Shown here: piece after piece, positions 1-64,000 of the stretch | Layout: each line of letters begins with the position of its first letter | Position numbering within the stretch: the first letter of the stretch is position 1 | Source of the DNA: Oceanobacillus sp. FSL K6-2867 | Lineage (GTDB): Bacteria > Bacillota > Bacilli > Bacillales > Amphibacillaceae | Reading direction: 5' to 3' | Assembly (NCBI RefSeq): GCF_037963145.1 | Contig: NZ_CP150144.1 | Span: 930,001 to 994,000 of the forward strand | Length of the DNA stretch: 64,000 nt | Notes under the pieces: generated by a model | What the model was told of the DNA's origin: nothing | Databases searched by the model: none | What the model saw: only the letters and a program-made list of their open reading frames with translations | Made by a program: the position numbers and the translations under genes

Positions 1-938
1 GATTTATGGCTATATTTATTATCAGTAATTTGATTGCCGCAAACGCATCTAGTTTTGAAATGTTATTATTATCCAGATTATTTTCAGCTATCATGCATGC
101 TCCATTTTTCGGAGTCTGTATGAACTTGGCCGTTCGTATTTCCGAACCAGCAAAGCGCACCAGTGCCATTTCCGCTGTTCAAGGTGGTCTTACAATTGCC
201 GTCATGCTGGGCGTTCCTTTCGGTTCCTTTCTCGGTGGACTGCTTAACTGGAGACTCGTATTCTGGTTCATTGCTCTAATCGGAATTTTGACTTTTATTG
301 GTCTGGCTATTGTTACACCAAACGTTAAACCAGCTGAAGCATCAAATTTGAAAAAGGAACTTAGAAACTTAAAAAATAAAAATGTCATCATGGTGATTGC
401 GATTATCGTGTTTGGCCTTTCGGGGATCTTTACTGCTTATACATTTAATGAGCCGATGCTTCGAAAAATAGCAGATTTTGATATCACTGGTGTCACCGCC
501 GGATTATTTTTCTTCGGACTTGGCGGTGTGATTGGAAACATTGCTTCCGGAAAAATCCGCCCAAGTCGTTTAACATCGTGGCTTATTGCCTCTCTGGGAG
601 CCTTTGCCGTAGTACTTGCACTTTATACACTTTTGATTCAACATGCTTTCTTGGCATTGATTATGAGCTTTTTGTTTGGAGCGGGAGCATTTGGCTTAGC
701 ACCTATCTTAAATGCCAAGATTATTATCGCATCACCGGAGGCTCCTTCTTTATCGGGTACCGTTGCAGCCTCTGTTTTCAACTTGGCCAATTGCATCGGC
801 GCCACACTAGGTTCCTTTTTGCTTGATGCGGGATTGTCATATACATTGATCACTCTTGTCGCCGCAGGAATGTTGGTGTTTGGAATGATTCTAACTATTG
901 TCATGTTTAAAGTTGAGGATAGATCATTATTTCAATGA
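1..938 (+). CDS. MFS drug/sugar exporter, 3' part
   Basis: The frame is open to the left edge, so the true start lies outside the window; the first in-window ATG is at 6. About 310 residues remain, with some nine to ten hydrophobic segments and the G-rich cytoplasmic loop (GGVIGNIASGK) that resembles the motif A of 12-TM major facilitator proteins. Overall the sequence looks like the AraJ/DHA1 class of proton-driven exporters acting in the cytoplasmic membrane. The substrate cannot be read from the sequence. No downstream partner gene: the next 400 bases are non-coding. Confidence 0.85.
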   Translation, partial: FMAIFIISNLIAANASSFEMLLLSRLFSAIMHAPFFGVCMNLAVRISEPAKRTSAISAVQGGLTIAVMLGVPFGSFLGGLLNWRLVFWFIALIGILTFIGLAIVTPNVKPAEASNLKKELRNLKNKNVIMVIAIIVFGLSGIFTAYTFNEPMLRKIADFDITGVTAGLFFFGLGGVIGNIASGKIRPSRLTSWLIASLGAFAVVLALYTLLIQHAFLALIMSFLFGAGAFGLAPILNAKIIIASPEAPSLSGTVAASVFNLANCIGATLGSFLLDAGLSYTLITLVAAGMLVFGMILTIVMFKVEDRSLFQ

Positions 939-1355
939 AACGGGAAATGGCTCGATGTCTCTTCATTTCGATTAGACTTTTGAAGCATTGCAGTATAATT
1001 TACAAGCAATTAAAGAAAATAAGCAAACTCCACGAAAACCCTGTTCTTGTTTTAGAACAGGGTTTGGTGTAAATAAATTAATTGGGTAAAACTAGTTTAG
1101 TTTCATAATAATAGGAGGTGATCAGCAACTTGTATTTGTTTTTTCTGTGTTTTCCGGATAACTTTTCAGGCCAAAAAGTTTAGCATAGTTAAACATAATC
1201 CTTCATATATTTAAATGAATTTCATCCTTTTCTTCCTTTATCCAGTATATCTTCAACATATTCCTTTAAATCATCATTATTGCGGTACATACGATACAAC
1301 TCCTTTAAAGCCTTTAGTTATTGAATATCATGCACTTGAAAAGAGGTCTTTATAC
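939..1355. other. intergenic stretch with one hairpin
   Basis: No convincing gene. It holds a 12-bp perfect hairpin at 1036-1065 and an isolated strong ribosome-site sequence AGGAGGTGATC at about 1112-1122. The latter is followed only by a short TTG-started frame of 17 codons, probably the wreck of a lost gene. Confidence 0.5.
1036..1065 (+). terminator. possible terminator hairpin of the MFS gene
   Basis: AAACCCTGTTCT pairs perfectly with AGAACAGGGTTT around a 6-nt loop. No strong T-tract follows on either strand, so it may be a transcript-stabilising hairpin rather than an efficient intrinsic terminator. Confidence 0.5.
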
Positions 1356-1769
1356 ATGAGAATAGAAATTGAGATGAAAGATGAAACTTATGAAAAGATA
1401 AAGAATGTGATTGATTGGATTAATTTAGATAATTCATTCCGTGGAAAAAGTGATACTCCAGAAGCTAAAATTGAGGATTTTATAAAAGGTGCAGCAATTT
1501 CTAAATTATTGGATGTGGAATCCATGTCTCCTTTACTAAATTCTAAAGTAGAGGATGGTTTAGAAATTAAAAATCGGTTTAAGGCCATTGCTAAAGAAAA
1601 GAAAATTAAACAAATTGATATTTGTAAAAGAACTGGGCTTAAAAAGGCAAACCTTAGTTTAATTTTTAATAATGAAAAGACATTGAGAGCTGATACTTTT
1701 TTTGCTATTTGGCTGACATTGGGCTGTCCTCCTATTCATGATTGTTTATATATTAAAAAATCCGACTGA
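1356..1769 (+). CDS. small XRE-type helix-turn-helix regulator
   Basis: A 137-residue protein. I chose the ATG at 1356 because AAGAGGTC lies about 8 nt upstream; the frame is open further upstream without a better start. The C-terminal half (about residues 75-125) reads as a Cro/C1-type HTH, with the recognition region around TGLKKANLSLIF. The N-terminal half is charged and helical and not a family I recognise. Such stand-alone repressors are common on plasmids and phage remnants. It sits alone in an accessory region and has its own terminator. Its target is unknown. Confidence 0.7.
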   Translation: MRIEIEMKDETYEKIKNVIDWINLDNSFRGKSDTPEAKIEDFIKGAAISKLLDVESMSPLLNSKVEDGLEIKNRFKAIAKEKKIKQIDICKRTGLKKANLSLIFNNEKTLRADTFFAIWLTLGCPPIHDCLYIKKSD

Positions 1770-1778
1770 AATAGGAAT

Positions 1779-1812
1779 AAAACGAGGAAAAAAACTCGTT
1801 TTTTTTATTTTT
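1779..1812 (+). terminator. intrinsic terminator after the HTH gene
   Basis: AAAACGAG / CTCGTTTT stem with an A-rich 8-nt loop followed by a long run of T, 10 bases after the stop codon. Confidence 0.9.
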
Positions 1813-2025
1813 TTGGAATAGTACAAGTCATCATCACCATACGTTTAACTAAACTAAATAAAACAAAGCAAAAGTTTCGAATGGTTAAACTTCAGGGGGT
1901 TATTAAATAAATGAATCCCTGCGGTTTATTGCAGCAACAGCATTTGAAAACTTCACTGAAATTATGTGCGAAATGCTTTTCGTGGTGGCTCATCCCTCTG
2001 ATTCAAGAAGAAAGGGGTTGAGAGA

Positions 2026-2109
2026 ATGACGGTTTTCGAAAGCTTGGTCATATGTTTTTCGTTTGCTTCTTTGATCGTAGCTGTACTGTCTTTTCACCAA
2101 AAAAAATAA
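2026..2109 (+). CDS. putative holin-like type I toxin (27 aa)
   Basis: A 27-residue peptide beginning MTVFESLV and ending SFHQKK, i.e. a short N-terminus, one hydrophobic membrane-spanning helix and a basic tail. This is the architecture and N-terminal wording of the 'putative holin-like toxin' peptides (Hol_Tox family) of Firmicutes, which depolarise the membrane and are held silent by an antisense RNA. AAAGGGG lies 8-9 nt before the ATG. The stop codon is inside a hairpin (2105-2148), and a strong terminator follows at 2194-2223, the layout of Fst-like type I cassettes. A 36-codon frame (1911-2021) just upstream could be a leader peptide, but I cannot support it beyond its AGGGGG site. The family name is from pattern memory; toxicity is inference. 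Confidence 0.7.
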   Translation: MTVFESLVICFSFASLIVAVLSFHQKK

Positions 2110-2148
2110 CCACCCATATCGCCTTAGCCAGCAATTAGTGTGGTTATT
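2105..2148. terminator. hairpin overlapping the toxin stop codon
   Basis: AATAACCAC (2105-2113) pairs with GTGGTTATT (2140-2148), followed by TTTTCG. In this class of toxin cassette such a hairpin is shared by toxin mRNA and antisense RNA, as a terminator or as an interaction site. Confidence 0.6.
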
Positions 2149-2193
2149 TTTCGTTGATCCGTGAGCTGCCCTTTTAAGCTGCTGCACAAACCC

Positions 2194-2223
2194 GCTTGGT
2201 GTTACAGCACCAAGCCTTTTTTT
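2194..2223 (+). terminator. intrinsic terminator of the toxin cassette
   Basis: GCTTGGTG / CACCAAGC perfect 8-bp stem, loop TTACAG, then seven or more T. Confidence 0.9.
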
Positions 2224-2607
2224 ATATTGTATGACTATCTCAATATATAGATACCCGAATTTAGTCTTTTTTAAAGAACTTTGACCATGAGGATTTTTTA
2301 GCTTACTGCATTTGCTTTAAGTTATCTATTTTACGGGTATAATACAATATGGAACGATAAAACTAATGAGCGGATGCAGTTAAAATTATTCTTGGCTTAG
2401 CAAGGCTGCATTTATTCATGCTCTTCGGTAAGTCACCGAAACCCATAAGCCTCTCATACTTTTCCAAAAGTTTCATCCATTGTTTCTCTCAGCTCATTTT
2501 ATTACTTCACAGTAATTACCAATGTATTATAAAGTTATAATAAAGCTACCTTTGAAGTGCAAGAAACTGATATTTCACTTTGATAATTTTAAACTTTTTT
2601 GCATAAG
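2224..2607. other. intergenic stretch, possible degraded frame
   Basis: A/T-rich. A 37-codon frame on the minus strand (2363-2476) looks mildly protein-like but lacks a clear ribosome site. An extended -10-like GGGTATAAT on the plus strand near 2335 has no gene to serve. I see nothing firm here. Confidence 0.35.
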
Positions 2608-3288
2608 CTAAAAACCACCAATTGACATATATTTAGTTTCAAGGTATGGTTCTATTCCTTCTTGACCACCTTCTCGTCCAAGCCCACTTTCTTTCATGCC
2701 GCCAAAAGGGGCATGTGCAGCTGAAGGACCGCCATCATTCCAGCCGATAATTCCGAATTGCAGGTTTTCATGTAAGTAATTTCCTGTTCGGTAATCATTT
2801 GTAAAGAAATATGCTGCTAATCCATACGGTGTGTTGTTTGCAAGTTCGACAGCTTCCTCAATCGTTTTGAAGCTTGTAATTGGAGCTACTGGTCCGAAGG
2901 TTTCTTCAAGCATAATTTTCATGTCAGTATTTACGTTTTTTAATACCGTTGGGTGAATGTAAAAGTAGCCTTTTTCTTTATCTACTTCATATTTATCGCC
3001 AATAATAACTTCTGCTCCATTTTCTTTTGCATTATTTATTTGTTCAACAATTTTGTTATACCCTTTTTCATTAATAATTGGCCCCACATCTGTTCCCTTT
3101 TTCAGACCATTTACTACATTAAGTTTCTCTACTCCAGCAATGAATTTTTCGATGAATACACCGACAACATTCTCTTGGACAAGAATTCGGTTAGCACAGA
3201 CACAAGTTTGTCCAGCATTTCTAAATTTATTGCTAACGGTTTGTTTTGCTGCGTAGTCAAGATCGGCATCTTCAGTCACAATTAATGG
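2608..3288 (-). pseudogene. aldehyde (succinate-semialdehyde) dehydrogenase, C-terminal fragment
   Basis: Only about the last 225 residues of a roughly 480-residue NAD(P)-dependent aldehyde dehydrogenase remain. The catalytic-cysteine block [15 protein letters not shown] is intact, as are the later conserved FGPVAP and [14 protein letters not shown] segments typical of the GabD/SSADH group. Homology begins abruptly at [12 protein letters not shown]; just before it (about 3292) is an in-frame stop. The nucleotide-binding half and the start codon are therefore gone. It abuts the start of the divergent XRE-cupin regulator, which suggests a deletion fused the two. It is almost certainly non-functional. 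Confidence 0.85.
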
Positions 3289-3320
3289 AAGTTATAGTTT
3301 ATACGAGAGGAAGAAAAACT

Positions 3321-3907
3321 TTGGGCGAATCAAAAGACATTAGAAATGCCAAAACAGTAGGTGAGAGGTTACGTTCGATTCGTTTATCAAAGGGTTAACA
3401 TTAAATAATATAGCTAAACAGACTGAACTTACTGCCAGTTTTATTAGTCAATTAGAAAGGGGTTTAACAACTTCTTCAATTGCATCTTTGCAAAAAATTG
3501 CTCAGGTGTTAGAGATTCCTTTAGCTTCTATCTTTGAGAATGGTGATATACAGGATTACCAAACTAACAAAGTAAGTATAGTAAGAAAAAAGGACCGAAA
3601 ACATCTTTATTATCCTGAACCAGCATTAACAAAAGACTATTTACTAACTAATCTAGATGGAAAAATACAAGTTATATACTCTACTACAAAACCTGGAGGT
3701 ACAAGTGGGGAGCCATATAGTCATAATAGTGATGAAGAATGTGTCATTATCATATCTGGAGAAATGGAATTAACAGTAGATACTCAAACACATACTCTAT
3801 TAGAAGGGGATACAGTTAAGTTTTCCAGCCGCTTACCCCATAGTTGGAAAAATACAGGAAATGAGCCTCTGGAACTTTTATGGATCATTACCCCTCCTAA
3901 TTTCTAA
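3321..3907 (+). pseudogene. XRE-cupin regulator with a frameshift
   Basis: Starts at TTG 3321 with GAGAGGAAG about 8 nt upstream. It encodes an N-terminal HTH (GERLRSIRLSKG, then LTLNNIAKQTELTASF) and a C-terminal cupin sensor (PHSW, TVDTQTHTLLEGD), the PuuR-like layout of regulators of polyamine, amino-acid or aldehyde catabolism. The first 25 codons are in a different frame from the rest: one base is missing near 3391-3397 (TCAAAGGGTTAACA), inside the HTH, so the frame stops at TAA. An internal start would give only a 139-residue cupin fragment. It probably once regulated the neighbouring dehydrogenase. A sequencing error could also explain the single-base loss. Confidence 0.75.
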
Positions 3908-3985
3908 AGCGCGAAATAATCATTATAGTAAAATCAGCAATAAAGCAATTATTTTCAACAATTGCATCTGATTGTCTAAAATAAA

Positions 3986-4026
3986 AGACAAACAAAATAG
4001 CCATAGATGGTTATATTTGTTTGTCT
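3986..4026. terminator. hairpin downstream of the XRE-cupin gene
   Basis: AGACAAACAAA (3986-3996) pairs with TTTGTTTGTCT (4016-4026), an 11-bp perfect stem with further partial pairing inside. No T-tract follows, so its role as a terminator is uncertain. Confidence 0.5.
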
Positions 4027-4060
4027 GGCGCATCTTTAATAGTATTACAATATATAAAAT

Positions 4061-4188
4061 TTAGCTTAACTGGCATTCTGCATTAAGCTCTTCTTCAATA
4101 TCGATCAATTTAGGAACTGTACCTGCATTTTTCCAGCTCATTGTAAACTGTCCGTCTTCAGCACATCCATCACTTCTTCTTGATTCAT
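4061..4188 (-). pseudogene. remnant downstream of the DnaD gene
   Basis: An ATG at 4188 overlaps the DnaD stop codon (ATGA), implying translational coupling, but its frame ends after 16 codons. A second overlapping ATGA opens a 26-codon frame (MSWKNAGTVPKLIDIEEE...) that reads like true coding sequence. Together they look like the shrunken, frameshifted remains of the next gene in a replication module. I do not recognise the family. Confidence 0.45.
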
Positions 4189-4898
4189 CCTGATTCTCCC
4201 TCTCTTCTCGGTTCATCAAATAACATTGTATTTTTTTCTTTCTTTGTTCGCTTTTTGAATGGAACGGTGTTTTGCGATTTCGGTTGTTTTATGTAATTTC
4301 GGACCTCTCCTGTGTTTTTCAATCCAGCACCTTTCCATTGTTCTAAAATTTCCTCGACATTGCTAAACATACGGCCCCCTTGTTTCATGGCTAATTCAAT
4401 TGCTTCCAAAATAATCTCTTCTTCCAGTTCCTCACTCCAATCATGCAAGGACTGCATGGCAATTGGGGGAAGCCCGCCAAAACTTTGTTCGTAAGCGACA
4501 AGCAATTTTTCAGATGCGATTTTTCTTCCTTCCCTTCTTCTATTCCTCAAATCATCTAGTAAGGGAAGGGATTCCGACGTTGTTTGAGACTGTGAATGGG
4601 ATTGTGATGATTCAACGGAACGGGCCAATGAACTCAGCTGGTAATCAGGTGCACTTCCCTTCTTGTTCTCGTAATGTATAAATTGGTGCCGAATAAGAGT
4701 ATTCCTCGCTTTGATTAGCCCCTGTTTGGATAAACCCGTTAATTTCATCAGCGTCGAGTTGGGTACATTAAATTTACTCTCGCAGCCAAATTTTTTCCAT
4801 ATGGTAAATAAGCTATACCATAATACAATTCCGCTGCTGGACATTTCGTTTAATAATAGCCAATCTCGAAAAGCATTCATCTCTTTCCATACATTCAT
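4185..4898 (-). CDS. DnaD-domain replication-initiation protein
   Basis: 237 residues; ATG preceded by GAGAGGAAGAG. Residues 1-90 look like a winged-helix N-domain (STLMKLTGLSKQGLIKARNTL); about residues 130-205 form the DnaB_2/DnaD C-domain, with YEQSFGGLPP and the VEEILEQWKGAGLKN helix common to this family. DnaD-like proteins bind DNA and help load the replicative helicase. Chromosomal DnaD is encoded elsewhere in Bacilli; copies like this come from prophages and integrative elements. The serine/glutamine-rich linker (SSQSHSQSQTTSES) is low-complexity. Broken frames on both sides suggest it is the last intact gene of an element. Confidence 0.8.
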   Translation of the reverse strand: MNVWKEMNAFRDWLLLNEMSSSGIVLWYSLFTIWKKFGCESKFNVPNSTLMKLTGLSKQGLIKARNTLIRHQFIHYENKKGSAPDYQLSSLARSVESSQSHSQSQTTSESLPLLDDLRNRRREGRKIASEKLLVAYEQSFGGLPPIAMQSLHDWSEELEEEIILEAIELAMKQGGRMFSNVEEILEQWKGAGLKNTGEVRNYIKQPKSQNTVPFKKRTKKEKNTMLFDEPRREGESG

Positions 4899-5300
4899 GT
4901 TTTCTCTTCCTCTCTTATGATTAGGCCATTTTATCTCTCACCTATCCAATTTTACTTGCCTTCCTGGACACTTCCGGCAAAAATAAAATCCTGTGCTCTA
5001 ATACGCAAATGTGAAATCTCCTGAGTGCGTAAATCATAAATGTATCCGAATGATTACCTGGAACATCAGCTGCCTCTTTTACTGGCATTGAACCGCTTAT
5101 AATTTCTCCTTCATCTTTATAATCGAAAAAAGTTTGGTTTAGGGGGTGTGATTTAGTTATTTTTTTAAAATTTTTTTAGATTGCGGGGATGGAATCACGT
5201 AATACGTTGTCTAGTTAAGGTATTTGAAAAAGAGTGACTTTAACTTTAGTGGAGCAAATAGAGCAAAAAATTAGGTACCATTTTCTACTACTTTCTACTA
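4899..5300 (-). pseudogene. degenerate gene upstream of dnaD-like gene
   Basis: On the minus strand, 5130-4952 reads as protein-like sequence in two frames: DEGEIISGSMPVKEAADVPG then, after a shift near 5030, QEISHLRIRAQDFIFAGSVQ ending at TAA (4954-4952). No full frame survives and I cannot name the family. 5131-5300 is A/T-rich with no further signal. Confidence 0.4.
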
Positions 5301-5345
5301 CAAAAAGAAAAGAACCCATTCTGAACTTAAATTCAAAATGGGTTG
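5301..5345 (-). terminator. intrinsic terminator of the SDR gene
   Basis: AACCCATT (5313-5320) pairs with AATGGGTT (5337-5344) with extra internal pairing; on the minus strand it runs into TTCTTTTCTTTTT. Confidence 0.8.
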
Positions 5346-5364
5346 CTCATTCTATAAAAAGCTA

Positions 5365-6102
5365 TTACTGTGCTGTAAATCCGCCATCAACAATTAGACT
5401 GTTTCCAGTCATGAAACTAGAATCATCACTGGCCATAAATAAAACCGCTTTGGCCATTTCTTCTGGTTTACCTAGGCGTTTCATTGGTGTTGCGTTTGTT
5501 AAGAAATCTCTATCCGTCTCACCTAGAATAGGAGTTTCAATAAATCCCGGACACAAGGCATTTACACGAATATTGCGTTCTGCATATTCCAAGCCAAGTG
5601 AACGTGTTAAGTTAATAACACCTGCTTTTGCTGCGTTGTATGCCGCATTACCAGGTGCACCAACCCACCCATACATGGATGCTGTGTTAACAATGACCCC
5701 AGTGCCTGCCCTCAGAAATTCTTTAATCGCAGCTTGTGCAACTAAAAATACACCATCCAGATCAACTGCCACTGTTTTTCTCCATTCGGAAAACGTTACC
5801 TCTTCTGTTGCTTTTGTCGCACCAATTCCAGCATTATTAAATAGAATATCAACTTTACCAAATGCAGATAAAGTTATATCAAAAATGTTCTTTACATTTT
5901 CCTCACTCGTTACATCGGCTTTAATGAAAACTGCTTCATAACCACCGGATTTTAATTCCGCTTCAAAAGCAGCACCTTTTTCTTCATTCATATCCACTAA
6001 CACTAATTTTGCCCCTTCAGCAGCAAATAGCTGTGCTGTTGCCGCACCGATACCAGATACTCCTCCAGTGATGACAGCTACTTTATCTTGTAGTTTACCC
6101 AT
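5365..6102 (-). CDS. short-chain dehydrogenase/reductase (SDR)
   Basis: 245 residues, the usual classical-SDR length. The Rossmann motif TGGVSGIG is at about residues 12-19, NNAG near 88, and the catalytic S-(12)-Y-x3-K as ASMYG then YNAAK. DM at the end of beta-2 favours NAD over NADP. The start at 6102 has AGGGGGAATC upstream; the frame extends further but without a site. It is divergent from the TetR-family gene at 6290, so that regulator probably controls it. Substrate unknown; the nearest look is to 3-oxoacyl-ACP reductase/alcohol or sugar dehydrogenases. Confidence 0.85.
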   Translation of the reverse strand: MGKLQDKVAVITGGVSGIGAATAQLFAAEGAKLVLVDMNEEKGAAFEAELKSGGYEAVFIKADVTSEENVKNIFDITLSAFGKVDILFNNAGIGATKATEEVTFSEWRKTVAVDLDGVFLVAQAAIKEFLRAGTGVIVNTASMYGWVGAPGNAAYNAAKAGVINLTRSLGLEYAERNIRVNALCPGFIETPILGETDRDFLTNATPMKRLGKPEEMAKAVLFMASDDSSFMTGNSLIVDGGFTAQ

Positions 6103-6115
6103 TGCTGATTCCCCC

Positions 6116-6256
6116 TGTATAATAGATATAGACAACCTAAAATTTAATAGGTTGATGTTTTTATTATAGTTGGTTACTTTTAGTAATAAAACCATTAATA
6201 TCTTCATGGAAGTCTATTGTATAGACATATGTTTTTCGATTGTCTATTAATTATAC
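6116..6256. promoter_or_regulatory. shared operator region of SDR and TetR genes
   Basis: Three related TAGACA motifs lie between the divergent genes: GTATAATAGATATAGACA (6116-6133), TCTATTGTATAGACA (6213-6227) and TGTCTATTAATTATAC (6241-6256, the inverse of the first with a 2-nt length change). The inner two form an inverted repeat, TAGACA/TGTCTA. CAACCTA/TAGGTTG (6133-6154) is a separate inverted repeat in the SDR leader. The position fits TetR-family autorepression and control of the SDR gene. Confidence 0.55.
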
Positions 6257-6289
6257 ATTTACTATCAAATTGTTATCGGGGGCTATCCA

Positions 6290-6889
6290 ATGACGGAGCA
6301 ACTTTCCACTCCACGTAAAAACCGAACAAAAGAACATTTTCAATTAGCACTCATTAACCTAATCAAAGAAAAAGGGTTTCATTCAGTCACAGTTAAAGAT
6401 ATTGTCCATGAAGCCAAATATAATCGAAGCACCTTCTATACCCATTACCAGGATAAATTTGAACTAGCAGAAGATTTAATTTCCAACATGCTCAAAGGGA
6501 TGATGGAATCAGTCGGAGAACCGTATCAATTGAAACAGCAGATCCATACAGATGAGCTAACTGAAAGATACTTTAACATCATTTCCTATATTTATAAAAA
6601 CCGAAACTTTTTCGAACTGATTACTTATCAGGACACTTTACCGGATCTGCATACAAGATTTCCGCAAACAATCTTAAAAATCTACCAGGAAAAGTTTCAA
6701 TTTGAGACGCTTAATAACTTACCTGTTGATATGGATTACTTCAAGCGATACACGTCATATGGCCTTTATGGTCTTGTAGCTCGATGGATTAATACAGATT
6801 TTGAGACTTCCCAGGAAGAATTTATTAAAGAGGTTATTCAGTTATCACGAACACATATTGCTTCCGTTAAGTTTACTGGCAATGTTTAA
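6290..6889 (+). CDS. TetR/AcrR-family regulator
   Basis: 199 residues. Residues 10-58 form the TetR-type HTH (VTVKDIVHEAKYNRSTFYTHYQ), followed by a helical ligand-binding domain that resembles the TetR_C_8-like group (long helices, FKRYTSYGLYGLVARWI). GTTATCGGGGGCTATCCA precedes the ATG. It most likely represses itself and the divergent SDR gene. The ligand is unknown. Confidence 0.85.
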   Translation: MTEQLSTPRKNRTKEHFQLALINLIKEKGFHSVTVKDIVHEAKYNRSTFYTHYQDKFELAEDLISNMLKGMMESVGEPYQLKQQIHTDELTERYFNIISYIYKNRNFFELITYQDTLPDLHTRFPQTILKIYQEKFQFETLNNLPVDMDYFKRYTSYGLYGLVARWINTDFETSQEEFIKEVIQLSRTHIASVKFTGNV

Positions 6890-6933
6890 TTATTAGAATG
6901 GATCTTTAGTATTTTCCAAATAAACTAACCATA

Positions 6934-6962
6934 TTGACACCACCCACCTTCTCAGTTAAGAT
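6934..6962 (+). promoter_or_regulatory. promoter of the first preQ1 riboswitch
   Basis: TTGACA (6934-6939), 17-nt spacer, TAAGAT (6957-6962), about 26 bases before the riboswitch stem. Confidence 0.7.
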
Positions 6963-6987
6963 AAAAATGAATGAAACACCGAATCGG

Positions 6988-7070
6988 AAGAGGTTCATAG
7001 CTGAAACCCTCTATAAAAAACTATGGATACATTGACGATTAGCCATGTCCATATTGGATGTGGCTTTTTT
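6988..7070 (+). ncRNA. preQ1-I riboswitch, copy 1, with terminator
   Basis: The aptamer has stem AGAGG (6989-6993) / CCTCT (7008-7012), the loop TTCATAGCTGAAAC and the A-rich 3' tail TATAAAAAACTA that forms the preQ1-binding pseudoknot. The expression platform is a perfect 11-bp terminator, AGCCATGTCCA / TGGATGTGGCT (7041-7065), followed by T6. ATGGATACA (7023-7031) can pair with TGTCCAT (7046-7052) as an antiterminator. Binding of the queuosine precursor should therefore stop transcription. What follows is only a 7-codon frame, then a second riboswitch. Confidence 0.92.
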
Positions 7071-7135
7071 GTTAGAATCGTAGTTTGCTATAGCCTTTCG
7101 CAGTGTTCTTGGAAAAAATACAGGGAGGTTTTTTC

Positions 7136-7159
7136 ATGGCTGAGATTAGCGTAGCTTAA
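7136..7159 (+). other. stub reading frame after riboswitch 1
   Basis: GGGAGG lies 7 nt before ATG, but the frame (MAEISVA) stops after seven codons. The 200 bases between the two riboswitches hold no other gene. It may be the start of a deleted queuosine gene, or a leader peptide. Confidence 0.4.
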
Positions 7160-7277
7160 GCTTTAAATGAATAAACAATATGGTAATAAAGTGTACATAT
7201 TTTGTTTGCTTTTTGCTGCTTAAATGTATAAGGACATGGTTATACATATCGTAATAAAAATATTATCAAAAAATAGA

Positions 7278-7340
7278 AAGAGGTTTTAGCGACCCTCTAT
7301 AAAAAACTAAGAAAACAGCCTTTCTTAGTGCTGTTTTTTT
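7278..7340 (+). ncRNA. preQ1-I riboswitch, copy 2, with terminator
   Basis: Stem AGAGG (7279-7283) / CCTCT (7294-7298), loop TTTTAGCGAC, tail ATAAAAAACTAA. The platform is compact: CTAAGAAA (7307-7314) can pair with TTTCTTAG (7321-7328) as antiterminator, while AACAGC (7314-7319) pairs with GCTGTT (7330-7335) before T7 as terminator. PreQ1 docking in the ACTAA tail should disfavour the antiterminator and switch queC off. Confidence 0.93.
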
Positions 7341-7363
7341 CTATTGGAGAGGAGTTTTTTTAC

Positions 7364-8023
7364 ATGAAAGAAGATAAAGCCATTGTTGTCTTTAGCGGAG
7401 GCCAAGACAGCACGACCTGTTTATTCTGGGCAAAAGAGCAGTTTAAAGAAGTCGAAACAGTTACTTTCGATTATGGTCAACGCCATAAATTAGAAATTGA
7501 ATGTGCGAAAGAAATTGCAGAAGAGGTTGGTGTAAAACATCATATTTTAGATATGTCGCTGCTTCATCAACTGGCACCAAATGCCTTAACACGGAATGAT
7601 ATTGATGTAGCTGAAAGTGATAAAACGGAACTTCCAAACACTTTTGTACCGGGCAGAAACTTACTTTTTCTATCTTTCGCTGGTGTGTTGGCAAAACAAG
7701 TTGGTGCAAAGCATTTAGTGACAGGGGTTAGTGAAACGGATTTTAGTGGCTATCCAGATTGTCGAGATAGTTTTATCAAATCATTAAATGTTACGCTAAA
7801 TCTGGCGATTGATGAACCGTTTGTAATCCATACACCGCTAATGTGGTTGGATAAAAAGGAAGTCTGGGAACTTTCAGATGAGTTAGGCGTATTGGATGTC
7901 ATTCGGGAAAAGACCTTGACTTGCTATAACGGTATAAAGGCTGATGGCTGTGGAGTGTGTCCAGCTTGCAAGCTTCGAAATAATGGTTTAGAGCAATACT
8001 TGCTGAAAAAGGGAGAGAAATAA
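7364..8023 (+). CDS. queC: 7-cyano-7-deazaguanine synthase QueC
   Basis: 219 residues. QueC converts 7-carboxy-7-deazaguanine to preQ0 with ATP and ammonia in queuosine biosynthesis (cytosolic). It shows the PP-loop SGGQDSTT at residues 9-16 and the C-terminal zinc site C-x8-C-x2-C-x2-C ([16 protein letters not shown]), both diagnostic. ATG 7364 has GGAGAGGAG 10 nt upstream; an earlier in-frame ATG falls in the terminator and was rejected. It is directly behind a preQ1 riboswitch and 2 bases from the transporter gene. queD, queE and queF, usual operon partners, are not in the window. Confidence 0.97.
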
Positions 8024-8025
8024 GT

Positions 8026-8568
8026 ATGTTACGTGTATTCTTTTATTTAATTTCAATTGTCTCGGCTAATGTCATCACTGCAGCATTGATGCCTTTAGAG
8101 ATTGGTATTTTTATTATTCCTATGGGAACGTTTCTAATCGGTGCAACATTTATCTTTCGTGACTTGGTGCAAAACAAGTACGGAAGGGCAAAGACCTATT
8201 TATTTATTCTTACGGCATTGATATTGTCGGGTGTGGTTTCCTCTTTACTGGGAGATACATTAATGATTGTTGCTGCTTCAGCCCTATCCTTTATTATTTC
8301 TGAAACAGCAGATACAGAGATTTATACGAGATTAAAACTGCCAATCGCATGGCGCGTTTTTTATAGTGGGATTGTCGGAGGTCTGCTAGATTCAGTCGTT
8401 TTCGTTATTGTTGGATTAAGTCCGCTGGGTGCAGGATTTATCCCTTGGGAAGCTGTTCCAGCAGCAATTTTAGGCCAAGTAATTGCCAAAACAGTTATTC
8501 AGCTTATTGGAGCTCTCGCTCTAAATCAAGTTTATCTAGTGAAAGCAAGACGTGTAGCAGCAAGCTAA
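8026..8568 (+). CDS. VUT-family queuosine-precursor transporter
   Basis: 180 residues with about five or six hydrophobic helices. FRDLVQNKYGR and GGLLDSVVF are the kind of conserved segments seen in the Vut_1/YhhQ family (preQ0/preQ1 uptake). It begins 2 bases after queC and is under the same preQ1 riboswitch, which strongly supports a precursor-uptake role. No ATPase partner is needed by this family. The exact substrate (preQ0, preQ1 or queuine) is not readable. Confidence 0.88.
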   Translation: MLRVFFYLISIVSANVITAALMPLEIGIFIIPMGTFLIGATFIFRDLVQNKYGRAKTYLFILTALILSGVVSSLLGDTLMIVAASALSFIISETADTEIYTRLKLPIAWRVFYSGIVGGLLDSVVFVIVGLSPLGAGFIPWEAVPAAILGQVIAKTVIQLIGALALNQVYLVKARRVAAS

Positions 8569-8652
8569 ATTCCCGTAAACAAGGAATGCCAGAAATGTCA
8601 AAGGATACCGTTTTGATGGTATCTAAATGCTTAAAGCACCCATATTTATCTT

Positions 8653-8696
8653 ATACAACAAGGACCTCTCTTACGAGATCCTTGTTGTATTTTCTT
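8653..8696 (+). terminator. terminator of the queC operon
   Basis: ATACAACAAGGA / TCCTTGTTGTAT, a perfect 12-bp stem with a nested TCTC/GAGA, followed by TTTCTT. Confidence 0.9.
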
Positions 8697-9157
8697 ATTA
8701 AATTAAAGCACCGTATAATGAAAAAGAAAAACTATTCTTCACCTAAAAAACCTGCAAGAATCCCTCTATTTAATTCATCTTTAATCAACTGAACACTTTA
8801 GCATAAGAAATGCTCTATTTAATCAAATACAGCATTTTTGCTTAATAAAAACACCATTTAAAATTAGGAACTATTTCTTTATCTATATATAAAAAAGAAA
8901 TCCCTTATAGGAAGAATTATGCAACGCATATAACGAAACGAAATAATGAAAAGTTCCTAATATTCCTCATAACTTTCTAATAAATTTTCGCGCTATCAAT
9001 GAAGGTTTTTGATCACTTTCTCAAAAATGAATAAAAACGGTGTAAGCAGCTAAAAATTAAACCATGGATCTTTGTTTTTTTATTCTAATGTACTTATCTT
9101 ATTCCTAAAAAATTTATCGCATGAAGTCTTTAGACTGTTTGCGTAATAAAGGATGAT
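8697..9157. other. intergenic stretch with MITE-like inverted repeat
   Basis: No gene. ATTAGGAACT (8863-8872) and AGTTCCTAAT (8952-8961) are perfect 10-bp inverted repeats bounding a 99-bp A/T-rich segment that itself contains ATTTCTTT/AAAGAAAT. It could be a small non-autonomous element or an extended hairpin. Confidence 0.4.
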
Positions 9158-10594
9158 ATGATGACTTTTAATCGTGAACAAATCAAGGAGAAGTATAATA
9201 TAAATAAAGATTTACTTCCATCGACGGAGAAAGAAAGGACATGGAATAAAACAAATTATGCAACGACGTGGATGGGTAACGTTCATAATATACCATCATA
9301 TGTGACAATTGGAGGTTTTTTTGTCCTAGGTCTCTCGGTTAATCAAGTTTTTTGGGTGATTATGATAGCCGGGGTGATCGTCGCTCTTATGTTAGTTTTG
9401 AATGGTGTTTCAGGGGCTAAATACGGCATACCCTTTTCAGTGTCATTAAGAACGTCTTATGGCGTACGGGGAGCCATTATCCCTGGATTTTTACGTGGTG
9501 TTATTTCCGCCATTATGTGGTTTAGTTTACAAACTTATGCAGGTAGTTCCGCTGTAACAGTTCTGATTGGTGAATTCTGGCCTGGTTACCTTAATCTCGG
9601 AGGTGATTGGAGTTTCTTCGGCTTAAGCTTACCTGGCATTATTTCCTTTCTTTTATTTTGGTGTTTCAACGTAGCCTTTATATTCGGGGGGATGGATCTT
9701 ATAGGCAAATTCCAAAAAGTGCTATCCGTTCTTATTTACATAGTATTTATTGGGATGGCTATTTGGGCTGTATACTTAGCCGGTGGTATTGGACCAATCC
9801 TTGATTATACACCAAAAGGTATAAATGGGAATACGCTTCTCGTATTAGCCGGCTCTATAGCTGCTATAGTTGGAACATGGGCAGCCCCGATTTTAAGCAT
9901 TAACGACCTTACTAAAAAGGCTAAAAAGCCTAAGGATCAAGCCATCGGTCAATCCATAGGGCTTATTATTACATTTTTGCTGTTTGCAATAGCAAGCATA
10001 GTGATTATTGTCGGATCGGAAATTGCCTTCGGTACGCCAATTTGGAATATCGTCGATGTCATTAACCGATTCGATAGTAAATTTGCAATTGCTGGTGCCG
10101 TTTTAGTAATTTGTTTATCAACAATTTCTGCAAATCTTGTTGGTAATGTTGTACCTGCAGGTTATCAGTTAGTATCATTGTCCCAATTATTCCAAAAGGA
10201 ATTGCATTTCAAAACAGGAGCAATTATAGCTGCTATTATCGGTTTATTTTTATTCCCATGGAAGCTGATGGAGAATCCAACTAGTATTTATGCCTTTTTA
10301 AATTTTGTTGGCGCAATATTAGGTCCAGTCACAGGTATCATGCTGGCGGATTATTATATTATTCGTCGGAGAAAAATTAATTTAAATGCCCTTTATGAGC
10401 CTAAAAGCGACTATTTTTTTCGAAAAGGCTTTAATATCCGGGCAATCATAATTACAATTATTTCAGTTATTGTTACATTAATTGGTGCGTTCGTAGATGT
10501 ATTAGAGCCCCTCTATAATTTATCATGGTTTGTAGGTACAGGATTGGCTTTTATTTTATACATTGCTTTTCGTCCAAAGAGAAGGGAAGCATAA
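9158..10594 (+). CDS. NCS1-family nucleobase/allantoin permease
   Basis: 478 residues, about 12 membrane helices; typical length for nucleobase:cation symporter-1 proteins, which import uracil, cytosine, allantoin or hydantoins with Na+ or H+. Family-like segments: WMGNVHNIPSY at about 38-48, the Gly/Pro-rich KYGIPFSVSLRTSYG near 91-105, and LGPVTGIMLADYY near 385-397. Two adjacent ATGs (9158, 9161) follow AAAGGAT; either may be used. No catabolic genes flank it except a degraded tail on the other strand, so the substrate stays open. Confidence 0.88.
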   Translation: MMTFNREQIKEKYNINKDLLPSTEKERTWNKTNYATTWMGNVHNIPSYVTIGGFFVLGLSVNQVFWVIMIAGVIVALMLVLNGVSGAKYGIPFSVSLRTSYGVRGAIIPGFLRGVISAIMWFSLQTYAGSSAVTVLIGEFWPGYLNLGGDWSFFGLSLPGIISFLLFWCFNVAFIFGGMDLIGKFQKVLSVLIYIVFIGMAIWAVYLAGGIGPILDYTPKGINGNTLLVLAGSIAAIVGTWAAPILSINDLTKKAKKPKDQAIGQSIGLIITFLLFAIASIVIIVGSEIAFGTPIWNIVDVINRFDSKFAIAGAVLVICLSTISANLVGNVVPAGYQLVSLSQLFQKELHFKTGAIIAAIIGLFLFPWKLMENPTSIYAFLNFVGAILGPVTGIMLADYYIIRRRKINLNALYEPKSDYFFRKGFNIRAIIITIISVIVTLIGAFVDVLEPLYNLSWFVGTGLAFILYIAFRPKRREA

Positions 10595-10883
10595 GGACTG
10601 TCCTTTCAATTTCTTCTTTCGTAAAAGCATCCATTTTTATTTGGCGTCATTTTCCCATTTACCCGATGTTAATAGAGCTCTTTTGAGTTAATAAACGTCT
10701 TGAATCCAATGATATCTGCCAAATAAAATACTCATGGCAACCGTTATTTGCCATTTGCTTTAACCACTGTTCTTCCTTTCAAAGTCGATAAAAATTAAAC
10801 TTCTGCATGCTCAACGCCTCCAATTTCTGATGCAATGGGCAGCAGAAAATTATCGATAGTATGGTCTCATCACAGATAGAAGT
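10595..10883 (-). pseudogene. remnants, one resembling a DUF2812 protein
   Basis: On the minus strand from 10808: ATG, MQKFNFYRL, a stop, then KEEQWLKQMANNGCHEYFI, which matches the N-terminal pattern of DUF2812 membrane proteins (a ...KEEKWLxxMAxxGxH... start). Stops interrupt the rest. Overlapping it upstream is an in-frame tail (DNFLLPIASEIGGVEHAEV, ending near 10799) of another lost gene. Both are decayed; the DUF2812 reading is by eye only. Confidence 0.4.
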
Positions 10884-11084
10884 TTAAGAATCAACACTAT
10901 TTTTTTTCCTTTTTTTACTCCAATCATAAGGTATATTTGCCCACTCAAAAAAAACATAGAATAAATACACAAAAACAGATAATAAAAGGTTATTAATCCA
11001 TTCTACAGTGTCATTAAAAATCAATTGATATACTGAAAAACATACAAAGTATAATATTGGATATCCAATATTACGTTTAAGCAT
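10884..11084 (-). CDS. small two-helix membrane protein
   Basis: 66 residues with a near-perfect AGGAGG 5 nt before the ATG, so it is probably translated. Two hydrophobic helices (about 8-22 and 32-47) and a Lys/Arg-rich C-tail (KKRKKN). I do not recognise the family. It is co-directional with the next small membrane gene. Confidence 0.65.
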   Translation of the reverse strand: MLKRNIGYPILYFVCFSVYQLIFNDTVEWINNLLLSVFVYLFYVFFEWANIPYDWSKKRKKNSVDS

Positions 11085-11175
11085 CTTGACCTCCTATAAA
11101 ACTCTTATTTGGCGATAACCATTATTTTTTAATACAACTTTCTCTTCTTTGGGCCAACCAAATCGTTGAAAAAGT

Positions 11176-11445
11176 TTAAATAAACATTGCTATTGGAAAG
11201 GTAATTATCATTCCTGCTGGCACGGATAACCACATCATCTTTATTGCAATATGGAGTTTCTTAAAAATAAGATATAGTACACCGACTAACCAGAACGCTA
11301 AAATAACGAAGAATATTGGGGCTGCAAAAGTATCGTTTGTATAATTTTCCGAGATGGCACCAGAAGCCATAAATAGAGTAAATATAAATGTAATAATACC
11401 ACTAAAAATAGTGTGAAGAAAAATTGTCTTCTTGTTGATTTTCAA
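11176..11445 (-). CDS. small membrane protein, unknown
   Basis: I place the start at the TTG at 11445 because AGGAGGGAG lies 4-5 nt upstream; an ATG 81 bases further upstream has no site. The resulting 89 residues have three hydrophobic segments (IFLHTIFSGIITFIFTLF, FAAPIFFVILAFWLVGVLY, MMWLSVPAGMIITFPIAM). No family recognised. It may be in one transcript with the 66-residue membrane protein downstream. Confidence 0.65.
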   Translation of the reverse strand: MKINKKTIFLHTIFSGIITFIFTLFMASGAISENYTNDTFAAPIFFVILAFWLVGVLYLIFKKLHIAIKMMWLSVPAGMIITFPIAMFI

Positions 11446-11590
11446 AATCTCCCTCCTATTTTTAAACTTTTGTTGTTCTGCACTTTTCCAAGTAAAACTC
11501 CAGTTAACAATAACATTAATTAGCAATAATACTTATCATTAATTAGGTAAATATATCATTATAAGGTTTATTAAAAGAGGTGTTATTTTT

Positions 11591-11977
11591 TTGAAAAAAG
11601 CAGTCGTTATCTTTTCAGCTCTATTTCTTATTCTTATGTTCTCAACTCCAACGTTTGCTTCTGATCAATCTGCCTACGAAAAGGCATTGCTTTCCCTATT
11701 ATGGGAAGATATTGATAGAGCTGTTGTTGAATACTATGACATTAAAGATGTCCAATATTTCGATGAAAAAATATTAGACTTAAAAATGAAAAATACACTT
11801 GATTTTGAAATCACAATCCAACTCGCTGCATTTATAGGTGCACACAACACGATTGGAACCGATACACTTACATTTGTACAAGAAGCACCTGATAAGCTAA
11901 AATTAGTTCATTACAAACATACTCCGTCAAAAGAAAAAAAGGAAATATTAGAATGGTATTTTAAAAATCATTCATAA
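11591..11977 (+). CDS. secreted DUF3888-type protein
   Basis: 128 residues with a TTG start (AGAGGTG upstream). Residues 1-23 are a clear Sec signal peptide (KK, hydrophobic core, TFASD cleavage region). The mature part (ALLSLLWEDIDRAVVEYY ... KEILEWYFKN) fits the small exported DUF3888 family of Bacilli. Function unknown. Confidence 0.75.
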   Translation: MKKAVVIFSALFLILMFSTPTFASDQSAYEKALLSLLWEDIDRAVVEYYDIKDVQYFDEKILDLKMKNTLDFEITIQLAAFIGAHNTIGTDTLTFVQEAPDKLKLVHYKHTPSKEKKEILEWYFKNHS

Positions 11978-12231
11978 ATAACCGATTTTTATGCTGCCTT
12001 TTTCAACTAACCCGCCAGTTCTTCATAAAGTTACCTTACCATATATTGGTGATTTCGAAAAATATTCTTTGGCATTATTATGACGACTTTTGTTATTTTG
12101 TCAGCCAAATTTAATGAATCTTTTTAAGACTGCTTAAGCTGGAACCCTTTAGAAAAATATCTGCAGCTTTACATAAATATCTAATTTAGTAATTCTTAAT
12201 CCTGTCAATACAAGTAAATATGCTTTAACGT

Positions 12232-12705
12232 TTATTCCTTATTCGCATACATTGTCTCCGTGCTATGACTATAGAGTTCAATAATATTTCCAAATGGATC
12301 TTCACAATAGACTAAATAGTAAGGCTTGCCTTCCCATGTATTCCAAATATCGCTCCGCTTTTTCCCACCTGACATTTCAATTTTATCGGCAAGCCCTTCT
12401 ATATCATCCGCTATTAAACATATATGAAAATAACCCTGATAACCTTGTTTTTCTTTGTTTTCAATTTTTGGTTCCTGAAATTCAAACAACTCGAGACCAA
12501 CCTGATTTTGCGAAATCAAATGAGCATTCCTCATTTTTTTAATGTTTTTACCCAATAAGTCATTGGTCATATTAGGTTTCTTTTCTAGCTCTGAGACAAA
12601 GGTATATGGCCCAGCAATTAATTTAAAATCCAAGACCTCCCAATACCATTTGATAGCAGCCTCAATATCAGGAACTGATAACCCTATATGTGTAATTGCT
12701 GTCAT
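12232..12705 (-). CDS. VOC/glyoxalase-fold protein
   Basis: 157 residues covering a full pair of beta-alpha-beta-beta-beta modules. Candidate metal ligands: H6 (THIGLSV), E in GLELFEF, H in GYFHICL, and E in NIIELYSH. That is the H/E/H/E set of metal-dependent vicinal oxygen chelate enzymes (glyoxalase I, dioxygenases, epimerases). The specific reaction cannot be read. AGGAGGGATATTTA precedes the ATG. Confidence 0.85.
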   Translation of the reverse strand: MTAITHIGLSVPDIEAAIKWYWEVLDFKLIAGPYTFVSELEKKPNMTNDLLGKNIKKMRNAHLISQNQVGLELFEFQEPKIENKEKQGYQGYFHICLIADDIEGLADKIEMSGGKKRSDIWNTWEGKPYYLVYCEDPFGNIIELYSHSTETMYANKE

Positions 12706-12781
12706 TAAATATCCCTCCTGAGGAACTAATTCCCTTGAAACGTGACTATCACTCCACGAATTTTGTCTAAGGATTCAGTTG

Positions 12782-12815
12782 CAAAAAGCCATTAATCTGC
12801 TATAGATTAATGGCT
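12782..12815 (-). terminator. terminator of the UvrA-like gene
   Basis: AGCCATTAATC / GATTAATGGCT perfect 11-bp stem with T5 on the minus strand, 70 bases after the UvrA-like stop codon. Confidence 0.85.
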
Positions 12816-12886
12816 CCAGGATGTCACTATTTTTACTCTCACGATTTTATAGCATGGAAAAATAGGATATATTTAAAATGCGTACA

Positions 12887-15163
12887 CTAGTCAGGATTTT
12901 TAAATCCATCCTTTAACCATTTCGCTGTCAATGTTTCTGCATATAACATCTCTTCTGGTGTGCCTTCAAATATAATTTTACCGCCTTGCTTTCCTCCTCC
13001 TGAACCCAATTCTATTACCCAGTCGCTTGCTGCTATAAAGTCTAAATTGTGTTCGATTATGATAACAGAGTTACCTTTATTTACAAGATTTTGAAATACA
13101 TCTAAGAGTTTTCCATTATCTTTTGTGTGTAATCCTAAGGATGGCTCGTCCAACAGATAGATTTGTCCTTCCTTTTGTAAGTGGCTTGCAAGTTTCAATC
13201 GCTGGGTTTCTCCTCCGCTTAGGGAACTTGTCGTTTGCCCTAGCGTTAAATACTCTAACCCAACCTCTTTTAGTGTGTTTACCCTTTTTATGATTTTTGG
13301 TATTTTGAAATAATTCATAGCCTGATCTATCGTTAATTGTAAAATCTCTATTATATTTTTACCCTGATATCGGTAAGACAGCGCTTCGTCGGAATATCGC
13401 GTTCCATCACATGCTTCACATTCAATTGTTACAGGATCTGCAAATGCTACATCGGGGGTAATGACCCCTTTTCCTTTGCAGACAGGACATGCTCCTAAAG
13501 AGTTAAAGCTGAATAAACCGGCTGGCTGTCCTGTTTCCTTTGAAAATATGGAACGAATATCATCCATTATCCCCATATAAGTAGCGAGTGTCGAACGGCT
13601 GGAGATACCTATACTTCTTTGTCCTACCATGATTGTTTCCGGATAGCTTTCAGAGAATGCTTCCATCATTAAAGAGCTTTTACCTGAACCAGATACGCCA
13701 CATATAGAGACTAAAACATTTTTAGGAATTGTTACATTTATGTTTTTTAAGTTATGATTACTTGCTCTAATTATTGTAAAATAATCATTGCTATTCCTTG
13801 GATTTTTGTTTATGTTCAGCTTGTGATTCAGTAGCGCTGCAGTTGGAGATTCTTTTAGTTCTGCCAATTTTCCTTGGTAGACAACTTCCCCTCCATCTAC
13901 ACCTGCTCCAGGACCCATTTCTATTATTTCATCCGCTGCTTTTATTACAGATAAATCGTGTTCAATTATAATTACCGTGTTATGCTGCTCTTTCAGACTT
14001 TTCAGCATCTGTATTAACATATCCACTTCTTCTGGATGAAGCCCTGCACTCGGTTCATCGAAAATATAGGTGATATTATTTAGACTGCTTCCTAAATGGC
14101 GGGCAATCTTTACTCTTTGAGCTTCACCACCAGACAATGTCCCCATTTTCCTTGATAGGCTCAAATAGCCTAATCCCATTTCAACTAGTTGTTTAATATG
14201 CGGGATTGCTTGGTGTGCTATCGCTTCTCCCATAGAATCTTTTATGTTCCCTAGTTCCTTTAGTAATTCTGTAAGCTCTAATTGATCATATTCTGCGATG
14301 TTCAGCCCGTCTATTCTGCATTCTAATACCTTCGGATTTAAACCTGAACCTTGACACGTTGGACATAATGAATGGGTTGATACTGCTAAGACGTCATCTT
14401 GGGTTACTCCTTTTAGCTTTGTAATATCTCTGTTGATATAAAGACGCGTAAATCTGGGCAATAACCCATCCCAATCATGTTTTTGAGGTCCATGTTTTGT
14501 GTGAAATGGTGCATTGACTTTTTCACCTGCTCGAGGACCATATAATAGTAAATGGCGTTTTTCCTCCGGGTAGTCTTTTATTGGTATATCTGGATCAAAT
14601 AATCCACAGGTCATCATCCAGTTACCCTGCCAACCCGACGGCGATAATGGCTTAAACCTTACTGCATAATCTCGAAGCGACTTATCAAAATCGATAATCT
14701 TATTTAAGTCTGGGGCAACTACTTCTCCAAATCCACTGCATTCTGGACATCTCCCAAAGGAACTATGGCTCGAAAATTCGGTTGCAGAACCAATTGACGG
14801 CTTTCCTATTCTTGAAAACAAAAGTCTAATCAATGGATCTATATCCATATAAGTACCGACAGTTGATCGGGAATTTCCTCCTAAAGGTCTTTGTTCCACT
14901 ACGACAACCGGGCTTAAATTCTGCATAAGATCTGCTTGGGGTCTCTCGTATCTTGGCATTTGATATCTGACATAGTGAGGGTAGTTTAAAATCATTAGCC
15001 TTCTGCTTTCTGTAGCTAATGTATCAAATACAACGGAGCTTTTTCCTGAGCCTGAAAGACCAGTAAATACAATAATTTTTCCTTTTGGTATGTTTAAATC
15101 TATGTTTTTTAGATTATTCTCTTTAAGCCCTCTTAAAATAATTTCATCTTTTACTTCAAACAT
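12887..15163 (-). CDS. UvrA-like ABC ATPase paralogue
   Basis: 758 residues against about 950 for canonical UvrA. Two ABC modules are complete: Walker A GLSGSGKSS (about 35) and GVSGSGKSS (about 490), signatures LSGGEAQR and LSGGETQR, and Walker B IFDEPSAGLH and LLDEPSLGLH. Cys-rich zinc modules (CPEC, CPTC, CPVC, CEAC) are present. The shortfall lies between the first Walker A and its signature, where UvrA carries its UvrB-binding and insertion domains. Proteins of this kind (UvrA2/DrrC-like) occur beside true UvrA and are linked to resistance to DNA-binding drugs. No uvrB is near. Role inferred. Confidence 0.88.
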   Translation of the reverse strand: MFEVKDEIILRGLKENNLKNIDLNIPKGKIIVFTGLSGSGKSSVVFDTLATESRRLMILNYPHYVRYQMPRYERPQADLMQNLSPVVVVEQRPLGGNSRSTVGTYMDIDPLIRLLFSRIGKPSIGSATEFSSHSSFGRCPECSGFGEVVAPDLNKIIDFDKSLRDYAVRFKPLSPSGWQGNWMMTCGLFDPDIPIKDYPEEKRHLLLYGPRAGEKVNAPFHTKHGPQKHDWDGLLPRFTRLYINRDITKLKGVTQDDVLAVSTHSLCPTCQGSGLNPKVLECRIDGLNIAEYDQLELTELLKELGNIKDSMGEAIAHQAIPHIKQLVEMGLGYLSLSRKMGTLSGGEAQRVKIARHLGSSLNNITYIFDEPSAGLHPEEVDMLIQMLKSLKEQHNTVIIIEHDLSVIKAADEIIEMGPGAGVDGGEVVYQGKLAELKESPTAALLNHKLNINKNPRNSNDYFTIIRASNHNLKNINVTIPKNVLVSICGVSGSGKSSLMMEAFSESYPETIMVGQRSIGISSRSTLATYMGIMDDIRSIFSKETGQPAGLFSFNSLGACPVCKGKGVITPDVAFADPVTIECEACDGTRYSDEALSYRYQGKNIIEILQLTIDQAMNYFKIPKIIKRVNTLKEVGLEYLTLGQTTSSLSGGETQRLKLASHLQKEGQIYLLDEPSLGLHTKDNGKLLDVFQNLVNKGNSVIIIEHNLDFIAASDWVIELGSGGGKQGGKIIFEGTPEEMLYAETLTAKWLKDGFKNPD

Positions 15164-15748
15164 TTTGTCATCCTTCCTTTTAGTTCACTACAAGTCTAAC
15201 CAAAATTGGATTAAAAATAATTGCTAAAAGTTTGTAAAGAAGTCCCGCGCAAGATCAATAGATTAATATGTTCTAACATAATCAAAACAGGTGCAGGTGC
15301 CAGTACTTTTACTTTATACATACAACCAAAAAAAAGCGAGTTCTAAATGCTGATTAGAGATCGCTTTTTTTCAACAATAGTCTGGGAGTGACAGACACCT
15401 GTCTGAATTTATGATCCAATTTATCCATAGAAATCCCCTCCTCAATTCTATTTTAGTAATCCGGCTTTTTGGATAGTTCATCTAAAATCCGTTTATCCGT
15501 ATTAGCAATACATTACAAGAATTCCTTAAATAAAGTAAAAAGAACAAAAGACTTTATTCCGATTCCCTGCAACTCCAAAACGGCTTTTATGATATAATTA
15601 CACGTCTCTCTGAGGGAATTAATATTTAGCAATGATTTCAAACTTATGTTCCTAACGCCATTTGCCAGTGTTCCATATAACTCATACATAAATCTGTTTA
15701 GATTTGTTAATGATAGGAAAACACATGAAAAATAGGAAGTGATTATTC
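15164..15748. other. intergenic stretch with hairpin
   Basis: No gene seen. It holds the hairpin at 15329-15371 and two related short words, caggtgcaggtgcc (near 15290) and GACAGACACCTGTCTG (15391-15405), of a type often scattered between genes in Bacillaceae. The last 300 bases are A/T-rich without a clear promoter. Confidence 0.45.
15329..15371. terminator. bidirectional-looking hairpin with A and T tracts
   Basis: AAAAAAAGCGA (15329-15339) pairs with TCGCTTTTTTT (15361-15371), with inner TTCTAA/TTAGAG pairing. A-run on one side, T-run on the other, so it can terminate in both directions, although no gene reads into it closely. Confidence 0.7.
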
Positions 15749-16198
15749 ATGGTTTTTATACTCATTTCTATCCTCATTTTTAGTATAATTATTTACTTTA
15801 TGCCAAAGCGAATGACGTTAATGGAGATGTATGCAACTTCATGGTTTGCATTAACGTTTGTATTAACTGTCGATTCATACCTTGCCTTAAAACATGACCT
15901 TTACGGTTATTTTTTTAAAGATTATTTTGACTATAGAACGTTAATTGTTCATTTTGGTGTTTATCCAACTTACAACGCTATTTTCCTGAATTTTTTCCCT
16001 AAAAATAGGTGGAATCAATTGTTCTATATTCTGCTTCATTCATTAATTTTGATCGGATATGAATGGGCAACAATTCAAGCTGGTGCGTTTCATTATAAGA
16101 ATTGGGAAACATGGTATTCAGCTCTGGCTTATCCAATCATATTGTTGATTCTTTATCTGAACTTAAAAGTGCTAAGATTATTGAAGAATAAGAACTAA
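15749..16198 (+). CDS. CBO0543-type membrane protein
   Basis: 149 residues with about four to five hydrophobic helices. The segment MTLMEMYATSWFALTF, the D-rich LTVDSYLALKHDLYGYF and the later FHYKNWETWYS match the 'CBO0543 family' of small clostridial/bacillar integral membrane proteins of unknown function. AGGAAGTG precedes the ATG. It sits just upstream of another membrane gene and may share its transcript. Confidence 0.75.
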   Translation: MVFILISILIFSIIIYFMPKRMTLMEMYATSWFALTFVLTVDSYLALKHDLYGYFFKDYFDYRTLIVHFGVYPTYNAIFLNFFPKNRWNQLFYILLHSLILIGYEWATIQAGAFHYKNWETWYSALAYPIILLILYLNLKVLRLLKNKN

Positions 16199-16243
16199 CT
16201 TTTATTGCATCCCAAATATGTTCCATCTCAATAGAAGGGTTTA

Positions 16244-16768
16244 ATGAAGATGAAAAATACAAATGAATATAAATCCCCTATCGCCGCTTTATTATGGTCT
16301 GTCATGATGACAGGTTTCGGGCAATTTTATAATGGACAATATATTTTTGGTGCATTACTTTTCATATTTGAAATTGCTGCAAACGGACTATCTAGTTTAA
16401 ATATGTCCATTTTACACTCCTTCCACGGCAATACACAGCAAGCGCACGATGTTTTCGATCATCAATGGGGGTTATTCTATCCTTCCTCATACGCTTTTTC
16501 AATCTGGCAAGCATATAACAAAGCAATCGTCATTAATTGTCAGCAAGAGAAAAGAGATTATCCTAAAGAGACATACTTAACTGGTTTTTTTATTTTATTT
16601 GTTATCGGTATGAATTTAGGTGTGTACTACCATCACCATTTATTAAGTGGTATTCCCTTTTTTTCTAGTCCGATATTTAATGGATTATCCTGGGGATTTT
16701 TATTTGGTATTACTGGTCATTTTGCTGAAAAATATATAAAAGCAAAAAGAAATATAGGTAAAGATTAA
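16244..16768 (+). CDS. membrane protein with TM2-like start
   Basis: 174 residues. The N-terminus (SPIAALLWSVMMTGFGQFYNGQ) has the proline/glycine GQFYNG turn of TM2-like proteins; four or five helices follow and the C-tail is lysine-rich. ATGs at 16244 and 16250 are both possible; GAAGGG upstream fits the second slightly better. Function unknown. Confidence 0.65.
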   Translation: MKMKNTNEYKSPIAALLWSVMMTGFGQFYNGQYIFGALLFIFEIAANGLSSLNMSILHSFHGNTQQAHDVFDHQWGLFYPSSYAFSIWQAYNKAIVINCQQEKRDYPKETYLTGFFILFVIGMNLGVYYHHHLLSGIPFFSSPIFNGLSWGFLFGITGHFAEKYIKAKRNIGKD

Positions 16769-17033
16769 TTTTGATTACCTAATAAGAGGGGATAGCTCTG
16801 CCGCTGGTTATGATTGTCATTAATGTTCTAACCCCTTCATCAATTGTTGCTTTAAATTTCTAACTGGACAATCATTTTCTTTATGACTCATCTCTAATAA
16901 TTTATTTCCCTTTTTACTATGAAATCTTCAAGTGTGATTTTTATTCCAAGGATAATCTGTAAATTCAATGCTAACAGATTAAGTAGTCAGCCTGATAGAA
17001 TGCTATACGTGGGATTTTGAGTTTCGTGCTGAA
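16769..17033. other. intergenic stretch, short remnant
   Basis: On the minus strand about 34 codons (near 16925-16825, NDCPVRNLKQQLMKGLEH before a stop) look coding but have no start; probably a gene stump. At 17011-17022, GGGATTTTGAGT repeats the anticodon region of the neighbouring tRNA-Leu, perhaps a trace of a lost second tRNA-Leu. Confidence 0.35.
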
Positions 17034-17072
17034 AGCAAAAAAAGACTTTCAACAATTATGTTGAAAGTCTTT
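17034..17072 (-). terminator. terminator of the rRNA-tRNA transcript
   Basis: AAAGACTTTCAACA / TGTTGAAAGTCTTT, perfect 14-bp stem with a 4-nt loop and a T-run on the minus strand. Confidence 0.92.
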
Positions 17073-17089
17073 ATAATATTTACTTTAGA

Positions 17090-17173
17090 TACCGGTGGTC
17101 GGGGTCGAACCGACACGTCCCAGGGGACACGGGATTTTGAGTCCCGCGCGTCTGCCAATTCCGCCACACCGGC
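17090..17173 (-). tRNA. tRNA-Leu (CAA)
   Basis: Cloverleaf with a long variable arm; anticodon loop CTCAAAA. Last gene of the cluster; the CCA end is not encoded. Confidence 0.95.
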
Positions 17174-17179
17174 ATTTGG

Positions 17180-17250
<71 letters not shown>

Positions 17251-17262
17251 AAAAATAAATGG

Positions 17263-17334
17263 AGCGGAAGACGGGATTCGAACCCGCGACCCCCACCTTG
17301 GCAAGGTGGTGTTCTACCACTGAACTACTTCCGC
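17263..17334 (-). tRNA. tRNA-Gly (GCC)
   Basis: Acceptor GCGGAAG, anticodon loop TTGCCAA, T-loop TTCGAAT. Confidence 0.96.
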
Positions 17335-17340
17335 GAATGG

Positions 17341-17412
17341 CTGGGCCACTAGGATTCGAACCTAGGATACACGGGATCAAAACCCGATGCCTTACCGCTT
17401 GGCTATGGCCCA
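17341..17412 (-). tRNA. tRNA-Gln (TTG)
   Basis: Acceptor TGGGCCA, anticodon loop TTTTGAT, G73 discriminator. Confidence 0.95.
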
Positions 17413-17430
17413 ATCAATTATTATATGAAG

Positions 17431-17504
17431 GGCGATCGATGGGGATCGAACCCACGTATGCCGGAGCCACAATCCGGTGCGTTAACCACTTCGCCACGAT
17501 CGCC
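17431..17504 (-). tRNA. tRNA-His (GTG)
   Basis: Anticodon loop TTGTGGC; the extra 5' G (G-1) opposite C73 that marks tRNA-His is present. Confidence 0.96.
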
Positions 17505-17522
17505 ATATAAAGTTGTAAATGG

Positions 17523-17593
17523 CAGGGGTAGTAGGAATCGAACCCACATCAAAGGTTTTGGAGACCTTCGTTTTACCATTAAACTATACCCCT
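17523..17593 (-). tRNA. tRNA-Trp (CCA)
   Basis: Acceptor AGGGGTA, anticodon loop CTCCAAA, G73. Confidence 0.96.
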
Positions 17594-17606
17594 ACAATTT
17601 AAATGG

Positions 17607-17688
17607 TGGAGGGGGGCAGATTCGAACTGCCGAACCCTGAGGGAGCGGATTTACAGTCCGCCGCGTTTAGCCACTTCGCTACCCCTCC
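17607..17688 (-). tRNA. tRNA-Tyr (GTA)
   Basis: 82 nt with a long variable arm as in bacterial tRNA-Tyr; anticodon loop CTGTAAA. Confidence 0.96.
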
Positions 17689-17708
17689 AACTAAATTGAA
17701 GTAAATGG

Positions 17709-17781
<73 letters not shown>

Positions 17782-17797
17782 ATTTTATTTTAAATGG

Positions 17798-17871
17798 CGG
17801 TCCGGACGGGACTCGAACCCGCGACCTCCTGCGTGACAGGCAGGCATTCTAACCAACTGAACTACCGGACC
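17798..17871 (-). tRNA. tRNA-Asp (GTC)
   Basis: Acceptor GGTCCGG, anticodon loop CTGTCAC, G73. Confidence 0.96.
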
Positions 17872-17879
17872 ATTTTTGG

Positions 17880-17953
<74 letters not shown>

Positions 17954-17983
17954 ATAGGAATGATTTATCTTGTTTGAAGATGG

Positions 17984-18056
17984 TGGAGGATGCAGGGCTC
18001 GAACCTGCGACCCCCTGCTTGTAAGGCAGGTGCTCTCCCAGCTGAGCTAATCCTCC
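17984..18056 (-). tRNA. tRNA-Val (TAC)
   Basis: Acceptor GGAGGAT, anticodon loop CTTACAA. Confidence 0.96.
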
Positions 18057-18063
18057 GTATTGG

Positions 18064-18135
18064 TGACCCGTACGGGATTCGAACCCGTGTTACCGCCGTG
18101 AAAGGGCGGTGTCTTAACCGCTTGACCAACGGGCC
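18064..18135 (-). tRNA. tRNA-Glu (TTC)
   Basis: Acceptor GGCCCGT paired with ACGGGTC; anticodon loop CTTTCAC. Confidence 0.96.
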
Positions 18136-18154
18136 TTTTCTATGTAAATTGTGG

Positions 18155-18243
18155 CGGAGAGCGAGGGATTCGAACCCTCGAGGCCGCGTAAACGGCCTAC
18201 ACGATTTCCAATCGTGCTCCTTCGGCCACTCGGACAGCTCTCC
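18155..18243 (-). tRNA. tRNA-Ser (GGA)
   Basis: 89 nt with a long variable arm; anticodon loop TTGGAAA, G73. Confidence 0.96.
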
Positions 18244-18249
18244 ATATGG

Positions 18250-18321
18250 CTCCACAGGTAGGATTCGAACCTACGACCGATCGGTTAACAGCCGATTGCT
18301 CTACCACTGAGCTACTGTGGA
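18250..18321 (-). tRNA. tRNA-Asn (GTT)
   Basis: Acceptor TCCACAG, anticodon loop CTGTTAA, G73. First tRNA after 5S rRNA. Confidence 0.96.
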
Positions 18322-18440
18322 ATAATCCAAATTGAAATCTACTTGGTTCTTCAGACATAAATTGCTCGTCCTACCAAATGAGATATTTTAGAGTAGCTTC
18401 ATTCCTATTATATATCTGATATATAGTAAGGAATTTACTT

Positions 18441-18557
18441 GCCTGGCGGCGTCCTACTCTTGCAGGGACAAAGTCCCAACTACCATCGGCGCTGAAGAGC
18501 TTAACTTCTGTGTTCGGTATGGGAACAGGTGTGGCCTCTTCGCTATTGCTACCAGAC
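18441..18557 (-). rRNA. 5S ribosomal RNA
   Basis: Minus strand begins GTCTGGTAGCAATAGCGAAG and contains CCCATACCGAACACAG and GAAGTTAAGCTCTTCAGC, the standard bacterial 5S core; ends pair (GTCTGGT / GCCAGGC). About 117 nt. Confidence 0.97.
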
Positions 18558-18712
18558 AATTCAATTATCACCCAAGTGTACCTCAAGAAAATCAGTGACA
18601 ACCAATATTATAATCGTTTTTAGAAAAAAATCAAGTATAAAGTTGTTACTTTATAAGGTTTATACCTTAAAAACTAAATAAGAGTAAACCAGACATCAAA
18701 TAAAGAAGTTAG

Positions 18713-23473
<4,761 letters not shown>

Positions 23474-23618
23474 GTTTGTAATACTTAGCTGTTGTAGAAG
23501 CTGACTTCTACTTGTTTTAAAAAGAAAAACGAGTTTCCTTTTTCTTGACATACTGGTTGTTTTGTTCAGTTTTCAAAGAGCAAATTTGTTTGTCGCGTTG
23601 TTTAGCAGCGACTTTTCT

Positions 23619-23648
23619 AATATACCATAACAGTTAACGTTGTGTCAA
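23619..23648 (-). promoter_or_regulatory. rrn promoter P2
   Basis: TTGACA (23648-23643), 18-nt spacer, TATATT (23624-23619), about 140 bases before the 16S start. Confidence 0.8.
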
Positions 23649-23704
23649 CAATTAATTTTATATTTTTTGTCGTTAATTTCTAGTGCTTTTTTGCGACGGA
23701 TTTA

Positions 23705-23733
23705 ACTTTATCACGGTTATATATTAAAGTCAA
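23705..23733 (-). promoter_or_regulatory. rrn promoter P1
   Basis: TTGACT (23733-23728), 17-nt spacer, TAAAGT (23710-23705). About 85 bases upstream of P2, the tandem promoter spacing of Bacillus rRNA operons. Confidence 0.7.
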
Positions 23734-23838
23734 CGGTTAATTTACAAAAGTTTATCAGTTTCTTAACAAATGATTTATAAAAGGGGCAGATTATTAGGTT
23801 CTGCGCTATTTTCTGCCCACTTTAACTATATATGCAAG

Positions 23839-24726
23839 TTAATCTTTATGTGTTACTACATCACTTATCATATATTTTCTCTGATATACACCGTGCCCTT
23901 TTGTTTGTTCGAGAACGACACTTATTATATTTTTCTCAACAAGGTAAGAAAGGATCGCGCTTAGGTCAAGTCTATATGACTGAACCTTTTCATGACTTTT
24001 TATGTCAGCATAAGACCAAGCGCTATCCTTCGTTTTCATAATATCCAACAAATGCTTAGCAGATATAATGGCACGATTATGAATAACAAAGTCCATTCCT
24101 ATAATCATGAGCTCAATTCGTTTATCTACCGTTTCATTGCTTTCAATGAAAACTTCATATAATTTATATACCTCGAAATCAATTTTCTTTACTTGACTCC
24201 AAACTGTTACTTCAGGGTAGTAGCCTTTTTCTATTACAGCTAGTCTCGCTAAGTAATGAAGTGAATCAAGAATTTTACTGTGGGCATCATTAAATTCTCC
24301 TGCTTCATATAATGATTTAGCTTCACTATAGCTTTTAACTAATTTGCCAAAATCAATCATTTTCCTTAAATCACGTTTATCTTTAGGAAAGTCTCGCAGC
24401 TGCTCTTTTAAATGTGCAATGTATTCATTTCTATCAAATACTGGCTTTCCAAGAATAATCCATTCAACTGCACTTCGATACCCGCTTGTATCAATCCATT
24501 TCATTAAAATATCATTGCGTACAATATGCAGTGCTGCAGTTTTACCTTCAATTTCATAATGTTTTACATACCAGGTTTGTTCATATTCATTTACAATAAT
24601 AAGTAGAATAACATCAAATTCATCCGTAACTGGACTATCGTGTTGGATTTTTTCTATTAATAATATTCCTAATGTATCGGGATTACTTGCATGTTCTTGA
24701 TATATAGGTCTCAGGAAATTTTCCAT
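23839..24726 (-). CDS. ygxA: YgxA-type nucleotidyltransferase-like protein
   Basis: 295 residues, the size of B. subtilis YgxA, which also lies next to an rRNA operon and ygzB/perR. The N-terminal 120 residues look like a degenerate nucleotidyltransferase fold (LLIVNEYEQTWYVKHYEIEG), the middle is a helical HEPN-like region (YSEAKSLYEAGEFNDAHSK) and the C-terminus a winged helix (LSYLVEKNIISVVLEQ). No activity is known to me. Synteny makes the identification firm. Confidence 0.88.
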   Translation of the reverse strand: MENFLRPIYQEHASNPDTLGILLIEKIQHDSPVTDEFDVILLIIVNEYEQTWYVKHYEIEGKTAALHIVRNDILMKWIDTSGYRSAVEWIILGKPVFDRNEYIAHLKEQLRDFPKDKRDLRKMIDFGKLVKSYSEAKSLYEAGEFNDAHSKILDSLHYLARLAVIEKGYYPEVTVWSQVKKIDFEVYKLYEVFIESNETVDKRIELMIIGMDFVIHNRAIISAKHLLDIMKTKDSAWSYADIKSHEKVQSYRLDLSAILSYLVEKNIISVVLEQTKGHGVYQRKYMISDVVTHKD

Positions 24727-24852
24727 TCTACTGTTTCCTCCATTTTCGAATTCTATTTAGAATAATTCGTTACATTTGATTGAAAAACCTTTTTCATAAT
24801 TATTTTTTTTATATTTATGCTATACTACAGTTGTAAATTAAGGGGGATAAGC

Positions 24853-25230
24853 ATGGCACAACAATTGGTATATTCAAGTAAAATAAATAAAATCCGTACA
24901 TTTGCTTTAATTTTAGTTTTCGCAGGTATTCTATTAATGTACGCAGGTATTCTCACTAAAAATATTGAATGGTTAATGGTTATATTTTTTATATTAGGTT
25001 TACTGATGGTTGTTTTCAGCTGTGTCGTTTACGTATGGATAGGAACACTATCCCTTAAGGCGGTTCCTGTTGTTTGTCCAAACTGTGATAAGCCGACAAA
25101 AATGCTGGGTCGCGTCGATGCATGCATGCATTGCAAACAGCCATTGACAATGGATAAGAACCTGGAAGGCAAAGTATTCGATGAAAGGTATAATAAACGC
25201 AGCTATGCAAAGTCACAAAAAAGGCGTTAA
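24853..25230 (+). CDS. ygzB: YgzB-family membrane protein (UPF0295)
   Basis: 125 residues. ATG 24853 has AGGGGGATAAG upstream; an earlier ATG has none. Two membrane helices (about 20-40 and 45-68) are followed by a cytoplasmic zinc-ribbon-like motif, CPNCD ... CMHCK. This layout and place between ygxA and perR match YgzB. An extended -10 (TGCTATACT, about 24818-24826) supplies its own promoter. Function unknown. Confidence 0.9.
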
Positions 25231-25246
25231 TTGACTGCACTTCACA

Positions 25247-25274
25247 AAATCCGTCGAAAACGACGGATTTTTTT
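25247..25274 (+). terminator. terminator of ygzB
   Basis: AAATCCGTCG / CGACGGATTT stem, loop AAAA, T7. Confidence 0.93.
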
Positions 25275-25356
25275 ACACCCAGACAAAGTATCGTATAAGT
25301 TCTTCCTATATTCATCTACTATATAACTTACGTTTTAATGAAAGGAAAGATATTCA

Positions 25357-27087
25357 ATGGCGTCCTTATTGCATTTTGGTTTTATAAATGAGACAGGAAA
25401 AAATGCTCCCCTGCTTTTTAAAGACCCAATCAAAATCATTTCTACTTCTAATATAGATGAAGTGATTCCTTTACTAAATGAAATTGAAGCTGAAACGACT
25501 AAAGGCTACTATGCAGCAGGTTATCTTTCCTATGAAGCTGCTCCTGCATTTGAAAAAGCTTTAAAAGTTCACTCGAATCCGGTTATGCCGCTTCTCTGGT
25601 TTGGAATCTACGAGAAGCCAGAGAAGAAACGTCTCCAATCTTTTCAGGAATTTCAAACTTCAGAGTGGACAGCCCAAACATCCTTATTCGACTATAACAA
25701 CTGTATTGAACAAATTAAAAATTACATTAAGCAAGGTATTACATATCAAGTTAACTATACCATTCGTATGATATCCCGGTTTTCCGGCGATTCTGTTGCG
25801 TACTATAATCAACTAACCAAAGCCCAAGCAGCTAACTATAGTGCCTATTTGAATATTGGAGATTTTACAATCGTTTCCGCTTCACCCGAATTGTTCTTTC
25901 ACTTAAAAGAAGGTAAGGTTACAACAATGCCGATGAAAGGTACGATTGAAAGAGGAACTACTCCAGAAAAAGACCAGTCAAATGCAAATTGGCTTTATCA
26001 TTCGAAGAAAAACCGGGCTGAAAATGTGATGATTGTTGATCTGCTGCGAAATGATTTAGGAATGATAGCAAGGCCAAACAGTGTGAAAGTGCCAAAGCTA
26101 TACTCCATTGAGAAATATCCAACAGTCTATCAAATGACCTCCACAGTAACTGCGGAGGTTTCAAAAGAAAAAACAATTCTTGAGATATTTACCGCACTAT
26201 TCCCTTGTGGTTCCATTACCGGAGCACCCAAAATAAGTACAATGAATATTATTAATGAACTTGAACCTGCTCCAAGAGAAGTTTATTGCGGAGCAATTGG
26301 TTACATAACCCCTGAAAAGGAGGCTATTTTTAATGTGCCAATTCGCACGGTTATGATTGATAATCAAAGTGGCGCTGCAACATACGGAATTGGTGGTGGA
26401 ATTACATGGGATTCAAATGATCAAGATGAATACAAGGAAGCACTGACAAAAGCAAAAGTATTAGATGTCAAGCCAATGCAATTTCAATTATTAGAATCAA
26501 TTGGGCTTGAAAATGGCACCTATTTTATTTTACAAAATCACTTAAAACGCTTGGGGAAGAGTGCCTCCTATTTTAACTTTCAGGTTGATATAGCATCTGC
26601 AAAGGAAAAACTTCAGGATTTTGCGCACTCCCATACAAATGGAAAATGGAAGGTCCGCTTGCTCTCCAATCAAAATGGTGAATTTACAATAGAGGGAACG
26701 GAAATAACTGAACTTACTGATTCTGTTCCAGTAAAACTTGCAAATACTGCAGTAAATAAGGACAATCCTTTTCTGCATTATAAAACAACACACAGAAGCA
26801 TATACGTAAAAAGCAAACAGCAGCACCCCGAAGCCTTTGACGTTCTATTATGGAATCAAAAAAATGAAATTACAGAATTTACGACAGGTAATATCGTAGT
26901 AGAAATAGATAATAAATTATATACACCGCCGTTAAGTTCAGGATTGCTTGCCGGCACGTTTAGGGAAGCACTGCTTGATGAAGAGATTATTTTGGAACGA
27001 AAGCTTTTTGCTGAGGAAATATATAACGCATCTAAAATATGGCTCATTAATAGTGTTAGAAAATGGATACCTGTTCATTTAATATAA
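25357..27087 (+). CDS. PabB-PabC fusion: aminodeoxychorismate synthase I / lyase
   Basis: 576 residues in two parts. Residues 1-375 are a chorismate-binding enzyme: KGTIERG, ENVMIVDLLRNDL, GSITGAPK, IGYI and YGIGGGITWDS are the component-I signatures (4-amino-4-deoxychorismate synthase rather than anthranilate synthase by overall look). Residues 385-576 are a class-IV PLP aminotransferase domain (ETTGNIVVE-like TEFTTGNIV, LPxG-like LSSGLLAG), i.e. aminodeoxychorismate lyase. Together they would make p-aminobenzoate for folate. The glutaminase PabA is not nearby. In B. subtilis the two activities are separate genes. The gene is inserted between ygzB and perR. Confidence 0.88.
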   Translation: MASLLHFGFINETGKNAPLLFKDPIKIISTSNIDEVIPLLNEIEAETTKGYYAAGYLSYEAAPAFEKALKVHSNPVMPLLWFGIYEKPEKKRLQSFQEFQTSEWTAQTSLFDYNNCIEQIKNYIKQGITYQVNYTIRMISRFSGDSVAYYNQLTKAQAANYSAYLNIGDFTIVSASPELFFHLKEGKVTTMPMKGTIERGTTPEKDQSNANWLYHSKKNRAENVMIVDLLRNDLGMIARPNSVKVPKLYSIEKYPTVYQMTSTVTAEVSKEKTILEIFTALFPCGSITGAPKISTMNIINELEPAPREVYCGAIGYITPEKEAIFNVPIRTVMIDNQSGAATYGIGGGITWDSNDQDEYKEALTKAKVLDVKPMQFQLLESIGLENGTYFILQNHLKRLGKSASYFNFQVDIASAKEKLQDFAHSHTNGKWKVRLLSNQNGEFTIEGTEITELTDSVPVKLANTAVNKDNPFLHYKTTHRSIYVKSKQQHPEAFDVLLWNQKNEITEFTTGNIVVEIDNKLYTPPLSSGLLAGTFREALLDEEIILERKLFAEEIYNASKIWLINSVRKWIPVHLI

Positions 27088-27099
27088 TATGCCATAATA

Positions 27100-27137
27100 A
27101 AAAGCCAACTGTAAGTTGATAATTACAGTTGGCTTTA
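27100..27137. terminator. bidirectional terminator between pabBC and perR
   Basis: AAAGCCAACTGTAA / TTACAGTTGGCTTT, 14-bp stem between convergent genes. Confidence 0.9.
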
Positions 27138-27141
27138 TCAA

Positions 27142-27585
27142 TTAGTGCTTTTGTGTTAACATTCCTTGACAACCAGGGCACTTCCCGTATACTTCAAGTC
27201 GATGATGACTAACTTCAAATCCAGTTACCTGTTCAGCTAGGGATTCTACTTCATCTAATGAAGGATAATGAAAATCAACAATCTTTCCACACGCTTCGCA
27301 AATAATATGATAATGATCAGAAGTATTGCAGTCAAACCTACTTGATGAATCTCCGTAGGTTAATTCACGAACTAATCCTACTTCTCTAAGCACACGGAGG
27401 TTATTATATACAGTTGCCACACTCATGTTAGGGAATTTCCCTTCCAACGCTTTATATATATCATCTGCTGTTGGATGAACCATCGTGTTAAGCAAGTACT
27501 CTAGAACTGCGTGCCGCTGTGGTGTGATACGGACGCCTGATTCTTTTAATGTATCAATCGCTTTCCGTAGCCTTTTTTCAGACAC
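27142..27585 (-). CDS. perR: peroxide-sensing repressor PerR
   Basis: 147 residues from the GTG at 27585 (GAGGTG 6-7 nt upstream). With this start every ligand falls on the B. subtilis number: regulatory metal H37, D85, H91, H93, D104; structural zinc C96, C99, C136, C139. Asp at 104 marks the peroxide sensor PerR rather than Fur. The winged helix covers residues 15-80. PerR with Fe2+ represses oxidative-stress genes until H2O2 oxidises H37/H91. A candidate PerR box lies in its own promoter, and another is upstream of zosA in this window. Bcp and HemL nearby fit the regulon. Confidence 0.97.
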
Positions 27586-27640
27586 CGCCAAACACCTCAC
27601 TTTCAAATTAATAATATATTCAATTAACAACATTATTAGA

Positions 27641-27655
27641 TTGTAATCTTTATAA
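27641..27655 (-). promoter_or_regulatory. candidate PerR box upstream of perR
   Basis: On the minus strand TTATAAAGATTACAA against the consensus TTATAATTATTATAA: 12 of 15 match. It lies about 60 bases before the start, as expected for autoregulation. Confidence 0.65.
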
Positions 27656-27753
27656 TTAGTGTAACTGCTTACCTAGTGTTCTGTCAATATTAGAGGTTGT
27701 TCAAAAAAGTCCGGAAAAATGACACAAAGCTTAAGTACATTATACAAATCGAA

Positions 27754-28311
27754 TTAAATATCCACCTTTAACGGTATTTCATCACCACCTAGCTTTTTAT
27801 TAACGTATCTAGCAGCGACAAATAGAAAATCGGATAATCGATTTAAATAGGATAATACAAGATCATTTTTCAATTCGTCACCCAGACCAACCACGATACG
27901 TTCTGCTCTTCTAATAACTGTTCTCGCAGTATGCAAGGCGCTTGAAGCACTATGGCCAGACGGAAGAATAAAGTTTTTCAGTGGATCTAACTGATCGTCC
28001 CACCTGTCAATTTGGTCTTCCATTTCTTGTATATGCTCCTGCTTTAATTTCCAGTTTACTTCCTTATCAGCTGGAGTGGAAAGCTCAGCACCCACATGAA
28101 ATAGAATCGTTTGTACACGATGCATCTGCTCCAAAAACTGCTCTTTCTCATCCCAGCCTTCCTGATTGAGAAAACTTAGAGCCAGACCAATGACAGAATT
28201 TGCTTCATCACATGTTCCGTAAGCCTCGACACGTAAATGATTTTTCGGCACACGTTTGCCATAAACTAATGATGTTTGTCCTTTATCTCCGGAACGTGTA
28301 TAAATTCGCAT
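27754..28311 (-). CDS. cob(I)alamin adenosyltransferase, PduO type
   Basis: 185 residues. The N-terminal TRSGDKGQTSLVYGKRVPK is the ATP-binding signature, and RRAERIVV plus NRLSDFLFVAARY are the conserved C-terminal helices of the PduO/MMAB (YvqK) family, which adenosylates corrinoid cofactor. Cytosolic homotrimer in known members. It ends the short operon with the dehydrogenase just upstream (2-base gap). No B12-dependent enzyme is in the window. Confidence 0.93.
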   Translation of the reverse strand: MRIYTRSGDKGQTSLVYGKRVPKNHLRVEAYGTCDEANSVIGLALSFLNQEGWDEKEQFLEQMHRVQTILFHVGAELSTPADKEVNWKLKQEHIQEMEDQIDRWDDQLDPLKNFILPSGHSASSALHTARTVIRRAERIVVGLGDELKNDLVLSYLNRLSDFLFVAARYVNKKLGGDEIPLKVDI

Positions 28312-28313
28312 TG

Positions 28314-29261
28314 TTAATACCCCCTAGACAAATCGATCTTATTCGTGTAATCGTCCCCACCATTTAGATATTGTTCAAGGTTTTTTGTAAAAATCTCTAA
28401 TGCACGCGTAACATAATGTGGTGAAAGACCTGATATATGAGGGGTGATTGTAACTTTATCCTCTGACCAAAATGGATGGTCCTTCGGTAATGGTTCCTGT
28501 TCCGATACATCCAATACTGCATGAGCAATTTCATTTTCATGCACAGCTCTAAGGATTACTTTACTGCTTACCGCATCGCCGCGTCCCATATTTAAAAACA
28601 CGCCATGATTTGGCATCGCATTAAAATGATCATCCGTAAAAAATCCGCTTGTCTCTTTCGTTCTCGGTAATACTGATACAAGAAAATCTGCTTCGGCTAA
28701 TACATCTTTAAGTTTATCATTTGTAACATTTTCATCAAAATACGCTGTATTTTTCCCTCTTCTGGATACACCAATCGTTTTCATTTGAAAAGCCTTCGCA
28801 AGGCGAGCAACTTCTTGACCGATTGCACCAGTTCCTGCAATAACGATTGTTCTTCCAGTTATTTCTTTTACTTTTACAGATTTGTCCCAAAGATGGGCTT
28901 GTTCATTTTCAATCAATATTTTTTCCTGACGGTAAACTTGCAGCAGCATTGATATAGCATATTCAGCCATTTGTGTTTTATGAATACCTCTTGCATTTGT
29001 TACGAGTATTTCTTTTTCTCTAATTAGCTTAGCAGGCAATTCATCCACACCAGCGGACAGAACCATTATCCATTTAAGATTGGGTGCATATTGAATAGTT
29101 TGTTCATTGACATCACTTCCATACGTGACAAGAACCTCAGCCTCAGCTAAATATTCCTTTGTCATCTCATCACTTTCTGAGAATAAAAATCGCTGATTGG
29201 AATACTTCTGCTTTAACTTCTCTTGATGTTTATCTGAAATTTTTGCTGAAAATAAGATCAT
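28314..29261 (-). CDS. D-2-hydroxyacid dehydrogenase
   Basis: 315 residues from ATG 29261 (GGGGGAGGG 8 nt upstream). The NAD-binding fold GTGAIGQEVARLAKAF is at about residues 142-157; the active-site set is R in NMGRGDAV, E in DVSEQEPLP and H in TPHISG. This is the family of glycerate, phosphoglycerate and hydroxypyruvate reductases; the substrate is not evident. It is translationally close to the downstream adenosyltransferase gene. Confidence 0.88.
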   Translation of the reverse strand: MILFSAKISDKHQEKLKQKYSNQRFLFSESDEMTKEYLAEAEVLVTYGSDVNEQTIQYAPNLKWIMVLSAGVDELPAKLIREKEILVTNARGIHKTQMAEYAISMLLQVYRQEKILIENEQAHLWDKSVKVKEITGRTIVIAGTGAIGQEVARLAKAFQMKTIGVSRRGKNTAYFDENVTNDKLKDVLAEADFLVSVLPRTKETSGFFTDDHFNAMPNHGVFLNMGRGDAVSSKVILRAVHENEIAHAVLDVSEQEPLPKDHPFWSEDKVTITPHISGLSPHYVTRALEIFTKNLEQYLNGGDDYTNKIDLSRGY

Positions 29262-29325
29262 TACTATAGCCCTCCCCCTAACACTTTCTTCTATAGTAAA
29301 TGATTTTAAAAAAAACGGAAAACAT

Positions 29326-29356
29326 AAAAGCAAAACAGTCCCAATTAGGACTGTTT
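29326..29356 (-). terminator. terminator of bcp
   Basis: AAACAGTCC / GGACTGTTT stem, 6-nt loop, followed on the minus strand by TTGCTTTT. Confidence 0.85.
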
Positions 29357-29369
29357 CATTCGGATCGAT

Positions 29370-29840
29370 TTATGAAAGATTTTCTTTTATAAATTCCAAC
29401 GCCTCTTCTACATGCCCTTTGACTCTTACTTTTCGAAATTCCTTTTGAAGCTTTCCTTCTTTATCAATGATAAACGTAGAGCGTTCGATTCCGTAATATT
29501 CCTTGCCGAAATTCTTTTTCAATTTCCACACATCAAACATCTCTGCAATTTTATGATCTTCATCAGCTAACAATAAAAATGGCAGCTCGTGTTTATTAAT
29601 GAACTTCTGATGACTTTCAGCCGGGTCTGGACTAATGCCAATAATAACAGCGTCTAATTCAGCAAAACTCTCATGCTGATCACGAAAATCACAAGCTTCG
29701 GTTGTACATCCCGGTGTCATATCCTTAGGATAAAAATATAAAACAACATGCTTGCCTTTTAAATCAGATAAACTTACCTGTTCGCCAGATTGACTTGGCA
29801 GTGTAAAATCTTCTACTTGTTTTCCAATCTCTACTGTCAT
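29370..29840 (-). CDS. bcp: thioredoxin-dependent peroxiredoxin Bcp
   Basis: 156 residues, one thioredoxin-fold domain. The peroxidatic cysteine is C45 in TPGCTTEAC, with resolving C50 five residues on, the atypical 2-Cys Bcp/PrxQ arrangement. Reduces H2O2 and organic peroxides with thioredoxin in the cytoplasm. AGTGGGAGGG precedes the ATG. It keeps the conserved hemL(gsaB)-bcp-perR neighbourhood of Bacillus. Confidence 0.96.
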   Translation of the reverse strand: MTVEIGKQVEDFTLPSQSGEQVSLSDLKGKHVVLYFYPKDMTPGCTTEACDFRDQHESFAELDAVIIGISPDPAESHQKFINKHELPFLLLADEDHKIAEMFDVWKLKKNFGKEYYGIERSTFIIDKEGKLQKEFRKVRVKGHVEEALEFIKENLS

Positions 29841-29900
29841 TTAAAATTCCCTCCCACTTAAAACATTCTACTAAAACTATATCATATCAAGATGATAGAT

Positions 29901-30335
29901 TCATGTATCCCTGCTTCTATCCCGAGATTGGAGAATTCTTACAACAAATGCAGCAGGCAAAATATATCCAATCAAAGCTTGTGTTAAGGCAATGAACCTT
30001 CCAATTCCAACAGGCGTAATATCTCCATATCCAACTGAAAGTAAGGTAACGCCACTGAAATAAATAGAATGAATAATAGAGCCTAAAATACTTACCTGCC
30101 GCAGCTCTCCGTTTTCTACAAGAACAATTCCTTCAATAGATAATATAAAATAAATCATGCCATATCCAAACATAAGAATGATATAAATAATGAGTAAGGC
30201 CATAAAAATCTCTATCGAAAATCGGCTTTCCTTCATTTCTAAAACTGCAGCAAAGCTTTTCCCATGGAAAAAGTCAAAGAAGCTTTTTATCACGATAAGG
30301 GATATAACAATCATAATCAGCCAAGGTATTACCAT
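29901..30335 (-). CDS. two-helix potassium channel
   Basis: 144 residues. The selectivity filter TLLSVGYGDI lies after a pore helix at about residue 100, between membrane helices near 45-68 and 113-135; an extra N-terminal helix (residues 3-20) is present. No RCK/TrkA domain is fused and none is adjacent, so it would be an ungated or differently gated K+ channel. AGAGGGGGCC precedes the ATG. Confidence 0.9.
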   Translation of the reverse strand: MVIPWLIMIVISLIVIKSFFDFFHGKSFAAVLEMKESRFSIEIFMALLIIYIILMFGYGMIYFILSIEGIVLVENGELRQVSILGSIIHSIYFSGVTLLSVGYGDITPVGIGRFIALTQALIGYILPAAFVVRILQSRDRSRDT

Positions 30336-30514
30336 TTTAGGCCCCCTCTTTTATAATAGTTATATGATATATGTATGCTTCATACTGAAAAAGCTTGTCT
30401 TAGAAAAAATGAAAATGTGAAAATTGAAGTTAACCACTTCGTAATCAATATGTATTCCATTTTATGTTATATTAGTTAATGTCAGTATGGAGAAATCAAG
30501 GGAGGATTTCAGAG

Positions 30515-31810
30515 ATGAATTTCACAAAATCAGAAGAGCTTCATAAAGAAGCTTTGGATTATATTGTTGGAGGAGTTAATTCACCTTCTCGTGCATTTAA
30601 AGCGGTAGGCGGCGGCTCCCCTGTTTATATGGAACGTGGACAAGGTCCATATTTTTGGGACGTTGATGGAAATAAATACATAGATTATCTAGCAGCCTAT
30701 GGACCAATTATAACTGGACATGCACATCCGCATATTGCTAAAGCTATTGCACATGCTGCAACTACTGGTGTTTTGTACGGTACACCAACAAAATTAGAAA
30801 ATCAATTTGCTAAAATGCTAAAGGAAGCAATTCCTTCTTTGGAAAAAGTTCGTTTCAACAATTCAGGGACGGAAGCAGTTATGACAACTATCCGTGTAGC
30901 TCGTGCATATACAGGTAGAACAAAAATTATTAAATTTGCTGGCTGTTATCATGGGCATTTTGATGCGGTGCTTGTACAAGCGGGCTCAGGACCATCTACA
31001 CTTGGCACCCCGGATTCAGCAGGTGTCCCTGAATCCACTGCAGCAGACGTCATTACCGTACCATTTAATGATTTAGATGCTTATAAGGAAGCTCTGAATA
31101 AATGGGGAGATCAGATTGCCGCTGTATTAGTTGAGCCAATCGTAGGAAACTTTGGAATTGTTGAACCCCACGAAGGCTTTTTGCAGGCAGTTAATGATTT
31201 AACACATGAAGCAGGGGCACTTGTTATTTACGATGAAGTAATTACTGCCTTCCGTTTCACTTATGGAAGTGCACAGCAGCTGTATGGAGTAGAGCCTGAC
31301 ATGACAGCAATGGGTAAAATTATCGGCGGAGGACTTCCTATTGGGGCCTACGGCGGTCGTAAAGATATTATGGAACAAGTTGCACCACTTGGGCCTGCAT
31401 ATCAAGCTGGAACGATGGCTGGTAATCCTGCATCAATGGCATCTGGTATTGCGTGCTTAGAAGTTTTGAAACAAGATGGCGTTTACGAAAAATTAGATCG
31501 GCTTGGAGAAATGCTGGAAAATGGTATTTTAGAACAGGCTGAAAAATATGGTGTGCCAATTACAGTCAATCGTTTGCGTGGAGCACTTACAGTATATTTT
31601 GGTGAAGAAAAGATTACGAATTATAAACAAGCTGAAGCTACAGATGGAGATGCATTTGCAACCTTCTTTAAACTAATGCTGAACCAGGGAATTAACCTGG
31701 CACCATCGAAATACGAAGCATGGTTCCTAACAACAGAGCATAAAGAATCTGATATTGCTCAAACAATTGACGCTGTTGGGCATGCCTTTAGTGTCATGGC
31801 AAGGAAATAA
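30515..31810 (+). CDS. hemL: glutamate-1-semialdehyde 2,1-aminomutase
   Basis: 431 residues from ATG 30515 (GGGAGGATTT upstream); an earlier ATG at 30479 has no ribosome site. PLP class-III aminotransferase: [22 protein letters not shown] and the Schiff-base lysine in [13 protein letters not shown]. Converts glutamate-1-semialdehyde to 5-aminolevulinate for heme. This locus corresponds to gsaB, the second copy in B. subtilis beside ygaD and bcp; a second hemL may exist in the hem operon elsewhere. Confidence 0.95.
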
Positions 31811-31835
31811 GAAAAGAAATAAGAAAAGAAATAAC

Positions 31836-31873
31836 AAAACAGACAGGAAAGATTAAAATTTCCTGTCTGTTTT
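31836..31873. terminator. bidirectional terminator between hemL and ABC gene
   Basis: AAAACAGACAGGAAA / TTTCCTGTCTGTTTT, 15-bp stem between convergent genes. A 12-bp direct repeat (aagaaaagaaat twice) precedes it at 31809-31833. Confidence 0.92.
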
Positions 31874-31894
31874 AATTTCCTTAACCTTAACTCT

Positions 31895-33658
31895 TTATTC
31901 AGACTTACTGCCTTCATCCAAGTTCTGAATTTGATACAGCTGATAATAATCCCCTTGTTTTTCCATCAATTCTTGATGCGAGCCTATTTCTGTAATCTCT
32001 CCATTTTCAATTACAACAATTCGGTCAGCATGTGTAATGGTTGCAAGGCGATGTGCAACAATAAAGGTTGTACGATCTGCGGCTAATTTTTCCATCGTTT
32101 CCTGGATTAAATGTTCACTCTCCAAGTCTAGTGCTGATGTTGCTTCATCAAAAATTAAGATAGGCGGATTTTTGAGAAATACGCGAGCTATGGCAACCCG
32201 CTGTTTTTGTCCACCTGATAATTTCACACCGCGCTCTCCTACTAACGTGTCATATCCACTTGGGAGGTTGGCAATAAAATCATGCGCATTTGCAGCCTTC
32301 GCAGCGGCAATTACTTCTTCATCCGTTGCGTTTGGATTTCCCATTCGAATATTCATAGCTATGGATTCGCTAAATAGAATATTGTCTTGTAAAACCATAC
32401 CAATATTATCACGAAGCGCTCTCGCTTTCATATCACGAATATCCATTCCGTCGACTTTTATCGAGCCAGCTGTAACATCATAAAATCTAGGGATTAAACT
32501 GATCAAGGTAGACTTTCCTCCGCCACTCATCCCAACAAAGGCAATGGTTTCCCCTTCCTCCACATGCAAATTGATGTTTTCCAGCACCTGTTGCTCCTCT
32601 TCATCATATCGGAATGAAACATTTTTAAATTCAACAGCGCCATTAACTCTGCCAGGATCGATTGCATTTTCTTTATCGACAATATCATACTTTTCATTCA
32701 TAAATTCAAAAACACGATCAATAGACGCGACTGCTTGAACCAATGTCGTTGATGAATTGATTAATCTGCGAAGTGGACTGTATACACGTTCTAGATATCC
32801 AACAAACGCAACCATTGTCCCCATCGTAACATTGCCTATGATGACTTGATAACCTGCAAAAGCAATAACTAAAAGCGGAGCTAGGTCGGTAATCGTATTC
32901 GTTACAGCGAATGTTTTGGCATTCCAGTTTGTATGAACAAGCGCCTTTTCGAGGAAATTCCCATTACGTTCTTCAAATTGTGTTTGTTCATATTCTTCTA
33001 AAGCAAAACTTCTCGTAACAGGCACACCTTGAACACGCTCATGTAAATGCCCTTGCACCTCGGCTAACGCCTGAGATCTTTCCCTTGTTAATTTACGAAG
33101 TCTTCCATAAAAGTATTTAATCGCAAAACCAAAGAATGGAAACAATATAATCGAAACAATCGTTAATCCAATATCCATTGATAGCATAATACCTATTGCA
33201 ATTAGTATTGTTATTAAATCCAACCACACATTCATTAGTCCAGTAATGACAAAGTTCTTTGTTTGTTCGACATCATTTATTACCCGGGAAATAATTTCCC
33301 CGGTTTTTGTCTGTGAATAAAATTTCAAACTCAGCTTTTGGATATGATCGAAAAGTCTGTCCCGAATATCATATAAAACTTTATTCCCTACCCATTGTGC
33401 AAGGTATTGACGAATGTATTCAATTGGCGGCCGCAATAATAGAAATACGACAAAGGAAATTCCCATTACCCATAGTAATTTACTTATTTTATCAGCATCA
33501 CTCATGTTTTCTGCAACAATGATATCATCAATCACATACTTTAAAATTAATGGCATTAATAACGGAATTCCAAATTTAATAATACCTATGAGTATTGTCC
33601 AAAGGATTTTCCACTTATACGGGGCAACAAACTTCATGTACTGCTTTACACTGCTCAT
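31895..33658 (-). CDS. ABC exporter, fused permease-ATPase (YgaD type)
   Basis: 587 residues from ATG 33658 (AGGA 9 nt upstream; a nearer ATG overlaps that site). Residues 1-310 have six membrane helices of the type-IV exporter fold. The C-terminal ATPase shows Walker A GMSGGGKST, Q-loop, signature LSGGQKQR, Walker B ILIFDEATSALD and the H-loop (VAHRL). It works as a homodimer or half-transporter pair; substrates are lipids or drugs in related proteins. Same place as B. subtilis ygaD. Confidence 0.92.
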   Translation of the reverse strand: MSSVKQYMKFVAPYKWKILWTILIGIIKFGIPLLMPLILKYVIDDIIVAENMSDADKISKLLWVMGISFVVFLLLRPPIEYIRQYLAQWVGNKVLYDIRDRLFDHIQKLSLKFYSQTKTGEIISRVINDVEQTKNFVITGLMNVWLDLITILIAIGIMLSMDIGLTIVSIILFPFFGFAIKYFYGRLRKLTRERSQALAEVQGHLHERVQGVPVTRSFALEEYEQTQFEERNGNFLEKALVHTNWNAKTFAVTNTITDLAPLLVIAFAGYQVIIGNVTMGTMVAFVGYLERVYSPLRRLINSSTTLVQAVASIDRVFEFMNEKYDIVDKENAIDPGRVNGAVEFKNVSFRYDEEEQQVLENINLHVEEGETIAFVGMSGGGKSTLISLIPRFYDVTAGSIKVDGMDIRDMKARALRDNIGMVLQDNILFSESIAMNIRMGNPNATDEEVIAAAKAANAHDFIANLPSGYDTLVGERGVKLSGGQKQRVAIARVFLKNPPILIFDEATSALDLESEHLIQETMEKLAADRTTFIVAHRLATITHADRIVVIENGEITEIGSHQELMEKQGDYYQLYQIQNLDEGSKSE

Positions 33659-33831
33659 ATTTATCATTCCTAATCTTTTTGTTAACCTTTTTAGTAAAAC
33701 TCTGTTAATGATTCTTAGAAGGTGTTCTTTGCTATCTTAGAAGCCCATCTACTTGGAGTGCAGTCTTTAGGCGAATGACTTAGTTACACTTATGCAGATA
33801 AGAATGTTGATACTCTCCTATCTGCCAATAG

Positions 33832-33862
33832 AAAATCCTTGTTACCTTATTTGTAACAAGGA
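33832..33862 (-). terminator. terminator of the ygaC gene
   Basis: TCCTTGTTAC / GTAACAAGGA stem, 7-nt loop, then TTTTC on the minus strand, 30 bases after the stop. Confidence 0.85.
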
Positions 33863-33894
33863 CAAGCCCCTTTTCGAGTATGTTTCTTCCTAAC

Positions 33895-34422
33895 TCACCG
33901 ATAGGTTAAGTACCGTTCATACCAACCATCAATAAAATCCGGTGCAAAGGGACCTTTTCGCTGGCGTACCCACCGCAGTAAATATTCCATATTATTATGA
34001 AGTATGCGATCCAGTACTATTGGGTAATTCATTTTTTTACGGTGTTCCTCATATTCATCCTCATCCAAAAGATTGTACGTCATATCTGGAAATACTTTTA
34101 CATCCAAATCATAATCGATATATTTCAATGCCTCTTCATCGTATACAAATGGAGAACTGATATTACAATAGTAATGAATACCATCGTCTCTTAGCATACC
34201 GATGATATTAAACCAATGCTTCGCATGAAAATAACATATTGCTGGTTCTCTCGTAATCCACATCCGACCATCGCTCTCGGTTACTTGTGTCCGATCATTC
34301 GCTCCTATTACAATTGTTTCTGTAGCTTTTAATACCGTACTGTTCTCCCAAATCCGATGAAGCTGTCCATTATGTTTATAGCTCTGTATCTGCATTTTTG
34401 AACCTGCTCTCGGAGTAACCAT
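33895..34422 (-). CDS. ygaC: YgaC-type DUF402 nucleoside phosphatase
   Basis: 175 residues from ATG 34422, where AAAGGAAG lies about 5 nt upstream; a start 42 bases earlier has no site. The body ([48 protein letters not shown]) matches the YgaC/DUF402 group, a two-domain barrel that hydrolyses nucleoside tri- and diphosphates with metal bound by Asp/Glu. Placed between sspE and the ABC exporter as in B. subtilis. Confidence 0.9.
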
Positions 34423-34568
34423 CCTATCTTCCTTTCCCCATTTTTCCGCCAAATCAGTTATCATTCATTATAATGCTAACCAAATCAAATATAAAGTATT
34501 ATGAATCCTAAAGAGAAAGCTTAGGCTAATTTTATGGGTTACATGACTGGTTCTACATGAATTAAATG

Positions 34569-34599
34569 AAAAAGAGCTTCCTCATAAAAGGAAACTCTT
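34569..34599 (-). terminator. terminator of sspE
   Basis: AAGAGTTTCC / GGAAGCTCTT on the minus strand, followed by TTTTCATT. Confidence 0.8.
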
Positions 34600-34621
34600 C
34601 TTCATTGTCATGCAAAAGTAT

Positions 34622-34798
34622 TTACTTCTTTTTTGCTTGTGACTGTTGATTTTGTTGCTTTACTTGCTGAGCATCTGTCTCAGAAGCAAATTCAGTACCG
34701 AATTGACCTTGACCTTGTCCTTGAGCAGCTTGTTGGTTCTGCTGTTTTACATGCTGAATATTTGTTCCAGCTGCAGTTTTGTTAGGTTTTTTAGCCAT
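34622..34798 (-). CDS. sspE: gamma-type small acid-soluble spore protein
   Basis: 58 residues from ATG 34798 (GGAGGTGATAC upstream). Starts MAKKPNKTAAGTNIQHVKQQ and contains two QQVKQQNQQ-like repeats with Gln/Gly-rich spacers and the GTEFASETDAQQVK segment, where the germination protease cleaves this class. It is an amino-acid reserve in the spore core and does not bind DNA. Shorter than the 84-residue B. subtilis SspE because it has fewer repeats. Evidence that the organism sporulates. Confidence 0.95.
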   Translation of the reverse strand: MAKKPNKTAAGTNIQHVKQQNQQAAQGQGQGQFGTEFASETDAQQVKQQNQQSQAKKK

Positions 34799-34954
34799 CA
34801 GTATCACCTCCAACACTGATTAATTTATCCACATAACAAATTGTTATCCATTAAATTTGTAAATTTTTTATGAAAAAACTACCAGCGGATAATAATTTGG
34901 ATTTAGCGCAATTTATGAATGCATTATTTCACTTCATTATTGGAGGTAACAGCA

Positions 34955-35149
34955 ATGCACACACCTAGAGACTTCACTGAATTATCTATGATAAGCAAAA
35001 CAAGGTGGCAGGATGAAGAATTACAATTTTTTCAGCATGCACTTTCTCAAATTTTGCCTTACATTAATGCAGAGGGCTTAACAATCCTGCATGAAATTAA
35101 CAAGGAAATTTACAACAGAGCAGAAAAACAAGACTCCCTATATACATAA
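34955..35149 (+). CDS. small cytosolic protein in the yfhS position
   Basis: 64 residues from ATG 34955 with GGAGGTAAC 6 nt upstream. Entirely soluble, helical and acidic (ILPYINAEGLTILHEINKEIY). It lies between sspE and mutY, the place of B. subtilis yfhS, but I identify it by position only. The stop codon is inside the downstream terminator hairpin. Confidence 0.65.
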   Translation: MHTPRDFTELSMISKTRWQDEELQFFQHALSQILPYINAEGLTILHEINKEIYNRAEKQDSLYT

Positions 35150-35158
35150 GGGAGTCTT
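35130..35158. terminator. bidirectional terminator at mutY 3' end
   Basis: AAGACTCCCT / AGGGAGTCTT with a 9-nt loop, between convergent genes. Confidence 0.85.
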
Positions 35159-35162
35159 GAGT

Positions 35163-36230
35163 TTACAAATATTTCATCATTTTTTGATGTGAAACAGGAA
35201 ACGGATATTCTTTAATCGTATCTTTATTAACAAATATCACTCGCTCATCGTCTAGCCCTGTTTGAAGTGTATTTGCTTCAAAAATTTCCAACTGCCAAAT
35301 AATATGTGAGAATACATGCTTTAACTTACCTTTTTGCTCGCCAAGTTCTATGCGTATACCATATTCACTATAAACCCAATTTTCGAGATGCTCCATTCCG
35401 ATTTCTTCAATTGGTACCATTGGGAACTGCCAAAGATTTGCTAATAATCCATTTTCTCCTCTTTTTTCAATGACATAATCATCATTATCATTTTTAATTA
35501 ATAACGCAACATAAGCAATCCGTTTTTGTTTTTTTGCTTTCGTTTTTACTGGTAATTCCTCTTGAATGCCTTCTGCAAAAGCATAACAATGCTCCTGTAC
35601 AGGACAAAGCAAGCAAGTTGGTGATTTCGGCGTACAGATTGTGGCACCTAAGTCCATAATTGCCTGATTAAAGGATGAAGGATCTTCTTTTGATATCACT
35701 TGCCGAACGTAATCTTCAAATAATTTCTTGGTACGCGGTATGGCGATATCTGCTTCAATTTTCAAAAGACGTGAAAATACACGCATGACATTTCCATCAA
35801 CAGCCGGTTCAGGCTGATTATAGGCAATGGACAAAATGGCACCTGTCGTATATGGGCCAACACCCTTTAATGCACCAAGTTCTATTGGGGTCGAGGGAAC
35901 CTTCCCACCATAATCGGAAACAACCTCACGAACTGCGTTTTGAAGGTTTCTAGCACGGGAATAGTATCCTAAGCCTTCCCATGCTTTTAACACTTCCTGC
36001 TGGTCTGCGCTGGCAAGTTCATAAACAGTTGGATATTTATCCATAAACCGATTAAAATATGGAATAACGGTATCAACCTTTGTTTGCTGCAGCATAATCT
36101 CTGAGACCCAAATTTTATATGGATCACGTTCTCGGCGCCATGGAAGATCACGTTTACTTTCGCCGTACCAATGCAGCAAATCGGCTTGGAATTGTTCAAT
36201 GTTAAAATGTTGTAATATGTTATTAGTCAT
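35163..36230 (-). CDS. mutY: A/G-specific adenine DNA glycosylase
   Basis: 355 residues. HhH-GPD domain with catalytic Glu in EIMLQQTKVDTV, the hairpin LKGVGPYTTGA and the Asp of AVDGNVMRV; 4Fe-4S ligands C-x6-C-x2-C-x5-C in CTPKSPTCLLCPVQEHC. Residues 225-355 form the NUDIX-like domain that recognises 8-oxoguanine. It removes A mispaired with 8-oxoG. AAGGAAGTG precedes the ATG. Complete and typical. Confidence 0.97.
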   Translation of the reverse strand: MTNNILQHFNIEQFQADLLHWYGESKRDLPWRRERDPYKIWVSEIMLQQTKVDTVIPYFNRFMDKYPTVYELASADQQEVLKAWEGLGYYSRARNLQNAVREVVSDYGGKVPSTPIELGALKGVGPYTTGAILSIAYNQPEPAVDGNVMRVFSRLLKIEADIAIPRTKKLFEDYVRQVISKEDPSSFNQAIMDLGATICTPKSPTCLLCPVQEHCYAFAEGIQEELPVKTKAKKQKRIAYVALLIKNDNDDYVIEKRGENGLLANLWQFPMVPIEEIGMEHLENWVYSEYGIRIELGEQKGKLKHVFSHIIWQLEIFEANTLQTGLDDERVIFVNKDTIKEYPFPVSHQKMMKYL

Positions 36231-36311
36231 CAGGACACTTCCTTTATGTTACAATACTTATAGTAAGATTTCATTTATGTCTTCAAGGCTATCCAAGGAG
36301 GACCTTTTTAT

Positions 36312-37298
36312 ATGGATACTGGCACACATATCGTGATGGGGATTGCACTGGGCGGCTTGGCTACGTTAGACCCTGTTGTGCAAAGTGATCCTACATTATT
36401 TCATGCAGTATTAGTCGGGACTGTAGTTGGTTCACACGCCCCTGATTTTGATACTGTTTTTAAACTCAAGAATAATGCAACCTATATACGGCATCATCGC
36501 GGTGCATCACATTCTTTACCTGCAATTATCCTCTGGGGATTATTAGTTTCCAGTGTTATCTATATGTTTGTACCACAGGTTAACTATTTGCATCTATGGT
36601 TATGGACATTTTTGGCCGTGATAATTCATGTATTTGTTGATTTGTTTAATGCATATGGAACACAGGCTTTCAGACCTTTTTCAAATAAATGGATTGCGAA
36701 AGGGTTTATAAATACCTTTGATCCATATATCTTCTTTTTAAATGTTGCTGGCATTTGTGCTTGGGCGCTTGGAGCTAACCCCGGGTACACATGGATTACC
36801 ATTTATTCAGTGATTATATTATATTACATTAAACGTTATATGGACAAAAGAGAAATTGTAAAGAAAATCTATGAATATTATCCAGATACAGTTGAAGTTG
36901 CCACATCTCCAACGATGAAGCAAAATTATTGGCGTGTGGCAATTACGACCAAAGATAAATTTTATGTAGGTACGGTTGAAAACAGACATATCGAAATTGT
37001 AGATGAGTTCTGGAAGGTACCTTTGCCTGACACACTAATTATTGACGTAGCAAAAACAGATAAAAATATTGAAGCTTTTCTAAACTTTTCCCCGGTTTAT
37101 CGTTGGGAAATTAACCAATTCGATTCTTTTACAGAAGTTCGCTTTATCGATTTGCGCTACCGCTCCAAAACGTATTATCCATTTGTAGCAGTCGTCAAAA
37201 TTGATGAAAATTTGGAAATCATCAGCTCCTATACAGGCTGGATTTTCTCAGAGCATAAACTGCAAAGTAAGCTGTATGTCGGTGATCCGACTACGTAA
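36312..37298 (+). CDS. yfhP: YfhP-type membrane metal-dependent hydrolase
   Basis: 328 residues; AAGGAGG 9 nt before the ATG. N-terminal MDTGTHIVMGIALGG and the histidines of HAPDFDTV and YIRHHRGASHSL are the metal-site motifs of the DUF457/YdjM family, with about four helices up to residue 180 and a soluble C-terminal domain. It is the homologue of YfhP by sequence and place beside mutY. Substrate unknown; related proteins affect membrane lipids or secondary-metabolite control. Confidence 0.88.
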   Translation: MDTGTHIVMGIALGGLATLDPVVQSDPTLFHAVLVGTVVGSHAPDFDTVFKLKNNATYIRHHRGASHSLPAIILWGLLVSSVIYMFVPQVNYLHLWLWTFLAVIIHVFVDLFNAYGTQAFRPFSNKWIAKGFINTFDPYIFFLNVAGICAWALGANPGYTWITIYSVIILYYIKRYMDKREIVKKIYEYYPDTVEVATSPTMKQNYWRVAITTKDKFYVGTVENRHIEIVDEFWKVPLPDTLIIDVAKTDKNIEAFLNFSPVYRWEINQFDSFTEVRFIDLRYRSKTYYPFVAVVKIDENLEIISSYTGWIFSEHKLQSKLYVGDPTT

Positions 37299-37316
37299 AG
37301 CAAATAGAACCGCAGT

Positions 37317-37347
37317 AAAAACAGCAGGTTACATGCCTGCTGTTTTT
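37317..37347 (+). terminator. terminator of yfhP
   Basis: AAAAACAGCAGG / CCTGCTGTTTTT with a short loop and a T run. Confidence 0.9.
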
Positions 37348-37404
37348 CTATTTACTAAATAAACTATAAAAAATACTGGATAACTTAGTATACTAAACAG
37401 TCAC

Positions 37405-37530
37405 GTCTACGAAGCGCCCAGCGACTAGCGAGACTTCCTTAATCTCCTACGTAAGAATGTTCGAAAAGTCGCTCCCCCCACAATGCGGGGCGCAGTCCGT
37501 ACGTCGCTTACCGAGCGCTTCCGCTTTTGG
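37405..37530. repeat. GC-rich dispersed repeat reaching into yfhH
   Basis: This segment is far richer in G+C than its surroundings. It is bounded by GAAGCGC (near 37410) and GCGCTTC (near 37514) and has an inner CCCCGCA/TGCGGGG-like hairpin (CCCCCCACAATGCGGGG). Such ~120-bp palindromic intergenic repeats are scattered through Bacillaceae genomes. Its right end encodes the last codons of yfhH. Confidence 0.6.
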
Positions 37531-37864
37531 GCTTCGTTACCTTTTTGCCTAACAAGGAAATAGGCAGGGCTTCTATCTGCTCGTACATTTCTTCAAGTAA
37601 ATTGATTCGGTGTCCCCATGCAAATACACCATTTATATAACTTATTTTAAATGTAAATCCAGGTTCCATTTTTAATTGATAGATTTCATTCGCTTGAAAA
37701 TCTTCCGGATTCATTGTATATGCGAGTGCAACTTGCATTTTCCGCTCATTAATCTGCACCTCTGAAATATTACCTAATTGCTCAGCTTTCTGTGCTTTTT
37801 CTTTTAAAATGCCAATTTCATTATGTAATTGTTCGATCGAATAATCACTGTATCGATAATTCAT
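37508..37864 (-). CDS. yfhH: YfhH-family protein (DUF1811)
   Basis: 118 residues. MNYRYSDYSIEQLHNEI is the usual start; an N-terminal helical hairpin (residues 8-50) precedes an SH3-like half (LKMEPGFTFKISYINGVFAWGHR). About 104 residues is usual; here the tail KPKSGSAR is encoded by a dispersed repeat and looks acquired. GGGGGAGAGAG precedes the ATG. Function unknown; gene next to recX in Bacillus. Confidence 0.88.
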   Translation of the reverse strand: MNYRYSDYSIEQLHNEIGILKEKAQKAEQLGNISEVQINERKMQVALAYTMNPEDFQANEIYQLKMEPGFTFKISYINGVFAWGHRINLLEEMYEQIEALPISLLGKKVTKPKSGSAR

Positions 37865-37959
37865 CTCTCTCTCCCCCTACCCATTCTATCTTACCAATTG
37901 TGCGGATAAATGGAAACACATAAAGCTGGCAAAACAACTGGGATTGTTTTTTATCAAGA

Positions 37960-38778
37960 TTACTTATAGTTCTGCAAGCATTCTTCCAGGAATTGGTTAA
38001 TTAACTCGAAAGAAAAACCTTTCCGATACAATCCTTCTGTCATTTTCTGTCTCAGTGCAAATCCCTCATACTTCGCCTCATATTTGCGCATAAGCTTTTC
38101 ACCCTGAAACAGAAGTGCATCCCATTCCTTAGAATGATCTGTCTCTTCTTCCATACTTGCTAGTGCCATTGTAATCGCATCCTGTGTAAAACCCTTTTGA
38201 ACTAGATTAGCCTGCAATTGCTGTATTTTTTTGCGAAATGCTTCTTTCTTTCCGGTATTTAGCTTTTTCTGGATATGCTTTTTTATTTTCTCATGCTGGA
38301 TGTCCAGCGAATAATTTTCCAACGCAAGATCGGCCTGTTGCGCCAAAACTCCTTTATCAATCAATTCTTTTTTGATTAGAGTAGGACCTTTTGTTGTCGT
38401 ATTGATTCGTGATTGAACAAAATAGTGGGCAAATTGCTGATCATCAATTAGTTTTTCTTTCATTAACCGTTTCATAATTTGCTCGATATGCTCTGAATCC
38501 ACTTCTTTTTTCACTAGGTAATCCTTAATTTCTTTTTTTGTACGCATACGATAGCTTAAAAAATGAATAACTTGGGTATATGATTTATGAACCGTATCGT
38601 TTTCAATAAGCACAGCGATCATATCATCATCCAGTTCCATACCCTTACGTAGCCGGTATTCAATTAATATCGCTTCCTCTACACTAAATCCATATTCTTC
38701 ACCTTGCTTCGTATCTAAAAAGATATTGAACCGATTTTTATGTTTCTTTTGTGTTGTTATCTTCGTTATTTTTCGCAC
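37960..38778 (-). CDS. recX: RecA regulator RecX
   Basis: 272 residues from GTG 38778. AGAGGTGG is 5 nt upstream; the GTG 9 bases earlier overlaps that site. Tandem three-helix RecX repeats run from residue 60 on (SYRMRTKKEIKDYLVKKEV, then MKEKLIDDQQFAHYFVQSRI). RecX binds inside the RecA filament groove and modulates recombination. The long form (about 270 residues) is normal in Bacillus. Divergent from the epimerase gene. Confidence 0.95.
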   Translation of the reverse strand: MRKITKITTQKKHKNRFNIFLDTKQGEEYGFSVEEAILIEYRLRKGMELDDDMIAVLIENDTVHKSYTQVIHFLSYRMRTKKEIKDYLVKKEVDSEHIEQIMKRLMKEKLIDDQQFAHYFVQSRINTTTKGPTLIKKELIDKGVLAQQADLALENYSLDIQHEKIKKHIQKKLNTGKKEAFRKKIQQLQANLVQKGFTQDAITMALASMEEETDHSKEWDALLFQGEKLMRKYEAKYEGFALRQKMTEGLYRKGFSFELINQFLEECLQNYK

Positions 38779-38919
38779 GTATTCCACCTCTTTCTTCTAT
38801 CATATCAGAATAATATGGGGGAAGGAAAAACCTTAATTTATTTAATAAAAACACTAAGATTTTTATCTGGAGCGTATATACTATACATAACATTCAATTT
38901 CGTCGTGAGGAGGATGCAT

Positions 38920-39807
38920 ATGAATTTTTTAATTACTGGTGGCACAGGCTTTGTCGGGAAGCATCTTTGTCTAGCATTACAAAGAAAAGGACATCATACG
39001 TACATACTTACAAGATCTCCTCTCCAGCACAGGAACAATCAAGCCGCTACTTTCATACATTATAATTATCCGGCAGAAAAACTGCCGCTTATTGAAGGTG
39101 TCATCAATCTAGCAGGAGAGACACTGTTTGGTTACTGGTCCCAAAAGAAAAAGGATAAAATCAAAAGCAGCAGATTAGAAACGACAAATACATTAATACA
39201 ATTTATGAAACAGATGAAAGTAAAACCGAATGTATTCATAAGCGGCTCTGCAGTTGGTTATTATGGCATGTCTGAAGATATAATTTTCACTGAAGCTACT
39301 ACTGCTTCTGGTAAAGATTTTTTAGCTGAAGTAGTTATGGAATGGGAGCAAGCTGCTAAACAAGCGGAATCTCTTGGCATCCGTACAGTCTTCACCAGAT
39401 TTGGCGTGATTCTTGGTGAAGAGGGATCGCTGCCATTAATGAGTCTTCCAGTAAAATTATTTGCTGGAGGTACAATTGGGAATGGCGAACAATGGATATC
39501 ATGGATTCATATTGAAGATGTAGTTCGATTAATCGATTATTGCCTTTTTAATAAGCAAATAGAAGGAGCAGTCAATACTACAGCGCCTTCCCCATTACGA
39601 AACAAAGATTTCATGCAGACTTTGGCAAAGGTTTTAATGCGACCAAATCTGATCACAGCCCCTTCCCCACTTATATATGCTGCAATCGGAGAAATGGGGC
39701 AATTAATCACGAAAGGACAGTATGTTTTGCCGCAAAAGGCTCTCAATCATGGGTTCAAATTTAAGCATCCAGAGCTAGCAAAAGCATTGGAAAACCTCAT
39801 GGAATAA
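38920..39807 (+). CDS. yfhF: NAD-dependent epimerase (YfhF/TIGR01777 type)
   Basis: 295 residues from ATG 38920: AGGAGG is 6 nt upstream and an earlier ATG touches the site. Rossmann motif ITGGTGFVGKHL at residues 5-16; YYGM for the catalytic Tyr region; and the family's LRTVFTRFGVILG and WISWIHIEDV blocks. Extended SDR, substrate unknown; plant/cyanobacterial relatives act in cell division. Same neighbour (recX) as in B. subtilis. Confidence 0.9.
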   Translation: MNFLITGGTGFVGKHLCLALQRKGHHTYILTRSPLQHRNNQAATFIHYNYPAEKLPLIEGVINLAGETLFGYWSQKKKDKIKSSRLETTNTLIQFMKQMKVKPNVFISGSAVGYYGMSEDIIFTEATTASGKDFLAEVVMEWEQAAKQAESLGIRTVFTRFGVILGEEGSLPLMSLPVKLFAGGTIGNGEQWISWIHIEDVVRLIDYCLFNKQIEGAVNTTAPSPLRNKDFMQTLAKVLMRPNLITAPSPLIYAAIGEMGQLITKGQYVLPQKALNHGFKFKHPELAKALENLME

Positions 39808-39996
39808 TCGTTAATTTTTCTGAACAAACTTTTAACAAAAAAAGTATTTGCTTTTTAAGAAAAAGGATGTAAAATAACCTTATCAAATTGAGTTAAAAAA
39901 AGGCAAAGGGACCTGGATTGGCTTATGCCACTATGTTCTGCAGCCTTTATTAAAATATGAAAGAGATGAATAAAATCGTAACACAACACTGAATTA
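39808..39996. other. intergenic stretch after yfhF
   Basis: One frame, 39880-39981 (...GTWIGLCHYVLQPLLKYERDE, stop), reads as plausible protein but has no start codon or ribosome site, so it may be a gene stump. AAAGGC/GCCTTT and TGGC/GCCA give it some hairpin potential. No clear terminator for yfhF is visible. Confidence 0.35.
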
Positions 39997-39998
39997 AA

Positions 39999-40163
39999 TA
40001 GGGAAGGCAAATGGTGCGCCACCAGCTTTGACTGGTTCTAGTGGGTTCGATTCCCACCCCGAATTTTTGTTGAACGCGAAAATAAAAATTCGAGGGTGGG
40101 TCACTTACTGGATTTCCTTTTGGAAGGTCAGCGAGTATACCCACCTGGAATGAGGAGGGTATT
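39999..40163 (+). ncRNA. candidate structured leader RNA of the GNAT gene
   Basis: Directly upstream of the GNAT ribosome site. Visible stems: ACCAG/CTGGT (40021-40025/40032-40036); a T-arm look-alike GTGGG-TTCGATT-CCCAC (40041-40057); a long 16-bp hairpin CCCACCCCGAATTTTT with AAAAATTCG-A-GGGTGGG (40053-40068/40084-40100); and GGTGGGT/ACCCACC (40095-40101/40139-40145) enclosing an ACT-CTG-TTCC/GGAA-CAG-AGT arm. The last three compete for the same bases, as in regulatory leaders. No T-tract terminator follows. It matches no riboswitch I know. RNA status is inference. Confidence 0.5.
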
Positions 40164-40167
40164 TTTT

Positions 40168-40725
40168 ATGTTGAAAATACGTGATTTGCATGAAGTGCCA
40201 GTACTATTTGAATTGATGTCGCATCCAGATGTATTTCCCTATGTTAGACATAGAGCTGAAACAACCGATGAATTTTATTTCCTTACGAAGATGACAATCG
40301 AAGCTGAGGAAAATGGAGAGCTGATTTCACGTACCATTGTTGATGAGTATTTACAGCCTATCGGAACAATCAATTTATTTGATATTCAAGATAATCACGG
40401 CTTTTTAGCAACTTGGATCGGCCACCCCTACTTTGGCAAAGGATATAATAAACAAGCAAAGGAGCAATTCTTTGATTTGCTATTTTTCACATATAATATT
40501 GAAGGTATTTTTATGAAAGTAAGAAAAACAAATATCCGATCAATGAAGGCAGTTTTAAAACTTCCATACGTTGCTTTAGCCAATGAAATTTATTCCGATG
40601 TTTACAGCCAAATTAATCCTGAAGAGGATATATATGATTTATTCGTTATTACAAAAGACCATTATGTTTCTTATCAGCAGTTTAGAACCATGGATGCTGA
40701 ATCTACGGATGAAGAAGTTTCCTAA
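40168..40725 (+). CDS. GNAT-family N-acetyltransferase
   Basis: 185 residues from ATG 40168, 7-8 nt after GAGGAGGG. GNAT fold: acceptor half IRDLHEVPVLFELMSHPDVFPYV; acetyl-CoA loop near GHPYFGKGYNKQAKEQFF (the Q/RxxGxG/A-type turn); then the RKTNIRSMKAVLKLP segment common in RimJ/RimL-like enzymes. The target amine (protein, antibiotic or metabolite) is unknown. Its leader carries a candidate structured RNA. YfhE follows 54 bases downstream. Confidence 0.85.
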   Translation: MLKIRDLHEVPVLFELMSHPDVFPYVRHRAETTDEFYFLTKMTIEAEENGELISRTIVDEYLQPIGTINLFDIQDNHGFLATWIGHPYFGKGYNKQAKEQFFDLLFFTYNIEGIFMKVRKTNIRSMKAVLKLPYVALANEIYSDVYSQINPEEDIYDLFVITKDHYVSYQQFRTMDAESTDEEVS

Positions 40726-40779
40726 GAAAGCATATTTTGATTTATATTGGGCATCCTAAAATTAAAGTGAGGGATGCTT

Positions 40780-40908
40780 ATGCCAAGGTTAAGACCAGGT
40801 CAAAGTGAGAAGTTTCTCAATAAAACACAGGAAGTTCTTTACCAAAAAGAATTCAAGCATGCAGACCGTATCTACAAACAGTTGTCACAAAGAGGAAACC
40901 GAAGCTGA
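40780..40908 (+). CDS. YfhE-like small protein
   Basis: 42 residues, ATG 40780 with GTGAGGG 7 nt upstream. The core LNKTQEVLYQKEFKHADR is the hallmark of the short YfhE family of Bacillus, encoded near yfhF. Very basic, no membrane segment. Its function is not known. The stop lies in the terminator stem. Confidence 0.75.
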   Translation: MPRLRPGQSEKFLNKTQEVLYQKEFKHADRIYKQLSQRGNRS

Positions 40909-40931
40909 TTGCTTTGGTTTTTTCTTTTTAA
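40896..40931 (+). terminator. terminator of the GNAT-yfhE unit
   Basis: AAACCGAAGC / GCTTTGGTTT 10-bp stem (one G-T), 5-nt loop, T-rich tail. Confidence 0.88.
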
Positions 40932-40974
40932 GAAAGCTCGTCAGATTAGGTTTTTCAGATCCCATGAAAACGAG

Positions 40975-41274
40975 TTAATATCTTATTGCATTTGCATCCA
41001 TTTCAATCCACTTTTGCAGGAGGTTATCTGCTTCTCTTTTCGCATCTTTCCTCCTCCATCCGAAGCCATACCCGCACACAATTTCTGCTGTAACTAATTC
41101 GGATACAGCCTGCCAGACTTGCTCTTTTTTGATATTCGAAACATATAAAATGACTGTGTTGTTTTCCTTCACTTGTATTTCAACAGACTCTTGGGGAAAC
41201 AGCTTTTCAATCAGCCTTATTTTCGATTGACTAGTTATTGTTGGATGATATAAAATCATGCATCCTAATTTCAT
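40975..41274 (-). CDS. hypothetical protein, 99 aa
   Basis: AAGGAGG is 6 nt before the ATG at 41274; an ATG two codons earlier touches the site. Soluble alpha/beta-looking sequence (KIRLIEKLFPQESVEIQVKE, VILYVSNIKKEQVWQAVSELV) with a basic patch GWRRKDAKREADNLL. No family recognised. Opposite in direction to its neighbours. Confidence 0.65.
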   Translation of the reverse strand: MKLGCMILYHPTITSQSKIRLIEKLFPQESVEIQVKENNTVILYVSNIKKEQVWQAVSELVTAEIVCGYGFGWRRKDAKREADNLLQKWIEMDANAIRY

Positions 41275-41428
41275 CTTCATCCTCCTTAGTTCCTATTTAG
41301 AACATTTTACTATATGTTTCATAAGCGAACAAGGGATTCGTCTCTTATTGTATTTAACCGTGATAGGATTAACTATAACTTTAGAAATTTTCTCGAAACC
41401 TTAACCTACAATGCAGAGTGTGATAAAA

Positions 41429-41845
41429 ATGAGTCTTGACCAAATTGCGTATAATATTAAATTTCTCCGCGATCAGCATAACTGGACACAACAAGAGCTT
41501 GCAGATAAATTAACGATTTCTCGCTCTGTCGTAACAAAATGGGAAAATCTGACCGCAACTCCTGATATAACTTCATTAATAAAGCTTAGTAAGGTGTTTG
41601 ATGTGTCACTGGATCATCTAACTGGAAATCATTCATTCCGCAATGACTTACTGAAAGATTTCAAACGAATCTATAGCTCAAAAGATAAATCCTTTGATGA
41701 TGAAATTGTTGAGCTTATGGAGTATATTATGGTTAATCCTAACTTTAAAGAGCAAATTTACAAGCTGAAAAAGTTACCAGTAAAAAAACAATTATCGATA
41801 CAACAGTTATTTCGTAACATAATCGAGCAATATGAAAAACTGTAG
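41429..41845 (+). CDS. XRE-family transcriptional regulator
   Basis: 138 residues if started at MSLDQIAYNIKFL (41429); an ATG 18 bases upstream is also open and neither has a strong site. Classic HTH_3 in residues 6-60 (WTQQELADKLTISRSVVTKWEN, SLIKLSKVFDVSLDHLTG). The C-terminal 70 residues are helical and may dimerise. A terminator follows. Target unknown. Confidence 0.85.
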   Translation: MSLDQIAYNIKFLRDQHNWTQQELADKLTISRSVVTKWENLTATPDITSLIKLSKVFDVSLDHLTGNHSFRNDLLKDFKRIYSSKDKSFDDEIVELMEYIMVNPNFKEQIYKLKKLPVKKQLSIQQLFRNIIEQYEKL

Positions 41846-41846
41846 A

Positions 41847-41879
41847 AGAGACCTGAATTTAATTCAGTCTCTTTTTTTA
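41847..41879 (+). terminator. terminator of the XRE gene
   Basis: AGAGAC-CTGAA / TTCAG-TCTCT stem followed by T7. Confidence 0.88.
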
Positions 41880-41930
41880 TTGTACTTTTTAAGTTATATC
41901 TGTTATACTACTAATATAACAGATATAACT
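41880..41930 (+). promoter_or_regulatory. promoter and 15-bp inverted-repeat operator of GntR operon
   Basis: AGTTATATCTGTTAT (41892-41906) and ATAACAGATATAACT (41916-41930) are perfect inverted repeats with a 9-nt spacer. A promoter TTGTAC (41880-41885), 18 nt, TATACT (41904-41909) overlaps them, so a bound dimer would block it. It sits 20 bases before the GntR gene and most likely is its own operator. Confidence 0.8.
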
Positions 41931-41950
41931 TCCAGAGAAAGGAGTGCTAA

Positions 41951-42355
41951 ATGAATGTGTTTATAAACTTAGATTTAGAATCCAGTGAACCAATCTATAT
42001 TCAGCTGCAGCAGCAAATTATTGAAGGAATAGCTAAAAAACAGCTTCTCCCTGGAGATGCGTTGCCTTCTGTCCGCTCATTGGCAGCAGACATTGGCATC
42101 AACCTGCATACAGTTAACAAGGCATACCAGCAATTAAAACAGGATGGATTTATTTTGATTCATCGGCAAAAAGGCGTTGTAGTCCATCCTGATGGGGTTC
42201 CACAGGCTGATGAAGTATATAAACAAGAGCTTAAAGCTAAGCTTCGGCCACTTGTCGCTGATTCCATTTGCAGAGGAATGAACGAAGCAGATTTTAGCCA
42301 TTTCAGTAAAGAGCTGTTTCAATTATTCAATGAAGAGGAAGGTGAAGAGTATTGA
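41951..42355 (+). CDS. GntR-family regulator, YhcF/YtrA class
   Basis: 134 residues. Winged helix in residues 10-75 (EPIYIQLQQQIIEGIAKKQL, SVRSLAADIGINLHTVNKAYQQL), followed by a short helical tail rather than a sugar- or acid-binding domain, as in YtrA-type regulators of ABC or membrane operons. AAAGGAGTG precedes the ATG. Its stop overlaps the start of the next gene (TTGA), so the two are translationally coupled. A strong operator lies upstream. Confidence 0.9.
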   Translation: MNVFINLDLESSEPIYIQLQQQIIEGIAKKQLLPGDALPSVRSLAADIGINLHTVNKAYQQLKQDGFILIHRQKGVVVHPDGVPQADEVYKQELKAKLRPLVADSICRGMNEADFSHFSKELFQLFNEEEGEEY

Positions 42356-43467
42356 ATGGTTTTCTAATTATTGTATTTCTGCTTATTTTAATTCCAGTAT
42401 TTGTTTCGACTATGTTTATCCCCTTCTGGACGCGCAAAACGGAAAGTTTTGGTGTAACAATTCCCGAGGAAATTTATCAAAGCACTGAACTAAAGCAGAT
42501 GCGCAAACGTTACATGCGTATTACCGGTATTGCCGGTTTAATCGTCATAGCAATATTTCTATCAACAGGCATTTTCATTACTTTGGATGAAAACATATTT
42601 AGCTTATTATTCAGTGTGCTTATTCTTGGATATCTTATTAGTTCTTTTTTCATTTATTTGAAGTTTCATCGTGAAATGAAATCGTTGAAGAAACAGAAAA
42701 ATTGGGGTTCAGAAAAGTCACAGCAGGTTTTTGTCAGCATCCAATTCCGCTCCCAAAAGCTGAATCATTCCAATCTATGGTTTCTTATCTCTTTTATTAT
42801 TACAATCGGATTAATTGTTCTAACATTGCAATCGTATCAACAAATTCCAGCAAGAATCCCACTACAATATAACCTTGCAGGTGAGGTTACAAACTGGGCA
42901 GAAAAATCATATCGTTCCGTACTTGTCTTACCCATCATGCAATTATATTTAACATTGCTCTTTGTATTTATCAACACCATGATCGCTAAATCGAAACAGC
43001 AAATTAATGCGGACACACCTGAGGAGTCTATGCGGAAGAACTTGATTTTCAGACGAAGATGGTCTGCTTATATTATTATCACTGGAATTGGATTAACAAT
43101 TTTGCTGTCACTTATACAGCTGTCTTACATCTTTCCAATAGATCAGCAACTATTAGTCATTATCCCACTTGCTTTTAGTATCGCTTTAATAGTGGGGGCT
43201 ATCATTCTTTCGATTACAACCGGGCAAGGCGGCAGTCGTATTAAAAGTAATTCGAATGCTTCAGCTGATGGAACGATAATGAACCGAGATGATGATGTGC
43301 ATTGGAAGCTAGGAATATTCTATTTTAATCGTGAGGATCCATCGCTTTTTCTTGAAAAACGATTCGGTGTCGGATGGACAATTAATTTTGCACGACCGCT
43401 TGCCTGGATTATTTTCTTAGGCATTATTGGATTGGCATTTATAATTCCTTATTTGCTTGGGGCTTAG
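42352..43467 (+). CDS. DUF1648/DUF5808 membrane protein
   Basis: 371 residues, TTG start overlapping the gntR stop, with GAGGAAGGTGAAG upstream. About eight hydrophobic segments. The DUF1648-like motif is YQQIPARIPLQYNLAGEVTNW near residue 165 and the C-terminal block (DDVHWKLGIFYFNREDPSLF, RFGVGWTINFARP) resembles DUF5808. These occur in GntR-linked operons of Bacillus and are relatives of the SdpI immunity/signalling proteins. Precise role unknown; regulated by the coupled GntR. Confidence 0.82.
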   Translation: MNGFLIIVFLLILIPVFVSTMFIPFWTRKTESFGVTIPEEIYQSTELKQMRKRYMRITGIAGLIVIAIFLSTGIFITLDENIFSLLFSVLILGYLISSFFIYLKFHREMKSLKKQKNWGSEKSQQVFVSIQFRSQKLNHSNLWFLISFIITIGLIVLTLQSYQQIPARIPLQYNLAGEVTNWAEKSYRSVLVLPIMQLYLTLLFVFINTMIAKSKQQINADTPEESMRKNLIFRRRWSAYIIITGIGLTILLSLIQLSYIFPIDQQLLVIIPLAFSIALIVGAIILSITTGQGGSRIKSNSNASADGTIMNRDDDVHWKLGIFYFNREDPSLFLEKRFGVGWTINFARPLAWIIFLGIIGLAFIIPYLLGA

Positions 43468-43618
43468 TGAACTATTAAAGTGGTAAAATAAATACAAGCA
43501 CTTATGGAATTTATTAATTGGCAATTTCTGCTGTTACAATTGCGCTATCCCTCATTTTTTGTAATTGCTTCGGTATTTATTTTGAAAATGAGGGGATTGG
43601 CTGGTTAGTTGCTGGAGT

Positions 43619-43720
43619 GGGTGGTGCTGTTTTTTTCGGGATGGTGCTGTTTCCCTGGTCGATAGTGCTATTTTTGGGCCGGATGGTGCTGTTTCCCTGG
43701 AATATGGAGCTTTATTCTTG
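43619..43720 (+). repeat. imperfect 21-nt tandem repeat
   Basis: About five units of 21 bases. GGATGGTGCTGTTTCCCTGG occurs exactly at 43639-43658 and 43681-43700, with diverged copies before, between and after. One frame is open across it and would give VLFPWSI-VLFLGRM-VLFPWNM heptads, but there is no ribosome site; I treat it as non-coding repeat DNA. Confidence 0.75.
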
Positions 43721-43781
43721 AGAGAATATGTTCAACGGGCTGGTACATTGGATCAGGTGCAGCATTACATTTCAAAGGCAA

Positions 43782-43805
43782 AAAGGACTGGCGCGCCAGT
43801 CCTTT
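43782..43805. terminator. perfect palindrome terminator between convergent operons
   Basis: AAAGGACTGGCG / CGCCAGTCCTTT, 24-bp perfect palindrome with T- and A-rich flanks, serving the DUF1648 and ABC operons. Confidence 0.85.
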
Positions 43806-43811
43806 CTTTAT

Positions 43812-44510
43812 TTATTTTGTACTTACAGTTGTTATTCTTTTTAGCAAAAGGAAAGAAAGGAGATAAAATACAATACCTAATCCGAAGATTTGCAGGAATA
43901 TGGTAAGCTTTAAATCTGAAAACAAATTGGCAAAAAGGTCAATCAGCCAGCCTTGAGCAACTCCAACTAATAGGAGTATCACCCCAGCACCAACAACAAT
44001 TCCCCCGCCTAACAGCCCATACCTATAAAATAACAACCCGGTTAAAAACATTACAGTAAGGAAGAAAAACATTAATGATGTATCAATGACTACTCTATTT
44101 ATCCAAGTGTCTTCCATGAGCTGTGCCAAGTGCATAAACCCAAAGGAATGTAAATTTGTTATATCTGTTGCATATAAAATAACCGTGTGTAACGTATTGG
44201 CAATTACTGCTTTCATTAGAGCTATTGATAGAAAAAACAGGCCAAGACTAATAAATAAATTCTTTCTCGTGGCACCCATTTTAAGCGAAAAAGGAATGCT
44301 TTCTTTTACCGTAATAAACCCTAAAATCCCGCAATATACATAGATAAATTGAAACATGAAATAAAGCTGTCCATTCTCGACCCCAAGCATGAAATATGAA
44401 ATTACCAATGACACAATGAGAATTCCAAGCAAAATTGTCCAAAAAATCATTAAGGAGTAGCGAATATCCGTTGCAAAGAAATAAAGCAATCCTTTTATTT
44501 GCCTAGTCAT
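43812..44510 (-). CDS. ABC transporter permease-like membrane protein
   Basis: 232 residues from ATG 44510 (GAAGGGTGC 6-7 nt upstream). About six hydrophobic helices; acidic loop VKESIPFSLKMGATRKNLF resembles the conserved 'gating' helix region of YtrC/DUF-type permeases in GntR-ABC operons. It starts right at the stop of the ATPase gene and must be its membrane partner. Confidence 0.78.
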   Translation of the reverse strand: MTRQIKGLLYFFATDIRYSLMIFWTILLGILIVSLVISYFMLGVENGQLYFMFQFIYVYCGILGFITVKESIPFSLKMGATRKNLFISLGLFFLSIALMKAVIANTLHTVILYATDITNLHSFGFMHLAQLMEDTWINRVVIDTSLMFFFLTVMFLTGLLFYRYGLLGGGIVVGAGVILLLVGVAQGWLIDLFANLFSDLKLTIFLQIFGLGIVFYLLSFLLLKRITTVSTK

Positions 44511-44511
44511 T

Positions 44512-45369
44512 TTAAGCACCCTTCTTTCTTTCCGTTAAATAAATCATTAATTCTTGAATTGGTATTCCCTCTACTTCTAAACCATACCCTTTTGCATCAT
44601 CAGCGGTTCCATATACATAAGCTGTCATTATACCCGCAAGTCGTTTTCGTTCGATCACTTCTTTATCTGCCAGAAATGCTTCCACTTTCTCGACACTTCC
44701 TGAAACCGAAATGGCATTATCGCGAAGCATCTCCGCCTCTTCCTGTAAAACCAATGCTCCTTCTCTTAATATTAGGACTTCTTCAAACAGCAAACTAACT
44801 TCATCAATTAAATGGGTTGAGAATATAATTGTTCGTTTTTCTGTCTGATATTCCTCCAGCATGATTTCATAAAATCTTTTTCTTGACGGGGCATCAAGGC
44901 CAATATATGGTTCGTCAAAAATTGTAATTGGCGCTTTGCTTGCCAGCCCAACCGTAATCCCCAGAGCTGATTCCATTCCTTTGGAGAGCGTCTTGACTTT
45001 TGCATTTAGATCTAGGTTATATTCCTTAATTAAGTCTTCAGCAAGCACTTGATCCCAATTTGGATAGAAATAGGAATATATTTTAAGGACATTTTTGATT
45101 TTCAAATCCTTTTTAAAATTATTTCCTTCTTTAATTAAACAAATCGATTCCGTTAATTCTTGGTTATCGAACGGGTTCTCTCCATCAATTAAAATCTCAC
45201 CGCCACTTGGTAAAATTTGTCCAGATAGAATGTCCATAAATGTTGTTTTACCAGCACCATTTCTGCCTAATAATCCGTAAATCTTTGGTTCATCTAATGT
45301 GAAAGAAACATTGATTAAAGCAGTTTTATCTTTATACTGTTTCGTTAATTTTTTCACTTCAATCTTCAT
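44512..45369 (-). CDS. ABC transporter ATPase (YtrB type)
   Basis: 285 residues from ATG 45369 (GGGAGGAAGC upstream), overlapping the gntR end by 11 bases. Walker A GRNGAGKTT, Q-loop SICLIKEG, signature LSKGMES (divergent from LSGGQ but usual in this class), Walker B ITIFDEPYIGLD, H-loop STH. C-terminal 70 residues form an extra domain. Peptide or antibiotic sensing/export is the theme of such operons, but the substrate is not known. Confidence 0.9.
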   Translation of the reverse strand: MKIEVKKLTKQYKDKTALINVSFTLDEPKIYGLLGRNGAGKTTFMDILSGQILPSGGEILIDGENPFDNQELTESICLIKEGNNFKKDLKIKNVLKIYSYFYPNWDQVLAEDLIKEYNLDLNAKVKTLSKGMESALGITVGLASKAPITIFDEPYIGLDAPSRKRFYEIMLEEYQTEKRTIIFSTHLIDEVSLLFEEVLILREGALVLQEEAEMLRDNAISVSGSVEKVEAFLADKEVIERKRLAGIMTAYVYGTADDAKGYGLEVEGIPIQELMIYLTERKKGA

Positions 45370-45736
45370 TTGAAGCTTCCTCCCTTTCCACCATTTCAAT
45401 AAGCTCCTTGGCACTAATCCGCAGCTTCTCTGCTTCACTTTTTAATGGCAGCATGTAATTTTCGTAAAATAACTTTTTGCGCTTTTCGATTAAGATTTGC
45501 TGTGCATCTTTGGTAACAAACATTCCAACACCCCTCCGTTTAAACAAGATGCCTTCTGCAACAAGCTCATTAATTCCTTTTGCTGCAGTAGCTGGATTAA
45601 TCTTGTAATAAGCTGCAAATTCATTTGTAGATGGAACACGTTCTTCTGCTTGAATCGTTTCATTTATGATGGAATCCTCTAGTTGCTCTTTAATTTGAAG
45701 GAATATTGGCTTGCTATCGTCTAATGAATTTTTCAT
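45359..45736 (-). CDS. GntR-family regulator of the ABC operon (YtrA type)
   Basis: 125 residues. Winged helix, residues 8-75 (PIFLQIKEQLEDSIINETI, VPSTNEFAAYYKINPATAAKGINELV, FKRRGVGMFV) plus a 45-residue helical tail. First gene of a three-gene operon with ATPase and permease. AAGGAAGG lies 8 nt before the ATG. The inverted repeat at 45757-45780 is its likely operator. Confidence 0.9.
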   Translation of the reverse strand: MKNSLDDSKPIFLQIKEQLEDSIINETIQAEERVPSTNEFAAYYKINPATAAKGINELVAEGILFKRRGVGMFVTKDAQQILIEKRKKLFYENYMLPLKSEAEKLRISAKELIEMVEREEASNED

Positions 45737-45756
45737 TTTTGGTTCCTTCCTTATTT

Positions 45757-45780
45757 GGTTAATTACTTATGTAACTAACC
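45757..45780 (-). promoter_or_regulatory. operator upstream of the YtrA-type gene
   Basis: GGTTAATTAC (45757-45766) and GTAACTAACC (45771-45780) are inverted repeats (9 of 10 pairs) around TTAT. TTGACA on the minus strand (about 45806) supplies the -35, so the repeat covers the transcription start. Confidence 0.7.
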
Positions 45781-45825
45781 CTATAACTAATAAAACATTT
45801 TGTCAATAGTTTTTAGAAAAAATAA

Positions 45826-45857
45826 AAAATAGCTTAGCAATTAGCTAAACTATTTTT
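45826..45857 (-). terminator. terminator of the SPFH-RHH operon
   Basis: TAGTTTAGC / GCTAAGCTA on the minus strand followed by TTTTTTATTTTTT. Confidence 0.75.
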
Positions 45858-45894
45858 TTATATTGATATGAAGTTTTTCTGTATTTAACTAATC

Positions 45895-46074
45895 TCAATC
45901 CTCACCAATCTTCTTATCTTCACTCTTTGGGAGTCGTCCTGCTTTTTTAACGGATTCCCGGAGCAAGAATTCTACATGACTATTGACGCTCCGAAATTCA
46001 TCTTTCGCCCATGACTGGAGGATATCATATAATTTGGGGTCTATTCGCAATGGAAAGTTCTTTTTTTTAGCCAT
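45895..46074 (-). CDS. Arc-type ribbon-helix-helix small protein
   Basis: 59 residues, ATG at 46074 with GAGGGGG 5 nt upstream. KKNFPLRIDPKLYDILQSWA is an MetJ/Arc-type beta strand followed by a helix, and SVNSHVEFLLRESVKK the second helix; together a ribbon-helix-helix DNA-binding fold. It starts 14 bases after the SPFH gene and is in its operon. Possibly a regulator of the operon; target unknown. Confidence 0.82.
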   Translation of the reverse strand: MAKKKNFPLRIDPKLYDILQSWAKDEFRSVNSHVEFLLRESVKKAGRLPKSEDKKIGED

Positions 46075-46088
46075 AAAAACCCCCTCTT

Positions 46089-46937
46089 TTACTGATACAA
46101 TGAACCAGTATTGATCACTGGCTGTGTTCCGTGATCTGATACAATCGCAACGAGTAAGTTATTAATCATTGCGACTCTGCGTTCGTCGTCTAAGTCAACA
46201 ATTCCCTCTTTTTCAATTCGTTCAATCGCATCCTGCACCATTCCAACTGCACCATCAACGATTTGCTTACGTGCAGAGATAATTGCACTTGCTTGCTGGC
46301 GCTGCAGCATTGCCTGAGCAATTTCTGTTGAATAGGCAAGATGTGTTAATCGTGCTTCAATCACTTCCACTCCAGCTACTTTCAAGCGATCCTGAAGCTC
46401 TTCTGTTAATTCGTTCGATACTTCTTCTGCATTTCCTCGAAGTGTAAGCTCGACATTTTCAAATGTATCATATGGGTACTTTGTTGCAACCGCCCTAATC
46501 GCTGTTTCACTTTGAATTTCAACAAATTGCTCATATTTATCAACATCAAAAACAGCTTTTGCTGCATCGACCACTTTGAATACAATAACTGCAGCTATCT
46601 CAATCGGATTTCCATTAACATCATTTACTTTTAAACGATTGCTGTTAAAGTTTCGCACACGCAGTGAAATAGTTCTCCTCACTGAAAATGGAATGGTAAC
46701 TACAATTCCTTCTTGACGGATTGTTCCCATGTACTTACCGAGAAAAATAACTACTACCGATTGATTAGGCTGTACAAGCGTTATTCCACTTCCCAATGTA
46801 ACAGCTATGATTAAACAAATACCACCTAACACAAATTGCTCTTGAATAAAACTGAATACAGTACCAGCCAAAAGCAATGCAACGAGAAGAATACCGACAA
46901 AGCCATTTATCATCCAAGCCTTTTTCTCTTGAATCAT
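46089..46937 (-). CDS. SPFH/band-7 membrane protein
   Basis: 282 residues: two N-terminal hydrophobic segments (residues 10-55) then a band-7 domain ([50 protein letters not shown]). It lacks the long coiled-coil of flotillins, so it resembles the short stomatin/prohibitin-like members. Such proteins form membrane microdomain scaffolds. AAGGTGTG precedes the ATG. Operon with the small RHH protein. Confidence 0.9.
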
Positions 46938-47024
46938 ATTAACACACCTTCCCCAAATGATTTTATTATTATATTAATATGATATCACTTTTGTCTTAAA
47001 TTGTAAATTAAAATGTCAGAATAA

Positions 47025-47894
47025 TTAACTAGCAGGATTAATTATATTTGCAATCGGATCCTTTTTAGGCAGGACAAAATAGTCTGTACCATCTGTATAG
47101 ATGACCAAATCACCGAGAGCTGCAGTTGAGTAGATGAGAGAATTTACACTGTATAAATTGTTGATCACCCGATCCACTGGATGTCCATAATTATTATCCT
47201 TACTGTATGTAAGAATCGCTACCTCCGGATTTACCTCTTGTAAAAATTCCAATGATGAACTTGTTTTTGACCCATGATGGCCAACTTTTATTATTTCAGA
47301 TTCAACATCATAATCCTCCATTATTTTTTTTTCCTGCTGCTTTTCGACATCACTCATTAATAAGAAGTCCGTCTCTTTGTAGGAAACCCTTAATACAATT
47401 GATGATTTGTTATTATTTTTAAATTTTTCATATGCATTCCAGATTTCAATATTAATCAACGGATCAATTTCTATCGTGTCATTCTTTTCAGCAATTTGAA
47501 CCGGGATATTCTGCTTTCTTATTTCCGATATATATTTAGCAAAGGTTCTTGTCGGATGAAGCTTTCCAGTATCCAGAATTTCATTGACAGTAACAGCCTT
47601 CATCACCTCTGGAAGACCGCCAATATGATCCATATCTGGATGTGTTGCAACCAATAAATCTAATTTATCAATGCCTTGCGTTTTTAAATAGGAAATTATT
47701 TTCTTCCCCGAACCTGGTGGCCCACCGTCAATTAGAATTGTTTTATTTAAAGGAGTTTCAATTAAAATACTATCCCCTTGACCAACATCAATAAAGTGCA
47801 CCTGCATATCTGGATCATTTTCGCTGTAACTATAATTAGGATAAGTAATTAGACAGATATGAATAATGATAATAACTGATAAACATCTTTTCAT
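47025..47894 (-). CDS. secreted ComEC-like metallo-beta-lactamase-fold hydrolase
   Basis: 289 residues. Residues 1-24 are a signal peptide. FIDVGQGDSILIETP, LIDGGPPGSG, ATHPDMDHIGGL (the H-x-D-x-D-H metal site, with P inserted), SDVEKQQ and VGHHGSKTSSS are the ComEC C-terminal-domain motifs. Without the ComEC channel and exported, it is probably an extracellular nuclease or phosphodiesterase, as in other stand-alone ComEC/Rec2-related proteins. Confidence 0.87.
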   Translation of the reverse strand: MKRCLSVIIIIHICLITYPNYSYSENDPDMQVHFIDVGQGDSILIETPLNKTILIDGGPPGSGKKIISYLKTQGIDKLDLLVATHPDMDHIGGLPEVMKAVTVNEILDTGKLHPTRTFAKYISEIRKQNIPVQIAEKNDTIEIDPLINIEIWNAYEKFKNNNKSSIVLRVSYKETDFLLMSDVEKQQEKKIMEDYDVESEIIKVGHHGSKTSSSLEFLQEVNPEVAILTYSKDNNYGHPVDRVINNLYSVNSLIYSTAALGDLVIYTDGTDYFVLPKKDPIANIINPAS

Positions 47895-48173
47895 AAAAAC
47901 ATCCCTTTTTTCACGATTTGTCTATAGCTTTACTTAGCTTTTACGATTGTTCATATGTTATTAGCTTTTTGTTGGAGGGATATTTTGGTTGAGACCTATT
48001 GACTGAGCAATTCGCAGTTGAAATAAATGAAGCGAAATATGTATGGATGGTTTAAACATTTTCTCATAGTACGTATCTTTCGAAGCTATCTTGGCCGGAG
48101 GTCTGTACAGCCTTAGCAAACAGAGAATCCATCGAATTTTATATCTGTTACAAACTAATTTCCTCAATTTACA
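47895..48173. other. intergenic stretch before clpE 3' end
   Basis: Nothing with a start and ribosome site. 48000-48160 has higher G+C and gives short open frames on both strands but no recognisable protein; it could be a worn insertion-element fragment. Confidence 0.3.
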
Positions 48174-48206
48174 CAAAAAAACCCGCTGCAAACTCGCAGC
48201 GGATTT
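48174..48206 (-). terminator. terminator of clpE
   Basis: CCGCTGC / GCAGCGG stem with a T7 run on the minus strand, starting 16 bases after the stop. Confidence 0.9.
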
Positions 48207-48217
48207 CATTTCAGTTA

Positions 48218-50356
48218 TTATTTTTTCTGAACAACAATCTCTTGATTAACAGCATTAACTTGAACCTGTTCGATTGTTTCTTCTTCTAAAATGAGATCTG
48301 TTAATTGATCCTCAATTTTATCCTGGATGACGCGGCGTAGTGGTCTTGCACCGAATCTTGGATCATAGCCCTGCTTAACTAGCTCCTGTTTCGCTTCGTC
48401 CGTAATTGTAATGTGAATATTAATTTCTGCAATCGTTTCTTCAAGCTCTTTTAGCATTAGATCAACAATCTGTAATAGATCTTTTTCTGCTAGCTCATTA
48501 AAGTTAACAATCGCATCGAAACGGTTCAGGAATTCTGGTTTAAAATAGTTACTTAGGTTTTCCAATGTTGATACCGATTCATGACGATCGCTATTAAAGC
48601 CAACATTGACTGTTTTTACACCAGTTCCTGCGTTACTTGTCATAATAATCACAGTTTCTTTGAAGCTGACCTTTCTGCCATGTGAATCGGTTAAATGACC
48701 GTCCTCCATGATTTGCAGGAACATATTCTGTACGTCTGGATGTGCTTTTTCAATTTCATCCAAAAGCAGGATAGAATATGGATTGCGACGTACACGCTCA
48801 GTTAGTTGTCCTGCTTCTTCGTGACCAACATAGCCTGGAGGTGAACCAATGATTTTAGACACGGCGTGTTTTTCCATGTACTCACTCATATCAATACGAA
48901 TCATCGAATCACGCGTACCGAATAATTCTTCTGCTAATACTTTTGTGAGTTCGGTTTTCCCTACACCAGTCGGTCCGACAAATAAGAAGGAACCAATTGG
49001 ACGATCTTTCGATTTTAGTCCTGCACGGCTGCGGCGGATTGCTTTAGCAACTTTATCAACTGCTTCATCCTGACCAATTACTTTCTTGCGCAGGTTTTCA
49101 GCAATATTTTTCATTTTTGTTTGCTCGTCTGCTTGCATTTTAGTTACTGGGATGCCTGTTTTTTCTTCCACAATTAATTGAATATCTGAAATATCGACGT
49201 CTAATATCTTTTCACCGTCGACCGCTTTTTCAACTTGTTTTTGTAATTGAATTTCCTGATATCTTAGATTCGCAGCACGTTCATAATCTTCTTTATCTGC
49301 CGCTTCTTGTTTCTCTTTGACTACCTCATCTAAGCGTTTCTGCAGAGACTCAGAATCTTTTTGAGCATTTGCAAGGTTTAGACGTGATCCAACCTCATCC
49401 ATCAAGTCGATTGCTTTATCTGGCAAGAAGCGATCTTGAATATAACGGCTTGAGAGGGTTACAAAGGCGCGTACAACCTCATCTGAATAGCGAACTTCAT
49501 GGAATGCTTCATAACGATCTTTAATTCCGTTTATGATTTGAATAGCATCTTCTTGTGATGGCTCATTAACAATGATTGGTTGCAGACGACGTTCAAGAGC
49601 TGCATCCTTTTCAATCTGACGGTATTCCTTCAATGTAGTTGCACCAATTAATTGAAGATCGCCGCGAGCTAGTGCCGGTTTCAGGATATTTCCTGCATCC
49701 ATTTGGGAACTTTCTGCAGTTCCAGCACCAACGATTAAATGAATCTCATCGATAAACAGGATAACATTGTCACGTGCTTGCAATTCTTCAATCAGTTTTT
49801 TCATGCGTTCTTCAAATTGTCCGCGAATTCCTGTGTTCGCTACAAGTGAAGCAACGTCAAGCAAGTAAATTTCCTTATTGAGCAGCTTTGCAGGTACGTT
49901 ACCTTCTACAATTTTAACTGCTAGTCCTTCTGCGATTGCTGTTTTACCAACACCCGGCTCACCAATAAGGACAGGATTATTTTTCGTTCTTCTATTTAAT
50001 GTTTCAATAACTCGTTTAATTTCTTTATCACGGCCGATTACAGAATCAATGCTGCCAGCACGTGCTGCATCATTTAGGTTTTTTGCTAATTGGTCAATTA
50101 AGCCATTCCCTTTTTTTGCTTTTTGTTTTGTTTGTGTTCCCGTTTTGCTTGCTCCATTACCTTGGAAGAAGTTATTTGAGAATGCTTCATTGAAATCCCC
50201 AAACGGAGAGTTTGAGAAAAAGTCATTTGAATTCATCATCTTCCCTTGAAGCTCTTGGAAACATGCAGCACATAAGTGCATTTCTACTCTTTGATTATTT
50301 ATCTGCATTTGCGCATTTATATTTGCTTCGTTAGTTCCACATTGTTGACATTTCAT
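48218..50356 (-). CDS. clpE: ATP-dependent protease ATPase ClpE
   Basis: 712 residues. The N-terminal zinc finger (CQQCG ... CAACF) marks ClpE. First AAA+ module: Walker A GEPGVGKT (about residue 137); UVR-like coiled linker [17 protein letters not shown] (about 365); second AAA+ module: Walker A GPTGVGKT, Walker [11 protein letters not shown]. No Clp-N repeats, as expected. It unfolds substrates for ClpP and disaggregates under heat stress. Two CtsR boxes overlap the promoter. Confidence 0.97.
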
Positions 50357-50402
50357 TTTCCATTCCTCCTTGGAAATATTCCATATCGTTCGCAGGTTTG
50401 AC

Positions 50403-50456
50403 TTTGACTATCTTTGACCTTAACTACATTATACTCTGACCTTTTTTGACTTTCAA
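50403..50456 (-). promoter_or_regulatory. clpE promoter with two CtsR operators
   Basis: Minus strand: TTGAAA (50456-50451), 17 nt, TATAAT (50433-50428). CtsR heptad pairs: AGTCAAA-AAA-GGTCAGA (50451-50435) and GGTCAAA-GAT-AGTCAAA (50419-50403, perfect), plus an extra AGTCAAA (50403-50397) overlapping the last by one base. The pairs flank the -10, as in class III heat-shock genes. Confidence 0.93.
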
Positions 50457-50527
50457 GTGTTTTGATTAATTTTTTTATAATAAAGGGAAAATCCCGACTA
50501 GTAATTAGCCGAGATCGTTGATATGCC

Positions 50528-52105
50528 TTATTTTATCGCTTCTCTTTGACGTAATTCTATACGTCTTATTTTTCCTGATGTTGTTTTCGGAAGCTCGTCC
50601 AGAAATTCAATTTCCCTTGGATATTTATATGGTGCTGTCAATGTTTTAACATGTTCTTGCAGTTCTTTGACCAATGCTGTTTCGTCTTGCTCAATATTAT
50701 CTTTTAATACGACAAATGCTTTAACAATACTTCCTCGAATCTCATCCGGACTTGCAACAACTGCACATTCTTGTACATACGGATGTTTGACCAAAGCATC
50801 CTCTACTTCAAATGGGCCAATCGTATAGCCAGAGCTAATAATAATATCATCGCTTCTTCCTTCGAACCAGAAATAGCCATCCTCATCTTTACGAGCTCTA
50901 TCTCCAGTTATATAGTAGTCACCGCGTCGGGAATGTTTTGTCCGTTCTATATCTTTATAATACTCCCTGAACAGGGCAGGACTATCTAATTTTACAGCAA
51001 TGTCGCCAACTTCATTTATTGAAACCAACTTCCCTTCTTCGTCAATAATTTCTACATCATTACCCGGGGTTGGCTTGCCCATCGATCCTGGTTTCACTTC
51101 CATTCCTTTCATTACTCCTAGCAGTAATGTGTTTTCCGTTTGTCCATAACCGTCACGAACCATGATATTAAAATACTTGCGAAATACATCAATAACCTCT
51201 ACATTTAATGGTTCACCTGCAGAAACAGCACTTCTCAAAGTCGAAAGATCATATTCTCCAATTGCATCTACTTTTGCCATCATCCGATATTCTGTTGGGG
51301 TACAGCATAGGACATTAATTTCTTGCATCTCTAATATGCTTAAATACTTCTGAGCATCAAATTTTCCGTGATAAACATAGCCGGTTGCTCCTGTACCAAG
51401 CACGGATAAAAAAGGAGTCCATATCCATTTCTGCCACCCTGGTCCTGCTGTTGCCCATACTTTATCTCCCTCATTAATAGAAAGCCAGTGCTCTGGAGCA
51501 GTCCTTAAATGCGCATAGCCCCAACCATGTGTATGGACAACACCTTTTGGACTTCCTGTTGTTCCAGAGGTATAGGAAATAAAGGCAATATCATCCTTCG
51601 TTGTCGGTGCAATCTCTAGTACATCAGATTGCTGTTCTCGAAGTTCATCTAAAAAATAGAAGTCCTCTTTAGGCTCACCAACAACAAATTTAATTAAATC
51701 TTCGTATTCATCGATATCTTTATATTGGTCTACAAAAGGATAATAACTAATAATTCCTCGTACTTCTCCATGATCTACACGGTATTGCAAGTCTTTTGTT
51801 TTAAGCATCTCAGAGCTTGGAATTACAACAATCCCTAATTTAATCGCTGCCAAATACGCTTCATAAGCTTCGATTAGCCGAGGGATCGTAATAAGTATCT
51901 TATCCCCTTGCCTTAATCCTTTTTCAAGAAGGGTGTTACCTATTTTATTGACGTTTTTCATTAATTGTTCGTAGGTCACTTCTTTTGTATGACCGGCTTC
52001 CTCTTCCCATATCAATGCTGATCGTTCTGTATCTATTGCGTACTTTTCCATTTCCATTACAATATTATAATCCATTGGAGCGATTAGATCTTTCCAATTC
52101 ACCAT
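50528..52105 (-). CDS. acyl-CoA synthetase (MbcS-like)
   Basis: 525 residues of the AMP-forming family: P-loop YTSGTTGSPKG (about 170), YGQTE (A5), TGDRARKDEDGYFWFEGRSDD (A7-A8 hinge) and C-terminal PKTTSGKIRR with the A10 lysine. Overall closest in look to Bacillus short- and branched-chain acyl-CoA ligases (MbcS) rather than acetyl-CoA synthetase. Activates carboxylic acids as adenylates, then thioesters. No partner gene adjacent. GGGAGGGGAT precedes the ATG. Confidence 0.88.
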   Translation of the reverse strand: MVNWKDLIAPMDYNIVMEMEKYAIDTERSALIWEEEAGHTKEVTYEQLMKNVNKIGNTLLEKGLRQGDKILITIPRLIEAYEAYLAAIKLGIVVIPSSEMLKTKDLQYRVDHGEVRGIISYYPFVDQYKDIDEYEDLIKFVVGEPKEDFYFLDELREQQSDVLEIAPTTKDDIAFISYTSGTTGSPKGVVHTHGWGYAHLRTAPEHWLSINEGDKVWATAGPGWQKWIWTPFLSVLGTGATGYVYHGKFDAQKYLSILEMQEINVLCCTPTEYRMMAKVDAIGEYDLSTLRSAVSAGEPLNVEVIDVFRKYFNIMVRDGYGQTENTLLLGVMKGMEVKPGSMGKPTPGNDVEIIDEEGKLVSINEVGDIAVKLDSPALFREYYKDIERTKHSRRGDYYITGDRARKDEDGYFWFEGRSDDIIISSGYTIGPFEVEDALVKHPYVQECAVVASPDEIRGSIVKAFVVLKDNIEQDETALVKELQEHVKTLTAPYKYPREIEFLDELPKTTSGKIRRIELRQREAIK

Positions 52106-52485
52106 GTATCCCCTCCCATAATAATTATTTTCATTGTAACAAATAATTGTGAATATTTATATAAGTAAAAATTGAGGTTTATCGTTTAAAATTTTTCTCT
52201 TTTTGTGAAACCCATAAAAACTTTGTCCAGATTCTCATTTTAAATACTGCAAACTGCGAATAACGCTCTATCTCTGTAATTACTTTGCTTTTCCGTTTTT
52301 TTGATGCAGCATTGATTTCTGCCTTCCTTAGCTTTAGATTAATGAATGCTTGTTCTTTGGAAAAAACTTGTACCCAATCCTTTATAATGTTTTTTTTGCA
52401 AAATATAAAGAAAGACCAAATCGACTGTACGATTTGATCTTTAAGTTGATATTATATATAAACTTCGAACTAACTGCCAAGGTTT
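52106..52485 (-). other. gene-poor stretch with a possible gene tail
   Basis: On the minus strand 52400-52179 is open for some 70 codons and reads as a basic, helical C-terminal segment (KEQAFINLKLRKAEINAAS...), but no start codon or ribosome site is present. I do not recognise it. The remainder is A/T-rich. Confidence 0.3.
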
Positions 52486-52690
52486 GAGTAAGCCCCGCCG
52501 TCCGGGATCGCTTCGGGCGAATGCTTTCCGTGGGCACGGCTTCAGCTTCTCCGGAAGAAAACCACTTTCTGTGAGTCTTCAGACACGTGCTGTTCCCACA
52601 GGACAAGGAATGCTTCGTCAGCATTTACATCGCACGAAGAAAATTGGTTTTATTTTCGAGGAGTCACCACCCTCCGCTCACCAGGACTGG
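52486..52690. repeat. GC-rich dispersed intergenic repeat 1
   Basis: High G+C island in an A/T-rich gap. It carries GGGCACGGCTTCAGCTTCTC, GTCTTCAGACACGTGCTGTT and CCCACAGGACAAGGAATGCT, wording typical of the ~150-bp non-coding repeats scattered in Bacillaceae. No gene. Confidence 0.6.
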
Positions 52691-52749
52691 TTAGAATACA
52701 GTACTGTTTCTATTTTTTAAACCATGTTATTTATAGTGAACCAATACTA

Positions 52750-52880
52750 GCGCAGGAAATATACGTAGACTCCTGCGGAAGGAAGGGCATCGGTGAGACT
52801 ACGCAGTGCGATAGCACAAGGAGGCTCACCAGCCCCCTAAGGTGCGCGAAGTGTATTTCCGGAGCGGTATACGCTTAATC
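52750..52880. repeat. GC-rich dispersed intergenic repeat 2
   Basis: Begins near GCAGGAAATATACGTAGACT and ends near TGTATTTCCGGAGCGGTATA, with GTAGACTCCTGCGG and GGAGGCTCACCAGCCCCC inside. Same general class as repeat 1, reading in the opposite orientation. Outer ggaaataTAC/GTgtatttcc words pair. Confidence 0.6.
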
Positions 52881-52923
52881 CATAATTGACACTGGTTCGG
52901 AGTTTCTTTCAACTGTAATTCCG

Positions 52924-53715
52924 CTAAAGTCCAAACATTCCATTTGGAAGCATATCATTTAATAGTAATTCATCAAGGCTTTTGAACGTATAGCCTTGTT
53001 TTTTCAATTCTTGGATGACTTGTTCGAGTGCTTGGGCATTGTCTGATGACACTGCGTGAAGCAGTATAATTGCACCTGGATGCATCTGCTTCATTATTTG
53101 CTCATAAGCATACTCCCAGCCTTTTTGATCTGCCACTTTCCAATCAGCAAAGGCAAGCGACCAAAACACATGAATTAATCCCAGTTCATTTGACCATCGC
53201 AATGTATTTTCATTAAAAACACCTCGGGGCGGACGAAGAAACTTAATTTCCTTTTGATCTGTTAATTCTGCTACAGATTCCTCTAGGGTTTCTAATTCCT
53301 TTTTAATTGACTCTTTATTCATAATCGTAAAGTCAGGATGATGGTAAGAATGATTTCCAATAATATGTCCCTCATCAACCATCCGTTTCACAAGTTCTGG
53401 TTCACTTTCCACATAATGCCCAGTTATGAAAAATGTTGCCGGTACCTCTTCCTTCTTCAGAACTTCCAAAATATCCGCTGTATACCCTTGCTCATATCCA
53501 TTATCAAAAGTAAGGTAAATATTTTTTTCACCTGAATCATCTACATAATAGGCGCCGTATTGATCAAGCAACTCCTTATAACGGCCAATTTCGGGAATTT
53601 TGTGATCGGTATTTTTTTTATATCCCCAGCCAAATGCACTGGTAGTTCCCGGCTCCATAAAGCAAATGAAAAAGGCAAGAAAAACGATGATTGATTTTAA
53701 CGTAAATTTCCGCAT
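52924..53715 (-). CDS. pdaA: peptidoglycan N-acetylmuramic acid deacetylase PdaA
   Basis: 263 residues, identical in length to B. subtilis PdaA. Signal peptide in residues 1-28. NodB domain: TFDNGYEQGYT (catalytic Asp), zinc histidines in GNHSYHHPDF, RPPRG, and LLHAVSSDN near the end. It acts in the spore cortex, making muramic-delta-lactam needed for germination. Expected to be expressed in the forespore; no operon partners. Confidence 0.95.
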   Translation of the reverse strand: MRKFTLKSIIVFLAFFICFMEPGTTSAFGWGYKKNTDHKIPEIGRYKELLDQYGAYYVDDSGEKNIYLTFDNGYEQGYTADILEVLKKEEVPATFFITGHYVESEPELVKRMVDEGHIIGNHSYHHPDFTIMNKESIKKELETLEESVAELTDQKEIKFLRPPRGVFNENTLRWSNELGLIHVFWSLAFADWKVADQKGWEYAYEQIMKQMHPGAIILLHAVSSDNAQALEQVIQELKKQGYTFKSLDELLLNDMLPNGMFGL

Positions 53716-53935
53716 AACAACCCACCTAGTTTTTTCTTACCTTTTCCTATGTGCTATTTAATTATTCACTTTGCCACGCATTAACGAACTGTAATCATCT
53801 TTAAACACGATGGTACCAAAACTAAAAATCAAGGGTGCTCTGTGTTATATACTCTTGGTAAAAAACACCCCTTAAATTGCTGATTCTGTTCAACTAACAT
53901 TCAATTTGTAAACTCCAATTGAATGCAGTTTCACC

Positions 53936-55246
53936 TTACAAAATAAGTGCTGCTATCCATCCAAATATAAATAACGGAATATTATAATGGAGGAAGGTCG
54001 GCACACAAGTATCCCATATATGGTGATGCTTTCCGTCTGCATTCAGACCAGATGTAGGTCCAAGTGTGCTGTCCGATGCAGGAGAACCTGCGTCCCCAAG
54101 TGCTCCCGCTGTTCCAATTAATGCCGCAGTTGCCATTGGCGAAAATCCAGCAGCAATACAAATTGGTACATACAAAGCTGCAATAATTGGAATCGTTCCA
54201 AATGAAGAACCAATCCCCATTGTGATTAATAAGCCAACTAATAATAAAATAAAGGCAATAAGTACTTTATTGTTGTTTAAATAGCCAGAACTCAATTCAA
54301 CAAGCGCTTCTACCGCTCCTGTTTCATTTAGAACCTCTCCATATCCTGATGCGACAAGCATAACAAATGCGATTGTTCCCATCATGCCAATTCCTTCTGT
54401 CATCACCTTGTCACCTTTTTTAAAGGGGATAACGAAGAATAAAAACATAAGCACAAGTCCAGTTAAGGCACCTGCGATAAGGTTTTGGGTAACCAGCTGT
54501 ACAGCTAATGCGCCCAAAATAGCTATTATTGTAAACAAATGCTGCTTATTAAATGGGACGCTCTCTGTCGTTGCGGTTGTCATTGTAGATTCTGTTCCAC
54601 CAGCTCCAGGTATTGCATCTCTATCTTTTCGATAAGTAATAAAAATAGCGATAAATAAGCCAACAATCATCCCGCTTCCTGGGATAAGCATCGCTAGTGA
54701 TACTTCGTTCTCAGTAATAAAAGTGCCATTTTGTATCATGCCTTCTTCTATAATTCCTTGAAAGAGAAGCCCAAATCCTGCTGGTATCATAATGTATGGA
54801 GCTTTTAAACCAAAGGTTAGGGCTGATGCCACAGCACGACGGTCTAAACGCATTTCATCAAATAATTTTAATAAAGGCGGTATTAAAATTGGAATAAAAG
54901 CAATATGCACTGGCACTGCGTTTTGTGATAAACATGCAACTCCGGCTATTGCAAGTACCAGCATTGTTTTCTTACCTGTCAATTTGCGAATTAAAAAATT
55001 CACTAAAATCGTTGTAATGCCGGTATAACTAATTGCAACAGCAAACGCACCTAGAAGAATATAACTCAATGCAGTATTCGATGCTGCCCCCATTCCACTT
55101 ACCATCATTTCAATTGAATCTACCAGACTTAATCCGGCCATTAATCCTGCTACAATCGACGCAGCAATAATGGCTATAATTACGTTCACGCGCAGTAAAC
55201 ATAAAATTGTCATTACAAGCACGGAAACAATTACAATCCATTCCAT
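53936..55246 (-). CDS. YuiF-type Na+/H+ antiporter family protein
   Basis: 436 residues, about 11-12 helices. GSSFGTIPIIAALYVPI and GALGDAGSPASDSTLGPTSG are the paired conserved loops of the NhaC-like ion-transporter superfamily; the N-terminus fits the Na_H_antiport_2 domain. AGGGGGAAGC is 6 nt before the ATG. In B. subtilis the homologue YuiF is proposed to be an amino-acid transporter, so the substrate is not settled. Confidence 0.85.
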   Translation of the reverse strand: MEWIVIVSVLVMTILCLLRVNVIIAIIAASIVAGLMAGLSLVDSIEMMVSGMGAASNTALSYILLGAFAVAISYTGITTILVNFLIRKLTGKKTMLVLAIAGVACLSQNAVPVHIAFIPILIPPLLKLFDEMRLDRRAVASALTFGLKAPYIMIPAGFGLLFQGIIEEGMIQNGTFITENEVSLAMLIPGSGMIVGLFIAIFITYRKDRDAIPGAGGTESTMTTATTESVPFNKQHLFTIIAILGALAVQLVTQNLIAGALTGLVLMFLFFVIPFKKGDKVMTEGIGMMGTIAFVMLVASGYGEVLNETGAVEALVELSSGYLNNNKVLIAFILLLVGLLITMGIGSSFGTIPIIAALYVPICIAAGFSPMATAALIGTAGALGDAGSPASDSTLGPTSGLNADGKHHHIWDTCVPTFLHYNIPLFIFGWIAALIL

Positions 55247-55349
55247 CTCAAGCTTCCCCCTATGTTCTTATCTATGTTGTGTCATTGAATTTAACTTTAA
55301 TACTTTAATATGATAAAGCATTAAAACGGATTTTTCAACCCTTTTATGA

Positions 55350-55382
55350 AAATAAAATACCCTGTAAATAAATTCACAGGGC
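55350..55382 (-). terminator. terminator of yfkD
   Basis: CCCTGTGAA / TTTACAGGG on the minus strand followed by TATTTTATTTTC. Confidence 0.8.
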
Positions 55383-55388
55383 TTGTAA

Positions 55389-56183
55389 CTATTTTAATTG
55401 GAATGAAAAGGATACATGATCCTGAACGGGAATCCAAGCACCAATCCCTTGCTTCGTAACATTTTTAACTACTAGGGATTTCTTCGAGCCTTTTAACTGA
55501 AGATAAACTTCTCCAAAAGTAACCTGCCCTTTTTCATTCACTGCAGGAGCAAATGCTTGCAAAGTTCCATTTTTCTTAGCTGGTATTGCATAGGAATTAT
55601 CTTTCTTCGTATTTTTGCCGATTATCGTCTGATAAGAAAGTGGAAGTTTTGTTTTTTCCTTTGATTTAAGCAGCATCATTTTTTTAACATCTTCCGGATT
55701 TGTAATTTTATTGGTTAAGGCACCTTTAATTTCCTTTTCTTCCTGTTGAATATAATTCATATTTTGTGGCGCTTCCTCACCATAATTACTCAATTCATTT
55801 GTGTTGATTGGCTGGTATTCCCAATTGATATTTGATTCATCTGATTGATAATTTAACGGCCAGCGTCCAAGATAGACCATTCCCCGGTAACCGATAGCCA
55901 CCGGTGAAGGCTTTAATGATGTTTCATTTAGCATTTTAATCAGGTCAGGGTTTTCAACAGGTATGGATAATGCGTCAAGCAATTCCTGGGTTAGTTCGCT
56001 TGGCTCAATGACTTCCTGGTCCTCTGTTGAATTTGGAAACGTATTTTCTTTCGCTATATTCAACACATGGTTTGGAATTTCAACAGCGTCCTCTGACTTT
56101 TTGGCAGCCGATCCGACCGATGGGAAAAGCATACTTAATAAGAAAGCAATTATGACAAACTTGGTCATTTTATTTAATTTCAT
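55389..56183 (-). CDS. yfkD: YfkD-family exported protein
   Basis: 264 residues from ATG 56183 (AAAGGA about 10 nt upstream). Signal peptide residues 1-27 (MTKFVIIAFLLSMLFPSVGS). Mature part has IPNHVLNIAKENTFPNSTEDQ and GYRGMVYLGRWPLNY, the familiar YfkD text. Length equals B. subtilis YfkD. Function unknown; pdaA, yfkH and yfkJ are also neighbours in B. subtilis. Confidence 0.9.
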   Translation of the reverse strand: MKLNKMTKFVIIAFLLSMLFPSVGSAAKKSEDAVEIPNHVLNIAKENTFPNSTEDQEVIEPSELTQELLDALSIPVENPDLIKMLNETSLKPSPVAIGYRGMVYLGRWPLNYQSDESNINWEYQPINTNELSNYGEEAPQNMNYIQQEEKEIKGALTNKITNPEDVKKMMLLKSKEKTKLPLSYQTIIGKNTKKDNSYAIPAKKNGTLQAFAPAVNEKGQVTFGEVYLQLKGSKKSLVVKNVTKQGIGAWIPVQDHVSFSFQLK

Positions 56184-56341
56184 GTTTCCCATTCCTTTCT
56201 TTTTCCCTATTTTTTTCGGTTGAGAAGGAATTTATACATTACTTAACGAAATTGCCTAAATTACTTTCTGCTTTTTTTCTTTTCATCCTATTCATGTTCC
56301 AGCTGCACTAAAAAAGGCTGCCCAAGATTGAGCAACCCTAC

Positions 56342-57025
56342 CTAAACAAACCGACTATATCTTTTTTCTAACCGTTCTTGTAAAACGCCAATTAATATAC
56401 ATATTGGCCAATAGATGAGTGCTACAAGGACATACATTGTCATCGCATCAAATTCTCTTCCTGCTACAATCTGTGTCTTCTGAAACAGCTCTGGAACAGT
56501 AATTACGGCCGCTAATGATGTAGCTTTTACAATGTCCATAAACACATTCGTGAGTGGTGGGATTGCAATCCTTGTTGCTTGAGGAAGGATGATTTTTCGC
56601 AGTGTTGTCCAGTATGGCATATTCAATGCCTTTGCTGATTCCCATTGTCCAGTATCAATACTATTAAGCGAAGCCCTGTCCACTTCAGCAATATATGCCG
56701 CACTATTCAGCCCAAAACCAATAATAGCTGCTGCTGTTGCTGTGAATTGAATACCAACTACCGGCAGACCAAAATAAAGTATAAAAAGAAATACGAGCAT
56801 TGGTGTACCACGCATAAAGGAAATATAAATCCGTGCTGGAAGCCGTAACAGTCCATGTTTAGAACCTCTGGCTAAAGCCAGGAACAGGCCTAACACAAGG
56901 CCTATACCCATACCAGCTATTGACACAATCAATGTCATTGGTAATCCTTCCAGGACGAAAGGCAGATTTTTAATGGCTAATTCAATATCAAATAATCCTC
57001 CAAAATCAAACCCATTAAAGTTCAT
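56342..57025 (-). CDS. polar amino-acid ABC transporter permease
   Basis: 227 residues, five helices. The HisM-type EAA loop is present (SAKALNMPYWTTLRKIILPQA, with LNMP in place of the usual LG/SM). Forms the membrane channel for the binding protein encoded 22 bases upstream. AGGGGAATTG precedes the ATG. No ATPase gene follows, so the ATPase must be shared or lie elsewhere. Confidence 0.92.
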   Translation of the reverse strand: MNFNGFDFGGLFDIELAIKNLPFVLEGLPMTLIVSIAGMGIGLVLGLFLALARGSKHGLLRLPARIYISFMRGTPMLVFLFILYFGLPVVGIQFTATAAAIIGFGLNSAAYIAEVDRASLNSIDTGQWESAKALNMPYWTTLRKIILPQATRIAIPPLTNVFMDIVKATSLAAVITVPELFQKTQIVAGREFDAMTMYVLVALIYWPICILIGVLQERLEKRYSRFV

Positions 57026-57047
57026 TTATCAATTCCCCTTATAAGCC

Positions 57048-57908
57048 CTACAGATCAAGACCCTCTATTTCTTCAATATCGCCTTCTGGCTTCTCTGAAG
57101 CATCTTCCTCATAAAATTGGATTGCTAGCTCTGATAACGTTCCATCTTCACGCATCTCTTTCAATACACGGTTAATTTCTTCCGTTAGTTTATCCGCACC
57201 TTTTGGTATAACAACCGCCTGTTCAGTTGGATGGAATTTTAATGTTGGATGCAAATGCAAATCGAAATCAGGAAATGCTGCGACACCAAATTTCGTTAAA
57301 TAATAGTCATTAATAACAACATCAGTACGCGCATTGCTGACATCGCTTAAATAAGCCTCATTTGGAGCGTTTCCATATGTCACAACTTCCGCACCAAAAT
57401 GCTCGGCAATTTGACTGTAAATTGTCGTTGCTCCACCACCTGCTTTTTTGCCTTTTAAATCTTCCAATGATTCGATTCCGGAATTATCGGATTCACGAAC
57501 TGCCATTGTTGAGTAGGAATACTTATAAGGCTCACTGAAATCGAACTCTTTTTTTCTTGAATCGGTCGGTTCGATATCATTCGCTGCCACATCAATTCTT
57601 CCACTTTGAATTGCTGGAAGCATACTGTCAATCCCCATTATCTCAAAGCTTACTTCAAGATCTAAACGTTCTGCGATTTCACGCATTACTTCCACATCAT
57701 AACCTGTTAATTCATCGTTCTCATCGTAATAGGATGCAGCAATTAATGTACCGGAAGTTCCGACTACAAGCTCACCTGCATCTTGAATCGCTTCCCATCT
57801 TTCATCTGATGAATTTTCCCCTGCTGTATCTCCAGAATTGCCACATGCACTTAGCACAGCAATCATAACTAAAGCTAAAAGCATTAAAGATAACTTAAGC
57901 TTTTTCAC
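57048..57908 (-). CDS. amino-acid ABC transporter substrate-binding lipoprotein
   Basis: 286 residues from GTG 57908 (AAAGGGGTGC 6 nt upstream). Lipobox LSAC (C about residue 22) anchors it outside the membrane. SBP family 3: ELVVGTSGTLIAASYYDEN, GYDVEVMREIAERL, DVAANDIEPTDSRKKEFDFS, which resembles cystine/diaminopimelate-type binders (TcyA, YckB) more than glutamine binders. Pairs with the permease downstream. The acidic tail (EEDASEKPEGDIEEIEG) is unusual. Confidence 0.9.
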   Translation of the reverse strand: MKKLKLSLMLLALVMIAVLSACGNSGDTAGENSSDERWEAIQDAGELVVGTSGTLIAASYYDENDELTGYDVEVMREIAERLDLEVSFEIMGIDSMLPAIQSGRIDVAANDIEPTDSRKKEFDFSEPYKYSYSTMAVRESDNSGIESLEDLKGKKAGGGATTIYSQIAEHFGAEVVTYGNAPNEAYLSDVSNARTDVVINDYYLTKFGVAAFPDFDLHLHPTLKFHPTEQAVVIPKGADKLTEEINRVLKEMREDGTLSELAIQFYEEDASEKPEGDIEEIEGLDL

Positions 57909-58136
57909 CAAAAGCACCCCTTTGTTATATATAATTTTCAAATGCAATTGTAACAGAATTAAGTTGATAAAACAACGTAATGAATTCTGTTTTAAATGAT
58001 TTTACTAAAAAATTGTAACAATTAATCTGTTTCTATAAATTTATTTTTAGAAAACTAGCCATGCACCTAAAACTTTGGTGAATGGCTTAGTTGTACATAT
58101 GCAAAAAAGGAAAGTTTATTATTTGCAAAATTTATA

Positions 58137-58164
58137 TTGACTCTTGCCTCTTTGCTGATATAAT
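58137..58164 (+). promoter_or_regulatory. zosA promoter
   Basis: TTGACT (58137-58142), 16-nt spacer, TATAAT (58159-58164). Confidence 0.8.
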
Positions 58165-58177
58165 AATAAATATCTAA

Positions 58178-58192
58178 TTAGAATTATTATAA
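58178..58192 (+). promoter_or_regulatory. PerR box of zosA
   Basis: TTAGAATTATTATAA differs from the PerR consensus TTATAATTATTATAA at one position and lies just after the -10, over the transcription start. Confidence 0.85.
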
Positions 58193-58225
58193 AAAGGTAA
58201 ACATTATTAAAAGGAGGTAACTGTC

Positions 58226-60157
58226 ATGTCTACTGATACTTTAGAAATGAAACGTACAACTTGGAAGACTCCAATTTCCAAGTTAAAAACAGTAGCTATT
58301 TATGAGCATCACGAATTAATTGCTGCGCTAATTAGCGGGCTTCTACTACTCCTATCATGGATTTTTAAAGATCAATTAACCTCTGTTCTTTGGTTTGCGC
58401 TTCACGGATTTGCATTTGCAATTGGTGGATATGCTAAAGCGAAGGAAGGCATCACAGAAACGATTCAAACAAAGAAATTAAATGTAGAAATCTTAATGAT
58501 TCTTGCCGCAATTGGAGCAATCACAATCGGTTATTGGACAGAAGCCGCTATTTTAATTTTTATTTTTGCATTGTCTGGTGCTCTTGAAACCTATTCGATG
58601 AATAAAAGCAATCGAGCAATCTCATCATTAATGGATTTACAACCTGAAGAGGCTTTACTCTTGCAAGACAAACGAGAAACGACAATACCTGTTTCCCAGC
58701 TGAAAATTGGCGATACTATTCTCGTAAGGGCTGGTGAACGCATTCCAGCTGATGGAGTTATCGTTAAGGGTGCTTCTACGATTGATGAAAGCACGATTAC
58801 TGGTGAATCACTGCCTATCTACAGACAAAATCAGCATGATGTGTACGCAGGCACTGTAGCCCTAGATGGTACATTAACAATAAAGATTACAACAAAACCA
58901 AATGAAACATTATTCCAAAAAATTATCCAGCTTGTCCAATCTGCACAAGAGGAGAAATCAACCTCACAGCTGTTTATTGAAAAGTTCGAGAGCACATACG
59001 TATATGGAGTGCTAGCAATTGTAGCTATTATGATGTTTCTTCCATATCTTTTATTTAACTGGACACTTTCTGACAGTATTTACCGGGCAATGGTGTTACT
59101 AGTTGTAGCTTCTCCTTGTGCACTCGTAGCTTCCATCTCACCTGCAACCTTATCCGCTATATCGAATGCTGCAAGGAAAGGGATTCTTTTTAAAGGTGGC
59201 GTACACCTTGAAAATTTAAGCAACATCCAAGCTATTGCATTGGATAAAACAGGGACACTTACCAAAGGGAAGCCAGCCGTAACAAAGGTATATATGGACG
59301 AAGCTGTTAATGAAAAGGAAATCTTGTCTATTATCGGGGCTATTGAAAAAGAATCGACACACCCTATTGCCAAATCGATAACTGCTTATTGTTTGGATAA
59401 AGCTGGAGTCCTAGCTCCTACTTTTGAGATTAAGCATCTAAAAAATATTAGTGGAAAAGGAATTATCGCTACAGTAGGAAATAATGAGTGGAGAATTGGT
59501 AAAGCAGACTTTGTAGGGAAAGAGTTAACAGTGGCCTTCCAACAACAATACGCAGACAAACAATCCACTGCTGAAAAAACATCTACCTTCATTCAAATAA
59601 ATGAGCGAATTATCGGTATGTTTATCCTAAAAGACACGATCAGAGAATCAGCAAAAGAAGCGATTCATAACTTAAAGTCAAATGGCATTGAAACGATTAT
59701 GCTTACTGGTGACAATGAATTGACGGCTAAAGCTGTTGCCGAGGAAGTTGGCATAAACCAATACAAGGCCAATTGCCTTCCACAGGATAAAGTAGCATAC
59801 GTCAAATCGTTTAGGAAGCAATACAAAACGATGGCAATGGTCGGAGATGGCATTAATGACGCTCCTGCTTTAGCGAATGCGAATGTAAGTATTGCAATGG
59901 GAGAAGGGACAGACATTGCCCTCGATACAGCAGATATGGTATTAATGAAAAACGACCTGACAAAAATTACAAACGCAATTCATGTATCCAAACGAATGAA
60001 CCGCATTATTAAGCAGAATATCATTTTTTCTTTAAGCATCATTTTGTTGCTGGTCCTTACAAATTACTTTCAAATGATTGATTTGCCACTCGGTGTTATT
60101 GGTCATGAAGGGAGCACTATCCTCGTTATTTTAAATAGTTTGCGTTTACTTAAATAG
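58226..60157 (+). CDS. zosA: metal-transporting P1B-type ATPase (ZosA-like)
   Basis: 643 residues. Actuator TGES, membrane ion site SPCALV instead of the copper-type CPC, phosphorylation site DKTGTLT, HP motif (STHPIAKS) and GDGINDAPALANA are all present. No N-terminal heavy-metal domain, as in ZosA of B. subtilis (637 aa), a PerR-controlled zinc importer induced by peroxide. The PerR box upstream supports that name over Cd/Co exporters of similar build. GGAGGTAACTG precedes the ATG. Confidence 0.88.
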   Translation: MSTDTLEMKRTTWKTPISKLKTVAIYEHHELIAALISGLLLLLSWIFKDQLTSVLWFALHGFAFAIGGYAKAKEGITETIQTKKLNVEILMILAAIGAITIGYWTEAAILIFIFALSGALETYSMNKSNRAISSLMDLQPEEALLLQDKRETTIPVSQLKIGDTILVRAGERIPADGVIVKGASTIDESTITGESLPIYRQNQHDVYAGTVALDGTLTIKITTKPNETLFQKIIQLVQSAQEEKSTSQLFIEKFESTYVYGVLAIVAIMMFLPYLLFNWTLSDSIYRAMVLLVVASPCALVASISPATLSAISNAARKGILFKGGVHLENLSNIQAIALDKTGTLTKGKPAVTKVYMDEAVNEKEILSIIGAIEKESTHPIAKSITAYCLDKAGVLAPTFEIKHLKNISGKGIIATVGNNEWRIGKADFVGKELTVAFQQQYADKQSTAEKTSTFIQINERIIGMFILKDTIRESAKEAIHNLKSNGIETIMLTGDNELTAKAVAEEVGINQYKANCLPQDKVAYVKSFRKQYKTMAMVGDGINDAPALANANVSIAMGEGTDIALDTADMVLMKNDLTKITNAIHVSKRMNRIIKQNIIFSLSIILLLVLTNYFQMIDLPLGVIGHEGSTILVILNSLRLLK

Positions 60158-60184
60158 CTGCCTTTTAGGAGGTAGCTATTTTCT
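60152..60184 (+). terminator. terminator of zosA
   Basis: AAATAGCTGCC / GGTAGCTATTT with TTTTC; stem overlaps the stop codon. Confidence 0.85.
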
Positions 60185-60192
60185 TTCACCGA

Positions 60193-61020
60193 TCATGGGC
60201 GTCTATATACTTTTTCTATAAATGCGTTTAATACACCACCAAGAATAATAATGATGCCAAATAGATAAAACCAGAACATCAGTATGATGACTACCCCTAG
60301 ACTTCCGTATGTAGCAGAGTAATCACCAATCGTAACGACATAGAAGGAAAATACCCATGATACGAACTGCCAGCTTATCGTAGCGAATGCAGTACCTATA
60401 ATAACAGTTTTAAAGTATATCCGTTTATGAGGTGCTAATTTATAGAGAAAGAGAAGCACAATAAAGAAGATCGCAGAAGAAATACCCCAGCGAAATGTTT
60501 CCCAGGTTTGCAAAAAGTCTTCCGATAAACCAAATATGGAAAACAAATATAAGCCAATCATTCTTCCGAATACAGGCAAAATTAATGCGATGATAATAAC
60601 GATGACGATGGCAATGGTTAATAATATCGCAATAAGTCGTCCAAAAAAGAACGAGCGGTTATTTTCTATTTCATACGCTCGATTAAACGCTTTTGTAATA
60701 GCATTGACCCCATTCGAGGCAGCCCAAAGCGTCCCAATAATTCCGATGGAAAGAAGCCCGCCATTTTGCTGATTCAACATTTGCCCAATATTATTATTAA
60801 TTAGATTCATTACTTGTGGTGGCGCATAGGTTGCAATCGTATCTAAAATCACTTGTGCATCGAGGGGTAAATATCCAATTAAATTTAATAGGAATAATAA
60901 AAATGGGAACAGTGACAATAGAAAAAAATATGCTAATTGTGCAGCTAGACCAAACACATCCACCTTTTCGACGCGCTGATAAAACTGCTTCCCAAGGATC
61001 AGTATATTTTTCACGTTCAC
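60193..61020 (-). CDS. yfkH: YihY/BrkB-family membrane protein (YfkH)
   Basis: 275 residues with six helices. AQLAYFFLLSLFPFLLFLLN, LWAASNGVNAITKAFNRAY and WQFVSWVFSFYVVTIGDYSATYGSLG-type text are characteristic of the YihY (formerly 'ribonuclease BN') family. Role unknown. GGGAGCGAGTG precedes the ATG. Same yfkH-yfkI-yfkJ order as in B. subtilis. Confidence 0.92.
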   Translation of the reverse strand: MNVKNILILGKQFYQRVEKVDVFGLAAQLAYFFLLSLFPFLLFLLNLIGYLPLDAQVILDTIATYAPPQVMNLINNNIGQMLNQQNGGLLSIGIIGTLWAASNGVNAITKAFNRAYEIENNRSFFFGRLIAILLTIAIVIVIIIALILPVFGRMIGLYLFSIFGLSEDFLQTWETFRWGISSAIFFIVLLFLYKLAPHKRIYFKTVIIGTAFATISWQFVSWVFSFYVVTIGDYSATYGSLGVVIILMFWFYLFGIIIILGGVLNAFIEKVYRRP

Positions 61021-61093
61021 TCGCTCCCATAAATTAAATATAGTAATTGTCCGAAAACTTTCAGCACATTCTCTACATTACACATTACTATAT

Positions 61094-61381
61094 TTACTTT
61101 AACGCTTTTTTATTCGTAACCTTTTCTAATGTTGATTCTACTTGTTCCAAAGCATTGATTGCATTCTCTGCACCACTTGCAATCGTTTCGTTTAATTCAT
61201 CAAAAGTATTACGCAAACTATGAATTGCTTCAGATGGATTACTAATAAAATGTGATGAGCAAGATCTTGCTGCATCAAATCTTTCTTTCGCATAGCTTCT
61301 TGTATTTTTGTCGAATAATGCAACCGCTCCACCTACAACTGCTCCAATTGACATACTTAAAATGATTCTACGTTTTCCCAT
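61094..61381 (-). CDS. YtxH-type small membrane protein (YfkI position)
   Basis: 95 residues from ATG 61381 (AAAGGAGAG about 9 nt upstream; two earlier ATGs are too close or too far). A single N-terminal glycine-rich helix (ILSMSIGAVVGGAVALF) then KNTRSYAKERF and a helical amphipathic tail, the YtxH pattern. Lies between yfkH and yfkJ, where B. subtilis has yfkI. Function unknown. Confidence 0.75.
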   Translation of the reverse strand: MGKRRIILSMSIGAVVGGAVALFDKNTRSYAKERFDAARSCSSHFISNPSEAIHSLRNTFDELNETIASGAENAINALEQVESTLEKVTNKKALK

Positions 61382-61395
61382 TATCATTCTCTCCT

Positions 61396-61872
61396 TTAAG
61401 CAATATGATATGTATTCTTTATAGATTTTAGTAAATGAACACACCCATTCAAAACTAATTGGTAGGTGTATTCAAAATTCCCCGTATAATATGGGTCAGG
61501 AACATTGACATCTTCTGGATTTTCGACAAAGTCCATTAATTTGGCGACTGTCACCGAATCATCCAGCACTTTTCGGATATTATTCAGATTGGCTATGTTC
61601 TGGTCATCCATTGCGATAATATAATTAAAGTCATCCCAATCCTGTTCCTTCACCTGCCTGGCAACTATCCCTTCATACGAAATTGCTTCACGGTCAAGCA
61701 GCTCCCTTGTTCCTTCATGTGGTATATTTCCAACATGCCAATCACCCGTACCTCCTGAATCCACTTTAATTTTATCAGAAAGTCCTTCTTTTTCCACTAA
61801 ATCCCGAAAAACAGCTTCTGCCATTGGCGATCTGCAAATATTGCCCAAACAAACAAATAGTACACGAATCAT
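61396..61872 (-). CDS. yfkJ: low-molecular-weight protein-tyrosine-phosphatase YfkJ
   Basis: 158 residues. P-loop CLGNICRS at residues 8-15 with nucleophile C8 and R14; the acid loop is VPDPYYTG with the general-acid Asp. Dephosphorylates phosphotyrosine (arginine-phosphatase relatives such as YwlE have a different active-site threonine). YfkJ has been tied to stress resistance in B. subtilis. Starts the yfkJ-yfkI-yfkH gene string. Confidence 0.94.
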   Translation of the reverse strand: MIRVLFVCLGNICRSPMAEAVFRDLVEKEGLSDKIKVDSGGTGDWHVGNIPHEGTRELLDREAISYEGIVARQVKEQDWDDFNYIIAMDDQNIANLNNIRKVLDDSVTVAKLMDFVENPEDVNVPDPYYTGNFEYTYQLVLNGCVHLLKSIKNTYHIA

Positions 61873-62140
61873 ATTAATAACCCCTTTCTCCCTACTCTAT
61901 TATAAGCAATTTAGTCATCCATAAGCAAAAAATTATAAATATGATTGGATGATTTTTTGTTTTATTATGTCGAAAACTTTTGAGAAATCGTTAGTAGCAA
62001 AGGCTTTTGTTGATGAGTTTTCAACATTTCAGTTCAGAAGGTTTTGTTTTTATAATCTAAATTAACTTTTATTTCCTCTTGACAACTCATTAAATTTTCG
62101 GAATATTAGTAAGTGTAAGTAATAAAGGGGGGATGATTCA

Positions 62141-63505
62141 ATGATAGGTTTTTTAGAACAAGTAAGTGCATTTGTTTGGGGACCGCCATTATTAATTCTT
62201 ATTGTTGGAACAGGGATCTACTTAACTTTCAGACTTGGCTTCGTACAAATTCTTGCTTTACCAACAGCACTATTAAACGCATTTAGTCGCAAAAAGCAAG
62301 ATAAGTTGTCAGATGGGGACATTTCCCAATACCAAGCCTTAACCACTCAGATGGCAGCAACAATTGGGACCGGTAACATTGTTGGGGTAGCTACAGCTGT
62401 TATTGCCGGGGGACCAGGAGCTGTATTTTGGATGTGGGGAATGGCGATTTTTGGGATGGCAACAAAATACGCGGAAGCCGTGCTCGCTGTAAAGTACAGG
62501 GTCAAAGGTCAAGATGGACAAATGTCCGGGGGACCGATGTACTATCTTGAAAGAGGCTTAAAATTAAAATGGCTAGCTGTCGCATTTGCGATTTTTGGAT
62601 CAATTGCAGCATTCGGAATTGGTAACATGGTACAAACAAACGCCGTATCCGCTGCTGCCGAGAATTCATTTAACATCCCGACATGGGTTACCGGAATTAT
62701 TCTTGCTATTGTTACTGCATTGGTTATTCTCGGTGGAATTAAAAGTATTGGACGTGTAACTGCTTTCTTTGTACCAATCATGGCTGTATTTTATATTATC
62801 AGTGGCTTAATTATCATGACACTTAACTTTGATATTGTTCCAGCTGCTATTAATCTCATCCTAACAGATGCATTTACTGCAAGTGCTGTCGGTGGTGGTA
62901 TCCTAGGTACTGTTATCCGATACGGAGTTGCACGTGGGATTTTCTCAAACGAAGCAGGCCTTGGCTCTGCTCCAATTGCAGCTGCTGCAGCAAAAACAGA
63001 CTACCCAGGGAGACAAGGTCTCGTTTCAATGACACAGGTATTTATCGACACAATTATTGTTTGCAGTATCACTGGAATTACGATTGTTATGGCAGATCTG
63101 CATCAAACTGGTGTAGCAGGTGGTGCCTTAACTGGTGAGTCATTTGGTGTATTCCTAGGAACGCCGGGAGTCTTAATTGTAAGTATTACGACAATTCTAT
63201 TTGCATATTCTACAGTTATTGCTTGGTCCTATTACGGGGAAAAGTGTCTTAACTATTTATTCAAGAGTCCGAAAGCGATTACAACCTATCGCGTCGTGTG
63301 GGTTGTTGCAGTTTTCTTTGGTGCAACTACAGTTATTGATATCGTGTGGCTATTTTCCGACATTTTTAATGCACTAATGGCGATACCTAACTTAATCGGA
63401 CTCCTCGGACTATCTGGAGTCGTAGCTTATGAAACGAAGCGATTCTTGAAAGTAGCTAAAGAAGAAAGAGAGCAAGAAAGAGCCGCGAAATCGAAATCCG
63501 CTTAA
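62141..63505 (+). CDS. AGCS-family amino-acid:cation symporter
   Basis: 454 residues, about 10-11 helices. ATIGTGNIVGVATAV (about 70-84), GPGAVFWMWGMAIFGMATKYAE-type text and GIFSNEAGLGSAPIAAAAA are the alanine/glycine:Na+ symporter signatures. In B. subtilis the relatives are AlsT and GlnT; the convergent glutaminase gene here suggests glutamine uptake. AAAGGGGGGATG precedes the ATG. Confidence 0.93.
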   Translation: MIGFLEQVSAFVWGPPLLILIVGTGIYLTFRLGFVQILALPTALLNAFSRKKQDKLSDGDISQYQALTTQMAATIGTGNIVGVATAVIAGGPGAVFWMWGMAIFGMATKYAEAVLAVKYRVKGQDGQMSGGPMYYLERGLKLKWLAVAFAIFGSIAAFGIGNMVQTNAVSAAAENSFNIPTWVTGIILAIVTALVILGGIKSIGRVTAFFVPIMAVFYIISGLIIMTLNFDIVPAAINLILTDAFTASAVGGGILGTVIRYGVARGIFSNEAGLGSAPIAAAAAKTDYPGRQGLVSMTQVFIDTIIVCSITGITIVMADLHQTGVAGGALTGESFGVFLGTPGVLIVSITTILFAYSTVIAWSYYGEKCLNYLFKSPKAITTYRVVWVVAVFFGATTVIDIVWLFSDIFNALMAIPNLIGLLGLSGVVAYETKRFLKVAKEEREQERAAKSKSA

Positions 63506-63514
63506 TATACAATC

Positions 63515-63543
63515 GGGGACATTCTTCATCTGAAGATGTCCCC
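63515..63543. terminator. bidirectional terminator between symporter and glutaminase
   Basis: GGGGACATTCTTCA / TGAAGATGTCCCC, 13-bp stem with a 2-base loop, between convergent genes. Confidence 0.85.
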
Positions 63544-63552
63544 GTCATATTA

Positions 63553-64000
63553 TTAAAACAAGCTCAAATCCCACTGATTTGCAATATGCCTCAACAGCTT
63601 GATTCCAGCAATAGAATTTCCCTGTCCGTCTAAAGCAGGGCCAAAAACCCCGATTCCGCAGCCATCTAAAAACGGAAGCTCCTCATCCCTCACTCTTGGC
63701 GGAACGACTGCGACAATGCCTCCAGATACACCACTTTTCGCAGGTATACCAACATAGGCAGCGAATTTCCCCGAAGCATCATACATTCCACAAGTGAGCA
63801 TCAAGGCTTTTACAAGGCGCGCAACAGATCGCGGTATAATTTCTTCTTCATTGTTTGGGTCAAGTCCATCATTGGAAAGCACTAATCCAATTTTCGCCAG
63901 ATCATCTATTGTTATCTCAATCGAGCATTGCTTAAAGTATGTCTCTAACGTAATTCCAAGATCAGATTCCAGATAGCCACCTTCCAATAAATAATAACCG
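63553..64000 (-). CDS. glsA: glutaminase, C-terminal half
   Basis: Open to the right edge; the visible 149 residues begin YLLEGGYLES and include LAKIGLVLSNDG, MLTCGMYDASGKFAAYVG and KSGVSGGIVAVVPP with the conserved Ser/Gly loop of serine-dependent beta-lactamase-fold glutaminases. The N-terminal catalytic S-x-x-K lies outside the window. Hydrolyses glutamine to glutamate and ammonia in the cytosol. Pairs with the neighbouring symporter. Confidence 0.93.
   Translation of the reverse strand, partial: GYYLLEGGYLESDLGITLETYFKQCSIEITIDDLAKIGLVLSNDGLDPNNEEEIIPRSVARLVKALMLTCGMYDASGKFAAYVGIPAKSGVSGGIVAVVPPRVRDEELPFLDGCGIGVFGPALDGQGNSIAGIKLLRHIANQWDLSLF

Follow-up and report, generated by a model that had tools for sequence, protein, structure and literature searches.

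T-box leaders are leader switches linked to tRNA. A leader that itself takes a tRNA-like shape is described for the yjdF riboswitch: according to the relevant passages of PMC9142559, this RNA lies in the 5′ leader and forms a tRNA-like cloverleaf with equivalents of the D-loop and T-loop, its T-arm sequence competes for the Shine-Dalgarno sequence (SD), and it acts as a translational ON switch stabilised by ligands, with acetyltransferase genes among those it controls. The same passages report that tRNAs placed upstream of the SD raised in-vitro translation 2- to 6.3-fold, and that the tRNA shape of yjdF aids ribosome recruitment. In the passages of the crystal-structure paper (PMC10987639), other stems are described, with a T-loop-like fold in P2b. 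Also relevant are tRNA-Other of Bacillus cereus, given in passages of PMC3399842 as a pseudo-tRNA with a Trp anticodon that flanks a genomic island, tRNA-Other-like transcripts being confined there to the B. cereus group, and Gd4v, a Guanidine-IV riboswitch variant presented in passages of PMC9788692 as a candidate riboswitch controlling GNAT enzymes.

The locus described here lies in a 64,000-nt stretch of Oceanobacillus sp. FSL K6-2867 (NZ_CP150144.1 of assembly GCF_037963145.1, positions 930,001–994,000, forward strand), hereafter the window. The 165 bases at 39999–40163 are the leader of a gene for a 185-residue GNAT acetyltransferase, and they carry a tRNA-like RNA that is matched by no Rfam 15 family at the locus and is found in most sampled genomes of the order. 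The features, in window coordinates and all on the forward strand, are as follows.

39847–39875, forward: possible sigma-A promoter, TTTGCT-17-TAAAAT with a weak −35, picked out by eye.
40001–40060, forward: tRNA-like domain (RNAalifold on 48 relatives, pair counts, 117.5 bits with our model R1).
40001–40003 with 40058–40060, forward: acceptor of the domain, 3 bp.
40004–40005, forward: linker AA between acceptor and D-arm.
40006–40008 with 40018–40020, forward: D-arm, loop AAATGGTGC.
40021–40025 with 40032–40036, forward: anticodon-like arm.
40037–40040, forward: variable region TCTA.
40041–40045 with 40053–40057, forward: T-arm GTGGG-TTCGATT-CCCAC, loop TTCGATT (sequence and pair-by-pair check).
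40053–40060, forward: E1, CCCACCCC, the 3′ strand of T-arm and acceptor, with E2 as alternative partner (alternative helix with 94.3% of cells paired; tabulated E1 and E2 forms).
40061–40091, forward: P4 hairpin, directly 3′ of the acceptor 3′ strand (40061–40069 with 40083–40091).
40092–40100, forward: E2, GAGGGTGGG, containing GGGTGGG at 40094–40100; proposed to pair with E1 (OFF) or E3 (ON).
40138–40146, forward: E3, TACCCACCT, containing ACCCACC at 40139–40145; proposed to pair with E2 (ON) or the SD strand (OFF) (sequence, folds, E2:E3 count).
40153–40161, forward: E4, AGGAGGGTA, the SD, sequestered by E3 in the predicted OFF fold (free minimum-energy fold of the window leader).
40162–40167, forward: T6 run directly after the SD hairpin, a possible lineage-specific terminator tail (sequence).
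40168–40725, forward: GNAT acetyltransferase, 185 aa, PF13302 (Pfam 4.8e-11; AlphaFold mean pLDDT 91.8).

A preliminary description of this DNA, made from the letters alone, had singled out the T-arm form at 40041–40057, which is exact, and a 16-bp stem with one bulge made with GGGTGGG, with which the pair-by-pair check agrees: CGAATTTTT (40060–40068) pairs with AAAAATTCG (40084–40092) and is extended by 40053–40059 with 40094–40100, giving 16 pairs in total and a single bulged A at 40093. It had also placed ACCCACC at 40139–40145 and read three pairings as excluding one another, and this holds, since the T-arm, E1:E2 and E2:E3 pairings draw on common strands. The T-arm mimic that it described is present as one part of a cloverleaf that had been missed, together with a D-arm, an anticodon-like arm and an acceptor of 3 bp. 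Further downstream, TACCCACCT and AGGAGGGTA (40138–40146 with 40153–40161) form a hairpin of eight pairs and one mismatch that contains the SD.

The cloverleaf was recovered by RNAalifold, unguided, from 48 relatives, followed by a hairpin. The consensus has a D-stem of three pairs, a six-pair arm at the anticodon position, a variable region ending in TCTA and a T-stem of five pairs; in tRNA numbering, the acceptor corresponds to pairs 5–7/66–68, the linker AA to 8–9, the anticodon-like arm to 27–31/39–43 and the T-arm to 49–53/61–65. The alignment was collected by blastn and holds 48 of the 49 strong matches described below (L058 was omitted). In its 44 distinct rows, 98.2% of cells pair in cloverleaf and hairpin, the covariation score is 0.152 against 0.055 in shuffles, and compensatory changes, on which the preliminary description had staked its reading, are found: two-sided changes occur at 11 of the 26 pairs, against a shuffled mean of 3.9 and with none of 500 shuffles as high. 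P4 has double changes at six of its nine pairs, with 96.7% of cells paired. A larger set of 164 distinct bodies shows compensated changes at several pairs of the anticodon-like arm (pair 28–41 is AU in 140, GC in 13, GU in 7 and UA in 4), which encloses a loop of variable size, and at T-stem pair 51–63 (GC in 158, AU in 6). Covariation thus supports the anticodon-like arm, the T-arm and P4; the acceptor and D-stem pairs hardly vary and so rest on layout, covariation saying nothing for either.

The T-loop TTCGATT is invariant in all 48 rows gathered by blastn, and the linker is AA in all of them. The patterns used to select the 164 bodies, like those for a set of 210 leaders used below, prescribe most of the D-region and T-loop and, in the bodies, the linker bases, so that invariance there is partly due to selection; the 210 leaders were also required to have a GNAT-like start, and 23 of them come first from loci fetched by GNAT. 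A hairpin TGGTG/CACCA (40012–40024) competes with the D-arm and anticodon-like arm. It is paired in nearly all of the 164 bodies, in which it varies on the 3′ side only (the 5′ side being fixed by the selection pattern) and the anticodon-like arm shows double changes; it is present in the free fold of the window leader and is possibly part of the OFF state.

Model R1 (104 positions, built from 48 leaders including that of the window) scores the window leader at 117.5 bits (E 8.9e-28). Its six further hits in the 64 kb are led by three on the tRNA-Trp, tRNA-Gly and tRNA-Asp genes (26.7, 22.5 and 19.1 bits), the others being the antisense strand of the element (17.4 bits) and two within tRNA-Ser and tRNA-Asn. 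Two other RNAs were noted in the window: a PreQ1 riboswitch match at 6984–7030 on the forward strand (41.1 bits, cut-off 39) and a Bacillaceae-1 RNA between the 16S and 23S rRNA genes at 21817–21883 on the reverse strand (81.4 bits).

The distribution of the element ties it to one gene. With the leader as query, blastn finds strong matches (E below 1e-8) in 49 of the 58 genomes searched, its own among them, and only weak ones in the other nine; the strong matches span 19 of the 25 families sampled, with a core at about 39999–40100, and every one directly precedes an orthologous GNAT, the distance from T-arm to start codon being 72–143 bases. The element is single-copy in its own genome, in which the next blastn match has an E of 1.27. 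In a sample with genus names (at least 120 stretches, 80 among the matches listed), the matches listed come from Oceanobacillus, Virgibacillus, Priestia, Cytobacillus, Neobacillus, Niallia, Heyndrickxia, Halobacillus, Psychrobacillus, Parageobacillus and other genera, and a GNAT start was located in 73 of the 80 by script and in 6 by eye, the remaining stretch ending too early.

Searching 249 genomes of the order with R1 matched 216 at E 0.01 or better, of which 27 had best matches at the level of tRNAs (E 1.1e-4 or worse) and were set aside uninspected, leaving 189 strong ones (E 7.7e-13 or better). A GNAT profile matched 193 of the 249. RNA and GNAT occur together in 189 genomes, the RNA alone in none, GNAT alone in four and neither in 56; the conservation before homologous GNAT genes that the preliminary description called for is borne out, in that each of the 189 genomes strongly matched for the RNA also has the GNAT. 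At the level of single loci, 262 of the 264 fetched that bear the core run into the GNAT. Because 43 of these were fetched via GNAT searches, with the gene present by construction, the fair figure is 219 of 221, and some places, that of the window included, were fetched more than once. The two exceptions are L183, where the sequence ends, and L119 (1–2801 of G105:C23), where the GNAT has been lost and the next gene, by eye UPF0316/YebE-like, now adjoins the RNA; that genome still has two further RNA-GNAT copies. In another genome (G137; loci L073 and L296) the GNAT frame contains two stop codons, and the RNA in front of it continues to match strongly.

In a sample of the phylum, four of 299 genomes have a strong match, namely its own, two more of the order and one of another family of the class. 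GNAT orthologues of several other families of the class, and those of the four exceptions within the order, have no such RNA upstream, and R1 run unfiltered before the GNATs of RNA-less lineages (29 sources) gives strong hits only at L311 and L313, both of which are RNA carriers. Given orthologues without the RNA in other lineages, it seems that the RNA became attached, within one large lineage, to a GNAT gene that was already there. In one RNA-less family (f179; L314, L315, L321, L322, L330 and L332), a stretch containing GTTCRAAC and GCGGTC is, by eye, common to the GNAT leaders; R1 does not recognise it.

The GNAT itself is most similar, among proteins bearing a name, to Oceanobacillus GNATs. 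Among solved structures, a profile search places MccE (2.2e-7) closest to it; MccE is an acetyltransferase of processed microcin C, and this relationship makes aminoacyl-nucleotide-like substrates worth testing, no more. PADLOC returned no result for the GNAT. Gene neighbours differ between genomes, the commonest, by eye an upstream amidohydrolase, being found in 40 of 80 loci, so that the link to yfhE suggested in the preliminary description is a local one. Near the GNAT locus of one relative there is an FMN riboswitch (L042, 90–235, reverse strand, 116.2 bits).

So close a bond between an RNA and one gene is also seen in autoregulated leaders, and it is conceivable, if unlikely, that the GNAT, or a protein that binds tRNA elbows such as a tRNA-modifying enzyme, binds the mimic and sets expression. 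T-loops like TTCGATT are typical enzyme targets, and the invariance of this loop in the 48 blastn-collected rows fits such binding. The GNAT orthologues, however, are acidic (median pI 5.30, median K+R−D−E of −7 in 114 orthologues), unlike typical RNA binders, which speaks against the GNAT binding its own leader, and orthologues without the RNA exist.

We consider instead that the leader is probably a cis-regulatory ON switch for translation of the GNAT, with a tRNA-like sensor domain. In the alternative to the cloverleaf, E1:E2 plus P4, 94.3% of cells are paired, but inside E1:E2 only one pair is double-changed, in one sequence. E2 reads G-N-GGGTGG in 160 of the 196 leaders whose E1 is CCCACCCC and differs in nine of the ten whose E1 is CCTACCCC (T-arm GTAGG/CCTAC), and the platform of those nine therefore works differently or not at all. 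Five loci with T-arm GTAGG/CCTAC (L142, L155, L192, L216 and L313) have an E2 with CTAGG that may, by eye, pair with a variable region TCCTAG, and there the platform looks rebuilt. Three leaders have T-arm GCGGG/CCCGC: one has E2 GGGCGGG, the change being present on all three strands, and the other two retain GGGTGGG, still paired through G-U.

Downstream, the commonest form of E3 is CTGCCCTC (61 of 182 leaders), the SD in E4 being GGAGGG. In these 182, which are the leaders of the 210 with a loose G-N-GGG E2 and at least 10 bases from E2 to SD, E2 and E3 are complementary at seven or more of eight positions in 99.5%, against 65% when shuffled, and E3 and the SD at five or more of six positions in 89.6%, against 52.8%.

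In partition-function calculations on the 210 leaders, the SD is open to 0.54 on average when the cloverleaf is imposed and to 0.21 when the 5′ strand of the T-arm is kept from pairing; the enforced cloverleaf makes the SD more open in 152 leaders, less open in 3 and leaves it within 0.1 in 55. Across a sample of 80 leaders the opening rises by 0.321, and by more than 0.1 in 69% of them, compared with 0.032 for 240 shuffles of the platform, which exceed 0.1 in 30% and fall below −0.1 in 19%. In the unconstrained ensemble the T-arm forms with an average probability of 0.08, staying under 0.1 in 185 of the 210 leaders and passing 0.5 in 20, and the SD opening is 0.21, as closed as with the T-arm barred. 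The free ensemble thus favours OFF, and tertiary energy or an effector would have to pay about 5 kcal/mol on average relative to the barred state; the folding energies omit tertiary contacts and ligands, and the gap between ON and OFF is large even so. For the window leader, the free minimum-energy fold, which is the fold obtained with the OFF pairs enforced, has −64.4 kcal/mol against −57.1 kcal/mol for the enforced cloverleaf, a gap of about 7, and the SD opening rises little, from 0.20 to 0.28, as computed on a leader sequence three bases too long. The tests run support the switch-like reading of the preliminary description, the switch itself being put forward as a model, and in having a conserved, structured leader before a gene, with predicted folds that exclude one another, the RNA answers to the general description of a riboswitch.

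A static role, in which the cloverleaf does not switch and instead guards the 5′ end or brings in ribosomes, is distinctly unlikely. It can draw on the 2- to 6.3-fold effect of upstream tRNAs on in-vitro translation (passages of PMC9142559) but leaves unexplained both the retention of G-N-GGGTGG as E2 in 160 of the 196 leaders with E1 CCCACCCC and the complementarity of E2:E3 and E3:SD above that of shuffles.

Termination is a further way in which an ON switch might act. The preliminary description found no terminator run; the TTTTTT at 40162–40167 that directly follows the SD hairpin corrects this. A T-run of at least five between SD and start is present in 68 of 210 distinct leaders, so a hairpin with a U-run is not found throughout the family, and termination cannot be the common mechanism, though certain lineages might use it. 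The SD hairpin with its T-run is absent from the output of the terminator scan. Upstream, the stretch around the possible promoter is conserved in some near relatives (blastn); the promoter scan did not list 39847–39875, and promoter position over 208 leaders shows no sharp peak.

The element invites comparison with tRNA (RF00005) itself. It shares the four-arm layout, a D-loop with GG, a five-base variable region and a T-arm with TTCGATT, and the cloverleaf, the D-loop GG and a T-loop of the form TTCRANY make it tRNA-like on secondary structure and sequence. It differs in an acceptor of 3 bp rather than 7, in having neither a fixed 7-base anticodon loop nor CCA, in its place in an mRNA leader and at the position of U8, which is universal in tRNA and is an invariant A here. 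Neither the tRNA gene finder ARAGORN nor Rfam calls a tRNA at the window locus. Among relatives, ARAGORN does so in 4 of 50 loci, the Rfam tRNA model exceeds its cut-off in 1 of 35 (L135, 30.1 bits), and the tRNA-Sec model touches 2 of 16 in the second batch of loci searched, far under cut-off. Such rare calls indicate an element that is tRNA-like and usually too altered to be called a tRNA, and the leaders that a tRNA finder labels as tRNA genes call for caution. They are also what speaks for a processed tRNA-like small RNA, or a processing signal for RNase P/Z, that precedes the GNAT by chance; the short acceptor, the missing CCA, the variable anticodon-like loop and conserved elements that continue to the SD make this very improbable. 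The chance of a decayed tRNA or repeat, akin to the worn tRNA fused to a repeat that the preliminary description offered, or of an attachment-site scar or mobile element, is practically negligible, for although the T-arm is near-identical to real tRNAs across about 17 bases (blastn), a single-copy element is not a repeat, constraint with strong matches in 19 of 25 families excludes decay, covariation extends over the order, the phage collection has no match to the element and the viral contigs none to the exact pattern, and the lone match in the plasmid collection, on a 690-kb Cytobacillus replicon, has a GNAT behind the RNA.

The ON switch would then work as follows; comparison shows that the cloverleaf is conserved, that the elements compete and that the RNA is closely tied to the GNAT, and the two states are what we infer. 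Once the cloverleaf has formed, with its D-loop locked to its T-loop, E1 (CCCACCCC) would be held in the T-arm and acceptor, leaving E2 (GAGGGTGG) free to capture E3 and so to release the SD in E4. When the cloverleaf fails, E1 and E2 would join as a long P4, E3 and E4 would pair, and the ribosome site would be shut. A putative effector, for which a small molecule akin to the GNAT substrate is the likeliest candidate, would stabilise the tRNA-like fold; the tRNA shape itself may aid ribosome recruitment, as for yjdF, and in the lineages with a T-run, transcription read-through is perhaps also controlled. On balance, we lean towards a new class of riboswitch-like leader, in which a tRNA body has been co-opted by a single gene as an aptamer: a specific molecule or a tRNA-binding factor would be sensed by the elbow and by the four-way junction, in which the AA linker is invariant, and locking or unlocking of the tRNA fold would open the ribosome site of a dedicated GNAT over most of the order. 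It would be a uniform and strongly constrained case in which an mRNA control element has apparently been made from a tRNA fold and serves a single, fixed target gene, and the identity of the effector would hint at the substrate of a widespread, uncharacterised GNAT.

Finally, how does this RNA stand among those already described? No Rfam 15 family matches at the leader locus at gathering cut-offs, in keeping with the preliminary view that it belongs to no known riboswitch class. With E up to 10, the region 39800–40400 gives nine matches, all far under cut-offs, one of which is a 17-base piece of tmRNA that falls on the T-arm (12.8 bits). Nothing among the literature matches listed resembles the element, an earlier mention being possible, and neither GNAT nor acetyltransferase appears in the main text of the bacterial RNA-discovery papers searched by term. 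Gd4v is a different RNA that controls several gene families (passages of PMC9788692). Like the leader, tRNA-Other is a tRNA-like element inside a larger RNA in bacilli, and the passages of PMC3399842 give it no link to a GNAT. The leader word AGGGTGG resembles the start of the T-box motif, as had been remarked in the preliminary description, and, again as remarked, the rest does not follow: the word breaks off there, there is no Rfam T-box match at the locus, and membership was rejected; here the GNAT leader itself mimics tRNA. Closest in its working is yjdF, as it appears in the passages cited above, with a tRNA-like leader, competition by the T-arm and an ON switch. The linker, however, is AA rather than the extended, purine-rich J1/2 of yjdF; the T-arm strand pairs with E2 and does not compete for the SD directly, as that of yjdF does; and the RNA is tied to one GNAT family. 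The yjdF model matches neither window positions 39800–40400 (E up to 10) nor any of 35 related loci (E up to 1), and with a different linker, gene and competing strand, membership of that class was likewise rejected. If our reading is true, the GNAT leader would be a second natural switch built on a tRNA fold, besides yjdF.
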